Source: Desulfurivibrio sp.
GTDB taxonomy: Bacteria; Desulfobacterota; Desulfobulbia; Desulfobulbales; SURF-16
Length of the DNA: 64,000 nt
Reading direction: 5' to 3'
Assembly (NCBI GenBank): GCA_003605035.1
Contig: QZKJ01000053.1
Span: 1-64,000, forward strand
Shown here: piece after piece, positions 1 through 64,000 of the stretch
Numbering within the stretch: position 1 is the first letter of the stretch
Layout of the letters: each line of letters starts with the position of its first letter
Notes under the pieces: model-generated
The model's database searches: none
Told to the model about the DNA's origin: nothing
The model's input: the letters and a program-made list of their open reading frames with translations, nothing else
Translations under genes and position numbers: made by a program

Positions 1-222
1 CTCTACGTTTCGGTTTCGATGAACCCAGGTTGGGGTAGAAGCTCTCCCGGTCCTTTGTGATGATAGCTAATCATCACAATTGTAAGATACAAGGTTGGGT
101 TGAGCCCGGCGAAACCCAACAGATATTATGGCAGAATGATAATTAGGTTGCCGTGCCAATATCCGTAATGTTGGGTTTCGTAATGTTGGGGTTCGTTCCT
201 CACCCCAACCTATCATGAGCCA
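1..222. repeat. Cluster of short GTTGGGTTTCG / CGAAACCCAAC palindromic repeats
   Basis: Repeated motifs read directly: ggttgggttgagcccggcgaaacccaac, gttgggtttcg, gttggggttcgttcctcaccccaacct; no ORF. Confidence 0.6.
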
Positions 223-224
223 TC

Positions 225-2459
225 CTATGGCGCCATTCTGTACCTGACAGCCGTGGTATCCCCGCCTGACGAACTGATCTCCTGGCCGAAGAAGGCGTTG
301 TTGATGGTCAGGGTATTCACCGTTTCAAACATATGCGAGGTCTCGCTGTCCAGAGACTGCTCCTCCTCCATTTTGATCTCCCGTCCTGCCGCTGCGGTAA
401 AGTGGTCATCTGCCTCAACCAGGTTCAGCGTGTAAGATATTTTCTGGTCGCCGATGGTGGCCGAGCCGGCGGAGTTGGGGCTGTATATGGCCAGATAGCC
501 GATGGTCTCATAAACATGTCCGCTGTCCATCACGGCTTCCTCTTCAAAAAGAGCGGCCTGGAAACCCAGGGGGCTGATATTTCTTGCCCGCACAACTACG
601 GGTGCCTTGCCATTATAGGTCTGCATGGTCAGAAAAACAGCGGGCGTTCCGGCAGAGGCTTGTGTGAACTTGACATCATACCAGATGCCGTTGCCATTGA
701 TTGAAAAGGTGCCGACCTGCCAGATGCTGCCGTCCGCCATGGGGTAAATCCCCGGCTCCAGCACCAGCCAGGAGGCATCTTCCAGGCTGTGGATGCCGGC
801 GTCTTTGTCAGCCAGATAATACCATTCCTGAAATCTTACCTCAAAGGAAGAGCCGGTGATATTGCGCAGCCGGATCACGCCGGGGTCGGCATCATTAAAT
901 GAGGGCGGACCGGCAATGACCACCGGGTTTTCGTATTGTTTAGCAACCGGGACGGTGTACCAGCTGTCAGTGATTGAGGTCGAGGAATAAAATGAAGGCC
1001 GCTGCCGCAGGCTGAAGGGATCGCCTCCCAGGTAACTAGTCGCCTGGGCAAGAAATGCACCGCCAATCTGCAGGGCATTGATGGTTTCAATAATATGTGA
1101 GGTTTCGGTATCTGCGGACTGTTCTTCCTGTAGCCTGATTTCATGGCCATGGAGTGAGGCGAAGTTGGAATCAGCCTGGCTCAGCACAAAGCGGTAGGCG
1201 CTGTCTTCTCCGTTTAATTCTCCGGCTCTGCTCGGGGTGTAGACGGCCAGATAGCCGATTTTTTCGATGGCATGACCATCCTTGATGGCTTCTTCCTCAA
1301 ACAGGGCGGCCTGGAATTGTGCCTCGGTGATGTTTTTCACCCTGATGATGACAGGGTGGAGGTCGTTACTGGTCTGGACGGTTAAAAATACATAGGGGAC
1401 GGCAGGAAACTGGGCGGCAAAATACATGGTTTTCCAGACAACGCTGGTGGCGGAGCCGGAATGTTCAAAGGTGCCTGCCTCCCAGATGGAACCGTCATCC
1501 ATGTAGTGGACGCCCTCTTCCAGAACCAGGTACGAGGCCTCTTCAACATCATGGGCAGCCAGTCCAAGGTCTGCCAGGTATTGCCATTCCAGGAATTTTA
1601 TTTCAAAAGAGTTGCCGGTGATATTCTGCAGGCGAATCATGCCCGGGGCAACATCATTGTATGAGGCTGGGCCGGCAATCACCACCGGGTTGGTAAATCC
1701 GGCGTTAGAAGTGACTGACTGCCAGTTATGGTCAAAGGCGACGACTCCTTTTACCCCTGCACCGTCCGGATATTGGGCAGTGGTAAAAAACGGAGCCGTA
1801 GCAGCCGGTTCGCTGTCTTGCCCGTCACTGATGCCGTCGCCGTCCGCATCGTCATCAAGCAGATTGATTATATTGTCGGCATCATAGTCCGCATCCCAGT
1901 CCTGGGCCCAGAGGGCAAGCTCATCCCCGTCACTGATGCCGTCATTGTCGGAATCGGTCAGGTCCGGATCAGAGCCGTACAGCATGAGTTCGTCGTCATC
2001 GCTTATGCCGTCACCGTCGCTGTCGGTAATCTCCGTGTCCAGGACCGGTTCAAGAACAGTTGTGTGGGTATAGACCACCTCCGCGGAAAAATCACTTTCC
2101 GAGGTGGCGGAATAAGCGGTGGCGGCGAGATAATAGGTTTTGCCGTCTTCCAGTGTAGAGATGACTTTCTCAAGTTCGCAGGAGGTGACATTGCCGACAT
2201 CGGTAAAGTTGTCGTATTGACCGGAGGCGCTGCCGTAATGAATTTTGTAACCCGTGACATTTTCGATGGGATCGTTGGCGGTCCAGGTCAGGGTGACAGC
2301 GTGGCTGTCTGTCGGGGTGCAAAAAGGGATGAGGAAGAAAAATAATAAAAAAAATGATGATGCAGGGATTTTACCATGTGTCGGCAATAATGTCCTGGTT
2401 GACAGGCAAAAAACAACATGGCGCAACACCGCTGCAAGTAATGGTAAAATTAATCTCAT
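225..2459 (-). CDS. Secreted protein with FN3-like N-terminal region, thrombospondin type-3-like Ca-binding repeats and two H-type-lectin-like repeats
   Basis: Hydrophobic N-terminus; DSDGDGISDxDE repeats; two similar ~190-aa blocks (NPVVIAGPxSxNDxxPGxIRLxNITGxSFEx.FxEWxYLAD ... GYLAxYxP). Confidence 0.75.
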   Translation of the reverse strand: MRLILPLLAAVLRHVVFCLSTRTLLPTHGKIPASSFFLLFFFLIPFCTPTDSHAVTLTWTANDPIENVTGYKIHYGSASGQYDNFTDVGNVTSCELEKVISTLEDGKTYYLAATAYSATSESDFSAEVVYTHTTVLEPVLDTEITDSDGDGISDDDELMLYGSDPDLTDSDNDGISDGDELALWAQDWDADYDADNIINLLDDDADGDGISDGQDSEPAATAPFFTTAQYPDGAGVKGVVAFDHNWQSVTSNAGFTNPVVIAGPASYNDVAPGMIRLQNITGNSFEIKFLEWQYLADLGLAAHDVEEASYLVLEEGVHYMDDGSIWEAGTFEHSGSATSVVWKTMYFAAQFPAVPYVFLTVQTSNDLHPVIIRVKNITEAQFQAALFEEEAIKDGHAIEKIGYLAVYTPSRAGELNGEDSAYRFVLSQADSNFASLHGHEIRLQEEQSADTETSHIIETINALQIGGAFLAQATSYLGGDPFSLRQRPSFYSSTSITDSWYTVPVAKQYENPVVIAGPPSFNDADPGVIRLRNITGSSFEVRFQEWYYLADKDAGIHSLEDASWLVLEPGIYPMADGSIWQVGTFSINGNGIWYDVKFTQASAGTPAVFLTMQTYNGKAPVVVRARNISPLGFQAALFEEEAVMDSGHVYETIGYLAIYSPNSAGSATIGDQKISYTLNLVEADDHFTAAAGREIKMEEEQSLDSETSHMFETVNTLTINNAFFGQEISSSGGDTTAVRYRMAP

Positions 2460-2535
2460 TGTAACAAATCCTTAATTAAAACAAATGGTTATCTTGGTGA
2501 AGAATCCGGCGGGAATGACAAACGACTTAAGAGTA

Positions 2536-2551
2536 AGCATGTGCCGTGCCA
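2536..2551 (-). promoter_or_regulatory. Candidate sigma54 (-24/-12) promoter of the 225..2459 gene
   Basis: Minus strand TGGCACGGCACATGCT; GG-N10-GC spacing, one mismatch to TGGCACG-N4-TTGC; 77-92 bp upstream of the ORF start. Confidence 0.55.
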
Positions 2552-2825
2552 TTTCCCTGGGAAGGCGAAATTTTTTCAGGAAAACGAAAAATTATGGCAA
2601 AGGGCTGAAAATAAAGTTAGGGAAATGTTAGAAACGGCCGGGCGGGGCGCTTTTGTCTGTCGCGGGGAACAGGATGAAGTTCAGGTAAATCAGATAGTGT
2701 TGCCTTCCGGCAACAATCGGGGGCAGTTTTTGTAAATTCACTGACGGCACATTGTGGCATAAGAAAAATTGTGTGTGTTTCCAGTCAGATTTGTTTCGGA
2801 TAACCTGTCAGTATTTCGCGACAGG

Positions 2826-4523
2826 TCAGCGGATGTAACCCTGTTCCTCCAGGTAAAGCAACACTTCCTGGGCTGCCTCGGCCGGGGTCATTTCGCTGGT
2901 GTCAATGGTTATTTCCGGGTTTGAGGGGGGGGTATATGGGTCGGAAACCCCTGTAAATACAGGTATTTTCCCCGCCCTTGCCTTGGCGTAAAGCCCTTTT
3001 CTGTCGCGTTGTTCGCAGACCTCCAGGGGAGTTGCCATATACACCTCGATATACCCGCCGCATTTGCTGATCAGTTCACGGTTTGCCTGGCGGGACTCTT
3101 CATAGGGGGCGATGGGGGCGCACAGGGCGATGCCGCCGTTTTTGGTGATTTCACTGGCAACAAAGCCGATGCGGGTAATGTTGAGGTGGCGGTGTTCCCT
3201 GGTGAAAGTCAATTCGCTGGACAGGTTCTTGCGCACAATATCCCCGTCCAGCAAGGTGACGGGACGGTCGCGCATTTCCAGAAATTTAACCATCAACACC
3301 TTGGCCAGGGTGGATTTGCCGGAACCGGACAGGCCGGTGATAAAAATGGTGAAACCCTGTTTGGAGCGGGGCGGGAAGGCGCGTCGCAATTCAGCAACAA
3401 TCTCGGGGTAGGAAAACCAGTCCGGGATTTCCAAACCGTTTTCCAGGCGCCGCTGCAGTTCACTGGAGGAGATGGTTTTGACCGCCATGTCATCACGGAT
3501 CTCTTTCAGGGGCAGATACTGGGCCTGGTCCTCCACATAGACCATTTTTTCTTCGGCAACCATCCTGATGCCGACCTCGTCTTCAAACTGTTTGACCAGT
3601 TGTTGCGCCGCGCCGGCCGGGTAGAAATTCTCCTTGTCAAGCTGGCTGGCAAAGGGGTCGCCATGATCGTCGGCCACCAGGAAATGGGTGCAGCCGAAAT
3701 TTCTTTTGATGATGGCCTGCCAGAGCGCCTCCCTGGGGCCGGCGCCCCGGCTGGCCAGGGGCAGCAGTCCCAGGCTGATCATGTTGCGCGGGAATTTTTT
3801 TATGAATTCCTGATAACAGCGGACATGGGTGTAATGATCGAGATTGCCGGGGTGGCTCAGGCCGGCCACCGGTTGCAGGAAAATGTTGGCCCCAGCCTCT
3901 CTGGCTGACTGGAGGATCATCTCCTTGTGGGCGCAATGGAGATAGGCGTCGGTGTGAAAACCAAGGATGTGACGCCAGCCGTTTAAGGAGAAGCGGCGAT
4001 GGCTTTCTGCCGGTGAGAGGCGTATCTCCTTGAAATCATAATGGATAGGCAGGCTGATCCCTTCAAGGGTGCCGCCGATATACCAGTCATTGCTGTTTTC
4101 ATAGAGGTTTTTTACGCCAGGGTGGAGCTTCCCATTGTCCGTGCCGAACAGGGCGGCCGCCTCCTGTTGCTTATCCGGCTGCCAGATGTCGGAGACGGTC
4201 AGAATGGCCAGCAGAAAACCCTCCTGGTCGTTTAAGCCAAGCCTGTCGCCGACTCGCAGAGGTTCGGCGATTTTCCCCGGCACATCAAGGCAGATGGGCA
4301 TGGGCCACACGGTATGGTCGGTCAGGCGCATATGGGCAAGAACGCTCTGGTAGTCCGCCTGGTTCAGATAACCGTCCAGCGGATAAAAGGCGCGGTTCAG
4401 CAGGAGTTCCAGGTCGCAGAGCTGCCGCAGGTTCAAGTCAAAGGAAGGCAGTCCGATGGCTTCCTGTTTCAAAGCCTCGCTGCGCCTGAAGTGCACAAGC
4501 AGGCTTTCCGAGTAGTCATTCAT
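2826..4523 (-). CDS. Bifunctional sulfate adenylyltransferase / adenylylsulfate kinase
   Basis: 565 aa; N-terminal ATP-sulfurylase-like domain plus C-terminal APS kinase (FITGLSGSGKSTLAKVL, LDGDIVRKNLSSELTFTREHR). Confidence 0.9.
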   Translation of the reverse strand: MNDYSESLLVHFRRSEALKQEAIGLPSFDLNLRQLCDLELLLNRAFYPLDGYLNQADYQSVLAHMRLTDHTVWPMPICLDVPGKIAEPLRVGDRLGLNDQEGFLLAILTVSDIWQPDKQQEAAALFGTDNGKLHPGVKNLYENSNDWYIGGTLEGISLPIHYDFKEIRLSPAESHRRFSLNGWRHILGFHTDAYLHCAHKEMILQSAREAGANIFLQPVAGLSHPGNLDHYTHVRCYQEFIKKFPRNMISLGLLPLASRGAGPREALWQAIIKRNFGCTHFLVADDHGDPFASQLDKENFYPAGAAQQLVKQFEDEVGIRMVAEEKMVYVEDQAQYLPLKEIRDDMAVKTISSSELQRRLENGLEIPDWFSYPEIVAELRRAFPPRSKQGFTIFITGLSGSGKSTLAKVLMVKFLEMRDRPVTLLDGDIVRKNLSSELTFTREHRHLNITRIGFVASEITKNGGIALCAPIAPYEESRQANRELISKCGGYIEVYMATPLEVCEQRDRKGLYAKARAGKIPVFTGVSDPYTPPSNPEITIDTSEMTPAEAAQEVLLYLEEQGYIR

Positions 4524-4656
4524 AAAAAGGGCCCGAAATATTTGAAGTGCTGGAAATGCCCGAAGATATTACGGCAGCAGGCCGGGATCAGGGCGTCTGT
4601 CTTGAGTATGCAGGAAGTTTATCCAAAACGGGACGGGAATGCAAAAACAAATGGCA

Positions 4657-6015
4657 TTATTCCTTGAAAAGACTGGGAACGATATGGTGGCGGTTGAGCA
4701 GCTTGTAGAAGTCGGTCCGGTTGCGCTTGGCCTGGCGGGCGGCCTCGGTGACGTTGCCCTGGGTGGTCTGCAGCAGCTGGACCAGATATTCCTGTTCGAA
4801 AATGCGGCGCGCCTCGGCAAAGGGCAGGATTTTTTTGGATTTCTGCTTCAAGGCATCGGACAGCAGATTTTCGGTGATCAGCGGTGAGGAGGAGAGGGCG
4901 ACCGCCTGTTCCACCACATTCTGCAGCTGGCGGATATTGCCCGGCCATGACGCCTCCATGAGCAGTTTCATGGCGGACGGAGAAAATCCGCGGATTTCCT
5001 TGCCGTTCTGCGCGGTGATTTTCTTGACAAAATGGTGGGCCAGCAGTGGAATATCCTCCCGTCGTTTATGGAGCGGCGGGATCTCAAGGCTGACCACATT
5101 GAGACGGTAAAAAAGATCTTCCCGGAAGGATTTTTCCTTTACCGCCGACTCAATATTGCGATGGGTGGCGGAAATTATGCGGGCATCCACATCCACCGCA
5201 ATGGTCGAACCCACCGGCCGCACCTGTTTTTCCTGCAGCACCCGCAGCAGTTTCACCTGCAGGGAAAGGGGCATGTCGCCGATCTCATCGAGAAACAGGG
5301 TGCCGTGGTTGGCGGTTTTGAAAAGACCGTCATAGTTCTTGGCGGCGCCGGTGAACGAACCTTTGGTGTGGCCGAACAGTTCCGATTCGAGCAGCGCCTC
5401 CGGGATGGCGGCGCAGTTGACGGCGACAAAAAGACCGGCGGCGCGTGAGCTGGCCTTGTGGATGGCATTTGCCAGCACCTCTTTGCCGGTGCCGCTTTCG
5501 CCGAGAATAAGCACGCTGGCATCACTCTGGGCGACCAGCTTGGCCTTCTGCAGGAGGTTGGCCATGGCGCTGCTCTTGTAGACAATATTGCTGACCCACG
5601 CCTCTTCCGAGGCCGGCTTTGCTTCATGAGAACCTGCCCCGGCGCCGCTCAGGGTCAGCGCGGAGTTGATCTCCTGGATCAGTTTCTGGCTGTCAACCGG
5701 TTTGGTGAGAAAGGAAAAAACGCCCTGTTTGGTTGCCTCGACGGCATCAGGAATGGAGCCGTGGGCGGTAATGACGATAACAGGCAGGGAACTGTTCATG
5801 CGGTGCACAGCCTCAAACAGGGCCATGCCATCCATTTCTCCCATGCGCAGATCGGTAATCAGGACGTGGGGGTTGATCAGGGGAATGCGGGCGAGCGCCT
5901 GCTCGCCGCTTTCAGCTGTCTCTACTTCAAACCCCTGACTTTGCAAACGAATAGTGAAAAGGCTGAGCAGATCGGTATCGTCGTCAACCAGCAGTATTTT
6001 CGGTTTAGTTGTCAT
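4657..6015 (-). CDS. glrR: Sigma54-dependent response regulator, GlrR/QseF-like
   Basis: REC domain (ILLVDDDTDLLSLF) + AAA+ (GESGTGKEVLA, GAFTGA-like GSFTGA) + Fis-type HTH. Confidence 0.88.
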   Translation of the reverse strand: MTTKPKILLVDDDTDLLSLFTIRLQSQGFEVETAESGEQALARIPLINPHVLITDLRMGEMDGMALFEAVHRMNSSLPVIVITAHGSIPDAVEATKQGVFSFLTKPVDSQKLIQEINSALTLSGAGAGSHEAKPASEEAWVSNIVYKSSAMANLLQKAKLVAQSDASVLILGESGTGKEVLANAIHKASSRAAGLFVAVNCAAIPEALLESELFGHTKGSFTGAAKNYDGLFKTANHGTLFLDEIGDMPLSLQVKLLRVLQEKQVRPVGSTIAVDVDARIISATHRNIESAVKEKSFREDLFYRLNVVSLEIPPLHKRREDIPLLAHHFVKKITAQNGKEIRGFSPSAMKLLMEASWPGNIRQLQNVVEQAVALSSSPLITENLLSDALKQKSKKILPFAEARRIFEQEYLVQLLQTTQGNVTEAARQAKRNRTDFYKLLNRHHIVPSLFKE

Positions 6016-6541
6016 CCTTGCGATTTTTTATAATTTCATCAATACTTTTCAATTCTTCAAGCTTTTTCTTCAGTTCATTGACCTGCTGTTGCGCTCTGCT
6101 TACTTCTTCAATTCTTTTTTCCTGCAGGTACTCAAAGTAATTGAGCAGCGCTGCAAGGCCTTTGATATCCGGGTAACGGGCAGTATCAGTTGGTTGCATG
6201 TCTTTCATCAGCTCCTGTGCGTATTCCAGGGAGTCAGGCTTGTCCAGACGTGCAAGGCTCAGGCAGATCAGTTTGGACCTGTTTGCCTCAGTGCTTTCAG
6301 CTACGAATGCTTCCTTCTGTTTGCTGAACTCTTCTTCGAGCTGTTCAGCAGGAAGTCCAAGGCTGTAATTCAGACAGGTCAGAATCTCCTCTGAGGGGGG
6401 ATGCAGCGTCTTTGTCTTCACCTCAACTTTCTGGTTTTCCGGTACAATAATGTACGTTGGCTGAGGAGTACAACTTGCAAGAAGCATGCACAGGATTAAA
6501 AAGAACAGGGTGAAAAGTGTCCTGCGGGGGCATTTTATCAT
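6005..6541 (-). CDS. Small lipoprotein between kinase and regulator, QseG-like
   Basis: Lipobox-like LLASC, coiled-coil C-terminus, overlaps both neighbours as in the glrK-qseG-glrR arrangement. Confidence 0.65.
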   Translation of the reverse strand: MIKCPRRTLFTLFFLILCMLLASCTPQPTYIIVPENQKVEVKTKTLHPPSEEILTCLNYSLGLPAEQLEEEFSKQKEAFVAESTEANRSKLICLSLARLDKPDSLEYAQELMKDMQPTDTARYPDIKGLAALLNYFEYLQEKRIEEVSRAQQQVNELKKKLEELKSIDEIIKNRKDDN

Positions 6542-7971
6542 GAAATTTCCTCGATAGGGAGAGATAATCTGAAATGGGCGCCATTTTCTTCGTTCGGCAG
6601 GACTTCTATCGTCCCATGATGATTCGCCATATATTCCCTGGCAATTGCCAACCCGAGGCCGGTGCCTTTCACTCTGCCCTTCTGGGCTGTCTCCCCCTGG
6701 AAAAAAGGACGGAATATTTTTGACCGTTCCTCCTCGGGGACACCGGGGCCGCAGTCTCTGATATCAACAATAGCCATTTCCATATCGGTTTTCAAGGTGA
6801 TGGAGATATCGCTGGAACTCGGTGAGTGTTTGATGGCATTGGAGAGAATGTTGTCGATTACCGTGCGGATCTGGTCGCTGTCGCCGAAAATTGAGGTGGG
6901 CATCAGCTGCTGTTGCACCTGCAGATCATTGGCCAGCAGAATCGGTTTATGGTCTTCCACAACATCGCCAATCAGCTGGTCCAGGGCAAAATGTTTCTTT
7001 TGCGGCGGACGGTGCCGGGCCTGCGCCATATTGAAATTAACAATATTTTCGATCAGTTTCTGCAAAAGCCGGCTGTTGTTGGCCAGAATTTTGACCACCT
7101 CTTTTTGTTGGGTGGTCAGGGGGCCGACCACCTCTTCACTGAGAAGACCGGTGCCCTCCCGGATTGAGGAGAGGGGGGTTTTCAGTTCATGGGAAATATG
7201 GGCCACGAACTTGTTTTTTTCTTTCTCAAGCTCGCCCAGTCTTTCCCGCAGCCAGTCGAGTTTGGTCCCCAGGAATTCCAGATCCTTGGGCCCTGACACA
7301 AAGACCGGCGTGACAAAATCGCCTGCGCCCAGCCTGAGGATGCTTTTGTCGATCTGCCGGATCGGCCGGACGAGCAGATAGGCAAAGATGGAGATGAGAA
7401 GAAGGCTGACAAAAAAGAGAATGGAGGTGAGCCAGAACATCATTTTCTGGTAGCGGAAGGCCTCCTTCTGCAGGTTTTCCGTTTCCTGAAACATCAGATT
7501 GTAGCTGGCTTCCTGAATCTCCTGGGCCAGGATGCTCAGCTCGCGGTAATAATCCAGGTTTTTTTTTCTCTCACGCTTACGTTTGGCATCGGTAATGAGA
7601 TTGAACAGCGTGTTCTCCTCTGTCTTCAATTTTGCTATTTTGTTCTTCACGGTTTCCGCAAAGGGGAATGCAGAGAGATTGTTAAGGATTTCCTGAATTT
7701 TTTCATGTTTTTCCTGGATGCCCTGCAGATTTTCAGGCTCGGCAAAGAGATCGTAGATGCGGGCCTGGCGCTCCTGTTCAACAAGCTGCTCAAGCAGCGA
7801 CCGGCTGTCCCGGGCGGAATCCGCTGACCAGAAGACAGCCTGGGTGCTGTGCACGGCCATCTTTTCCATGAAATAGGCGGAGCCTGCCAAGGCTGCCAGC
7901 AGGGGCAGCGCCACAAATAAAAAACCGGCCAGCAGCAGAATAAGAAATGATTTTGGACGGTAAAGCTTCAC
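6538..7971 (-). CDS. glrK: Sensor histidine kinase, GlrK/QseE-like
   Basis: Two TM segments, HAMP region, FVAHISHELKTPLSSIREG, N/G boxes. Confidence 0.85.
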   Translation of the reverse strand: MKLYRPKSFLILLLAGFLFVALPLLAALAGSAYFMEKMAVHSTQAVFWSADSARDSRSLLEQLVEQERQARIYDLFAEPENLQGIQEKHEKIQEILNNLSAFPFAETVKNKIAKLKTEENTLFNLITDAKRKRERKKNLDYYRELSILAQEIQEASYNLMFQETENLQKEAFRYQKMMFWLTSILFFVSLLLISIFAYLLVRPIRQIDKSILRLGAGDFVTPVFVSGPKDLEFLGTKLDWLRERLGELEKEKNKFVAHISHELKTPLSSIREGTGLLSEEVVGPLTTQQKEVVKILANNSRLLQKLIENIVNFNMAQARHRPPQKKHFALDQLIGDVVEDHKPILLANDLQVQQQLMPTSIFGDSDQIRTVIDNILSNAIKHSPSSSDISITLKTDMEMAIVDIRDCGPGVPEEERSKIFRPFFQGETAQKGRVKGTGLGLAIAREYMANHHGTIEVLPNEENGAHFRLSLPIEEIS

Positions 7972-8152
7972 GGGATAAAATTTCCGGGATTTGGAAAAAT
8001 ATGAATAAAATTATGGATTATTAGGTGATTATTAAGATACAGTTTTAAAATACTTTCTACAAGAAAAGGTATTGAAAAAAATGGATTCCAGGTATTAGAG
8101 TGTTGATTTTAAAATAATGTTTGCAAATTGTTAAACAAATCTGAGGGGAAAA

Positions 8153-10558
8153 ATGATCAATCGTTCCGGTAAAATTGTTGCTATCCTTTTAATCTTTATC
8201 GTTTTATTTGCGTCCGCCGGTTGCGGCGGCCCGGAAAAAAAGAAGGCCAGGTTTTTTGAAAAAGGCAAGGCTCTCTATGAGCAGGGCGATTATGTCAAGG
8301 CCAGGCTGGAGCTGAAAAATGCCATCCAGATCGATCTCAATTTCGCCGAGGCCTACTATTATCTGGGACTGACCGATCTCAAGGACGGCAATCTCCGCGG
8401 CGCGTATGGTTCATTGTCCAAGGCGGTGGAGCTTGACCCGCATCTGACTGCCGCCCAGCTTGAACTGGGCAAGCTGCTGCTGGCTGCCAAAAATCCCGAA
8501 CAGGCCCTGGAAAAAGCGAATCTGGTGCTGGCAGGTGAGCCGGACAATACGGAGGCGCTGCAGTTGAAAAGCGCCATCCTTATCCGGCTGGAGAAACCGG
8601 ACGAGGCTGAAAAGATCCTGAAAGACCTGCTTGCTAAAGGGGTGACCGAGCCGAAAACCTATATTCTGCTCGCCTCTATTTATGACCATCGCGGGGAAAG
8701 GGACAAGGCTCTGGATTTGGTCAGGCAAGGTTTGCAGGTCAATCCCAACGAGGTGAATTTCCATATCATTCTTGCCAGAGTTGCCGTGCAGCAGGGCAAC
8801 CTTGACGAGGCTATTGCCGTCTATCAGAAAATCATTGGCATCGAGCCTGATAATGCGGATCACAAATTGGCCCTGGCCAGCCTGCAATGGGAAAAGGGTG
8901 ACAAGGATGAGGCGACCGGGATTCTGAACGCACTGCTTGACACGGAACCGGCGGATGAGGAGGTATCCTTGAAGGTGGCCAGGTTCTATGCGACAAAAAA
9001 GGAGAAGGAACTGGCTGAAGAGACTCTGACCGCTGCCCTCGGCAAGCTGCCGAAAAGTTTTCTGGTCCGTTTCCAGCTCAGTGAATTTTACCTCAGTGAC
9101 AACAAAATCGATGAGGCGGTCAAGCTGCTGGAGCAGTGCCTGACCCTGGAAAGCGACCCCGCTGCCCCCGCCATCCTGCAGGCAAAAAATATCCTGGGCA
9201 GGATTTACCTCAGCCGGGGCGAAGCGGACAAGGCGTCAGCCATGGTGGAGGCGGTGCTGAAGGAAAATCCGAAGAGCATTGACGCCCATTTCACCAGGGG
9301 GAACATCTTCCTGTTAAAGGGGGATGGCGAGAGCGCTGTGGGTGAATTCAGGGTCATCGTCACGGAGCAGCCGCAAAATGTGCCTGCCTATCTGCGCCTG
9401 GCCGAAGCCCATTTCATGAACAAACAGCTTGAACTGGCCGGGGAAACCTTGAAAAAGGGGCTTGAGGCCAATCCGGATTCGCGGGATATTTTACAGAGGC
9501 TTGTCAAGTTTTACATGGTGAAAAAAGATACCGGCGCGGCGGAGGAAACGATCAAGGCCTTTCTGGCCAAGCACGATGATGACTGGCAGGTTCGGGCAGC
9601 GCTTGGTGATTTTTATGTTATCAGCCAGAAGATGGATACGGCCCGGGAGCAGTATGAAAAAATTATTGCCATGGCCCCGGATAACCCCGTCGGTTATTTA
9701 CGCCTCAGCAATCTGCTGTGGAAGAAAGAGCAGAAGAAGGAAGCTGTCGCCCTGCTCGAAAAAGGGATCGCCGCCAACCGCAATTCCCTGCCGCTGATTT
9801 CCGCGCTTGCCCAGGTTTATCTGGTTGAAAAGCAATATGATAAGGCCATCGCCCTCTGCGAAAAGCGGATCGCGGAAAACCCGCGGGATGCCTTTACCTA
9901 TAATCTGCTCGGCCGGGTTTATCTGGCGCGCAAGGATTTCGAGCCTGCGGAAAAGGCCTTTAACCAGGCTATTGCATTGAACCCGGAGTGGCTTACCCCC
10001 CATAACAGCCTGGCCGCCCTCTATGTCCTGCAGGGCAAGCCGGAGGGTGCCATTACCAAATTCGAAGAGGCGCTGAAGGTTGATCCCGACAGCGCGGGAA
10101 CCTATCTTTCCCTGGCCATGCTTTACGAGCAGACCGGCAGATATGAGCAGGCCATGGCCGTCTATGAGCGGGCTTTGGCCAAAAATGACAAGTTCTGGCC
10201 GGCGGCGAACAATCTGGCCTTTCTGCTCAGTGAACACGCCCCAAGCCCGGAAAATCTGGACAGGGCTCTGAAGCTCGTGCAGCAGGCCCAGGCGGTGCGG
10301 CCTGATGAACCTGAGGTGCTTGACACCCTGGGCTGGGTTTACTATAAAATGGGAAATTCCCAGCGGGCTGCGGAAATCATCAGCCAGGCCCAGAGCGCGG
10401 ATCCGACGAATGCTATCCTGAACTATCATCTTGGCCTGGTGCTTGCAGAGACGGAGCGCCAAGAGGAAGCCCGGCAGCATCTGCAGGAGGCCGTGAACAG
10501 CGGCCAGGATTTCAACGGCATCGACAAGGCCAGGGAGTTGCTGAAGAGTCTGCCGTAA
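8153..10558 (+). CDS. prsT: TPR-repeat lipoprotein, XrtA/PEP-CTERM system PrsT-like
   Basis: Lipobox (FASAGC), about 20 TPR-like repeats over 801 aa, first gene of an EPS export module. Confidence 0.8.
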   Translation: MINRSGKIVAILLIFIVLFASAGCGGPEKKKARFFEKGKALYEQGDYVKARLELKNAIQIDLNFAEAYYYLGLTDLKDGNLRGAYGSLSKAVELDPHLTAAQLELGKLLLAAKNPEQALEKANLVLAGEPDNTEALQLKSAILIRLEKPDEAEKILKDLLAKGVTEPKTYILLASIYDHRGERDKALDLVRQGLQVNPNEVNFHIILARVAVQQGNLDEAIAVYQKIIGIEPDNADHKLALASLQWEKGDKDEATGILNALLDTEPADEEVSLKVARFYATKKEKELAEETLTAALGKLPKSFLVRFQLSEFYLSDNKIDEAVKLLEQCLTLESDPAAPAILQAKNILGRIYLSRGEADKASAMVEAVLKENPKSIDAHFTRGNIFLLKGDGESAVGEFRVIVTEQPQNVPAYLRLAEAHFMNKQLELAGETLKKGLEANPDSRDILQRLVKFYMVKKDTGAAEETIKAFLAKHDDDWQVRAALGDFYVISQKMDTAREQYEKIIAMAPDNPVGYLRLSNLLWKKEQKKEAVALLEKGIAANRNSLPLISALAQVYLVEKQYDKAIALCEKRIAENPRDAFTYNLLGRVYLARKDFEPAEKAFNQAIALNPEWLTPHNSLAALYVLQGKPEGAITKFEEALKVDPDSAGTYLSLAMLYEQTGRYEQAMAVYERALAKNDKFWPAANNLAFLLSEHAPSPENLDRALKLVQQAQAVRPDEPEVLDTLGWVYYKMGNSQRAAEIISQAQSADPTNAILNYHLGLVLAETERQEEARQHLQEAVNSGQDFNGIDKARELLKSLP

Positions 10559-10674
10559 AAAAGTTGCTGATGGGTTTTGCCGGCGCCAGAATTTTCTTGT
10601 CACCACTGTCCTGACTATGCTAAAGCAGGTTAATTTGCCTGCCTGACTATTTTATTGCTTGCGTGAGGAGTACC

Positions 10675-11253
10675 ATGAAAAGATTGCTCGGTTTGCTGTG
10701 CTGTTTCTCCCTGCTGCTGTTTGCCGCTGCTCCCCTGTGGGCGGTCGAGGATGCTCTGCCGCTGACCGGCGAGCCCTACCTGATTGGTGCGGGTGATGTG
10801 CTGGATATTTCCGTCTGGAAGGATGAAGCCCAGACCAAAAGCGTGGTGGTGCTGCCGGACGGCACCATATCGTTTCCATTGATCGGACAGGTGGTGGCGG
10901 AGGGCAGGACGGTTGCCCAGCTTAAGGAGGAAATCCGGCAGAAGGTTTCCCAGTTTGTGCCTGATCCTGTCTTGACCGTCATCGTGCACCAGGTGAACAG
11001 CATGTTGATCTATGTTGTCGGCAAGGTGAACAGTCCGGGCCGTTTTCTGCTCAGCACCAACGTCAATGTGCTGCAGGCGCTCACCATGGCCGGCGGGCTT
11101 AATCCCTTTGCCAAACGAGAGAAAATTACCATCATGCGCGAGGAAGGCGGCAACACGACGATTTTTAAATTCAATTATGACGAGGTTGCCGCGGGCGAGA
11201 ATCTGCCGCAGAATATCCGGCTCCGCCGCGGGGATGTGGTTGTGGTCCCATGA
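10675..11253 (+). CDS. Polysaccharide export protein (Wza/BexD-like, SLBB)
   Basis: YLIGAGDVLDISVWKDEAQTKSVVVLPDGTISFPLIGQVVAEGRT; start chosen at internal Met before signal peptide. Confidence 0.88.
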   Translation: MKRLLGLLCCFSLLLFAAAPLWAVEDALPLTGEPYLIGAGDVLDISVWKDEAQTKSVVVLPDGTISFPLIGQVVAEGRTVAQLKEEIRQKVSQFVPDPVLTVIVHQVNSMLIYVVGKVNSPGRFLLSTNVNVLQALTMAGGLNPFAKREKITIMREEGGNTTIFKFNYDEVAAGENLPQNIRLRRGDVVVVP

Positions 11254-12416
11254 GAAAACTTGCCGTCCCTGCCCTGGTCCTGGTTGCCCTGTGCGTCCTG
11301 CCTGCCGCCCGCGATGGTTGGGCAGACGATTTCAGTGTCATCCCCAGCGCCTCGATCCGTGAAGAGTACAATGACAATATAAATTTTGATGCCGATACGG
11401 AGGAGGATGATTTCATCACCACCGCCTCGCTGGGTCTGGCGGTGCGGGAGCGGACGGAACTCGTGCAGGCGGCCCTGACGACACGGTTTGACGGCCTGGC
11501 CTATGCGGAGAACAGTGAATTAAACGATATTGAGGAGTATTACAAGGGCAGCATCAGCTATCTGCTCAATCCATTTTTAAAACTGTCCGCCGATGCGCTT
11601 TACTCGGTGGATTCGCGGGCGGACCGTGATCTGGACGTCACCGGCTATACGCTTACCACCGATGTCAGGAGACGCCAGAACTACTCCCTTGCCGCGGATT
11701 ACCAGGCCACGGAAAAAACCACGCTTTTCACCTCCTACTCCTATCTGGACGATCAGTTTGAAACCGCTGATGTGGATGAATTTACCGGCCAGAATGCGCT
11801 GGTCGGCCTGACCAGAAGCCTGGATCTTACCAAGCCGACCGCAGCCCGCCTCTACGGCCGCTACAGCCATTATGATTTTTACAGTTCCAGGGTGGATAAT
11901 TACAGTGTAACCGCTGGTTTCAGCCGGCAGTACAGTGAAAAATTGAGCTATGTTTTTGATATCGGGCCCAGGTATACTGAGGGCAGCGAGAAGAACACGA
12001 GCGATACCTCCTACGATAATGGTCTGGGCGGGCAGTTCACCCTGACTTATAACGAGGAATTGACCACGGCGGAGATGAATATCTTCCATGAAGTGAGCGG
12101 ATCAAGCGGCCGCAACGGCGCCACCGAGCGCACCGGTCTGGTTCTGTCCCTCAAGCACCGCATCGGCGAGAGGTCGTCGGTCCGTCTGGGTATTGACAGT
12201 TACCTCAACAAGGCGGACCGCGATGCGGCGTTTGTCAGTGATTTCGAGGAACTGACCACCACGGTTTCCCCCTCTCTGCATTATGAGTTCAATCCGGCGA
12301 TTTTCTGCGAGGCGGCCTACCGCTATACCGTGATTGATGACCGGGAGGCTGAGCAGGAAAGACATCGCAACCTGGTGTTTGTCAAACTTACCTACAAATA
12401 TCCGGTTGTTGAGTAA
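11250..12416 (+). CDS. Outer-membrane beta-barrel protein of EPS/PEP-CTERM loci
   Basis: Signal peptide, alternating amphipathic strands, position between Wza-like and Wzz-like genes. Confidence 0.75.
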   Translation: MRKLAVPALVLVALCVLPAARDGWADDFSVIPSASIREEYNDNINFDADTEEDDFITTASLGLAVRERTELVQAALTTRFDGLAYAENSELNDIEEYYKGSISYLLNPFLKLSADALYSVDSRADRDLDVTGYTLTTDVRRRQNYSLAADYQATEKTTLFTSYSYLDDQFETADVDEFTGQNALVGLTRSLDLTKPTAARLYGRYSHYDFYSSRVDNYSVTAGFSRQYSEKLSYVFDIGPRYTEGSEKNTSDTSYDNGLGGQFTLTYNEELTTAEMNIFHEVSGSSGRNGATERTGLVLSLKHRIGERSSVRLGIDSYLNKADRDAAFVSDFEELTTTVSPSLHYEFNPAIFCEAAYRYTVIDDREAEQERHRNLVFVKLTYKYPVVE

Positions 12417-12491
12417 GGTCCGTCCAGGGGTCTTTTCTGCAAAAATGACGATGAAGGGCCTTTGTTATGAATACAGTTGAAAGGAGAGCAG

Positions 12492-14054
12492 ATGGAAGAG
12501 CATGAAATGTCGCCGAATGATTATCTGGCGGTTCTGAAGCGGCGCAAATGGAGCCTGGTGCTGCCGGCAGTCCTGGTGATGCTGCTTTCGGCAGCTGTCG
12601 CCCTGATCCTGCCGCCGGTATATAAATCCGTTTCCACCATTTTGATTGAAGAGCAGGAAATTCCCGCCAATTTCGTGACCACGACGGTGACCAGTTACGC
12701 TGAGCAGCGTCTGCAGTCAATCCATCAGCGGATCATGAGCACCAGCCGTCTGCTGGAAATCATCACCCGCCTCGATCTCTACAAGGACCTGCGGCAAAAG
12801 GCGACAACGGAAGAGGTCATTGACAAGATGCGGGAGGATATCAGTCTGGATTATATCAGCGCGGAGGTTGTCGACCGCAAAACAGGCCGTCCTGCCACCG
12901 CCACCATCGCCTTTACCCTGTCCTATGAGTCCAAGGAAGACCCTGCCACGGTGCAGAAAGTTGCCAATATCCTCGCCTCGCTGTTTCTGGAGGAAAACCT
13001 GCAGGTCCGTGAGCGCCAGGCCATGGAGGCAACCTCCTTCCTGGCGGATGAGCAGAAAAAGGTCAAAAAGAGTCTGGATGAGATTGAGCAGAAAATCGCC
13101 CAATTCAAGCAGGAACATATCAATGAGCTGCCGGAGGTGCTGCAGGTGAACCTGCAGAGCCGGCATAATGTCCAGACCTCCAAGGAAAGACTCAGTGAAC
13201 AGCTCCGTTCGCTGAAGGAACGGGAAGGCGCACTGCAGTCAGACCTGGCCAACCTCTCACCCAAAATGGAGATGGAGGATATCAAAAGACTGGAAACGCT
13301 GAAACTTGAACTGACCAACCTTGAATCGCGTTTTACTGATCAGTATCCGGATGTGATTAAAACCAAGCTGGAGATTGAGAAACTCACCAAGAAGGTAGAT
13401 GCCGGCGAGAAGAATAAACCGGGTGACTTGCCCGATAATCCGGCCTATATCAATCTCTCCTCCCAGCTGGCCAGTGTGCAGGCCGAGATAGAATCAGTAA
13501 AGCGGCAAACCGCTGATCTGCAGAGAAATGAAGACAATTTGAATAAATGGATTGAGACAACTCCCCAGGTGGAGGAGATATATAACGCCCTGCTGTCGGA
13601 GCGGCGCAACCAGCAGGCGAAATTTGACGACCTGACCCAGAAGCTGATGGAGGCCAATGTGGCCTATGGCCTGGAAAAGGATCAGAAAGGCGAGCGTTTT
13701 ACCCTGATCGATCCGGCCCGGCTGCCGGAAAAGCCGGATAAACCGAACCGGCTGGCCATTATGCTCATCGGCATTGTCCTGGGCATGGGTGCCGGAGTTG
13801 CCTGGACCGCGCTGCGGGAATTCAGTGATCAATCGGTCCGCAACGCGGAAATCCTGGTCAGCGCCACCTCTTTCCCGGTGCTCGCCGCCATTCCCAGGAT
13901 CAGCTGCGCGTCAGACATGCAGCAGCATAAGCTGCGCCGGCGCTGGATTGTGCTGCTCCTGCTCGGTATCCTGCTGCTTGCCGTGCTGGCCTTTCATTTC
14001 CTGGTGATGGACCTGAATGTCTTCTGGGCCAAACTGATGCGCCGGATGATGTGA
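12492..14054 (+). CDS. Chain-length determinant (Wzz/GNVR) protein, XrtA-type
   Basis: DYLAVLKRRKWSLVLPAV N-terminal TM, coiled coil, C-terminal TM; AGGAG upstream of Met at 12492. Confidence 0.85.
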   Translation: MEEHEMSPNDYLAVLKRRKWSLVLPAVLVMLLSAAVALILPPVYKSVSTILIEEQEIPANFVTTTVTSYAEQRLQSIHQRIMSTSRLLEIITRLDLYKDLRQKATTEEVIDKMREDISLDYISAEVVDRKTGRPATATIAFTLSYESKEDPATVQKVANILASLFLEENLQVRERQAMEATSFLADEQKKVKKSLDEIEQKIAQFKQEHINELPEVLQVNLQSRHNVQTSKERLSEQLRSLKEREGALQSDLANLSPKMEMEDIKRLETLKLELTNLESRFTDQYPDVIKTKLEIEKLTKKVDAGEKNKPGDLPDNPAYINLSSQLASVQAEIESVKRQTADLQRNEDNLNKWIETTPQVEEIYNALLSERRNQQAKFDDLTQKLMEANVAYGLEKDQKGERFTLIDPARLPEKPDKPNRLAIMLIGIVLGMGAGVAWTALREFSDQSVRNAEILVSATSFPVLAAIPRISCASDMQQHKLRRRWIVLLLLGILLLAVLAFHFLVMDLNVFWAKLMRRMM

Positions 14055-14164
14055 AGGCGTCCTGGCAACACATAACGGGAACATGGCAATACTGTAAACG
14101 GGGCGACCAGGACCTCGGATGTCACATTCGCATACCGGCCAGGCTGACTGGGCCGGCTTAAGAG

Positions 14165-15001
14165 ATGGGAAATATGAAATTACGAAAAGCCCTTGATAAA
14201 GCAAATAAGGAACGCCAGGAAACTCTGGATGATGCGCCGGAAGTGATGGAAGGATTGCTGGATGCGGGTGAAGACGCAGCCGAATATATTGCGCCTCCGA
14301 AGGGCGGGGTGTGGAAGGCCCCGGTTTATTCGGAGTCGCTTTCCGTGCGGCTGGATTCCCAGAAGCTGATGAAAAACCGCTGCATCTGCATCGCCGCTGA
14401 TGCCCCGGAACTCGATGCCTTCAAGGTGTTGCGGACCCAGATCCAGCAACGCACCAGAGAACAGGGCATGAACACCATTATGGTGACCAGCGTCAGGCCG
14501 GGGGAGGGGAAAACGGTTACCGCCATCAATCTGGCCCTCACCTTTGCCAGGGAATATCACCAGACGGTCCTGCTGGTTGACTGCGACCTGAAGAAACAGG
14601 ATATCCACCGTTACCTTGAATTTTCCAGTGACAGGGGGCTGATTGATTACCTGGAATATGACATGCCGCTGAAAGACTTCATCATCTGGCCGGGCGTCGA
14701 GAAGCTGACTCTGATTTCCGGGGGGCGGACCGTTTCGGACAGCACGGAGCTGCTGGGCTCGCCGAAGATGAAGGGGCTGCTGGCGGAAATGAAAAACCGT
14801 TACGATGACCGCTATGTCATACTCGATGTCCCGGCGGTGCTGGATGGGGCTGATGCCATGGTTTTCGCCCCGCTGGTGGACGGCATTATCATGGTGGTGG
14901 AAAAAGGGGTTACTTCGCTCGGTGATGTCAAGAAGGCGGTCGAGCTTATGCCCCGGGAGAAGTTCCTCGGCTTTGTGCTTAATGACCGCACCGGGGAGTA
15001 G
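14165..15001 (+). CDS. CpsD/CapB-like tyrosine-kinase-family ATPase of EPS locus
   Basis: MVTSVRPGEGKTVTAINLALTFA Walker A, LLVDCDLKKQ Walker A'; lacks a tyrosine-rich tail. Confidence 0.82.
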   Translation: MGNMKLRKALDKANKERQETLDDAPEVMEGLLDAGEDAAEYIAPPKGGVWKAPVYSESLSVRLDSQKLMKNRCICIAADAPELDAFKVLRTQIQQRTREQGMNTIMVTSVRPGEGKTVTAINLALTFAREYHQTVLLVDCDLKKQDIHRYLEFSSDRGLIDYLEYDMPLKDFIIWPGVEKLTLISGGRTVSDSTELLGSPKMKGLLAEMKNRYDDRYVILDVPAVLDGADAMVFAPLVDGIIMVVEKGVTSLGDVKKAVELMPREKFLGFVLNDRTGE

Positions 15002-15086
15002 CCTTTATTGTTTTCCGGCATGCAGACGGCCAACGCGCTGCCGCGGTTTTTCTTATCCATCTTAATTTCCGGCACAGCTACCGCCT

Positions 15087-16286
15087 ATGTATGAAAAGTT
15101 TTACGGTCTTTCTGAAAAACCGTTTCATATTGTCCCCAACCCCCATTTCCTCTATCTCAGCGCCAAGCATCAGCACGCCCTGACCTATCTGGAGTATGGC
15201 ATCCGGGAGGGCATGGGCTTTATTCTGCTTACCGGCGAAATCGGCACCGGCAAGACCACCCTGATCCGCCACATGCTTAATCAGATTGAGCGGGAAATCG
15301 AGGTGGCGGTGATCTTTAACACCAATGTCTCCCCCAACCAGCTGCTCAGCCTGATCCTGCAGGAGTTTGAGCTGGAGGCGGATGGGGCTGACAAGGCCAG
15401 AAACCTGGACCGGATCTACCAGTTTCTCATTCAGCGGTATGCCAGGCGGAGCCGGGTGCTGCTGATCATTGATGAGGCCCAGAACCTGTCTGATGAGGTG
15501 CTGGAAGAGGTGCGCATGCTCTCCAACCTGCAGGCTGACGACACCTTGCTGCTGCAGATCATGCTGGTCGGCCAGCCGGAGTTGAAGAACAAACTGAAAC
15601 GGCCTGGTCTTGCCCAGCTCACCCAGCGTATCGCCGTCAATTATCATCTGATGCCGTTGAACCGGGAGGAGACAGGGATTTACATCACCTCGCGGCTGGA
15701 AAAAGTGGGTGGAGATCCCGCGCTGTTCACCCCGGCAGCCATGGATGAAATTTATCGCGCTTCTGGCGGTACGCCGCGCTCGATCAATCTGCTCTGTGAT
15801 TCGGCCCTGGTCTATGGTTTTGCCGATGAGCTGCAGAAAATTGATAAGGAGATCGTCCTGCAGGTCCTTGAAGATAAAGGCGATCTGGCCTGGACCGCGG
15901 AATCCCGGGTTGCCGATGCACCTTTGATGGACCAGGCTGCCGCGGCGGGGGCTGAATATGGCGAATTGACCCAGCGGCTGGCCACGGTGGAAAAACAGGT
16001 GCAGGAACTTCGTTTCCAGCTCAACCTGCAGCAGGATGAACTGCAAAGACAGGCCGGCGGCTTTAAGGATGAAATGGTCCGGCAGCTGACCGCTCAGCTC
16101 GAGCAGGAGCGCAAAAAAAGCGAGAAACTGCTGCTTGAGTATGGCCGGATCAAGGAACGGCTGAAGTGGCTGGAAGGGGGCAGCACCATGCCGCCAGCCC
16201 CGGCCGCTGAGGTCTCAGATGATGGCAGGGAAGCCGGCGCTGAAAAAAAGCCCAGAAAGGCATCCTGGTTCTCTTTTCGGTTTTAG
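15087..16286 (+). CDS. ExeA/GspA-like AAA ATPase, XrtA/PEP-CTERM-associated type
   Basis: MYEKFYGLSEKPFHIVPNPHFLYLS; LTGEIGTGKTTLIRHML; LLIIDEAQNL. Confidence 0.85.
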   Translation: MYEKFYGLSEKPFHIVPNPHFLYLSAKHQHALTYLEYGIREGMGFILLTGEIGTGKTTLIRHMLNQIEREIEVAVIFNTNVSPNQLLSLILQEFELEADGADKARNLDRIYQFLIQRYARRSRVLLIIDEAQNLSDEVLEEVRMLSNLQADDTLLLQIMLVGQPELKNKLKRPGLAQLTQRIAVNYHLMPLNREETGIYITSRLEKVGGDPALFTPAAMDEIYRASGGTPRSINLLCDSALVYGFADELQKIDKEIVLQVLEDKGDLAWTAESRVADAPLMDQAAAAGAEYGELTQRLATVEKQVQELRFQLNLQQDELQRQAGGFKDEMVRQLTAQLEQERKKSEKLLLEYGRIKERLKWLEGGSTMPPAPAAEVSDDGREAGAEKKPRKASWFSFRF

Positions 16287-16384
16287 GCGCCGTTGCGCAA
16301 ACCGCTTATTTTTGCGCATTTCCTTACGGTTCCTTATGCCGTCTCTGGCAACCAGACGGCAATGTTATTTTATGACAACAGGTT
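16286..16384 (+). repeat. ~100-nt two-hairpin dispersed repeat, copy A
   Basis: Extended identity to reverse complement of 45255..45355 (tccttatgccgtctctg[g/a]caacc[a/g]gacggc[a/g]atgttattttat). Confidence 0.8.
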
Positions 16385-16395
16385 AGCAAGTTTGC

Positions 16396-17073
16396 ATGTC
16401 CTTTTCTCTTTCTTCCGCCGCCCGACCAGGCGAGCTGCCCCTGCTTTTTCTGCCCGGCTGGGGGTTTGACGCCCGGCTGCTTGCCCTTTACCGGTTATTT
16501 CCCGGCAGATGCCTGATCCTGCCCGATTCCTTTATTGATCCCGTCTGTTTTGCCGCTGATCTGGCGACCTTTCTGCGGAGCAGGCATATCGCGGAAATAG
16601 CCGTGCTGGGCTGGTCCATGGGGGCGCAGCTGGGGCTGGACCTCTGCCTCTCCCATGCCCGCCTGGTGGGGCGGCTTGATCTGGTTGCCATGCGCAGCCG
16701 CTGGCCGCAGCAGGAGATTGCCGCGACCCGCACGGCAATCGCAGCTGATTTGCCGGCATGTATGCGGGACTTTTACCGCAGATGTTTTTTAGGCTACAAA
16801 AGGCCCTATCACGATTTTGTCAGCAAGCTGCAGGATGATTATCTCCGCCGGCTGGACAGGGAAATACTGATGGCAGGCCTGGATTATCTGCAGGATTTTA
16901 GTCTGCCTGCCCGCCTGCCTGGGGAGGTGGCTGTCCGTATCATTCACGGCCGCCGGGATGTGGTGGCGCCGCTTGAGGAAATGCCGCGGCTGCACGGGGC
17001 AGCAAGCGAAGTTATTGCCAGTGCCGGCCACATGGTGCTGCTTGACTGCTACGGGAAACAGCAGGATGTCTGA
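16396..17073 (+). CDS. bioH: Alpha/beta hydrolase, BioH-like pimeloyl-ACP methyl ester esterase
   Basis: GWSMGAQ nucleophile elbow, overlaps bioC. Confidence 0.65.
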   Translation: MSFSLSSAARPGELPLLFLPGWGFDARLLALYRLFPGRCLILPDSFIDPVCFAADLATFLRSRHIAEIAVLGWSMGAQLGLDLCLSHARLVGRLDLVAMRSRWPQQEIAATRTAIAADLPACMRDFYRRCFLGYKRPYHDFVSKLQDDYLRRLDREILMAGLDYLQDFSLPARLPGEVAVRIIHGRRDVVAPLEEMPRLHGAASEVIASAGHMVLLDCYGKQQDV

Positions 17074-17857
17074 AGCGAGAAAAAAGGAAATTTGCCGTCG
17101 CTTTGCCAAGGCGGCGGCTAGCTATGACGAGTATGCCCTGGTGCAGCAGGAAAGTGCGGCCAGACTGCTGACCGCTCTGCCTGAGTTTTCCGCCGCCCGG
17201 ATCCTGGAGATCGGCTGCGGCACCGGCAATTATACGGTGCGGCTGGCGGCCCGCTTCCCCCGGGCAAGCCTTACTGCCCTTGATTTTGCCGAGGCCATGA
17301 TCAGACAGGCCGGCAAGAAATGCCAGGCCGCTGACGTCGCCTTTCTCCATGCGGACGGCGAGCAGTATCTGGCCGAAAACAGGAGACAATTTGATTTGAT
17401 CACCAGCAATGCCACCATGCAGTGGTTTGATGATCTGGGCCTGGCCTTGGCCCATGTGGCGCGAAGCCTGGCGCCCCGCGGCATTTTTCACGCCTCACTC
17501 TTTGGCCCCTTAAGCCTGCACGAACTGGCGGCGGCGCTGGCCGAAGTTTTTGTCGAGCCGCCGGCCCTGCCGGCCGCGCAATTCCCCGGCCGGGAGACAA
17601 TCGGGCAGCTTGCCAGGGCCAGCTTTGCCAGGGTGGCGATAACCGAAACGGTATACCGGCGCACCTACCTGTCGCTGCAGGATCTTTTCCGCCACATCAG
17701 AGGAACCGGCACCGGCGGCTACCATCCCGCGTTGCCGCGGTTGACCAGGGGCAGACTGCAGAGGTTGGAAGAGTGGTTCCGCGGCCACGGGGGCTTTGCG
17801 CTGTCCTATCAGATTTTTTTTGTCACCGCATCCAGGCCGGATGAGGAGCCCAAGTGA
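17066..17857 (+). CDS. bioC: Malonyl-ACP O-methyltransferase
   Basis: ILEIGCGTGNYT, SAM-methyltransferase fold, next to bioD; start reassigned to ATG 17066. Confidence 0.85.
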   Translation: MSEARKKEICRRFAKAAASYDEYALVQQESAARLLTALPEFSAARILEIGCGTGNYTVRLAARFPRASLTALDFAEAMIRQAGKKCQAADVAFLHADGEQYLAENRRQFDLITSNATMQWFDDLGLALAHVARSLAPRGIFHASLFGPLSLHELAAALAEVFVEPPALPAAQFPGRETIGQLARASFARVAITETVYRRTYLSLQDLFRHIRGTGTGGYHPALPRLTRGRLQRLEEWFRGHGGFALSYQIFFVTASRPDEEPK

Positions 17858-18588
17858 TGACGAAGTCTCTGCCAGGCAAGGCGATTTTTATCACGGCAAC
17901 CGGCACCGGGGTTGGCAAAACCCTGGTCAGTTCCCTGCTGCTCGGGTTTTTGCGTAAGCAGGGGACCAATGCCGGTTACCAGAAATGGGTCAGTACCGGC
18001 GGGGAGCTGCCTGAGGATCTGCTCTTCTGCCTGCAAAAAAACGGCATGGAGTTTGTCCGGGAAAAACTCGACAGCCAGGTGGTTTACCGCTTTGCTTTGC
18101 CGGCCTCTCCCCATCTGGCCGCGGAACAGGCGGGCGGAGAGGTTGATGCCGGGCAGCTCCAGGCGGCGTTTGCCCGCTGCGCCGGCGAGCATGAGCTGCT
18201 GGTGGTGGAAGGGGTGGGCGGCGTCCTGGTGCCGCTGCGCCGGGACCTGCTGCTGGCGGATTTCGTGGCCCGCCTCCGGCTGCCGGTGCTGATCGTGGCC
18301 TGCAGCGGCCTGGGCACCATCAACCATACCCTGTTGACCATTGAAGCCCTGCGGCACAGGAAGCTGAAGGTGCTCGGCGTGGTTTTTTCCGATGAACAGG
18401 AGGGGATGGCGGCGGATGATCCTCTGATCGCCGATAATATGCGGACCATAGCGGAAACGGCCGGGGTGGAGGTTTTCGGCCGCCTGTTGCGCCATCGCGA
18501 TTATGCCCGCTTGGAGCAGGCCTTCCAGCCTGTGGGCCGGGCGATCTGGCGGAAATTCCGCTCGCTGGCCAAGTCGCGGCAGAGGTGA
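17854..18588 (+). CDS. bioD: Dethiobiotin synthetase
   Basis: IFITATGTGVGKTLVSSLL, VEGVGGVLVPL. Confidence 0.9.
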   Translation: MMTKSLPGKAIFITATGTGVGKTLVSSLLLGFLRKQGTNAGYQKWVSTGGELPEDLLFCLQKNGMEFVREKLDSQVVYRFALPASPHLAAEQAGGEVDAGQLQAAFARCAGEHELLVVEGVGGVLVPLRRDLLLADFVARLRLPVLIVACSGLGTINHTLLTIEALRHRKLKVLGVVFSDEQEGMAADDPLIADNMRTIAETAGVEVFGRLLRHRDYARLEQAFQPVGRAIWRKFRSLAKSRQR

Positions 18589-18621
18589 GAGAGGCAATCT
18601 CCTGCCTCGGTATGCCCTGTT

Positions 18622-18837
18622 TTATCTATTTTTTTTCTCCGGTACGCCTAAGGCCTTTAAAATCAGGGCAAGCGGGCAGAATTTCGAGAAGCCGAACTGG
18701 AAGAGGTTGGCGCCGACAAAGGCGGTGAACCAGAGCCAGTATTTGCTCAGGAAAACAGGGCTGGCCTCCACCCCCAGGGCAAGGCTGAGCAGGATAAAGG
18801 TGCCTGCGATCACATGGACCCAGTCAGTGACAATCAT
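18622..18837 (-). CDS. DUF2892-family small membrane protein
   Basis: Two TM segments, [19 protein letters not shown]-terminal motif. Confidence 0.7.
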
Positions 18838-18939
18838 GATGTTCTCCTTGGTAGAGTCAGTGGCGCATGGGAGCGCTGTCGGCCTGCGCAAAAAAAACTA
18901 TTGTTCCAACTCCGTCCGCTGGCGCCACCGTTGTTATTA

Positions 18940-19740
18940 TTATTTGTACACTTCCTTGGGCGGTTTGAACAAATGCCCTTCAGTAAAGATGGCTGCATCA
19001 AGGCCGAGATCATAGGTGATATTGGAAAATTCCGTCACCGTCTCGCCGCCGCTGGTAAAATCCTGCACCCGGGATTTGGTCACGGTGGGATGGCCCTGGA
19101 TATCCTCCACTGCCAGTGCCTCAACCACCCGGTAAGGCTTGTCAGCCTTATCCGCGTATTCGGCCTTCATGGGCAGAAAGGTCTTTTTGTCAATCCACAC
19201 CCGGTAGGAGGAAAATTCCACTGAAACGGGGTCTTTGGGGATATTCTTCACCACATAGAATTTCTCGTCCTCTTCCAGCAGTTCATGTTTGTCTGCGTTG
19301 ATGCCCCGGCCTGAGACATCTTCATAAAAGAAATGCGAGCCCATGAAGCTGGTCCGTTTATCCGCCGCGGCAATCCGCTTGACCTGATCAAGATCGGGCA
19401 GGTACATCCAGCGGGCCTCGTCCTTGTCCGTATATTTATGGACCAGCAGGACGGTTTTGCGGACCTCGCCGGGTTTGCGGCAGAAGACGTAGAACTGCTG
19501 ATTGCCGCCATCCTGGTCATCACGGCGCAGAATGACAAACTGTCGGCTGCTGGTGCGGCCCTGGGAGTCGGTGCTGGTCATGTCGGCCAGGGCCTTGCCG
19601 TCCTGGCCGGCATAATAGGCCGCGGTATTGGCCTTGTTGACGATCTCCTCAACGCTGGTTGCCGCGAAGACGCAGGTTGCCGCAGAGAGAAAAATTGTTG
19701 CCAGGGAAAGCACGGGGAAAGTTTTTTTCATCATTTGCAT
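18940..19740 (-). CDS. Outer membrane lipoprotein-sorting-protein (LolA-like) family
   Basis: Signal peptide; ARWMYLPDLDQVKRI, SFMGSHFFYEDVSGR. Confidence 0.75.
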   Translation of the reverse strand: MQMMKKTFPVLSLATIFLSAATCVFAATSVEEIVNKANTAAYYAGQDGKALADMTSTDSQGRTSSRQFVILRRDDQDGGNQQFYVFCRKPGEVRKTVLLVHKYTDKDEARWMYLPDLDQVKRIAAADKRTSFMGSHFFYEDVSGRGINADKHELLEEDEKFYVVKNIPKDPVSVEFSSYRVWIDKKTFLPMKAEYADKADKPYRVVEALAVEDIQGHPTVTKSRVQDFTSGGETVTEFSNITYDLGLDAAIFTEGHLFKPPKEVYK

Positions 19741-19837
19741 ACCTCTGTTGATTTCAGGCCCCCGGATCAGGAATGGCGGTAGTGGTTGCCATGCCTTGCC
19801 AGCGCCCATGAGCGGGAATGGTTTGGAACGGGCTTTG

Positions 19838-20131
19838 CTAACCGATGGCCTCCGTGCAAAAAAGCTTGCGCAGGGTTTGCATCAGCTGCAGAATGCGGGG
19901 GTCATTAATGCGGTTATAGATAAAATTCGCATCCTTGCGGAAGGAAATGATCCCCTGGTTGCGCAGGATGGATAGATGCTGGGAGACATTGGCATTGGTT
20001 GTCTTCACCTCCTCGCGGAGGTCCCCGACCGTCATTTCGCGGTCCTGCAGCAGGCAGAGAATTTTCAGTCTGATGGGGTGCGACATGGTTTTCAGAAGTC
20101 CGGCAATGGCTTCAATGTGTTCAGTTTGCAT
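19838..20131 (-). CDS. ArsR-family transcriptional regulator
   Basis: LLKTMSHPIRLKILCLLQDREMTVGDLREEVKTTNANVSQHLSILRNQGII. Confidence 0.85.
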   Translation of the reverse strand: MQTEHIEAIAGLLKTMSHPIRLKILCLLQDREMTVGDLREEVKTTNANVSQHLSILRNQGIISFRKDANFIYNRINDPRILQLMQTLRKLFCTEAIG

Positions 20132-20158
20132 TGGCTGCTCGTGTTTAATTTGTTAATT

Positions 20159-20385
20159 CAACTTTCTGACTTGATTTATTTTGTCGGAATAACTGTATTT
20201 TTTGTGACATAGCTGCTGCTCTGATCTCCGTCATGTGAATTCAGAAGACAGGAGACAGAATTCAGAATGATTGATTTTATTACGTTTTATTCTGGCTCCT
20301 GACTCCTGAATTCTCCGGGAACAGGCTTCGGGCAACCTGGAAATATCTATCTAATTTCAGCATGTTACCACAAATCAGAAAGTTG
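20159..20385 (+). repeat. ~227-bp dispersed element (copy 1) with CAACTTTCTGA/TCAGAAAGTTG termini; uninterrupted
   Basis: Homologous along its length to reverse complement of 28661..29053; 11-bp terminal inverted repeats. Confidence 0.8.
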
Positions 20386-20448
20386 AAATATTAATTAAAT
20401 TGCTTAATGCGCATATATCCTTTCGTAAAGAGGTTTTTCAGAAAATCA

Positions 20449-21240
20449 TTATATGCTTAAGCTTACGGTGCTGTCCAGCCAAACGTGCAATTTTTCGGAA
20501 GCATTTCCCTGATATATGCCGATTTCCAGCAGATCGCGGCTGCCGAACAGGGCAACCGGGCTGCCGGGAGCAACGGCGCTGTAGGCGGTCGCCACCCCGT
20601 GGATGGTCAAGTCGCCCACCTTCACCTGCAGATGCGGCCACGCGCCGGCACAGAATCGGGCGGCCGTCTCCCGGTCGATATTGGTAATCAGGTTGCCGAA
20701 GCGGTCGATATCAATTACCGCCCCCTGCAGGGTATTGCCGGTGAGGGCAGGGGCGGGCAGGGCAAGAGTGATCAGTGCTTGCCGGTCGATCTCAGGACCT
20801 GTGCTGTGGGGCGCAAAACCGCAGGCCAGATGGGCCGCCACCGGAGCAAAGATATCCCGGCCATGAAAGGTGTGGCTGACCGGTTGCAGAAAAAGCTCGC
20901 TGTTGCTGACCTCATAAACCCTGCCGGCTTGCGGCAGGAGCAGGGTCAGCACCCCGTTGTCCGGGGCCAGGAACAGCTGGCCGGCGGCCTCAAGCAGAAT
21001 AATGCGGCGTTTGCCGCCCACCCCCGGGTCAACCACGACCGCATGGATGGTGTTGGCTGGGAAATAGCGGCAGGCCGCGGCAAGCACCCGGGCTGCCTGC
21101 CGCACATCCTGGGGCCGGATGCCGTGGGTGAGATCAATGATGGTTGCCGCCGGGCACCTGCTGGCGATCACCCCTTTCATCACCCCGGCATACTCGTCGC
21201 TTAACCCGAAATCAGTAGTTAATGTGATCAGCGGCCTCAT
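20449..21240 (-). CDS. SAM hydroxide adenosyltransferase / chlorinase-fluorinase-like family (DUF62)
   Basis: ITLTTDFGLSDEYAGVMKGVI, VVDPGVGGKRR, DRFGNLITNI. Confidence 0.85.
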   Translation of the reverse strand: MRPLITLTTDFGLSDEYAGVMKGVIASRCPAATIIDLTHGIRPQDVRQAARVLAAACRYFPANTIHAVVVDPGVGGKRRIILLEAAGQLFLAPDNGVLTLLLPQAGRVYEVSNSELFLQPVSHTFHGRDIFAPVAAHLACGFAPHSTGPEIDRQALITLALPAPALTGNTLQGAVIDIDRFGNLITNIDRETAARFCAGAWPHLQVKVGDLTIHGVATAYSAVAPGSPVALFGSRDLLEIGIYQGNASEKLHVWLDSTVSLSI

Positions 21241-21255
21241 GGTGTGCGGCTCCTG

Positions 21256-22155
21256 TTACTGTGCCAGTCTGCTGACTCCGACCAGCTCTATCTCTTCCCG
21301 CAGTTTGGCCTGATACTGCCTTAAGGCATCGAGGGTGGCCTGATGGGGATGTCCGATGCCGATGGCGGAGCCCTTTTTCCTGGCCAGACTGATCAGGGTG
21401 TCAAGCTGCTGCATGACCTTTTGCGCATCCTGGTGGTTGTCGATGAAAATATCCCGGCGGGCGGCGCGCAGTCCCAGCTCTTTGGCCAGGGGGTAACCGA
21501 CTGACCTGGGGGAGGTGAGGCTGTCCAGGAAAAAGAGGCGCTTCTCCTTCAGTCCGGCAAGAAAGATCCGCATGGCGGCGCGGTTCTCGGTAAAGCTGGA
21601 ACCCATGTGGTTGTTGACGCCCAGGGCATAAGGGACGGCGCTGAGATCGCTCTCCAGGGTGGCCTGAATCTCCCGGCTGTTCATGCCGTTCAACAGGGCG
21701 CCCGGCCCCGGCACCCATTGCCTGTCCTGGGCCTCCATGGGCAGATGCAGCAGGATGTCCCGGTTTTTCCGGCGGGCCTCGGCCAGTTGCCTGCCGGTAT
21801 GGGGGCCGAAAGGCAGAAAGGCAAAGGAGAGATTGAGATCAAGGTCTAACAGCTCGGCGCAGGTTTTCTCCTGAAACCCCATATCGTCAATGATGATGCT
21901 GACCCGCGGCAAGTGAACGGGTTTTGGCAATTTTCTGGCCGGCGGAGGCGGAAGAGCAGGTTTAGCCGGCAGCTCAGCCGCTTTTTTTTTCGCTACCCCG
22001 GCAATGGGCGGGAAGACGGGTTTGCTGGTGCCAGGCCGCAGAAAGACAAGATAAACCGTGGCGGCAATGCTGCACAGCAGCAGCAAGGAAAGAAAAAACC
22101 AGAGCCACAGGCTCTTGCGGCCTTTCTTTTTGCGGGCGGGTTTTTTTCTGGCCAT
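21256..22155 (-). CDS. Divergent polysaccharide deacetylase family protein
   Basis: N-terminal TM; VSIIIDDMGFQ, LLHLPMEA, GVNNHMGSSFTE. Confidence 0.8.
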   Translation of the reverse strand: MARKKPARKKKGRKSLWLWFFLSLLLLCSIAATVYLVFLRPGTSKPVFPPIAGVAKKKAAELPAKPALPPPPARKLPKPVHLPRVSIIIDDMGFQEKTCAELLDLDLNLSFAFLPFGPHTGRQLAEARRKNRDILLHLPMEAQDRQWVPGPGALLNGMNSREIQATLESDLSAVPYALGVNNHMGSSFTENRAAMRIFLAGLKEKRLFFLDSLTSPRSVGYPLAKELGLRAARRDIFIDNHQDAQKVMQQLDTLISLARKKGSAIGIGHPHQATLDALRQYQAKLREEIELVGVSRLAQ

Positions 22156-23190
22156 TTATTTCTGCCGGGTCAGCACGTACTGGGCCAGTCCGGCCAGGAC
22201 GCGCCGCGACTGGCAGTCAGGGAACACGGCTAGCGCCTCATTGGCCGCTTCGACCAGGGCTTCCGCCCCCTGTCTGGCGTAGGCGAAGCCCTGGTGCTGT
22301 TCAATAAAGCCGTGCACTTCAGTGATCTTTGCCGCCCGCGCCGCTGCCTCTCCTTTGAGCAGATCCATGATATGGGCGGATGCCGCTTCCGTAGAGTTCT
22401 GCAAGGCATGAAGCAACGGCAGGGTCATCTTGCCTTCGACAAAATCATTGCCAATGGCCTTGCCTGTTTTAGCCGGGTCGCCCTGGTAATCGAGAAGATC
22501 GTCAACGACCTGAAAGGCCAGTCCCAGGGCGTCGCCGTAATTGCGCAGGGCCAGTTGGTGCTGCTCGCTGCCCTGGGCAAAATAGGCCCCGACCTCACAG
22601 GCCGCGCTGATCAGGCAGCCGGTTTTGCCGCGCAGCACGGCGAAATAATTTTCTTCCGACAGGTTACGTTCCTGCACGGTCTGCATCTGCTGGAATTCGG
22701 CCTGGATCATGGCAGCGGTGGCAAAGCCGATGAGGGCAAGGGTATGGTGGTCGCCCGCGGTGCCGGCCATGGTCATGGCCCGGGTGTGCAGATAGTCGCC
22801 GGCCAGGATCACCTGGGTATTGTCCCAGACGCTGTTGGCCGAGGGTTTGCCCCGGCGCCGGCCGGCGTTGTCAATGACATCATCATGCAGCAGGCTGGCG
22901 CCGTGGAGGAATTCGAAAACCGCGGCAAGCTGGTAAAGGTTGACCGGCGGCTGCAGCTCATCCTCCGCCGCCAGCCCCTCCGGCATGCGGGAAAAGGCGC
23001 ACAGCCGGGCCGCCAGCACGGTCAGCAGCGGCCGGATCCTTTTGCCGCCGTTGAACAGGGCATATTCCAGAATGTGCTGCAGCCGTGCGTTGCCGCACTG
23101 AGAGATCTCCCGGCGCATGGTATGGTTGATGTGTTCGATATCAGGTTGCAGCAGGGCCAGCAGTTCGTTTTTATCCACAGTATTCTCCAT
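22156..23190 (-). CDS. ispB: Polyprenyl (octaprenyl) diphosphate synthase
   Basis: GGKRIRPLL, LLHDDVID, DDLLDYQGD. Confidence 0.88.
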   Translation of the reverse strand: MENTVDKNELLALLQPDIEHINHTMRREISQCGNARLQHILEYALFNGGKRIRPLLTVLAARLCAFSRMPEGLAAEDELQPPVNLYQLAAVFEFLHGASLLHDDVIDNAGRRRGKPSANSVWDNTQVILAGDYLHTRAMTMAGTAGDHHTLALIGFATAAMIQAEFQQMQTVQERNLSEENYFAVLRGKTGCLISAACEVGAYFAQGSEQHQLALRNYGDALGLAFQVVDDLLDYQGDPAKTGKAIGNDFVEGKMTLPLLHALQNSTEAASAHIMDLLKGEAAARAAKITEVHGFIEQHQGFAYARQGAEALVEAANEALAVFPDCQSRRVLAGLAQYVLTRQK

Positions 23191-23298
23191 TCTCTCAGGG
23201 GATGGGGCCATATGCATTCAGACAGCCTGATCCCGGCAGATTTTACATTGATGCCAGCATTGCGTTTCGAAAAAAGTGCCTGAAGTACTTAAAGTGCC

Positions 23299-23336
23299 CT
23301 TGTGCCCCTTGTGGGTACTTGTGCCCCTTGTGGGTA
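23299..23336 (+). repeat. Tandem duplication of a 19-bp unit (CTTGTGCCCCTTGTGGGTA x2)
   Basis: Two perfect adjacent copies. Confidence 0.9.
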
Positions 23337-23428
23337 TAAAGTACTTGAAGTTGCGGTGCTTTCTGATCAGATAACACCTTTAACTTTAGGCACTTTGAAA
23401 TTACGTTACGACAGCAGGAGTTCTGACA

Positions 23429-25396
23429 TTACACCGGTTTTTTCTCAAAAAAAAGGTGCACCTCGTCCATGGTTCTGATGATAGGGCTGTCCGGCAGACT
23501 CTTCAGGAAAATCCGGCCATATTGCTTGGTGAAGAGGCGGACATCCATGATGGCCAGCAGGCCGGAGTCGCTGGCTGAACGCATGAGCCGGCCAAGCCCC
23601 TGGCGCAGGGTGAGAATGGCCCTGGGGATCTGGAAATCCACAAAAGGGTTGCCGCCCTCGGCCCTGATCTTGTCAATCCGCGCCATGATAACAGGATCGC
23701 TGGGAACTTCAAAGGGAAGCTTGTCAATAATTACACAACTCAGGGTCTCGCCCGGTACATCCACCCCTTCCCAGAAGCTTGCCACCGCCAGCAGCACGGA
23801 ATGGGTTTCCTGGCTGAAGCGGTCAAGCAGGGTCTGTTTCGGCGCGCTGCCCTGCATGAAAACCGGGAAAGGCAGCCGTTCCTCGAGATAATGAAACAGG
23901 TAATGCATGGCCTTGATGCTGGTAAAGAGCACCAGGGCCCGGCCCCGGGAGGCCAGCAGCACGTCCAGGACAGTGTGCTGCAGTTCCTGGAGAAAGCTGG
24001 GGGCGGCAGGCTCCGGCATGGTGGTCGGGACGAACAGCCTGGTCCGGCCGGCATAGTCAAAGGGCGAGGCCAGCCGCAGGCAGGGTGTGGTGGCCGGCAG
24101 GCCGAGCCGTTCGCAGAAATAACTGAAGTTGCCGCCCGTGGTCAGGGTGGCGGAGGTGAAAACCACGGTGCTGACCTCAGGGAAAAAGGCCTGCTGCAGG
24201 TCCTCGGCTATCTCAATGGGGGAGGCGGAAACGGCAACCGTCTTGTCGCGCCGCTCATACCAGTATACCGAGGAGCTGCGCTGCCGGCCGGTGACCATCT
24301 GCAGGTTGGCCAGCAGTTCCTGGGCCCGGCGCTGCACGCTGTTCCACAGTTCACTGTGCTGGGCTTCCGGTTCAAGCCGGGCGATGAGCGTGGACAGGGA
24401 TTCGCTCAGCAGCAGGCACTCTTCCTCCCAGTTGCTGATTTTTTGCATGGCCTCCTGCAGCGGAAAGCGGCCCCGCTCCTCGGGGAATATGCGCAGGAAG
24501 CGGACGGCGCCGCCGGCCAGGCCCTTGGCCGCGCTGGCGATCCTTTGCCGGGATGTATCCTGAGCAGTTTCCGGCAGGAGCCTGTCAATGTCCTGGGCCA
24601 GGTCAAGCAGCTGAAAGTGACTGACGCTGGTGCCGAAATAGCGTGTGGCGATATTTTCGATGTGATGGGCCTCATCGAAGATAACCGATTCATAACGGGG
24701 CAGCACCTCGGCAAAGCCGAAGCGCCGCAGGGCCAGATCCGAAAAAAAGAGATGGTGGTTGACGATGAGCAACTGGGCCCGGGCCGCCTTTTTGCGCAGC
24801 CGGCTGATAAAGCAGTCGGCGCCGTCCGGGCAGCTGGCGCCCAGACACTGGCTGGAGGTGGCGCTCACCTCCCGCCACAGGCTGGCATGGTCGGGCAGCC
24901 AGTCAAGCTCGGCCCGGTCCCCGGTATGGGTGACGGCCAGCCAGTCGGCTACTGCGTCAAGCTGACCGTGGTCAAAAATGGGGAGCTGGGGGGAGTGGGC
25001 GAGCTGATGCCAGCGGTAGAGGCATAGATAGTTCTGCCGGCCCTTGACGCAGAGCGCGGTGAGCTGGGGGGCGATATGCTCCCTGATAAAGGGGATTTCC
25101 TTGTGGAGAATCTGTTCCTGCAGGTTCAGGGTGCCGGTGGAGACCACCACCTTCTGGCTGCTCAGTGCTGCCGGGACAAGATAGGCAAGGGTCTTGCCGA
25201 TGCCGGTTTCCGCCTCCACGGCCAGCATGGAACCTGAGCCGCCGGCCGGGGTAAATGCCGCCGCCCCGCTGAAACTCTGCGCCACGGCCAATGCCATGTC
25301 CAGCTGGCCGGCCCGGGCTTCGAAACCGGGCAGTTTGGCGCTGAGAATGCCGTTCGGGGAGAAAATATTTTTGATTTTATCAAGAAGTTCATCCAT
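23429..25396 (-). CDS. dinG: DinG-like ATP-dependent DNA helicase
   Basis: VEAETGIGKTLAYLVPA, DEAH, C-terminal QGLGRLMRS. Confidence 0.85.
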   Translation of the reverse strand: MDELLDKIKNIFSPNGILSAKLPGFEARAGQLDMALAVAQSFSGAAAFTPAGGSGSMLAVEAETGIGKTLAYLVPAALSSQKVVVSTGTLNLQEQILHKEIPFIREHIAPQLTALCVKGRQNYLCLYRWHQLAHSPQLPIFDHGQLDAVADWLAVTHTGDRAELDWLPDHASLWREVSATSSQCLGASCPDGADCFISRLRKKAARAQLLIVNHHLFFSDLALRRFGFAEVLPRYESVIFDEAHHIENIATRYFGTSVSHFQLLDLAQDIDRLLPETAQDTSRQRIASAAKGLAGGAVRFLRIFPEERGRFPLQEAMQKISNWEEECLLLSESLSTLIARLEPEAQHSELWNSVQRRAQELLANLQMVTGRQRSSSVYWYERRDKTVAVSASPIEIAEDLQQAFFPEVSTVVFTSATLTTGGNFSYFCERLGLPATTPCLRLASPFDYAGRTRLFVPTTMPEPAAPSFLQELQHTVLDVLLASRGRALVLFTSIKAMHYLFHYLEERLPFPVFMQGSAPKQTLLDRFSQETHSVLLAVASFWEGVDVPGETLSCVIIDKLPFEVPSDPVIMARIDKIRAEGGNPFVDFQIPRAILTLRQGLGRLMRSASDSGLLAIMDVRLFTKQYGRIFLKSLPDSPIIRTMDEVHLFFEKKPV

Positions 25397-25438
25397 GCTG
25401 ATGTCAATCCTGGATGCTACATAACCGCAATGGGATAA

Positions 25439-25467
25439 AGATACAAAGAAAAAAATACTTTGTATCT
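25439..25467. repeat. Perfect 10-bp stem hairpin AGATACAAAG-N9-CTTTGTATCT
   Basis: Read directly. Confidence 0.7.
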
Positions 25468-25488
25468 GAGTACCTTATGAATAGAATA

Positions 25489-25632
25489 AGGGAATCTTGA
25501 AAAATCAGGCATCTGGTTCGAGGACGCGAAGCGGTGAAAATAAAAAGCGCAGCATATTGAGGATATGCGAGCATTTTTCTTTTCGCCGCGACAAAGTCAA
25601 TCGGGCCAGAGGACAATTTTTCAAGATTCCCT
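25489..25632. mobile_element. 144-bp palindromic MITE-like element with 17-bp terminal inverted repeats
   Basis: AGGGAATCTTGAAAAAT ... ATTTTTCAAGATTCCCT; internal inverted arms around a TTGAGGA centre. Confidence 0.7.
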
Positions 25633-25658
25633 AAGAAAAAAAATGAGGAGGTGGGTCT

Positions 25659-26102
25659 ATGCAAGTGAAGAGGATTCTGGTGCCGGTGGATTTTTCGGAA
25701 AATTCCAATCGCATTATCCAGTACGGGGCCTATGTGGCCGGCAAGTTCGGGGCGGAGATGGAGGCGATTTTTGTCGCCCAGACCTTTCAGGATTATTCGG
25801 AGTTTTTCGAGCCCCATATGCCGGTGATTCAGTTTGAGGAGGATCTCATCGCCAGCGCCAGGGAACGGATGAAGACCTTTCTGGCGGAAGCGCTGGAGCC
25901 TGACGTGGTCTGTAAAGGGGTGGTCATGGCCGGGGACATTGCCGAGACGATAATCGACTATGCCGGGGAGCAGCAGGTGGATCTGATCGTCATGGGCACC
26001 CATGGCTACAAGGGACTGGAAAAGGTTCTTTTCGGCAGCGTGGCCGAGAAGGTCGTCAAAAAATCACCCTGCCCGGTATTGACCATTAACCCTTACAGGT
26101 AG
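25659..26102 (+). CDS. Universal stress protein (UspA family)
   Basis: ILVPVDFSENSNRII ... LIVMGTHGYKGLEKVLFGSVAEKVVKKSPCPVLTI. Confidence 0.9.
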   Translation: MQVKRILVPVDFSENSNRIIQYGAYVAGKFGAEMEAIFVAQTFQDYSEFFEPHMPVIQFEEDLIASARERMKTFLAEALEPDVVCKGVVMAGDIAETIIDYAGEQQVDLIVMGTHGYKGLEKVLFGSVAEKVVKKSPCPVLTINPYR

Positions 26103-27204
26103 ATTTTCTGTGTGATTTCAAGGCAATGATCGCCAGATGGTTGCCGCCTGCCGCGGGGGGCTGCGCCGTTGCTTTGCAGACATGGGCAAGCAGGCGCGGC
26201 AGGCTTTCGTTGCAGAGATAGACTTCCAGGTGGGGCTCTGCCTGGCAGCCCGTCTGCTGACCAGGTTTGGCCGCAGGCGGACCCCAGACCCGGCCGCTGT
26301 TGAATATCCTGGACCATTGCGCGGCAAGGGCGGAAAAATTCTTCAGGGTGTCCGGCCCGGGCCCTTCAGCCGCGGTGGCCGGCAGCAGTGCCCGGAAACC
26401 TGCCAGGGTCTCTGCCGCCTCCTGTCTGAATGCTGCCCTGGCCTGATCATAAGCAGCCGGCGCCATGTCTCCGCTGGCGGGCAACGGGATGCGGAAGAGG
26501 CGCACCGGTCTTTTCCCGGTTAATGACTCGTTGGCGTCAAAGACCATTTCTGCCGCATCGTTCAGCCCGCTGACCAGCATGGTGTAATCGCCCTGCCGCC
26601 TGTCGGCCAGAAAGAGCCTGGACCACGCCTTAACCAGGATTTCCGGTCTGACCGGCAGCCGGCTCTCCATCTGCCGGGGGGGGGACAGGGTGAAAGCGAT
26701 TTCCGGTTCACCTTTCAGGGCCTCATAAAGCTCCTGCTCCTTCACGGAAATGGCTGCCAGTTCCTGTTGCAGCTCCTGCTCCTCCTCATAGAGGATTTCG
26801 GCAAGCTTGAGCAGCAGGCGGGCCTGCCACAGTTCTTCCCTGAGCCGGGCCTGTTCCTCGCTTGTCGCCGCCGATTTGCCGCCGATTGACTGAATCAGAC
26901 TTTTCACCGATTGCTCGTCGCGATTCTTGTCTTTACCCGCGGCAAGGGTGGAAAGCTGGCCGCTGTAAAATTCCGCTTCATTTCCCTTGAGCTCTCTGAT
27001 AAGTTGCCGGAACCGGCCCAGGTCGTCATGAAAGGGGACCGGCGCATAGCCTTCCCAGAGGGCGGCTGCTGTCGCGGCAGTGGCTGTTTTTTCGGCCTCT
27101 GCCGCCTGGTAGTAAAAAATTTTATCAAAAAAAACAAGCTCCTGGGTAACCTGCTGGATACTTGGCGCTGTCTGGGGGAAATAAAGTGCAGTTAATGGCA
27201 GCAT
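26086..27204 (-). CDS. Hypothetical protein (coiled-coil rich)
   Basis: 372-aa ORF, Ala/Glu-rich helical composition, 3' overlap with the uspA-like gene. Confidence 0.6.
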   Translation of the reverse strand: MLPLTALYFPQTAPSIQQVTQELVFFDKIFYYQAAEAEKTATAATAAALWEGYAPVPFHDDLGRFRQLIRELKGNEAEFYSGQLSTLAAGKDKNRDEQSVKSLIQSIGGKSAATSEEQARLREELWQARLLLKLAEILYEEEQELQQELAAISVKEQELYEALKGEPEIAFTLSPPRQMESRLPVRPEILVKAWSRLFLADRRQGDYTMLVSGLNDAAEMVFDANESLTGKRPVRLFRIPLPASGDMAPAAYDQARAAFRQEAAETLAGFRALLPATAAEGPGPDTLKNFSALAAQWSRIFNSGRVWGPPAAKPGQQTGCQAEPHLEVYLCNESLPRLLAHVCKATAQPPAAGGNHLAIIALKSHRKSTCKG

Positions 27205-27423
27205 GATTTATGATGAAAAACTAAGGTAAAAGTTGATGGCAAGTGATGGCCGCGAAAAGTTCAGGGCGATGATAAGCCAATGAAGCGTTTTGCACTTTAC
27301 GCTGCTCACGGCTTTTTGGCAAGAGTGTTAGCCGGGGTAAAGAAATAACTGCAGAATCGGAGCAGCGTGAACGGCGCCAGGGGCCGTGACCGCATGGCAG
27401 CAACCCCGCAATCTTAAAACGGC

Positions 27424-27723
27424 ATGGGGCTCATGAGTACAAAAGAAAAAATTTCGCTGTTTCTGCTTATCGTTGTTTATCTGCTGGTGTGCATCAGATA
27501 TTTCCCGGGCCGGCCGCTGGAAACTCTTACGGCCACGATGAGTCATCTGCTGGAATCCGTGCCCTATATCATTGCCTTGACAGTGCTGGTCGTCTCGGTG
27601 ATGCAAAAGGTGGTGGGGCAGAAGCTGCCGAAAAACCGCATAGCAAGAATCTATCTGACCTTTGGTCTGATCGCCGAGTTTTTTTTCGGCATGTATCATT
27701 ATCTCAAGCTGGGACAGATATAG
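27424..27723 (+). CDS. Small membrane protein
   Basis: 99 aa with about three hydrophobic segments. Confidence 0.6.
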   Translation: MGLMSTKEKISLFLLIVVYLLVCIRYFPGRPLETLTATMSHLLESVPYIIALTVLVVSVMQKVVGQKLPKNRIARIYLTFGLIAEFFFGMYHYLKLGQI

Positions 27724-27769
27724 CAGGATTTATTGGGCAGCAGCCGGCAGGCCCTGCTTGCCGGGCCTG

Positions 27770-28639
27770 TCATTTGACGGTCACAGGGTATTTACCCTTC
27801 AGTTCGTCAAGCAGTTTCTTCAATGCCTTTTCGTTGTGCTCGGCTTTGAGCCGGGCTTCGATTTCCTTGCTGACCTGCGCCAGGGGTAGTTTCTGCGGGG
27901 CCTTGCGATCGAGCACGTGGATCAGATGCCAGCCGAAAGTTGTCTGCACCGGCGGGCTGGTTTTGCCGGGCTCGGTGGCAAAGGCGGCGTCTTCAAACTC
28001 CTTGACCATCTGTCCCCTGCTGAAATAGCCCAGATTGCCTCCCTTGTTTTTCGAGCCAGGATCTTCTGAAAATTGTTCGGCCAGAGTTGCGAAAGACTCG
28101 CCGTTTTTCAGTTTGTCCTGCAGCATGCCAATGGTTTTTCGGGCTTTTTCCTTGTCCGCGGCACCGGCATCCGCCGCCAGGCGGATGAGAATATGCTGGG
28201 CCTGCACCTGTTCGCCCTGTTCGAATTCACTGCTGTGATTTTCGTAATAGGAGGCGACCTCCTCCTTGGCGACAGGGGGCTGGGTGCCCAGGCGCTGGTT
28301 GATAAGCGCCTCCACCAGCACCCTGTTTTTCATTTCATCTATTTTGAGTCTGACCAGGGGCTCCTGGTCAATTCTGGTAGCCACTGCCTCCTGGGCGATG
28401 AGGTTGATGTCGACCCAGCGGTTGATCAACTCTTTTCTCATCTGGTCATTGGAGCGCAGCATAACCTGAAGCTGGGGGGGCATCAGGTCGATCATCATGT
28501 CAAGCCGGGCGGAGGTCAGTCGGTTGTCACCTACCTGGGCCAGCACTTCATCGGTTTTGGGAAGATTTTCGGCCATGAGCAGACTGGGCGCAGACAGCAG
28601 GAAGAAAGTACCGATGAGCAGGATTTTGGTGGTAAACAT
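27770..28639 (-). CDS. Periplasmic peptidyl-prolyl isomerase (PpiC/SurA-like)
   Basis: Signal peptide; QHILIRLAADAG, GNLGYFSRGQMVKEFEDAAF, FGWHLIHVLDRK; start reassigned to MFTTKILL. Confidence 0.88.
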   Translation of the reverse strand: MFTTKILLIGTFFLLSAPSLLMAENLPKTDEVLAQVGDNRLTSARLDMMIDLMPPQLQVMLRSNDQMRKELINRWVDINLIAQEAVATRIDQEPLVRLKIDEMKNRVLVEALINQRLGTQPPVAKEEVASYYENHSSEFEQGEQVQAQHILIRLAADAGAADKEKARKTIGMLQDKLKNGESFATLAEQFSEDPGSKNKGGNLGYFSRGQMVKEFEDAAFATEPGKTSPPVQTTFGWHLIHVLDRKAPQKLPLAQVSKEIEARLKAEHNEKALKKLLDELKGKYPVTVK

Positions 28640-28660
28640 GAAGACCCCTTTACTAATATT

Positions 28661-29053
28661 CAACTTTCTGGGTTGTGATAACATGTTGAAATTAGAGCCT
28701 CTTGCAAAATGAACGTCGTAGCGATATCGAGAGAAAAATATTCTGGGCAAGGATGAGTGGTGAAATCGCCCGGAAGCGTAGCAGTGCTACGTTGAGGACG
28801 ATTTCACCATGAAGACGCCGCCCAGGATATTTTTAGCCGATCGGAGTAGATGTTCATTTTGCAAGAGGCTCATTAAATAAATTTTTTCATGTTGTCTGAA
28901 GCTTGTTCCCAGAGAATCCAGAAGCCGGGAGCCAGAATAAAACGTCATAAAATCAATCAATCTGAATTCTGTCTTCTGAATTCCGTGACGGAGATCAGAG
29001 CGGCAACCATGTTGCAAAAATACCGTTATTCCGACAAAATAGATTAAGTCAGA
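28661..29053 (-). repeat. Dispersed element copy 2 (inverted relative to copy 1), interrupted by a MITE
   Basis: Reverse complement aligns with 20159..20385 on both sides of the 28695..28871 insertion. Confidence 0.8.
28695..28871. mobile_element. 177-bp palindromic MITE-like element with ~20-bp terminal inverted repeats and a 4-bp target duplication
   Basis: GAGCCTCTTGCAAAATGAAC ... GTTCATTTTGCAAGAGGCTC flanked by ATTA (28691-28694 and 28872-28875); paralogous empty site at 20352-20355. Confidence 0.88.
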
Positions 29054-29875
29054 TTACCTGATGAGGCTGTTTTTTTCATGCAGCCCGGATGGCGCGGTCG
29101 TGTTGGGCATCACCAGGGATTTCTGGCCGAGCAGCGTTCCCGGGTTGGTCACCGAATTGCAGCCGGTCTGGACAGAGTCCCCCAGAATGGCGCCCAGTTT
29201 GCGTAACCCTGAATCAACCAGACCGCCGGCGGTGCGGATCTTGACATTGCCGGGGGTGAAACGGAGATTGGCCAGTTTGGTGCCGGCCCCGAGATTGACC
29301 TCGTTGCCCAGCATGCTGTCACCGAGGTAGGCAAAGTGGCCGGCTTTGGCTTCATCCAGGAAGATGGAGTGTTTTACTTCGGTGACATGGCCGACCACGC
29401 ATCTTCTGCCGATCAGGCAATAGCCGCGCAGATAGGCGCCCTGCCTGATTTCAGTCATGTCGCCGATGATGGCCGGCGCCGCGATAAAGGCGCCGGGCTC
29501 CACCTTGACCCCTTTGCCGATGCGTATCTTTTCGCCCGCCAGTATGGCGCCCGCCATGATCACACTGGCTCCTGCCAGCAGCTCTGCGCCCCTGAACACC
29601 TGCAGCCTGCCTTTGGTGGCGTCTCCATAATCGATAATCAGCCCCTGCCCATCCAGGAAAGTATTATCGTAAAAGACAAGCGTCTTGAGTAAAAGTTCGC
29701 CTTTTTTTGCCGCATCCGGCAGGGCGGGGTAGCTCCGGCTGTCCATATATGCTTTGAGATTTTTGAGTCCGTCCCACACATATTCGGCTGAGGAAAATAT
29801 TTCACCATGCTCAAAGCGGGAGAGGTCGAAAAAAGAGTCTGGTTTCAGCATTGCTTTGGTTATCTCCATTGGCAT
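29054..29875 (-). CDS. GlmU-like / UDP-GlcNAc pyrophosphorylase-related left-handed beta-helix acyltransferase-like protein
   Basis: Hexapeptide repeats (AFIAAPAIIGDMTEIRQGAYLRGYCLIGRRCVVGHVTEVKHSIF). Confidence 0.72.
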   Translation of the reverse strand: MPMEITKAMLKPDSFFDLSRFEHGEIFSSAEYVWDGLKNLKAYMDSRSYPALPDAAKKGELLLKTLVFYDNTFLDGQGLIIDYGDATKGRLQVFRGAELLAGASVIMAGAILAGEKIRIGKGVKVEPGAFIAAPAIIGDMTEIRQGAYLRGYCLIGRRCVVGHVTEVKHSIFLDEAKAGHFAYLGDSMLGNEVNLGAGTKLANLRFTPGNVKIRTAGGLVDSGLRKLGAILGDSVQTGCNSVTNPGTLLGQKSLVMPNTTAPSGLHEKNSLIR

Positions 29876-30262
29876 TCAGGGTTTTTTCAACATGGCTTAT
29901 AATGGAGCAATTTGCAATGAAGTTCAATAGATTTTGTAATTATCCAGCCCGGGACGAAAAACGTGCGATTCGCTCCGCTGCCGTATCTATTGGAGCAGTG
30001 CCGCAGACGCGCCGGTAAGCGCAGACACCGAGAGAGGCCCGGCTGCTGGACATGGGGTATGCGGCCAGGCCGATGCAGATGCGGTGCTGCTCCGGCAGTT
30101 AGCAGATATTCTGGAAAAAGGCGGCGGCGTTCACTGGCTTTACTTGACTTAACCGGGTGCAATGTTTAGTGTAAAATTCTTGACAAAAATGGTACAGTAG
30201 TGACGCTATGTCAGCTTGATTCACTGGCCTTTCTATTTATATATGCTCAAGGGGGGTATCCT

Positions 30263-32632
<2,370 letters not shown>

Positions 32633-32661
32633 AGTCCCCTCTTATATGACGCAGGATTGAC

Positions 32662-33786
32662 GTGAAAGAAGCGGACCAGGTCAAGCAGCTTCTGCGGGAG
32701 ATATGCGCCAAGCTGGTGGGGCGAGGACGCCGGCACTGGCAATGGCTTGTCCTTGCCTTGCTGGTTGTGCTTGCCGTCTTTCTGGGCTACCGGGGCTGGG
32801 TGTCAGCCTACGCATCAGCAGTGCCGCGCGCCGGCAGCGAGGATGCCCCCCTCGTGGTGTACATTCCCCCTGACAGCGGCTTTGCCGCCATCAAGCAAAC
32901 CCTGATCGCCAGTAACGCGATTGAAGACGATATCCGTTTCGGCCTGCTGGCCCGCCGGCTGGGAGTTGTCGGCAAACTGCAGGCCGGGGAGTATCGTTTC
33001 CCGGCCGGGCTCACCCACCGGGCAATCATTGAAAAACTGGCAAAGGGAGAGGTCTATTATCGCCCGCTGACCATCCCGGAAGGATACAATATCTTCCAGA
33101 TCGCCGATCTGCTGGCCAGCGATTTCGGCTATGACCGCGACCTCTTTCTGCTGCAGGTACGGGATCAGAAATTTATCAAGTCCCTGGGGCTCGACGTGCC
33201 CTCCCTGGAAGGGTATCTGTTTCCTGATACCTACTTTGTTACCAGGGGTCAGCTGCTCAGCGAGCTTGTTGCCATGATGGTGCGGCGATTTAACAATGTT
33301 TTCACCGAAATTTCCGGGCAGGATAATCCCGGCCAGTCAGCGCCGCCGGCCAATTCCCGCAACGAGATTGTCATCCTGGCCTCTATTGTGGAAAAGGAAA
33401 CCGCCCTGCCGGAAGAACGGCCGCTGATTGCCGCTGTTTTTCACAACCGGCTCAAAAACAACATGAAATTACAGGCTGATCCCACTGTCATCTACGGGAT
33501 TGCTGATTTCAACGGCAACATCACCCGGGAAGATCTGCTCACTCCCTCGCCTTACAACACCTATACCAACAGCGGCTTGCCGGCTGGACCCATCGCCAAT
33601 CCCGGCAAGGAATCACTGCTTGCCGTCCTGCATCCGGCCAATGTCGCCTACCTCTATTTTGTTGCGAAAAACGATGGCAGCCACTATTTTTCCACCAGTC
33701 TGGAGGAGCATAACAAGGCGGTGATCCGTTTTCAGAAGCAGAGAAGATCAGCGGCCAAGGAATCAGCCCTGGGAAAAAAACCGTGA
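32662..33786 (+). CDS. mltG: Endolytic transglycosylase MltG
   Basis: YceG-like: ILASIVEKETALPEERPLIAAVFHNRLKNNMKLQADPTVIYG. Confidence 0.9.
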   Translation: MKEADQVKQLLREICAKLVGRGRRHWQWLVLALLVVLAVFLGYRGWVSAYASAVPRAGSEDAPLVVYIPPDSGFAAIKQTLIASNAIEDDIRFGLLARRLGVVGKLQAGEYRFPAGLTHRAIIEKLAKGEVYYRPLTIPEGYNIFQIADLLASDFGYDRDLFLLQVRDQKFIKSLGLDVPSLEGYLFPDTYFVTRGQLLSELVAMMVRRFNNVFTEISGQDNPGQSAPPANSRNEIVILASIVEKETALPEERPLIAAVFHNRLKNNMKLQADPTVIYGIADFNGNITREDLLTPSPYNTYTNSGLPAGPIANPGKESLLAVLHPANVAYLYFVAKNDGSHYFSTSLEEHNKAVIRFQKQRRSAAKESALGKKP

Positions 33787-33854
33787 ATCAGTTATGAACA
33801 AAAAATCATTCAATCACTCATATAGATAAAAATAGTTTCAGGCGGAGGCTTGTC

Positions 33855-34313
33855 ATGACAAAAACGGAAATAGCCAACAGAGAGAAAAGCAGGTCCGAGA
33901 AAAGACGGCGCCACCAGCGCGGTTTTTCTCTGATGGAGCTGATGATTGTGATGGTGATCCTCGGGCTGCTGGCATCGCTGGTCGGTCCGGCGATGTTTAA
34001 AAAGCTGGGCACGGCAAAACAGAAGACGGCAAAAACCCAGATTGGCATGCTGATGACGGCGCTTGATGCCTATCGGCTTGATATCGGCCATTATCCTTCC
34101 CAGCAGGAAGGCCTGGAGTCGCTGGTGGTTAATCCGGGTGAAGATAAATGGGATGGTCCCTATTTAAAGAAAGGGGTGCCGCTGGACCCATGGGACAGCG
34201 AATATTATTACCTGAATCCGGGTGAGCATGGGGAAGTGGATATTTATTCCCTCGGCGCTGACAACCGGGAGGGCGGTGAAAAGGAAAATGCGGATGTGGG
34301 AAGCTGGGAATAG
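33855..34313 (+). CDS. gspG: Type II secretion major pseudopilin GspG
   Basis: RGFSLMELMIVMVILGLLASLVGP; DPWDSEYYYLNPGEHGEVDIYSLGADN. Confidence 0.9.
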   Translation: MTKTEIANREKSRSEKRRRHQRGFSLMELMIVMVILGLLASLVGPAMFKKLGTAKQKTAKTQIGMLMTALDAYRLDIGHYPSQQEGLESLVVNPGEDKWDGPYLKKGVPLDPWDSEYYYLNPGEHGEVDIYSLGADNREGGEKENADVGSWE

Positions 34314-34350
34314 CGCCGGAGCGCCATTCCCAGGATTTTTCAAGGCATCC

Positions 34351-35469
34351 TCAGTCTTTGGTGGTGTGGCAGACGAAGCAGCCGTCCTCATTGGCTTCGC
34401 CGGCGATGATCTGGCTGTAATCCCAGCGCAGGATGTCCGGATGCTCTGAGCCATGCACCCGGTGGCAGGAAAGGCACATGACAATGGCCTCGTCCCGCTG
34501 GGGCGTGGCGGGATTGACCCAGGCCACCGGAGACTGGACCTCGTAGGCGGTCACCGGGTTGTACTGGGCGTATTCCCCATCTTCCGGCAGAGCGATGTCC
34601 GTAGGATGGCGCAGCCAGGTGTTGATGCCGATGCCGGCGTTGCTGTGAAATAAGTTGTGGCAGCCCGCGCAGTAGCTGGAGATGCTGTTGCTCTGCTTCA
34701 GTTCCAGGCTTTCGGCGCCATCGTTGGGATTCCTGTCAACCCCCTTGTAGAAATTGTGTTCCGTTAAAGTCGTATCATCAGGGTGTTCCCAGCTGGCATG
34801 CTCAACGCCTTCCACCCAGGCGCCAAACCGTTCGTCATGGGAAGTAAGAAAGCGATACGGGGTATTGTCCGCCAGATACGGGGTGCTGTCCTTGTGGTGA
34901 TAGACGCTGTAGTGGCAGCCCTGGCAGCCGCCCCGGTAATCGTTCCCCCCGGCCGGCGCCACGGCCAGGGTATTGTGGCAGGACTCGGCATTGCCGCAGC
35001 GGTTATTGCCGGGCGCACTGGTAAGGGTGCCGTCGATTTCCGAGATGCCGTAGACATTGTGGCCGTACCCGTCATAGGTTTCACCCCGGGAAACCTGGTA
35101 GAAGTTGCCGCCGGCCAGGGGCTTGGTCGGGTATTGCGCGGTATTCATGACAATGGGGATCCGGTTTTCCCCGAGTTGCACGATGGTCTGATCAGAGGTG
35201 GCGGAGTGGCAGCCGACGCAGTCGGAGATGAGCAGATAGCCAATCGGCGACTCGGAGGCCGCCCCGGCGTTGAAACTGCCGTCGGCGGCCCAGCCGGCGC
35301 CGTCTCCACTGTGCGCGACCGCCGCGCCGTCCTGGGAATTATGCATGGTGTGGCAGTTGCCGCAGACCCCGCTTACTTTTGCGGCAGCAGTGCCGGCAGC
35401 AAGGCTCAAGGCAAGGGTGAGAACCGAATAGAGGAGAAATCTCCTCTCAGCAAGAGAAATGTTTGTCAT
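34351..35469 (-). CDS. Periplasmic multiheme cytochrome c, 7 candidate heme sites (6 CXXCH + 1 CX5CH)
   Basis: Signal peptide; CGNCH, CVGCH, CGNAESCH, CQGCH, CAGCH, CLSCH, CFVCH. Confidence 0.85.
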   Translation of the reverse strand: MTNISLAERRFLLYSVLTLALSLAAGTAAAKVSGVCGNCHTMHNSQDGAAVAHSGDGAGWAADGSFNAGAASESPIGYLLISDCVGCHSATSDQTIVQLGENRIPIVMNTAQYPTKPLAGGNFYQVSRGETYDGYGHNVYGISEIDGTLTSAPGNNRCGNAESCHNTLAVAPAGGNDYRGGCQGCHYSVYHHKDSTPYLADNTPYRFLTSHDERFGAWVEGVEHASWEHPDDTTLTEHNFYKGVDRNPNDGAESLELKQSNSISSYCAGCHNLFHSNAGIGINTWLRHPTDIALPEDGEYAQYNPVTAYEVQSPVAWVNPATPQRDEAIVMCLSCHRVHGSEHPDILRWDYSQIIAGEANEDGCFVCHTTKD

Positions 35470-35737
35470 ATGCGCCTCCGGTGGCAGGTCTTCATTCTGG
35501 TCATTTGTGCGGCTTTCTGGTTTGATTGATCGTGGCATCGGGTTGCCTGGATCTGGCTGGCCCAGGCGGGCATCGGGAAATATGCGCAGAGGGGGATGCT
35601 AAGGGGGGGGAGATGTTCCCGGCAGGCACAGCAAGGGGAGAAAGCTTCAGCAACGCTTTTTGTCATAAAGCCGCTGCTGGCCGGGAGCCCCGATTGTGTC
35701 ATCTTGGTGATCCTCTCTTTTGTCAGGAGGTGGCCAT

Positions 35738-35777
35738 AAAAAAAGCCGGGTCACTCGCGATAACAAGGCAACCCGGC
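35738..35777 (-). terminator. Intrinsic terminator overlapping the 3' part of the riboswitch aptamer
   Basis: Minus strand GCCGGGT-N19-ACCCGGC followed by TTTTTTT. Confidence 0.8.
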
Positions 35778-35844
35778 AATCTTGGCAGGAAGATCCGTGG
35801 TTTTCCGTCCCCGGCTTACGCCGGGTTTGGCTTTATCTTGTTAT
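35760..35844 (-). promoter_or_regulatory. c-di-GMP-I (GEMM-I)-like riboswitch aptamer upstream of multiheme cytochrome
   Basis: Minus strand ATAACAAG-ATAAAGCCAAA-CCCGGC-GTAA-GCCGGG-GACGGAAAACCACGG-ATCTT-CCTGCC-AAGAT-TGCCGGGTTGC-CTTGTTAT; P1 8 bp, P2 6 bp with GNRA loop, conserved ACC/GACG.AAA/GGGTTGCC elements. Confidence 0.75.
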
Positions 35845-35870
35845 GTGTTCCAAATTCAAGTCAAAGCAAT

Positions 35871-35886
35871 GTTTACATATGTAAAC
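35871..35886. promoter_or_regulatory. Perfect 16-bp palindrome GTTTACATATGTAAAC (possible operator)
   Basis: Self-complementary, 27 bp upstream of the riboswitch P1 on the minus strand. Confidence 0.5.
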
Positions 35887-35936
35887 GGAAAACCGCGGAT
35901 ATGCAATTGGGCAAATTGTCGCAGCGCAGGGCGCTG

Positions 35937-37607
35937 TTATTCTTCAGCTCCTTTCTGGAAGTCGATCTGGGATTGCGTGGGGTTCATGTCCGGGTCGGCA
36001 ATGATATTGATGACAACGTTGTATTTTTCCTCGAGTTCAACCAGGTCGGACCGTTTCTGGTTGAGCATGTACTGGGCGATGTCCAGGGGAAAACGGCAGG
36101 TGATTTTCTCGGTCGACTTCTTGATGGCGCCGGTATGTATGCGGCGCAGCTGGGCCAGGGCCATGGTTTCCACCGAGCGGACCATGCCCAGCCCCTGACA
36201 GTGCTCACAGATGATGTAGCTCCCTTTCTGGACCGGCGGCCCCAGGCGCTGCCGGGAAATCTGCATCAGCCCGAATTTTGAGATGCGGCTGATATCCACC
36301 TTGGCCTTATCATGTTTCATGCAGGTCTTGACCTGTTTTTCCACCTCTTTGATGTGCTTCTTGTCCCGCATATCGATGAAATCAACCACGATCAGACCGC
36401 CAAGGTCCCGCAGCCGGAGCTGTCGGGCCATCTCCTCGGCAGCTTCCATGTTGGCCAGAAAGATGGTCTCCTCGAAATTTTTATCCTTGGAGGTGCGGCC
36501 GGAATTGACATCAATGGCCACCAGCGCCTCGGTGGGATTGATGACAATGGAGCCGCCGGAGGGCAGGTTGACGGAAGGCTGGTAGATCTGCTCGATCTGT
36601 TCTTCAATCTGGTAGAGGTTGAAGATGGGCCGGGCGCCTTTGTGCAGCTTGACCTTGGTCACCCGCTGCCTGGCCGGCAGCAGGTTGAGAAAGTTGACCA
36701 CCTGCTCGTAGGTGATCTGGTTGTCCACCAGTATTTCCTGGATTTCATGGGTGAAATGATCACGCAGGAAACGGGCGGTCACATCCTGTTCTTTATAGAC
36801 CAGCGCCGGGGCGGGCATGGTCTGGCCGCGTTTCTTGATCTCCTTCCACAGGTTTAACTGATAGCGGATGTCCTGGAACAGGGCGGTTTTGGTGACATCC
36901 TTGCTGGCGGTGCGCACGATGTAGCCGATCTCTTCGGGGAGACTTGCCGTGTTGACGATTTCCCGCAGTTTGCTGCGCAGCTCCTCGTCTTCAATCTTGC
37001 GGGAAATGCCATGACTGTCGCTGCCCGGCATGAGTACCACATATCTGCCCGGCATGGACAGGTAGGTGGTGATGCTTGCGCCCTTGTTGCCGGTGGCCTC
37101 CTTGACCACCTCAACCAGCACCTCCTGGCCCTTGCGGATCACCTCCTGGATCTTCAGATCCTTCCAGTGGGTGGAGGACGGCACATCCTTGCAGTAATAT
37201 TCGGGATGGATATCGCCAAAGGGCAGAAAGCCGTTGCGTTCAATGCCCATGTCGACAAAAACCGCCTGCAGATTGGGCTCGATGGCGGTGATAATGCCTT
37301 TGTAGATATTACCCTTGGTCTGGGCGCTGGAAACGGTTTCCAGGTGAAAGGAGGTCAGTTTGCCGTTTTCCAGCAGGGCGATGCGGGCCTCTTCCGGTTC
37401 ATCGGAGTTGATGAGCAGCTTCAGGGCGCCGCCGCTGGATTTTTCTTCTTCCTCCTCCAGAGGTGGCGGCGCTACTTTCTTTTTTGGGGCGTTTGCCTTT
37501 TTGGCCGGCGCTTTTCTTGATCGTGATCTGGGTTTTTTGGGGCTGGCCGGGGCCGGGGTTTCGGCCTTTTCTTCTTTACTGTTCTCGGGTGTTTTTTCGT
37601 CGTTCAT
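35937..37607 (-). CDS. Ribonuclease E/G family protein
   Basis: GNIYKGIITAIEPNLQAVFVDMGIERNGFLP; VAIDVNSGR; Lys/Ala/Pro-rich N-terminal extension. Confidence 0.9.
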   Translation of the reverse strand: MNDEKTPENSKEEKAETPAPASPKKPRSRSRKAPAKKANAPKKKVAPPPLEEEEEKSSGGALKLLINSDEPEEARIALLENGKLTSFHLETVSSAQTKGNIYKGIITAIEPNLQAVFVDMGIERNGFLPFGDIHPEYYCKDVPSSTHWKDLKIQEVIRKGQEVLVEVVKEATGNKGASITTYLSMPGRYVVLMPGSDSHGISRKIEDEELRSKLREIVNTASLPEEIGYIVRTASKDVTKTALFQDIRYQLNLWKEIKKRGQTMPAPALVYKEQDVTARFLRDHFTHEIQEILVDNQITYEQVVNFLNLLPARQRVTKVKLHKGARPIFNLYQIEEQIEQIYQPSVNLPSGGSIVINPTEALVAIDVNSGRTSKDKNFEETIFLANMEAAEEMARQLRLRDLGGLIVVDFIDMRDKKHIKEVEKQVKTCMKHDKAKVDISRISKFGLMQISRQRLGPPVQKGSYIICEHCQGLGMVRSVETMALAQLRRIHTGAIKKSTEKITCRFPLDIAQYMLNQKRSDLVELEEKYNVVINIIADPDMNPTQSQIDFQKGAEE

Positions 37608-37676
37608 GTTTTTCCTTCAGGAATCAAACCTGGCTGAACAGCCCTGTCACTGCGAGGGTCTGAGCATGGGTGCTGT

Positions 37677-38615
37677 TCAGGCGGTTTGTGATGTCTGGTA
37701 ATAGATTTTTCCCATATGCGCCGAATGGGCAATCTCGCCGCTGGCTGTCAGTTCCTGTAAAAGCCGGGCGGTGGAATTGCTGTCAAGATTCAGGGCCTCG
37801 CAGATATCTGTCTCGGTGCATGGGCGTCTTCGCAGCATTTCTAATAATTCAGTTTTTTTGGCTGATCCGGCAGGTGCGCGCTTCCTTTTACGGAAATCTG
37901 CGATAATCTCCACAGTTCCGGGGAGCTGTCGACGGATTTCCGCAAGCTCTGCTTCGCTCAGGGGTTTGGCAAAGTCCTCAAGCGGCGGACGCGCCACCGT
38001 GTTGAGCTGGATTTTTGCCGGTTTAATGGCAAGCAGGGCCTGTCGCAGGGCGGCAATATCCTCGGCCGAGTCGTTGATGCCTTTGCAGAACAGGATCTCC
38101 AGCCACAATTCTCCTTTAAAATCCCGGGCAAAGAGGGTGAGCCCCTTGATGATCTCCTGCAGGTTCACCCCCTGGGCCGGCCGGTTAATTTTCCTGAAAC
38201 TTTCCTCCCTGGCGGCATCAAGCGAGGGAATGACAATGTCGGCCAAGGCAAGCTCCTGCCGCACGTCGGCGCGATAGAGCAGCGAGCCGTTGGTGAGCAC
38301 GGCCACCGGCAGGGCGGTTTTTGCCTTCAGGTGGCTGATGATCTCGCCCAGTCCGCTGTGCAGGGTTGGTTCCCCGCTTGCCGTGATGGTGAAGACATCG
38401 ATCGGCTTTGCCTGACCGGGTGCTGCCAGAAAGGAATCAATTTCAGCTGTGATTTCCCTGGTCGGGGTGTATTCCCTTCTCTCGCAGGTGAAGATGGAAT
38501 TCGGACCCACCTCGCAATAAACGCAGCTGAAGTTGCAGATTTTTGCCGGGAGGAGATCGATGCCCAGCGACAAGCCGAGTCGCCGGGAATTGACGGGTCC
38601 AAACAGATATTTCAT
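37677..38615 (-). CDS. Radical SAM protein with C-terminal winged-helix-like domain
   Basis: KICNFSCVYCEVG cluster motif; C-terminal RRRPCTETDICEALNLDSNSTARLLQEL. Confidence 0.82.
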   Translation of the reverse strand: MKYLFGPVNSRRLGLSLGIDLLPAKICNFSCVYCEVGPNSIFTCERREYTPTREITAEIDSFLAAPGQAKPIDVFTITASGEPTLHSGLGEIISHLKAKTALPVAVLTNGSLLYRADVRQELALADIVIPSLDAAREESFRKINRPAQGVNLQEIIKGLTLFARDFKGELWLEILFCKGINDSAEDIAALRQALLAIKPAKIQLNTVARPPLEDFAKPLSEAELAEIRRQLPGTVEIIADFRKRKRAPAGSAKKTELLEMLRRRPCTETDICEALNLDSNSTARLLQELTASGEIAHSAHMGKIYYQTSQTA

Positions 38616-38707
38616 GCAGGGAGAGTGGGTTTCATGTTAACTTAATCTGATTTTTAAATTATATACTTAAAAACAATCGCTAACAGTTGGCAAGAGAAAG
38701 TTTTGCC

Positions 38708-38737
38708 TTGACACGCTTTATTGCGAAACGGTAGTTT
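38708..38737 (+). promoter_or_regulatory. Candidate sigma70 promoter of ilvD
   Basis: TTGACA-N18-TAGTTT. Confidence 0.4.
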
Positions 38738-38752
38738 CACAAGTTTGGATTA

Positions 38753-38832
38753 AAAGTGAAAAGTGAAAAGTGAAAAGTGAGGAGTTAGGAGTAAGGAGTT
38801 AACTTCTCACTTTTCCCTTCTCACTTTTCACA
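38753..38832 (+). repeat. AGTGAAA tandem repeats with inverted TCACTTTTC counterpart in ilvD leader
   Basis: agtgaaaagtgaaaagtgaaaagtgagg ... cttctcacttttcccttctcacttttcac. Confidence 0.75.
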
Positions 38833-38851
38833 ATCAAATAAGGATACATTC

Positions 38852-40513
38852 ATGCGAAGCGATGCGGCAAAAAAAGGGTTGGAGAAGGCGCCTCACAGGT
38901 CACTGTTCAAGGCAATGGGTTATACCAACGAGGAAATCCAGCGGCCGCTGATCGGCATTGGCCACGCCCATAATGAAATCATTCCCGGTCATATCCATCT
39001 GGACAAGATCGTGGAAGCGGTCAAGGCCGGCGTGCGCATGGCTGGCGGCACGCCCATCGCCTTTGCCACCATCGGCGTGTGCGACGGCATCGCCATGGGG
39101 CATACCGGCATGAAATATTCCCTAGCCAGCCGGGAAATCATTGCCGATTCAGTGGAAATCATGGGGCAGGCTCATCCCTTTGACGGGCTGGTGCTGGTGC
39201 CCAACTGCGATAAGGTGGTGCCGGGCATGCTCATGGCCATGCTGCGTCTCAACATCCCCGCCCTGATGGTCAGCGGCGGGCCGATGCTGACCGGCCGTTT
39301 CCATGGCAGGGATGTCCATCTGATCAGCGTCTTTGAGGGGGTGGGCCGGGTCAAGGCCAAGACCATGACCATTGACGAGCTGAACGAACTGGAAGACGCC
39401 GCCTGTCCGGGCTGCGGCTCCTGCGCCGGCATGTTCACGGCCAACTCGATGAATTGCCTGACCGAGGCCCTGGGGCTGGGGCTGCCGGGCAACGGCACCA
39501 TCCCAGCAGTCTCCGCGGCCCGTATCCGGTTGGCCAAGCAGGCCGGCATGGCGGTGATGAATCTCTTTCATGAGGAGATCAGGCCGCGGGATATCGCCAC
39601 CAGGGAGGCCTTTGAAAATGCCATGGCCATTGACATGGCCCTGGGCTGTTCCACCAATACGGTGCTGCATGTGCCGGCCATCGCCAGGGAGGCCGGGGTG
39701 GATCTGCCGCTGGCCACCTTTAACGAGGTGAGCAGCCGGGTGCCCCATATCTGCAGCCTGATCCCCGGCGGCCCCCACAGCCTGCAGCAGCTCAATGAGG
39801 CCGGCGGCGTGCAGGCGGTCATGCGGGAACTGCTGAACACCGAGTCCGGCCTGCACCAGCAGGTGATGACCGTGACCGGCCAGACCCTGGGCGAGAATCT
39901 GCAAAGGGCCATGGTGCGGGACCGGGAGATTATCCGGCCGGTTGCTAACCCCTATCACCAGCAGGGAGGGATTGCCGTGCTGTACGGCAACCTGGCGCCG
40001 GAGGGCGCGGTGGTCAAACAGTCGGCGGTGGCTGCCGAGATGATGTGCCATAGCGGCCCGGCCCGGGTCTTTGATTCGGAAGAGGAGGCCCAGGCCGCCA
40101 TCCTGGCCGGCGGCATCAGGCCGGGAGACGTGGTGGTCATCCGCTACTGCGGGCCCAAGGGCGGTCCCGGCATGCCGGAGATGCTCTCCCCCACCGCGGC
40201 GATCATCGGCATGGGCCTGGGCAAGAGCGTCGCCCTCATCACCGACGGCCGCTTCAGCGGCGGCACTCAGGGCGCCTGCGTCGGCCATGTCTCGCCCGAG
40301 GCGGCTGAGGGCGGTCCCATCGGCCTGCTGCGGGAAGGCGATACCATTGTGGTGGATATCACCGGCAAACGGCTGCACTGCGAAATTGACGAGGCGGAAA
40401 TGGCCAGGCGCCGGGAAGCCTGGCAGCCGCCGGCGCCGAAAATCACCACCGGCTATGTCGCCCGTTATGCCCGCATGGTCAGTTCCGGCAGTGCCGGGGC
40501 AATTCTCAAGTGA
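38852..40513 (+). CDS. ilvD: Dihydroxy-acid dehydratase
   Basis: [52 protein letters not shown]. Confidence 0.95.
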
Positions 40514-40535
40514 TGGGGCAGGGGTTTCCTGATTT

Positions 40536-42881
40536 ATGAGAAAGTTGCTGAGCAGCAAGAAAGCGGCCGCCCTGCTCTCCTCCCTTGTCTGCCTGTGGGC
40601 AGACCCGTGCGCAGCAGGCAGTGTTACCGCGGAGCCGTGGGACATCACGGCGGATAAGATCACCCGTTACACCCGGCCGGAAACCATCGTGGCTGAGGGG
40701 CATGTGGTGCTGCGCCGGACCGGGGAGCAGCAGACCACGGAACCGCTCACCATCAAGGCGGACTGGTTGCGCTACAACGTGGATGACGGGCAGGTTTACG
40801 CCAAGGGCAATCTTTCCCTGCGCACCGCGGAACAGGACGTGGATGCCTTTGAGGCGGTGATTGATCTGAACGATGAAACCGCCACCCTGACGGACTCCAC
40901 CCTTTTTGTGCCGGAAAACAATCTGCATTTCTCCGGCCGTGAGGTGGAAAAGACCGGGCCGATTACCTATCGTTTCAAAGACGGCGATTTTACCGCCTGC
41001 CGGCTGGAGGAAGGGAAAAAACCGCCATGGCAGTTTCATTCCGGGGAGGCGGTGGTCAAGGTGGAAAAGGTGGTGGTCCTCAAGCATACGGTGCTGCGGG
41101 TCAAAGGTGTGCCGGTGCTGTACGTGCCCTATATGGCGGTGCCGGCCAACACCAAGCGCAAGACCGGCTTTCTCTTCCCGGAGATTTCCCAGTCGGAGCG
41201 CAGCGGCACCGGGCTGATTACCCCTTATTTCATCGATCTGTCGCCGAGCAGTGATCTTACCCTGTATCCTGGCTACCTGTCCAAGCGGGGTGTGGTGGCC
41301 GGGGCCGAATTCCGCCAGGTCAACGATTTCAACTCCAGGGAGTCCATTGCCGTCACCTATCTCCAGGATAAAACAGAGGATACGGTGAAGGACGATTTCA
41401 AGTCCGATGACTATCTGCGCACTGATCAGCATCGTTACTGGATTCGCGGCAAGCTCGATCATGATTTCGGCAACGATCTTTTCGCCAGGATGGATCTGGA
41501 TCTCGCCTCTGACCGTGATATGGTTGAGGAATTCCGCCGGGGCACCAATGGCTTTAATGACAGCGACAAGAATTTTCTCAGGGATTTCAACCGTGGGCTG
41601 ACCGAGGAAACCATCCCGTTCCGCCCCTCCCAGATGCAGCTGTACAAGAGCTGGTCTTCGGCCGTCCTGGGCGGCCAGCTGGTCGGCATCAATGACCTGA
41701 CCGACGGCAAAGATGACCCGGGCCAGGGAACCAGCCAGACCGCGCTCAAAAATTATTACAGCCAGGTCAATACCCTGCCGCAGGTTCTCTACAGCGGGGA
41801 ATTTGAGCTGGAAAGCATGCCGCTCAGTCTCAGCTGGGATTCGGGTTATGTGCACTACTGGCGTGAGGAGGGCATTGGCGAGCAGCGCTTTGATCTCCAT
41901 CCCCAGCTTACCGCGCCGCTGCCCCTGGGCCGCTATATCGAGGGCACGGTAACCAGCGGCCTGCGGGAGACGGCTTACCGGATCGACGCCAACGGCTCGG
42001 ATGTTTTTGACTGGCAGTATGACCGGGAGCAGAACCGGACGGCCTGGAATTTCGATACCAATATCGCCACCACCGTGGCCCGGGATTTTGACATGCACCT
42101 CGGCTCCGTTACCGCGCTCAATCATGCCATCAGGCCGGAGATCGAATACAGCTACGGGACCCTGGACCGGGAGGATGAGCTGCCGGACATTGACGAGATC
42201 GATCTGCTGGCCCCGGAAAATCTCATCACCTACAGTCTGAACAACTATTTCCGGGTGAGCGGCAGCGGCAAGGATGAGTGGGAGTATGACCGCTATCTGG
42301 GTTATTTCAAGATCATCCAGTCCTACGACATTCATGAGGAACGGCGCGAGCTTGAGGGCCCTGCTGACGAACACCAGCCTTTTTCCGACGTTGTCCTGAA
42401 GTTGAATCTCTATCCGCTGCCCCGCTGGCAGACCAGATACCAGACCGCCTACAGCGTCTATGGCGACGGCGTGACCAAGTATGATCTCTTTACCAGATAT
42501 AAATCCCGCAGAGGGGACAGTTTCTCCCTTGACTACCGCTATACCCAAAATTCGGACATCAATCAGTTCAATGCCGAGGTGATCACCAGGCTCACCGGCA
42601 ACTGGTACCTGGAGGCTGATCTCAAGCAGTCCCTTGATGAAAATTCCATTACCAGCGCCTCCTTTGGTCTGACCTACCACCCCCATTGCTGGGCCGTGAA
42701 GTTTATCGCGGAGAGAAGCTCGGATGACAAGCGGGTGGCCATCCTCTTCTCGCTGGTCGGCCTGGGGCAATCCCTTGGCATTGGTTTTGCCGGCGACATG
42801 GAGGGCGGACTTGATCTGGATTCCAGCGGCGACAATGATATTGATAAGGATTTTGATAAAAATAACGAGGATATTAATTAA
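40536..42881 (+). CDS. lptD: LPS-assembly protein LptD
   Basis: OstA N-domain plus beta-barrel; YVPYMAVPANTKRKTGFLFPEISQSERSGTGLITPYF. Confidence 0.88.
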   Translation: MRKLLSSKKAAALLSSLVCLWADPCAAGSVTAEPWDITADKITRYTRPETIVAEGHVVLRRTGEQQTTEPLTIKADWLRYNVDDGQVYAKGNLSLRTAEQDVDAFEAVIDLNDETATLTDSTLFVPENNLHFSGREVEKTGPITYRFKDGDFTACRLEEGKKPPWQFHSGEAVVKVEKVVVLKHTVLRVKGVPVLYVPYMAVPANTKRKTGFLFPEISQSERSGTGLITPYFIDLSPSSDLTLYPGYLSKRGVVAGAEFRQVNDFNSRESIAVTYLQDKTEDTVKDDFKSDDYLRTDQHRYWIRGKLDHDFGNDLFARMDLDLASDRDMVEEFRRGTNGFNDSDKNFLRDFNRGLTEETIPFRPSQMQLYKSWSSAVLGGQLVGINDLTDGKDDPGQGTSQTALKNYYSQVNTLPQVLYSGEFELESMPLSLSWDSGYVHYWREEGIGEQRFDLHPQLTAPLPLGRYIEGTVTSGLRETAYRIDANGSDVFDWQYDREQNRTAWNFDTNIATTVARDFDMHLGSVTALNHAIRPEIEYSYGTLDREDELPDIDEIDLLAPENLITYSLNNYFRVSGSGKDEWEYDRYLGYFKIIQSYDIHEERRELEGPADEHQPFSDVVLKLNLYPLPRWQTRYQTAYSVYGDGVTKYDLFTRYKSRRGDSFSLDYRYTQNSDINQFNAEVITRLTGNWYLEADLKQSLDENSITSASFGLTYHPHCWAVKFIAERSSDDKRVAILFSLVGLGQSLGIGFAGDMEGGLDLDSSGDNDIDKDFDKNNEDIN

Positions 42882-42918
42882 TGATGTCGGCAAGTAGCGG
42901 ACAGTCGAGAGACCGGGC

Positions 42919-43878
42919 ATGAATTACGATGTCTTCAACGGTGATGCCGACGGCATCTGCGCCCTGCAGCAGCTGCGGCTGGCTGAACCCCGGCAGGCCG
43001 TCCTGGTTTCCGGGGTGAAGCGCGATATCCGCCTGCTTGACCAGCTGGCGGCCGACCCTCTGGTCGCCGGGGCGGAGATCACCGTCCTTGATGTGTCCAT
43101 GGAGAGCAATAAGGACTCTCTGCAGACGCTCCTGCAGCGCCGCAACAACATTTTCTATGTGGACCACCATTTTGCCGGGGAGATACCGGCGGCGGACAAC
43201 CTGCGGGCGACCATCGACCCTGCTGCCGATGTCTGCACCGGCTTGCTTGTCGACCGGCTGCTGGGCGGCAGATTCAGGCTGTGGGCCGTGGTGGCCGCCT
43301 ATGGTGACAATCTGCATGCGGCGGCCCGCCAGGCCGCAGCCGGGCTGGGGCTCTCCGGCCAGGAGCTGGCGATGCTGCAGGAGCTTGGCGAGCTGATGAA
43401 TTACAACGGCTATGGCCGGCAGCCTGCCGACCTGCATATTACTCCCCAGGAGCTTTTCCGGGCGGTAGCGCCCTTTGCCAGTCCCTTTGCCTTTTACCGG
43501 GAGTCCGGGGTGCCGGGTCTTTTGCAGCAGGGTTATGCCGAGGATATGGCCCGGGCGCGTGCGGTGCGGCCGCTGGCTGAAAATGCCTCCGGCAGGATTT
43601 TCACCTTGCCGGACGCCTCCTGGTCCCGCCGGGTCGCCGGGGTGTTCAGCAACGAAAAAGCCAGGGAAATGGAGGATAAGGCCCACGCCCTTATCGTTGA
43701 CAATGGTGATGGGACACTGCTGGTCAGCGTCCGAGCGCCGCTGACCAATAAACAGGGAGCTGCCTCGCTGTGCCGGCAGTTCCCCACCGGCGGCGGCCGT
43801 GAAGCGGCAGCCGGGATCAATGCCCTGCCGCGAGAGCAGCTTGATGCCTTTGTCGAGGCCTTTCGGCAAACCTGGTGA
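42919..43878 (+). CDS. DHH-family phosphoesterase
   Basis: DVFNGDADGICAL, FYVDHHFAG, C-terminal GGGREAAAGINAL. Confidence 0.82.
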   Translation: MNYDVFNGDADGICALQQLRLAEPRQAVLVSGVKRDIRLLDQLAADPLVAGAEITVLDVSMESNKDSLQTLLQRRNNIFYVDHHFAGEIPAADNLRATIDPAADVCTGLLVDRLLGGRFRLWAVVAAYGDNLHAAARQAAAGLGLSGQELAMLQELGELMNYNGYGRQPADLHITPQELFRAVAPFASPFAFYRESGVPGLLQQGYAEDMARARAVRPLAENASGRIFTLPDASWSRRVAGVFSNEKAREMEDKAHALIVDNGDGTLLVSVRAPLTNKQGAASLCRQFPTGGGREAAAGINALPREQLDAFVEAFRQTW

Positions 43879-43905
43879 AATCGCAACGAAGGAAGAGGAG
43901 TCCTC

Positions 43906-44943
43906 ATGCTTAGAACTGCCTGCTCACTGCTGGCCCTGATTTTTCTGGTATCTGCCTCTCTGCCGGCTGCCAAGGCCGCGGAGGTTGGCCAACCCAAGGC
44001 CGCGGAACTGGTTAAAGACGGTCAGCTGATTGATCTCTCTTCACCCCGCTACCAGGAGCTGTTTAAGGAACTGCAGGACCAGTATCATTTCAGCCAGGCG
44101 GAGATTGACCGGCTTTTTGCCGGCGTTGCCATCAAACAGCGGGTGCTGGAGCTGATGGACACCCAATGGGAGGCCAAACCTTATTTCCTCTACTATCCGC
44201 TTTTCATCACCCCGGAAGTGGTGGCAGAGGGCCGGGAAAAGCTGGCGGCAAACAAGGAGCTGCTGGACAGGATTGAAAAGGAGATCGGGGTGGAGCGGGA
44301 AATCGTGGTGGCGATCTGGGGGGTGGAAACCCGCTACGGCCAGCACAAGGGGGCCTTCAACCTTTTTCAGACCCTGAATACCATGTTTGATGCCTACCCG
44401 CGGCGCAGCAATTTTTATCGGGAACAGCTGGTCCATTTTCTGCTGCTCTGCCGGGAAAATCAGGTTGATCCCCTGACAATCACCGGCTCCTACGGCGGCG
44501 CCTTCGGCCAGACCCAGTTCATCCCCTCCAGCTTCCGCGACTATGCCCTTGATTTTGATCAGGACGGCCACCGGGATGTCTGGAATTCCACCTCGGACGT
44601 GCTGGCCAGCATCGCCAATTATCTGCACCGCTTCGGCTGGGTTTTCCGTGCCCCCATCTATCAGGAGATCGGCCCGGTTCTCAAGAATGAGATCCTGGAA
44701 AATGCCTACAAAAAGGGAAGAAAGGGTTTTGTCCCGGTAGCGGAGGTGGCCAGGGTTCAGGGGGTGACGCTGCCGCCTGCCCAGGACAACAAGGAGGTGA
44801 CCATCGTCGGCCTGGAGCTGGCGGACGGCGGTACGCGCTATGTGGCCGGCTATCCGAACTTCCAGGCCATCACCGCCTGGAACAACTCGAATCGCTACGC
44901 CATGGCGGTGGTGGAACTTGCCGAGAAACTGACCGGCAGATAG
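43906..44943 (+). CDS. mltB: Lytic murein transglycosylase B
   Basis: IWGVETRYGQHKGAFNLFQTL; GSYGGAFGQTQFIPSSFRDYA. Confidence 0.9.
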   Translation: MLRTACSLLALIFLVSASLPAAKAAEVGQPKAAELVKDGQLIDLSSPRYQELFKELQDQYHFSQAEIDRLFAGVAIKQRVLELMDTQWEAKPYFLYYPLFITPEVVAEGREKLAANKELLDRIEKEIGVEREIVVAIWGVETRYGQHKGAFNLFQTLNTMFDAYPRRSNFYREQLVHFLLLCRENQVDPLTITGSYGGAFGQTQFIPSSFRDYALDFDQDGHRDVWNSTSDVLASIANYLHRFGWVFRAPIYQEIGPVLKNEILENAYKKGRKGFVPVAEVARVQGVTLPPAQDNKEVTIVGLELADGGTRYVAGYPNFQAITAWNNSNRYAMAVVELAEKLTGR

Positions 44944-45029
44944 AATTCTGCGGTCGGCTCAGGATCTCCTTGCCGACAGACTGATCGGGGGAACCTGTCG
45001 CCCCCCTGCCCGCCAGGCCACGGACTGTT

Positions 45030-45203
45030 TCAGCATAACAGCAGGGCGATGCCGACGGAAAAGAGCAGGCAGTAGCCGAGCCCCATCAGGTATTCCAGCG
45101 GATTGCTAAAGAGAGTGGGCAGGGTGCCGATGGCAAGCAGGGCAAAACACCCGGCTGCCGTTCTGTATTGTTTGCTGTCCCGCCAGCGGGTGCGTTTTAC
45201 CAT
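45030..45203 (-). CDS. 57-aa putative two-TM small protein
   Basis: Hand translation MVKRTRWRDSKQYRTAAGCFALLAIGTLPTLFSNPLEYLMGLGYCLLFSVGIALLLC*; below the ORF-track length cutoff. Confidence 0.45.
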   Translation of the reverse strand: MVKRTRWRDSKQYRTAAGCFALLAIGTLPTLFSNPLEYLMGLGYCLLFSVGIALLLC

Positions 45204-45254
45204 CTGCTTGTTGCCGGCAGTTGCGACAGGGGATCAGAACCTGCCAGCCGCCTG

Positions 45255-45355
45255 AACCGTTGTAATAAAATAACATCGCCGTCCGGTTGTCAGAGACGGC
45301 ATAAGGAGCCGTGACGAAATGCTCAAAATAAAGAGGTTATTTCGTAACGGCTCCT
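45255..45355 (-). repeat. ~100-nt two-hairpin dispersed repeat, copy B
   Basis: Reverse complement matches 16286..16384; 17-bp imperfect stem AGGAGCCGTTACGAAAT/ATTTCGTCACGGCTCCT plus GCCGTC..GACGGC. Confidence 0.8.
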
Positions 45356-45396
45356 GAGTTCCAAAGTCAAAATCCGGTCTGGGTGGAGCGGTCCAA

Positions 45397-45738
45397 TCAG
45401 CCCTGCTGCGCAAAAATCTTGATGAAATGATCCAGGATCGCCTGGTTGCCCACGTCCGGCTCCACTAATGCCAGGCCGGTATAAAATTTCTTTTCCTGCT
45501 GCTCATTGCAGTAGACCACCCGGCCGCGCAGATTGATCAGGGCGTCTTCCAGGGCGACTTCCAGAGTCAGGTGGTTGCCGGGGGTGATATAGCAACTGGT
45601 CTCGAGCAGCATGCCTCCCTCCGAGACGTTCATGGTCCGCCCCATGCCCTCGTAAAGGACATCGCCGTCTTTATCCTCGCAGATGTACGAGAGGTTCAGT
45701 GCCGCATACCGTTCATGTTTTCTTTTATTGTCAGACAT
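45397..45738 (-). CDS. PilZ-domain protein
   Basis: RKHERYAALNLSYICEDKDGDVLYEGMGRTMNVSEGGMLLETS. Confidence 0.82.
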   Translation of the reverse strand: MSDNKRKHERYAALNLSYICEDKDGDVLYEGMGRTMNVSEGGMLLETSCYITPGNHLTLEVALEDALINLRGRVVYCNEQQEKKFYTGLALVEPDVGNQAILDHFIKIFAQQG

Positions 45739-45891
45739 ATATTTTCCTGTGGGTTCAAGAGGGATGGTGGCTGGGGGTGTCGCTGTCGGCGCCGGAGCCA
45801 AAAAAATGTTCTGCTGAATTGCTGAAAAAGAGATGCAGTACCCTGTCAACATATAATCACGTGCAGCGCTTTCCTGCCAGGAATTTTTCAC

Positions 45892-45929
45892 AAAAAAAAC
45901 GGGCGCCTCCGGAAAGAGGCGCCCGTTTT
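45892..45929 (-). terminator. Intrinsic terminator downstream of acs
   Basis: GGGCGCCTC-N6-GAGGCGCCC stem with T-run on the minus strand. Confidence 0.85.
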
Positions 45930-45955
45930 CTGGTAAATGAGGGGAAATTACAGGA

Positions 45956-47941
<1,986 letters not shown>

Positions 47942-48248
47942 TTTGCCTCCCTGAAAAATTACTATTATTTATTTAATATAAGTAAAAATTGCCAGTAAAC
48001 GTACCGAAGGTAGAGATACCCATGAAATGCCTTCCCTTGATAACCAGTGCCGTGACAAGAGGTCAAGCTAAAAAAAAGAAAACAGTTCTTTTTTTGATTC
48101 CAGCTGTGACAACCTTATCCTCTATGCTTGAGCATCTGTTTTGTGTCAAGAAGAATTTATCGGGAAAAACAAAATGCAGGAAGCATTGGAATGAAAGATT
48201 TCTTCTTGCTATACTGACAGATGAGCAAGGGCAAAAACGATAGCAATC

Positions 48249-49559
48249 ATGAGACGTCCCGGGCAACCTGATAAAATATCTCAAAAAAAAATCATGAACC
48301 CACAGGGTTGGCAAAACAAACCGGCCGCGTTCACCCGATTTTTGCGGCATAGACGGCTGATTTCAGCCGGTAACCGGCTGCGGTGTTTTATCGGGATCAC
48401 CGTTGCCCTGCTGCTGTCCGGTCCGGCAGCCCCTGCCGCGGCCTGCGACACCGCCCTCAAGCAGGTGATGCCGGGCGGCATGCCGCTGCTGCTCGATGAT
48501 TCCGGCCTGCGGGATCTGCAGAAAAGCGTGGAGAGGAGCCTGGCGGCCCTGGCGCGGACCGACCAGGAGCAGCAGTTTGTCCTGTGTGGCCGGGTTTATT
48601 CGATCCAGTGGCTGCAGCAATCACTGGCCGCCTTTCTGCGGGGGCTGGCATCCTGCACCAATGAGGCGGATTTCCAGGCTTTTCTTTTTGATCATTTCGA
48701 TGTCTGCCACTCCCGGGGCGCTGATGGCGCGGGGCAAATGCTCGTTACCGGCTACTATGAGCCCTTTTTCGCCGGCAGCCTGACGAGGCAATTCCCCTTT
48801 GTCTATCCTCTCTATCAGGTGCCGCCTGATCTGGTTCTGCCGGCGGAAAATCAGGATGATCATGAGGCCGGGCGCTTGCAGGATGGCCGTCTTGTCCCCT
48901 ATTGGAGCCGGGCGGAGATTGAAAAGGGGGATCTGCTTCGGGGCCGGGAACTTGTTTTTCTCGCCGACCCGGTGGAGGTTTTTATCCTGCAGGTACAGGG
49001 TTCCGGCCGCATCAGCCTGCCGGACGGCTCGGTGCGCGCGGTGCAGTTTGCCGCCAGCAACGGCAGGAAATACCGGAGCATCGGCCGGCTGCTGGCAGAC
49101 CGGGGGGTGATGACCCTGGAAGAGGTGACCATGCCGAAAATCGTCGCCTACCTGCATGAGCATCCTGAGGAGATGCAGGACATTCTGCACCATAATGACA
49201 GATATATCTTTTTTTCCCTTTCCCCGGCCCAGGGAGAAACAGCCGCAGAGGGACCGGCGGGCAGCCTGGGCCAGCCACTGACCGCGGGCCGTTCCCTGGC
49301 AGTGGACAGCAGGTGCTTTCCCGCGCCCATGGTGGGCTATCTGGAAACCGAGCTGCCGCTTTTTGATGACCAGGGAGCCGTGACCGGCTGGCAGGCCCTG
49401 CACCGTTTTGTGGTCAACCAGGATGCCGGCGCGGCCATCCAGGGCGCCGGCCGGGTGGATCTCTTTCTGGGCGGGGATGAGTATGCGGCCAGAGCGGCCG
49501 GGGTGATGAAGCAGCGGGGTGTCCTGTATTTCCTGCTTTTGAAGGCCGAGAAAAGGTAG
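48249..49559 (+). CDS. mltA: Membrane-bound lytic murein transglycosylase A
   Basis: VTGYYEPFFAGS; FILQVQGSGRISLPDG; C-terminal GAGRVDLFLG. Confidence 0.88.
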   Translation: MRRPGQPDKISQKKIMNPQGWQNKPAAFTRFLRHRRLISAGNRLRCFIGITVALLLSGPAAPAAACDTALKQVMPGGMPLLLDDSGLRDLQKSVERSLAALARTDQEQQFVLCGRVYSIQWLQQSLAAFLRGLASCTNEADFQAFLFDHFDVCHSRGADGAGQMLVTGYYEPFFAGSLTRQFPFVYPLYQVPPDLVLPAENQDDHEAGRLQDGRLVPYWSRAEIEKGDLLRGRELVFLADPVEVFILQVQGSGRISLPDGSVRAVQFAASNGRKYRSIGRLLADRGVMTLEEVTMPKIVAYLHEHPEEMQDILHHNDRYIFFSLSPAQGETAAEGPAGSLGQPLTAGRSLAVDSRCFPAPMVGYLETELPLFDDQGAVTGWQALHRFVVNQDAGAAIQGAGRVDLFLGGDEYAARAAGVMKQRGVLYFLLLKAEKR

Positions 49560-49591
49560 GCCAGCAGATTTATGAAAATTCGGAGGACAGC

Positions 49592-50770
49592 ATGAAACAG
49601 CCTGAAATAGATTACTGGATTGCCTGTATGCTTGAGACCTATGACAATGTTTCCGATCTTAATATCACGGTGGAAAAGCCTCTGCAGGTGGAAACCTCTG
49701 GAGTGCTTTCTCCGGTGCAGGTCAGGCCCGAGGTGGCGCAGATCACCCCCTTCCAGGCCGAGGTGTTCGCCTTGAACGTTATCGGCGGCAATAGGAGGCT
49801 GCTCAAGGACCTGGCCACCACCGGCTCCTGCGACCTTTCCTACTGGCTGGGCAAAAAGGCCAGGTTCAGGGTCAATGTTTTTTCCCAGAAGACCAATCTT
49901 TCCACGGTATTACGAAAACTACCCACGGTTATTCCCACCATCAGCAGTCTGAACCTGCCGCCGACGATGAACAGCATGTCGGATGAGCTCAACGGGCTGA
50001 TCCTGGTAACCGGCGCCACCGGCTCCGGCAAGTCCACCACCCTGGCGGCGCTGCTCAACAAGATCAACCACGAGCGGGCCGTGCATGTGGTCACCCTGGA
50101 GGATCCCATAGAATTTGTCCATCCCCACCTGCAGGCCACCTTCAACCAGCGGGAGCAGGGCAATGATTTTGATACCTTTGCCAATGGCCTGCGGGCCGCC
50201 CTGCGGCAGGCGCCCAAGGTGATTCTGGTGGGCGAGATGCGCGACCGGGAAACCATGGAGATCGGTCTTACCGCCTCGGAAACCGGTCACCTGGTGCTCA
50301 GCACCCTGCATACGGTGGATGCCGGCTCCACCATCAACCGCTGTCTGGGCATGTTCGAGCATGATGAGCAGCCGCAGATCAGAAACCGGCTGGTGGACAC
50401 CATCCGCTGGGTTATCTGCCAGCGGCTGCTGCCCAGGGTGGGCGGTGGACGGGTGGCCGCTTTTGAGATCATGGGCATGAACCTGCGCATCAGAGAGGTT
50501 ATCTTAAACGGTGAATCGGAAGGCAAGACATTTTATGAGATTATCACTGACGGCACCGCCATGGGCATGACCACCTTTGACCAGTATATCCTGCAGCTCT
50601 ATCAGAAGGGGCTGGTGACCGAGGAAACGGCCCTGGGGTACTGCTCGCGCAAAAGCGCCATGGGCCGCGGCCTGGATATGATCAAGTCAGCCAAGGGGGA
50701 AACCACCACCGGTATCACCGGCCTGACCATGGAAGAGGAAAAAAAGGATAAGTATGATGCATTCTCCTGA
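49592..50770 (+). CDS. PilT/PilU-family type IV pilus ATPase
   Basis: LVTGATGSGKSTTLAALLNKIN; TLEDPIEFVH; STLHTVDAGSTINR. Confidence 0.88.
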   Translation: MKQPEIDYWIACMLETYDNVSDLNITVEKPLQVETSGVLSPVQVRPEVAQITPFQAEVFALNVIGGNRRLLKDLATTGSCDLSYWLGKKARFRVNVFSQKTNLSTVLRKLPTVIPTISSLNLPPTMNSMSDELNGLILVTGATGSGKSTTLAALLNKINHERAVHVVTLEDPIEFVHPHLQATFNQREQGNDFDTFANGLRAALRQAPKVILVGEMRDRETMEIGLTASETGHLVLSTLHTVDAGSTINRCLGMFEHDEQPQIRNRLVDTIRWVICQRLLPRVGGGRVAAFEIMGMNLRIREVILNGESEGKTFYEIITDGTAMGMTTFDQYILQLYQKGLVTEETALGYCSRKSAMGRGLDMIKSAKGETTTGITGLTMEEEKKDKYDAFS

Positions 50771-50811
50771 TGCTTCAGGTGCCGATAAAATCAGAGGATA
50801 TGAGGTAGACG

Positions 50812-51528
50812 ATGATTTCTGCATGTCCCAACTGTGGTAAACCACTCAATTTAACGGAAGGCCAGCAGCAGAAGATTGACCAGGCGGTGGCTGCCCTGCC
50901 GCCGGGCAAATCGCTGAAATTCAACTGCCCCAACTGTCATAAACCCATTGAGGTGCAGCGCGAGGATTCGGCAGGGGGGCGGCAGCCGGCGGCGAAGCGG
51001 TCCGCCTCCCCGGCGGGCCAGGGGCTGCCTGAGCCTCCCGGCCCGCCTGACCGCAGCTGGCTTGAGCGGGGGGATCTTGGCAGCGGTGAGGTGCTGGAGG
51101 ATGTGCCGCAGGTGATGATCCTGGTAAAGGATGAACAGACCAAGGCCGATATTGCTCAGTACTTCGACGACATGGGCTATAAGGCGGTGCTGCCGCGCAC
51201 CCCTGAGGATGCCATCGAGCGCATGCGTTTCAGCAACTTTTCCGCCCTGGTGCTCCATTCAGGGTTTGAGGGCAATCTGGCCGGCTCCACCGTGCATGCC
51301 CACATGCAGGGCATGGCCATGCCGAAGAGAAGATACATCTATTACGTGCTGCTCGGCCCGGAATTTCATACCCTGTATAATCTGGAGGCCTTGTCCAACA
51401 GCGCCAACCTGGTGATCAACGAAGCCGATCTCTCGGCCTTTCCGTTGGTGCTCAAAAAAGGGCTGCGCGATTATGACGAACTCTTCGGTCCCTATCTTGC
51501 CGCCCTGCAGTCCATGGGCAAGAGGTAA
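50812..51528 (+). CDS. Zinc-ribbon protein with degenerate receiver-like C-terminal domain
   Basis: CPNCGK ... CPNCHK; C-terminal VMILVKDEQTKADIAQYFDDMGYKAVLPRTPEDAIERM. Confidence 0.6.
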   Translation: MISACPNCGKPLNLTEGQQQKIDQAVAALPPGKSLKFNCPNCHKPIEVQREDSAGGRQPAAKRSASPAGQGLPEPPGPPDRSWLERGDLGSGEVLEDVPQVMILVKDEQTKADIAQYFDDMGYKAVLPRTPEDAIERMRFSNFSALVLHSGFEGNLAGSTVHAHMQGMAMPKRRYIYYVLLGPEFHTLYNLEALSNSANLVINEADLSAFPLVLKKGLRDYDELFGPYLAALQSMGKR

Positions 51529-51593
51529 GTCAGAAGCCGGAGGCAGAAGGCAGCAGGCAGAGGGCGGGATAAAGCTGGCCCCGCCGGCGGAAT

Positions 51594-52538
51594 TCACCCC
51601 GGCAGGGAGAACAGGGAGAGCAGCAGCAGGGTGAGCCACATGGTCGCCAGCATCAAGCGGTTGGCTGCCGGGATATGGCGGGCTGAGACTGGCTGGCGCG
51701 CCTCACCGATGCTCGGTTTGACCACCACCTGGCCGAAGTAGATGCTGCTGCCGCCCAGCCGGATGCCCAGCGCCCCGGCCACGGCTGCCTCCCCATGCCC
51801 GGAATTGGGACTGCTGTGGCATTGCCGGTCCCGCCATAATATCCGCCAGGATGAGCCGGCGTCCAGTCCGAGCAGCAGGGCCGCCAGCGGCACCAGCAGG
51901 CCGGTGAGTCTGGCCGGGATGAAATTGGCCAGATCATCAAGCCTTGCCGCGGCCCAGCCGAACTCCCGGTACCTCTCATTTTTGTAGCCGAACATCGAAT
52001 CCGCGGTGTTAATCGCCTTGTACAGCATCGCGGCCGCCGGTCCGCCGACAAAGGCATAAAACAGCGGGGCGCACACCCCGTCCACCATGCTTTCCGCCAC
52101 GCTCTCCACCGCGGCCCGGGCCACCTCCTCTTCGCTCAGCCTATCTGTCTCGCGGCCGACAATCATGCTTACCCGGCGCCTGGCCTCGGCCAGATCGTGG
52201 CTCTGCAGGGCATCATACACCGCCCTGCTGTGGCTGACGAGATCCCGGGCCGCCATGGTGGTGTAGAGGATGAGAATGGCCATGACGGTCCCGGCCACAG
52301 GGTGGAGGGCGCGGGCGCCGGAGAGCAGGAGCAGCACGGTGCCGCCTGCTATGGCAAGCATAAGCAGCAGGGTCAGCATGCCGGCCAGCTTTAAGGGCAG
52401 CCCGGTTTTTCTGAAAAAATTCTCCAGGCTGCTGCCGGCCGCGCCGATCAGCCGGACCGGATGGGGCAGCCAGCGGGGATCGCCGCAGAGCTGGTCGAGC
52501 AGCACGGCCAGGATGATGGTAAGGGCCGGCGGCATCAC
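51594..52538 (-). CDS. cbiB: Adenosylcobinamide-phosphate synthase
   Basis: [60 protein letters not shown]. Confidence 0.92.
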
Positions 52539-54055
52539 AGGTCGAGCAGGCGGTAAACCTGTTTGATGTCAAGCTGGGAGCGCACGACAGCGGCCAGCCG
52601 CTCAAAAGCCGGCTCCAGATCATAGGGGGCCCGGATGCTGTCCAGGGGCGCCAGGCCCTGTCTGCGGCGCAACCCGTCCAGAAACCAGCGGCGGAAGTGG
52701 TCGTCGTCAAAGATGCCGTGCAGGTAAGAACCCCAGACCAGGCCGTCAGCGGATGCCGCCCCGCAGCTCCGGCCATCGGCAAAATGGAGCAGGGGGGGAT
52801 GGGATGAGGTGGTCTGGCCGTGGTGGATTTCATAGCCCCGGATGGCGAGGCCCGAGAGCCGGTGGCTTCCCTGCTGGCGGGTCAGGGTCTTGTCCCGGGC
52901 CAGCACGGTTTCCAGGTCAAGCAGGCCGAGGCCGGCAAGACTTTTACGCGCCGATTCCAAGCCGTGGGGATCGCTGATCAGGCGGCCCAGCATCTGAAAG
53001 CCGCCGCAGATGCCGATGATGGGAGTGTTCTGCCGGCGCAGGGCGGCAACGCCGGCGGCAATTCCGCTCTCTTGCAGCCAGTTGAGATCAGCCGCCACAT
53101 TCTTGCTGCCGGGCAGAATGACCGCGGCTGGCGCTACGAGATCTTCCGGGTTGCGGATGATGCGCAGGCAGACATCAGGCTCCGCCAGAAAGGGCTCAAT
53201 GTCCGTGAAATTGGCGATATGCGGCAGATCGATCAGGGCGATTTCCAGCACCTTGTCTGCGGTGGGCCGGCCGTCGTAAATGCCGTTTTTAAAGGAGACG
53301 GAATCTTCTTCCGGCAGCCCCAGGGCAGGGATGAAATCGATCACCCCGAGCACCGGTTTGCCGGTCCTTTTTTCGGTAAAGGCCAGGGCGTCATCCAGCA
53401 GGGCTCGCTCGCCCCGGAAGCGGTTGATGACCAGGCCCGCGATCAGCTCCTGTTCCCAGGGAGCAAGGATTTCCATGGTGCCGAGCAGGGAGGCAAAGAC
53501 GCCGCCCCGGTCGATATCGCCCACCAGCAGCACCCTGGCCCCGGCGTATCGGGCCATGGGCATGTTGACAATGTCATGGTGCTTGAGGTTCACCTCGGCC
53601 GGGCTGCCCGCTCCCTCCATGATGATGACGTCATGCTCCGCTGCCAGGGAATCAAAGGCCCGGGTGGCGGCAAGAAATGCCTCAGGTTTGTAGGCGAGGT
53701 AATCCGCCACCTGCATGTTGCCCACCGGTTTGCCCATGACCATGATCTGGCTGCCGGTATCGCTGTTTGGTTTGATCAGCACCGGGTTCATGCGGACATC
53801 CGGGTCAAGCCGGGCCGCCTGGGCCTGCATCGCCTGGGCCCGGCCCATCTCTTCACCATGACTGGTGACAAAGGAGTTCAGCGACATGTTCTGCGACTTG
53901 AAAGGCGCCACCGACAGACCGTCCTGCAGCAGAATGCGGCACAAGGCCGCGGTGAGAATGGATTTGCCGGCATTGGAGCAGGTGCCCTGGAACATCAGGG
54001 CCGGGGTGCGTACCGGGCTGGTTGCGCTGAAGAGCTGGGCAAGTGACAGGGACAT
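52535..54055 (-). CDS. cobQ: Cobyric acid synthase
   Basis: [47 protein letters not shown]. Confidence 0.92.
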
Positions 54056-54353
54056 GTTTTTCCGGTTCCGGGATTTTCCTTGTTCTATGAGCGGGGCAGC
54101 AGCGTTCTGTTGCCTCGCAAATGAGTGAGGGGCACAAGTATTCACTGAAAAGAGAGATGATGCAAAAGAAAAATGGACTGGCCGCTAAAAAAATGCCCCC
54201 CGCTTGTGGCCAGCGCTCGCAGGCGGCGCTCCTGGCGGGGCAGGAGCTGTCCGGCAGCGTCATTTTTGCCGCTAATAATTTGATTTTCCGTTTTTTTCTG
54301 TGATAATCTGAAGGGGCGACCAAAATCTACTGCATTTTTTGGAGGATACATTG

Positions 54354-56483
54354 ATGAAGTGGCAGGATCTCTCGCTTTCTCTCAAACTCGGCGTGGCGTT
54401 CGGCTTGATCTTAGTCATGACCGCCGTGATCGGCCTGGTTTCCTATGCCGGCATCAAGAATATCGTCTTCAACGCCCATGAGGTGATTGAGGGCAACAGC
54501 CTGCGGGCCGATATTGCTGCCGCTGAAATCGCCCATCTCAACTGGATGAAGAAGGTCAGTTCCTTTCTGACGGAAAACAGCAGGCAGGAACTGGATGTGG
54601 AGGTTGACGACCACAAGTGCGCTTTCGGCAAATGGCTTTATGGCGAACAGCGCCAGGAGGCTGAGAAAAGAATTCCTTCCATCGCCACTTATCTGAAGGC
54701 CATTGAAAAGGTGCATTATGACCTGCATACCACGGCCGCTGACATCAAAAAGAATTTCCACCTTGCCGATCCCAACCTGCCGTCCGTGCTGGCTGAGCGG
54801 GAGATTGATCATCTGCGCTTTATCGATAAGATCAATGATGTGTTCAACGGCGTTGCCGCGGATTTTGAGGTGGAGACCGACCCGCATAAATGCGGGCTTG
54901 GCGTCTGGCTTTACGGAGAGGGGGCCCGACAGGCCATCGCCATTGAACCGGAACTTGAGGCATCCATCAAAAGCCTTATCGAGCCTCATCTCAAACTGCA
55001 TGAGTCGGTGAAGGACCTCAAAAAATACTGGCATGGGAATGACAGAGCCCGCAGTCGGGAGATACTGACCAGCGTCACCCTGCCCGCCCTCCATGATGTC
55101 GAGCATATTCTCGGCAAGATCCGCAGCGAAGCGGTCAAGGATCTGGCCGGCATGAAAACAGCCAACGATATCTATGTGCAGCGTACCCTGCCCGCCCTGG
55201 CCCAGGTCCAGGATACCCTGGCCAGGGTCAAGCAGGAGGTGGACGCCAACATGATGACGGATGCCGTCATGCTGGACAGCGCCACCAGGGCCAGGCGCAA
55301 TGTGCTGCTCATTGCCCTGGCAACCATCTGTTCAGGCGTTTTTCTTTCCGTCATCATCGCCAGAAAGATCGCCGGCCCCCTGGTCATGGGAGTTGATTTT
55401 GCCGGGAAAATCGCCGCCGGCGATCTGCGGGAGAAGCTGGCCATCGCGCAGAATGACGAGGTGGGCAAACTGGCCCAGGCGTTAAACGGCATGGCAGGGA
55501 ACCTGCGGCAGATCATGGCCAGTATTACGGAAAAAAGCGGCCAGGTGACCGCCTCCTCGGAAGGCCTTTTCTCCGCTTCCGAGCAGTTGTCTGAGGCGGC
55601 GGGGCGGTTAAAGGAGGAAACCACGGCAACCGCCAGGGCCACGGAGGAGGTCACGGCCAATATCCAGTCTGTCTCCGATACCTCGGTGATGATGTCAGCC
55701 AAAACCCGGGAAATTTCCGCGGCAGCCGGCGAGATGTCGGCCAATGTCAACAACGTGGCGGCCGCTATTGAGGAGATGTCCACCTCGATCAAGGAGGTGG
55801 CGGAGAACTGTACCAAGGCCCAGACCTTTTCCGGTAACGGCAAGGATAAAAGTGACGCCTCCAAGGTGCTCATTGCCGAGCTTGACCAGGCGGCGCAGGA
55901 GATCGGCAATGTCATCAACGTCATTACCGAGATTACCGAGCAGACCAAGCTGCTGGCCTTGAACGCCACCATCGAGGCGGCCCGGGCCGGGGAGGCGGGC
56001 AAGGGCTTTGCCGTGGTGGCCAACGAGGTGAAGGACCTGGCCAAGCAGACGGCCGAGGCCACGGAAAACATTGCCAGGCAGATTCAGGACATGCAGGCCA
56101 GGACCAGGTCGGTGGTTGATGTCATTGAGGAGGTTTCCCACATCAATGAGGATATCAACGAGATCAATACCACCATTGCCGCCGCGGTTGAAGAGCAGAC
56201 CGCCACGGTGGGGGAGATTGCCCGCACCATTGCCGGCACCGCCATGGGCGTTGACGGCGTTTCCGGCAATATCCGGCAGCTGTCCATTAATATTGAGCAG
56301 GAGGTCATTGCCAGTATCAAGGGGGCGGCGGCCGGGGCCAGGGAAATTTCCGAAAATATCAACGGTATTAAAAAGGTATGCGGGGCAGGGGCCCAGAACG
56401 CGACGGTCATCAAGAGCGCGGCCGGCGAACTGTCCGCCTTTGCCGCCGAACTGCAGAATCAGGTGGATAAGTTCCGCCTGTAG
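54354..56483 (+). CDS. Methyl-accepting chemotaxis protein with tandem CZB-like domains
   Basis: Two blocks HxxW/F...[13 protein letters not shown] / [14 protein letters not shown] between TM1 and TM2; HAMP; MA domain [29 protein letters not shown]. Confidence 0.85.
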
Positions 56484-56522
56484 CAGAGGGAAAGAGAGCC
56501 GGCGAGCCGGGGAAATAGCACT

Positions 56523-57185
56523 TCACTCCCTTATTCTGCTGAAGATCACCAGTTTTCTTGTCGCCCGGCTGACAGGCAGGGTCAGGGAGACAATGTTCCG
56601 CAGGGCGTAAGGGCTGGCCGGACGATCACGCTGCCACTGGCTGATTTCCTCTTCCGCCTTGGGGCCCTTCATGCAGATCACCATGCCGCCAGGGGGGCTG
56701 AACGGCGCGGCAAGCTCCAGGAAGTCGCTGATGCTGGCCACGGCCCTGCTGGTGATGCAGACAAAGGTGGGCAACTGCCCGGCCATGGCAGGTTCAAGCC
56801 GTTTGTCAATAATCCTGACCTGTTCAAGCTGCAGGCTGCGTACCATGTGCCGCAGAAAGGTCACCCTTTTGGCCCGTGGCTCAACCAGGGTCAAGTCAAG
56901 TTCAGGCCAGACGGCTTTCAGCACCAGCCCGGGAAAACCGGCGCCGCTGCCCACATCGAGCAGCTCGGGCCGGCCGAGGCTGCCCAGGTGGGGCAGCAGG
57001 GTAAGCGAGTCAAGAAAATGGCTTTCCACCATTTCCTGCTCGGAGGCCTGGGCCACCAGATTCATCCGGCGGTTCCATTTGAGCAGTTCATTATAGTAGC
57101 AGACCAGGCGGTCGATGCTCTCCTGCCGGCTGAGGGTTATGCCCAGGGCCTGACAGCCTTTTTCCAGGATCTCCCGGCAGGCCAT
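56523..57185 (-). CDS. rsmG: 16S rRNA (guanine-N7)-methyltransferase RsmG
   Basis: LLDVGSGAGFPGLVLKAVWPELDLTLVEPRAKRVTFLRHM. Confidence 0.9.
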   Translation of the reverse strand: MACREILEKGCQALGITLSRQESIDRLVCYYNELLKWNRRMNLVAQASEQEMVESHFLDSLTLLPHLGSLGRPELLDVGSGAGFPGLVLKAVWPELDLTLVEPRAKRVTFLRHMVRSLQLEQVRIIDKRLEPAMAGQLPTFVCITSRAVASISDFLELAAPFSPPGGMVICMKGPKAEEEISQWQRDRPASPYALRNIVSLTLPVSRATRKLVIFSRIRE

Positions 57186-57192
57186 GACCCGG

Positions 57193-58506
57193 TTACTTTT
57201 CCTCAGCCAGCCGCACCGCCACTGAGCCGGCATGGGCGGTGAGCCCCTCAAGGTTTGCCAGGTTCAGGATGTGCTCGCTATCAGCCAGAAAGGCCCGGCG
57301 GGAACAGGCGATCAGGCTGCTTTTCTTGAGAAAGGTTTCCACGCCAAGGGCCGAGGAGATGCGGGCGGTGCCCATGGTGGGCAACACATGGTTGGGTCCG
57401 GCAACATAATCGCCGCAGGCCTCCGGGGAATAATCCCCGAGAAAGATGGCCCCGGCGTGCTGGATGGCGGGCAGCCAGGAAAAAGGATCGGTCACCATCA
57501 GCTCCAGGTGCTCAATGGCAATGTCGTTGGCCATGGCCATGGCCTCATCCAGGTCAGAGCAGACCAGGATGGTGCCCCGCTCGGCCAGGGATTTGCGGGC
57601 AATGTCCTGGCGGCTCAGCAGTTGCAGCTGTTTTTCCAGCTCCGCCACGGCGGCCTCGGCAATGTCCTGGCTGGTGGTGATCAGAATGGCCAGGGCCTGG
57701 GGGTCATGCTCGGCCTGGGCCAGGAGGTCGGCGGCAATGAAGGCAGGTCTGGCGGTGTGATCGGCCACGATGAGCACCTCGCTCGGGCCGGCGATCATGT
57801 CGATCCCCACCCGGCCGGCCACCTGGCGCTTGGCCTCGGTGACGTACTGATTGCCCGGGCCGACAATGACATCCACCGCCGGAATGGTCTCCGTACCGAA
57901 GGCCAGGGCGCCGATGGCCCAGGCGCTGCCGGTCTTGAAAATCTGCCGGATGCCGATCTCCTGGGCCGCCACCAGCAGGGCGGGATGCACCATGCCCTGC
58001 TCGTTGGGCGGGGTGACCATGATCCGCTGCCTGACCCCGGCAATGGCGGCCGGGATGCCGTTCATCAGCACCGAGGAGACCAGCGGGGTCTTGCCGCCCT
58101 GGCCGCCGGGCACGTAGAGGCCGGCATGGGCCACCGGCCGCACCAGCCTGCCGGTGATGGAGCCGTCATCTCTGGTAACAATCCAGGACTGCTCCATCTC
58201 CCGCTCATGAAAGCTCCAGATACGTTCCCTGGCCAGCTGCAGGCTCTGCATCAGTCTGGCGTCCACCTGGGCGTAGGCTGCCTGCAGTTCCGCCTCCGAC
58301 ACCTGCAGCTGCTCAAGGGTCATGTGCGGCGCGTCATATTTGCGGGTGTATTCGAGCAGGGCCTCATTGCCGCGCTCTCTGATGGCCCGCAGGATGGCGC
58401 TTACCGCCTCCCGGCAGGAGGAATCAGCCAGCTGGAAACGGTTGGCGAGCCTGGCCAGGCTGCTTTTACCCTGGGGGGACTGGGTGGTATGGGGGGTGAT
58501 AATCAT
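57193..58506 (-). CDS. hisD: Histidinol dehydrogenase
   Basis: YVPGGQGGKTPLVSSVLMNGIPA; GPSEVLIVAD; GPNHVLPTMGTARISSALGVETFLKK. Confidence 0.95.
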   Translation of the reverse strand: MIITPHTTQSPQGKSSLARLANRFQLADSSCREAVSAILRAIRERGNEALLEYTRKYDAPHMTLEQLQVSEAELQAAYAQVDARLMQSLQLARERIWSFHEREMEQSWIVTRDDGSITGRLVRPVAHAGLYVPGGQGGKTPLVSSVLMNGIPAAIAGVRQRIMVTPPNEQGMVHPALLVAAQEIGIRQIFKTGSAWAIGALAFGTETIPAVDVIVGPGNQYVTEAKRQVAGRVGIDMIAGPSEVLIVADHTARPAFIAADLLAQAEHDPQALAILITTSQDIAEAAVAELEKQLQLLSRQDIARKSLAERGTILVCSDLDEAMAMANDIAIEHLELMVTDPFSWLPAIQHAGAIFLGDYSPEACGDYVAGPNHVLPTMGTARISSALGVETFLKKSSLIACSRRAFLADSEHILNLANLEGLTAHAGSVAVRLAEEK

Positions 58507-60239
58507 CGGCGAACCTCATCTTCTTTGAAAACCGGGCACTTGGTGGCCGGACTGTAGTTTTTATAGGCTGGATCCGTATATTCCTTGTGGCACTCCAGGC
58601 AGAGACCGATGCGTAGAATACGGGCCAGCTCCTCCTTGTTGAACGGCCGCACCTCGGGCCGGGAACTTTTCTGCAGGGCAACCCCGTCAATGGTGACATA
58701 GCCGTCGAGCGGCGGGGTCTGGCCAACTTCCGTGGGCACTCCCTGGTCCGTGCCGGCAAAGCGCCAGGCCCCGTTTTCCTGCCAGGCCGTGCCCTCACCC
58801 AGGCCCAGGGTCTTGGTGGAGGCGTGGCAGTCCGGACAGCCCCTGCCTTTGGTCTGGGTGGTATGGGGATTGATGGCCGCCATGGTCAGGCTGTTGAACT
58901 GCCTGTCCGCCTTGCCCGCCTTGTCAATCAGGGTGACAATGTCCTGGCAGCCGGGGGTGACGATGACCACCTCGTCATTCCACATTGCCAGCATGGGCCG
59001 TTCATAGCGGAGATAGGAGCGGCCCTCGTTCCACCAGCCCGGGGTCTCCTGCAGGGTCAGCTTGTCGAGATGGGTTTCGCTCATGTCGCGTTTGACATGG
59101 CAGCCGTAGCACTGGGGCACCCAGGTGGAATGGCAGGCCTCACAGCCCACCCGTTTGTGGCCGGCAAAGTCGCAGACCCCTGCCTTGGGCGGTTTGACGG
59201 GATGTTTTTTGCCGCTGATCTTGTTGCTGATAAACCAGGCGTCTCCTTCCTGAATAATATTGTTCAGTTTTTCGTTTTTGCGGGTCATGCCCGGGGTTGT
59301 CCCGGCCTGCAGCAGGCTGGCGCTGACATGGCAGGTGGCGCAGCTGATCTCCAGCTGCTGCTCATAGTGGGCATAGCTTACGCCGTCGCCCATGATCTCG
59401 TTTCTGGTATGGCAGTCGATGCAGGACATCTCCCGCTGGTAATGGATGTCAGCCGGCAGGTTGAGATAGTAGCGGTCGCCCGGCAGCCTCTTTTCCGACA
59501 TCTCCCCGTTCTTATAGGGGGTGCCGTAATTTTCCGATTCGTAAACCCCTGTATAGGAGATGCCGATCCTGCCGCTGCGGTTATGACAGCGGACGCAGTT
59601 GCTGACCGGTATCTTTTTGATGATCTGCGGGTGTACCTTGGCAGCCTGCTCGGGAGTGAGCCTGTCGTCTTTGATGAAGTGGCAGGCAGTGCAGCCGCCC
59701 CCCTTTTCCCCGAAAAAGCCGGGCAGATCCCCCTTCTGTTTCCACAGATGGCAGGTGCCGCACAGTTTGCGGAAATAGTCCAGGGCCAGGGAACTCTCGC
59801 CGCTGGCCAGAAGTTTCTCCACCGAATAATCGCCGTTCTGGTCCGGGGCCTCGCCCCAGTAATAGAGCAGGGTGGCGAGGATGCCGCGGTTGGTGGCCAT
59901 CAGCGAATTCTTGACCTTTTTTACGTCCGCGGCGTGGCAGCCCTCGATGCCGCAGGTCTTTTCCACCAGGCGCAGGTCGCCGGGATTCTTGACAATGCCC
60001 GTATGGGCCTTTTTTTTGTCAATGGCCAGGAAATCACCGAGATGGCAGGGTGAGCAGCCCACCACCAGGCGATCATGGGCGCCGTCGAGCTTTTCGGTCT
60101 TATGGCAGCTCAGGCACATCTCCACCCGGCCGGAGGTGGTCTGGTACAGGCGGTCCGGACGGCTGGTCATGTTTTCCCGGATAACCAGGGCAAGCACGCA
60201 GAGCAGCAGAAAGAACAGCACCAGGCGGGTGGAAGACAT
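58503..60239 (-). CDS. Membrane-anchored multiheme cytochrome c, 12 candidate heme sites (11 CXXCH + 1 CX4CH)
   Basis: N-terminal TM; CLSCH, CSPCH, CGIEGCH, CGTCH, CTACH, CVRCH, CIDCH, CATCH, CEACH, CYGCH, CPDCH, CLECH. Confidence 0.88.
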   Translation of the reverse strand: MSSTRLVLFFLLLCVLALVIRENMTSRPDRLYQTTSGRVEMCLSCHKTEKLDGAHDRLVVGCSPCHLGDFLAIDKKKAHTGIVKNPGDLRLVEKTCGIEGCHAADVKKVKNSLMATNRGILATLLYYWGEAPDQNGDYSVEKLLASGESSLALDYFRKLCGTCHLWKQKGDLPGFFGEKGGGCTACHFIKDDRLTPEQAAKVHPQIIKKIPVSNCVRCHNRSGRIGISYTGVYESENYGTPYKNGEMSEKRLPGDRYYLNLPADIHYQREMSCIDCHTRNEIMGDGVSYAHYEQQLEISCATCHVSASLLQAGTTPGMTRKNEKLNNIIQEGDAWFISNKISGKKHPVKPPKAGVCDFAGHKRVGCEACHSTWVPQCYGCHVKRDMSETHLDKLTLQETPGWWNEGRSYLRYERPMLAMWNDEVVIVTPGCQDIVTLIDKAGKADRQFNSLTMAAINPHTTQTKGRGCPDCHASTKTLGLGEGTAWQENGAWRFAGTDQGVPTEVGQTPPLDGYVTIDGVALQKSSRPEVRPFNKEELARILRIGLCLECHKEYTDPAYKNYSPATKCPVFKEDEVRR

Positions 60240-60240
60240 C

Positions 60241-61878
60241 TTATTCCCTGAAAAGCTGGGCAACGGGGTAACGCCGGCCGGAACCGAAGGCCTTGGAGGT
60301 GACCTTTAGCCCCATGGCCGCCTGCTGCCGCTTGTATTCATTGCGCTTGATGCGGCGGACGATGTCCTCGACAATATCCAGGGCAAAGCCGCGGCGGACG
60401 ATGTCGGCGATGGACAGGTGTTCCTCCAGATAGGCGGTGAGAATGGGATCAAGCACCTCATAGGGCGGCAGGTCGTCCTGATCCTTCTGGTCCGGCGCCA
60501 GTTCGGCGCTGGGGGCGCGGGTTATGGTGCGGGACGGGATGATTTCCTGCCGCCGGTTGACAAAACGGGCCAGCTCGTAGACCATCATTTTGGGCACATC
60601 GGACAGCAGGGAAAGGGCGCCTGCCATGTCGCCGTACAGGGTGCAGTAGCCCACCGCCATCTCCGACTTGTTGCCGGTGGAGAGCAGCAGGGCGTTGAAC
60701 TTGTTGGCCAGGGCCATGAGCAGGGTGCCGCGGATGCGGGCCTGGATGTTCTGCTCGGTGACGTCCTCCCGCAGGCCGGCGAACAGGGGGGAGAGCGTCT
60801 GGCGGAAGGAGGCGAAGGTGGCCGAGATGTCTATGATCTCCAGGCGGATGCCGAGGTTGGCGGCCAGGGACCTGGCGTCGGCAATACTGGCCGGCGAGGT
60901 GTAGGGCGAGGGCAGGGCCACGCCGGTGACGTTTTCCGCGCCCAGGGCCTCGCAGGCGATGGCGCAGGTCAGGGCCGAATCGATGCCGCCGCTCAGTCCC
61001 AGCAGCACCCTGGAGAAGCCGCATTTCCGGATGTAGTCCCGGCAGCCCATGGCCAGGGCGGCAAAGACCAGCTCTGTGTCTTCCGGGGGCAGGGGCTTGT
61101 CTCCGGCCTGGAGTTGTTCCGTGTCAATGATGAGCATCTCTTCGCCAAAGGACCTGGCCTGGTGGCGGACGCCCCCGTCAGGGCCAAGCACCATGCTGGC
61201 CCCGTCAAAAAGAACGGAATCCTGACCGCCAACCTGATTGACATAAACCAGCGGAAGATGATATTTGCGGCAGAGCTGGGAGAAAATCGTGCGCCGCAGC
61301 TGCTGTTTGCCGATGGTGAACGGGGAGGCGGCGATATTGATCAGCAGATCAATGCCGGCCTGCTTGAGTTCAGCCACGGGATTGGCCTGATACAACGGAT
61401 GGGGAAAGCTGTCCTCGTCGTTGAAGATATCCTCGCAGATGGTGATGCCCAGGCGCAGGCCCTGGTAAGTAAAGGCGGAGCTGGCCTGCCCCGGTTCAAA
61501 GTAGCGGGCCTCGTCAAACACATCATAGGTGGGCAGCAGGCGCTTGTAGGCGCTGAAGAGGATCCGGCCATCGGCCATGAGCAGGGCGCTGTTATGCAGG
61601 GGTTTGCCGGTGCCGCCGCTGTGCCGGCTGATGGCCCCGCAGAGCACGCCGATGCCGCGAGCCTCCGCGACCAGGCGGCCAATGGCCGCTTCCTGCTGGC
61701 TGAGGAAGGCCTCGTGCTCCAGGTAATCCTGCGGCGGGTAGCCGCTGATGGCCAGCTCCGGAAAGATGGCCAGTTGGCAGCCGGCGTTCCTGGCTGCTTC
61801 GATCTGCCGGACAATTTTGGCGACATTGCCGGTAAAATCACCGATCACCGGATTTATTTGTGTCAGGGCAAGTTTCAT
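60241..61878 (-). CDS. nadE: Glutamine-hydrolysing NAD+ synthase
   Basis: Nitrilase-like N-domain plus LGLSGGIDSALTCAIA synthase domain. Confidence 0.93.
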   Translation of the reverse strand: MKLALTQINPVIGDFTGNVAKIVRQIEAARNAGCQLAIFPELAISGYPPQDYLEHEAFLSQQEAAIGRLVAEARGIGVLCGAISRHSGGTGKPLHNSALLMADGRILFSAYKRLLPTYDVFDEARYFEPGQASSAFTYQGLRLGITICEDIFNDEDSFPHPLYQANPVAELKQAGIDLLINIAASPFTIGKQQLRRTIFSQLCRKYHLPLVYVNQVGGQDSVLFDGASMVLGPDGGVRHQARSFGEEMLIIDTEQLQAGDKPLPPEDTELVFAALAMGCRDYIRKCGFSRVLLGLSGGIDSALTCAIACEALGAENVTGVALPSPYTSPASIADARSLAANLGIRLEIIDISATFASFRQTLSPLFAGLREDVTEQNIQARIRGTLLMALANKFNALLLSTGNKSEMAVGYCTLYGDMAGALSLLSDVPKMMVYELARFVNRRQEIIPSRTITRAPSAELAPDQKDQDDLPPYEVLDPILTAYLEEHLSIADIVRRGFALDIVEDIVRRIKRNEYKRQQAAMGLKVTSKAFGSGRRYPVAQLFRE

Positions 61879-62162
61879 ATTATCTGATGGCGGCTGTTGC
61901 TCGCTGCTGGACCATGCTTGCTGGAAATCAACTGGCAGGAAGCCAAATCAGCCGCTGATGGCTGACCGCGCAAGGGTTGTGGTTTTGCCATGGGCCATGA
62001 CCCATGAGCTATCCTGCAGATCTTCTTTATAGCATAATCCGGTGGCGCCTGCCGCATCAATTTTTGGGCAAGTTTTGCTTGCGGGATCAGCATGTTTCAT
62101 ACTAATCTGGTGTGCACCGGTCATATCCCACCAATCCTGAGTCAAGACGAGGCCTTTTCCCC

Positions 62163-63482
62163 ATGCGCAAATATTTTGTCCTTGATACGAACGTATTACT
62201 GCATAATGCCGACTCCATCAGTTCCTTTTCCGACAACTTTGTCGTGCTGCCCATGTCGGTCATCGAGGAGCTTGACAAGTTCAAATCACGCAGTGACGAG
62301 CTTGGCCGCAATGCCCGCAAGGTTATCAGGGATCTCGATCATCTCCGCATGCATGGCCGCCTGGCGGAAGGCGTGCAGATGGAAAACGGCGGCATCCTGA
62401 AAATCTTCACGGAAGGGGATGATATCGTCTGCCCCGGGCTGAACATGAAGGTGCCGGACAACCGCATTCTCGCGGTGGCCTATACCCTGTTCCAGCAGGG
62501 CGAGAAAGTCATCTTCGTCTCCAAGGATATCAACGCCCGCCTGAAAGCGGATGCCCTGGGCATCGGCGTCATGGACTTTGAGAAGCAGAAGATCAACTTT
62601 GATGAACTCTTTTCCGGCTACCGGGAGCAGACGGTGCCGGGCAAGGTGATTGACATCCTCTATGAAAAACGCGAGGTGGAGGCGGACGGTCTGGAGCTCC
62701 TTCCCAATGAATTCGTGCTGCTCCTGGATGAGGCTGATCCCAAGCACAGCGCCCTGGCCCGGGCGGTGAACGAGAAAAAACTGGTACGTCTCAATCCCCA
62801 GTATGATTCCGCCTGGCAGATCCGTTCCCGCAGCAAGGAGCAGCGCATGTGTCTGGAACTTTTGCTTGATCCGGGTGTCCAGATAGTAACCCTGGTAGGT
62901 CAGGCGGGCACCGGCAAGACACTGCTGGCGCTGGCCGCCGGTCTTGAAGAGGTGCTGATCAACAAGCGCTACGAGAAGATCCTGGTCTCCCGGCCGATCA
63001 TCCCCCTGGGCAAGGATCTGGGCTACATGCCCGGCGATAAGGATGAAAAACTGTCGCACTGGATGCAGCCTATTTTTGATAACCTTACCTTTCTCATGGG
63101 CAGCGGCCATGCCCCGAAAAACCGGCAGGATGATAACTCCCTGCGCAACAAGGTCGAGAAACTGCTCAAGGACCATGTGGTGGAAATGGAGGCCCTGACC
63201 TATATCAGGGGGCGCTCCATCTCCGGTCAGTTTGTCATTGTTGACGAGGCCCAGAACCTGACGCCCCACGAGATCAAGACCATTATCAGCCGGGCCGGCG
63301 AAGGCACCAAGATGGTGCTGACCGGTGATCCCTACCAGATCGACAACCCTTACCTGGACTCCAGCAGTAACGGCTTGACCTATACGGTGGAGCGGCTGAA
63401 AAACCTGGCGATTCACGGCCACATCACTTTGAAGAAAAGTGAGCGGAGTCAGCTGGCGGGTGTGGCGGCGGATTACCTGTAG
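62163..63482 (+). CDS. PhoH-family protein with N-terminal PIN domain
   Basis: YFVLDTNVLLHNADSI; VGQAGTGKTLLALAAGLE; FVIVDEAQNLTPHEIKTIISRAGEGTKMVLTGD. Confidence 0.92.
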   Translation: MRKYFVLDTNVLLHNADSISSFSDNFVVLPMSVIEELDKFKSRSDELGRNARKVIRDLDHLRMHGRLAEGVQMENGGILKIFTEGDDIVCPGLNMKVPDNRILAVAYTLFQQGEKVIFVSKDINARLKADALGIGVMDFEKQKINFDELFSGYREQTVPGKVIDILYEKREVEADGLELLPNEFVLLLDEADPKHSALARAVNEKKLVRLNPQYDSAWQIRSRSKEQRMCLELLLDPGVQIVTLVGQAGTGKTLLALAAGLEEVLINKRYEKILVSRPIIPLGKDLGYMPGDKDEKLSHWMQPIFDNLTFLMGSGHAPKNRQDDNSLRNKVEKLLKDHVVEMEALTYIRGRSISGQFVIVDEAQNLTPHEIKTIISRAGEGTKMVLTGDPYQIDNPYLDSSSNGLTYTVERLKNLAIHGHITLKKSERSQLAGVAADYL

Positions 63483-63537
63483 AGCAGGTATTTAGCAACT
63501 GTTCGCCCCCGGCGGACACAAAAAGGATCAGAAACAT

Positions 63538-64000
63538 ATGAAATTCGAACCGAAATGGATTGCCTGGGAGATCACCAGGCGCTGCAACCTCAAATGCGTG
63601 CACTGCCGCTCTTCTTCACAGCTTGAGGTGCAGGGCCATCCTGATTTTTCCCTGGAGGAGGCTCGCCGGGTGCTGGACGATATCGTCTCCTACGCCAACC
63701 CGGTCGTCGTTCTTTCCGGCGGTGAACCGCTGCTGCGCAGGGATGTCTTTGACATTGCCGCCTATGGCACCGGGAAAGGCCTGCGCATGTGCCTGGCCAC
63801 CAACGGCACCCTGGTCACCGAAGAGATCTGCGGCAGCATCAAGGAGGCGGGCATCAAAATGGTGTCGCTCAGCCTGGACGGCTCCGCCGCCGCGGTGCAT
63901 GACAATTTCCGCAACCAGACCGGCGCCTTTGACGGCACCTTGAATGCCGCCGCCCTGTTTAAGAAGCATGATATTCCCTTTCTGGTCAATTCCTCCTTTA
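63538..64000 (+). CDS. Radical SAM protein, AhbC/AhbD-like (truncated by window end)
   Basis: Hand translation [27 protein letters not shown]...[16 protein letters not shown]; open to window end. Confidence 0.75.

Follow-up and report, generated by a model that had tools for sequence, protein, structure and literature searches.

The minus-strand element at 35844-35738 of the window (the whole 64,000-nucleotide stretch of DNA analysed here) is a GEMM-I (c-di-GMP-I) aptamer with an overlapping intrinsic terminator and lies 5' of a gene for a multiheme cytochrome. Most likely it is an ordinary, well-formed c-di-GMP-type GEMM-I antitermination switch, and we assign a probability of about 0.86 to its acting as a transcriptional ON riboswitch of this class by antitermination into the cytochrome gene. 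A c-di-GMP-type (G20) switch would thus join the control of multiheme cytochromes, for which the best-studied Geobacter cases use cGAMP.

The aptamer and its ligand pocket

P1, P2 with its GTAA loop, the conserved segment and the 3' element, in the GEMM-I order given in the original prediction, are all found on the minus strand. Positions follow Vc2 numbering, given in part in PMC3764141. The parts of the element are:

35844-35738, minus strand: whole element, aptamer plus overlapping terminator
35763-35840, minus strand: GEMM-I (c-di-GMP-I) aptamer, matched by RF03167 and RF01051
35844-35837, minus strand: 5' strand of P1, ATAACAAG
35829-35831, minus strand: G20 (35831), C21 (35830) and C22 (35829), the ligand-contacting G and the 5' side of the two-pair P2 base
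35825-35810, minus strand: P2 hairpin CCCGGC-GTAA-GCCGGG, GTAA being a GNRA tetraloop
from 35809, minus strand: conserved segment GACGGAAAACCACGG
35804-35806, minus strand: G45 (35806) and G46 (35805), partners of C22 and C21, and A47 (35804), the intercalating A
35770-35802, minus strand: P3, short, no 11-nt tetraloop receptor found by pattern
from 35777, minus strand: 3' element GCCGGGTTGCC
35768, minus strand: C92, which the terminator fold pairs instead
35767-35760, minus strand: 3' strand of P1, CTTGTTAT, also within the terminator hairpin
35738-35777, minus strand: intrinsic terminator, GCCGGGTTGC (35777-35768) with GTGACCCGGC (35754-35745), then T7

A cmscan of the window gave RF03167 (c-di-GMP-I-GGC) as its single match above cut-off (73.7 bits, E 1.4e-15, cut-off 59); a SorX match was discarded as chance (14.9 bits against a cut-off of 46.6). 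The aptamer also passes RF01051 (c-di-GMP-I, GEMM-I; 66.3 bits against 35), the model originally named for the check, which is outscored by RF03167. This 7.4-bit lead could mark the RNA as a genuine c-di-GMP-I-GGC variant whose ligand is altered or unknown, but the window RNA reads GACGGAAA, with A47, where the RF03167 consensus is GACGCGAA, with G47, and G47 occurs in none of the aptamers typed in the order (0/140) or in wider samples. We consider such a variant extremely unlikely and rejected it on A47. Since A47 departs from that consensus, the pocket is canonical and the family name makes no statement on the ligand; we infer that "GGC" denotes positions 20, 47 and 92. RF03167 owes its higher score to shared P3 and context rather than to the pocket; in this order, the best-scoring Rfam name can therefore be misleading as to how the ligand is bound.

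Aligned to Vc2, the window aptamer shares with RF01051 the P1-P2-P3 architecture, the GNRA loop on P2, the pocket letters G20, A47 and C92, and the conserved C22 and G45, paired as usual (conserved c-di-GMP-I positions are those listed in PMC3764141); it differs in carrying C21-G46 instead of G21-C46 and in its short P3, in which no 11-nt tetraloop receptor was found. The predicted partner of C92 is the second guanine of c-di-GMP. Position 20 is G, as originally read, and not A20, the hallmark of the GEMM-Ib (cGAMP) type; all six GEMM-I copies in the genome have G20, which fits c-di-GMP as the signal. An identical antitermination switch whose cognate ligand is 3',3'-cGAMP, or which responds promiscuously to cGAMP and c-di-GMP, is nevertheless conceivable: the GEMM-I switches of Geobacter cytochrome genes mostly bind cGAMP (PMC6456294), A20 relatives occur in the order (12/140), and in another GEMM-I RNA G20 is a selectivity factor and no hard filter (PMC9262584). 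Yet G20 stands in the window RNA as in 6/6 genome copies, and in Gmet_0970 the change of A20 to G switches selectivity to c-di-GMP (PMC6456294), so that we regard cGAMP sensing as improbable and retain c-di-GMP as the predicted ligand.

The C21-G46 pair had been interpreted as an odd, compensatory swap; instead it is ordinary variation at a pair whose identity is not conserved. We typed 140 model matches (a few loci counted twice) in a set of 58 related genomes, 38 of which carry a switch. G20 with C21-G46 accounts for 80 of the 140 aptamers (two of them U92), G20 with G21-C46 for 45, A20 with G21-C46 for nine and A20 with C21-G46 for three; the remaining three are a decayed copy in a congener, an aptamer with a U-G pair and a weak match that is probably spurious. 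C21-G46 is therefore the majority form in the order (83/140), and a published list of highly conserved c-di-GMP-I positions includes neither 21 nor 46 (PMC3764141); together these make the swap common in the order, and a rare compensatory change is ruled out by the relatives that share it. The C21-G46 pattern is also seen in Desulfobacterota-type genomes, Campylobacterota, gammaproteobacteria and others, where a bare pattern may match by chance; 77 model matches were obtained in 80 of these cross-phylum loci.

The short P3, originally described as lacking an obvious canonical tetraloop receptor, is just as ordinary. A pattern search for the 11-nt receptor, and for that receptor only, found none in P3 of the window aptamer, where the GTAA loop is present on P2, and none in the 80 G20 C21-G46 aptamers of the related genomes; a short P3 without the receptor is thus normal for C21-G46 aptamers. 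In an alignment of 80 aptamers, itself fitted to the structure, standard pairs fill 92.5% of pair cells against 77% after shuffling, and 16 of 19 pairs show changes on both sides.

Mutually exclusive folds and the proposed switch

When the RNA is cut before the 3' arm of the terminator, its minimum free energy structure is exactly the GEMM-I P1-P2-P3 fold (-31.7 kcal/mol, z -2.4). The full leader folds instead into the 14-pair terminator (-39.4 kcal/mol, z -2.9), against -33.4 kcal/mol when the aptamer pairs are forced. The window terminator, in which ACCCGGC is followed by T7 ending at 35738 (minus strand), shares strands with the aptamer: its 5' arm (35777-35768) holds half of P3 together with C92, and its upper part holds the 3' strand of P1. 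Because of these shared strands the two folds exclude each other, as had been proposed and as the comparison of truncated and full leader bears out.

We propose that RNA polymerase would make P1-P2-P3 first; c-di-GMP, when present, would be held by G20, A47 and C92, with P1 and P3 locked, and the ligand-bound aptamer would keep GCCGGGTTGC from pairing downstream, allowing transcription into the multiheme cytochrome gene. Without ligand, the GCCGGGTTGC strand would pair with GTGACCCGGC, C92 would leave the pocket and the hairpin formed before T7 would stop transcription. Equilibrium folding favours the terminator over the aptamer by about 6 kcal/mol in the full leader, so that the outcome would depend on kinetics and ligand. 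The ligand-ON logic predicted at the outset is supported by these computations.

The mechanism has a measured precedent. In Geobacter metallireducens, the pilM GEMM-Ib switch acts by ON antitermination and its terminator captures the ligand-pairing C75 (PMC9262584). The window element resembles it in its exclusive aptamer and terminator, in the capture of the ligand-pairing C and in transcriptional ON control, here predicted; unlike pilM, which senses c-GAMP, it has G20 and a multiheme cytochrome target. GEMM-Ib switches also activate cytochrome genes in G. sulfurreducens, where pgcA and omcAHG exemplify terminator-controlled ON switches before multiheme cytochromes (PMC6456294), an arrangement predicted for the window; those switches are cGAMP-responsive, whereas G20 in the window points to c-di-GMP. 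The pilM-like exclusive folds make ligand-ON antitermination the natural reading of the window element.

The cytochrome locus in relatives and its surroundings

The following features flank the element:

34351-35469, minus strand: multiheme c-type cytochrome, 372 aa, six CxxCH and one CX5CH, signal-peptide-like N-terminus
35466-35702, minus strand: possible 78-aa leader ORF, its stop overlapping the cytochrome start (ATGA) in the window genome
35871-35886, minus strand: operator-like perfect palindrome of 16 bp, GTTTACATATGTAAAC, covering the proposed -10
35878-35906, minus strand: proposed sigma-70-like promoter, TTGCAT, 17-nt spacer, TACATA, suggested by comparison
35910-35923, minus strand: TGCGACAATTTGCC, promoter-proximal motif common to the regulon

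The cytochrome probably starts at the ATG at 35469, about 270 nt past the terminator, and not at 35538; this ATG lies behind CGGAGG and is conserved in relatives. The seven hemes first attributed to the protein correspond to six canonical CxxCH motifs and a putative seventh site, a non-canonical CX5CH. At this third heme-motif position (residues 158-165), relatives range from CX2CH to CX6CH. The domain search matched the doubled-CXXCH domain only and no solved structure was found to match the cytochrome by sequence; family resemblance suggests a role in electron transfer.

Orthologous leaders in two congeners (G003 and G001) keep both aptamer and terminator, and changes in P2 preserve pairing. 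In G003 the switch is kept ahead of the orthologous cytochrome; in G001 the contig breaks between switch (C60) and cytochrome (C86), whose adjacency is deduced from the alignment with G003. A third congener (G002, L045/L080) has a decayed aptamer without G20 and C92 before the same cytochrome, with the terminator kept and its first pair changed from G-C to A-T on both sides. In another genus of the same family (G010, L047) only a 3' relic is left before this cytochrome; its local score of 22 exceeds the highest values obtained from 500 shuffles (13) and from 57 background windows (11.5). The model gave no match upstream of the G011 and G018 orthologues. This pattern of retention and decay indicates that the switch on the cytochrome is of long standing within the group and has disappeared on at least two occasions, and the two relatives without an aptamer at the same gene indicate that the control is dispensable. 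The terminator left behind in G002 and the relic in G010 could also suggest that the window leader is a constitutive attenuator, with a functional terminator and an aptamer that no longer responds to ligand. However, the window copy has every pocket letter and helix intact and two congeners keep it, making a constitutive attenuator very hard to credit; we thus retain the ligand-responsive switch.

Further upstream, the putative TTGCAT/TACATA promoter was not listed by a consensus promoter scan. G001 and G003 retain the palindrome GTTTACATATGTAAAC; G002, whose aptamer has also decayed, has lost it. Ahead of many C21-G46 aptamers in the genus, the TGCGACAATTTGCC motif stands 5' of a -35-like box (TTTACA/TTGACA); allowing at most 2 mismatches, it lies upstream of 28 of the 83 C21-G46 aptamers, compared with 1.6 in shuffles. 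The 13-mer GCGACAATTTGCC (at most 1 mismatch) has 41 occurrences in the genome, some of them close to other multiheme cytochromes, compared with 6 for the reversed control, and some motif sites form a dyad, CAATGCGGCAATTTGCCGCATTG in G011. The motif resembles a site at which a transcription factor of the regulon would bind. Between terminator and cytochrome, the leader ORF contains a conserved ribosome-site-like stretch, while its protein is poorly conserved in G001 and G003.

Pair orientation and expression platform

The other GEMM-I copies of the genome precede an OmcS homologue (E 7.6e-60 to 6ef8), a GGDEF+HD protein, a phosphoesterase with zinc ribbons, a rhodanese-domain protein and an Ig/cadherin-like protein; 25 GGDEF-domain matches were counted in this genome. 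Two of its copies are G21-C46 and have no overlapping terminator, which rules out one shared mechanism for all its aptamers. At one locus (L005, G000 C47), a G21-C46 aptamer without overlapping terminator lies a short distance before an OmcS homologue.

A terminator was scored as overlapping when a stem of 6 or more pairs, no fewer than 4 of them G-C, had its 5' arm in the aptamer's last 30 nt and was followed by a T run. By this definition, 66 of 80 G20 C21-G46 aptamers of the relative set have one, against 2 of 44 G20 G21-C46 aptamers, while shuffling the 3' part of the aptamer yields an expected 14.7 over all 139 tested. When the count is restricted to the 14 genomes carrying both forms and duplicates are removed, the figures are 54/66 and 2/35. 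A separate draw from across the phylum, of 396 genomes chosen by exact core patterns, gave 14/21 and 0/24. The corresponding Fisher P values, 3e-14 for the within-genome comparison and 7e-7 for the phylum draw, both ignore relatedness and are not to be read as probabilities. In a broad cross-phylum sample, 32 of 76 C21-G46 aptamers have the terminator (7.3 expected). The first Shine-Dalgarno and start codon lie at a median distance of 110 nt from C21-G46 aptamers and of 55 nt from G21-C46 aptamers, which suggests that the G21-C46 group may be under translational control.

We hypothesize, at roughly even odds, that the GEMM-I switches of the phylum form two classes by 21-46 orientation: C21-G46 with a short P3, no 11-nt receptor and an overlapping terminator, and G21-C46 without that terminator and tending to lie closer to a start codon, which would suit translational control. 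Both classes would be present in one genome and divide its cyclic-dinucleotide regulon between two mechanisms. The 21-46 pair could then be a simple sequence marker predicting the type of expression platform. The link is correlative: one ancient split into two lineages could also give the pattern, and we rejected a proven mechanistic coupling because such a split suffices and the cross-phylum share is only 32/76. Outside this phylum, G21-C46 switches could well rely on terminators. A literature search covering a small part of the field found no published statement of a link between pair and platform. Tandem arrangements also occur, with three GEMM-I aptamers in a row at L121 (G014 C78) and a pair of A20 aptamers at L100 (G004 C478).
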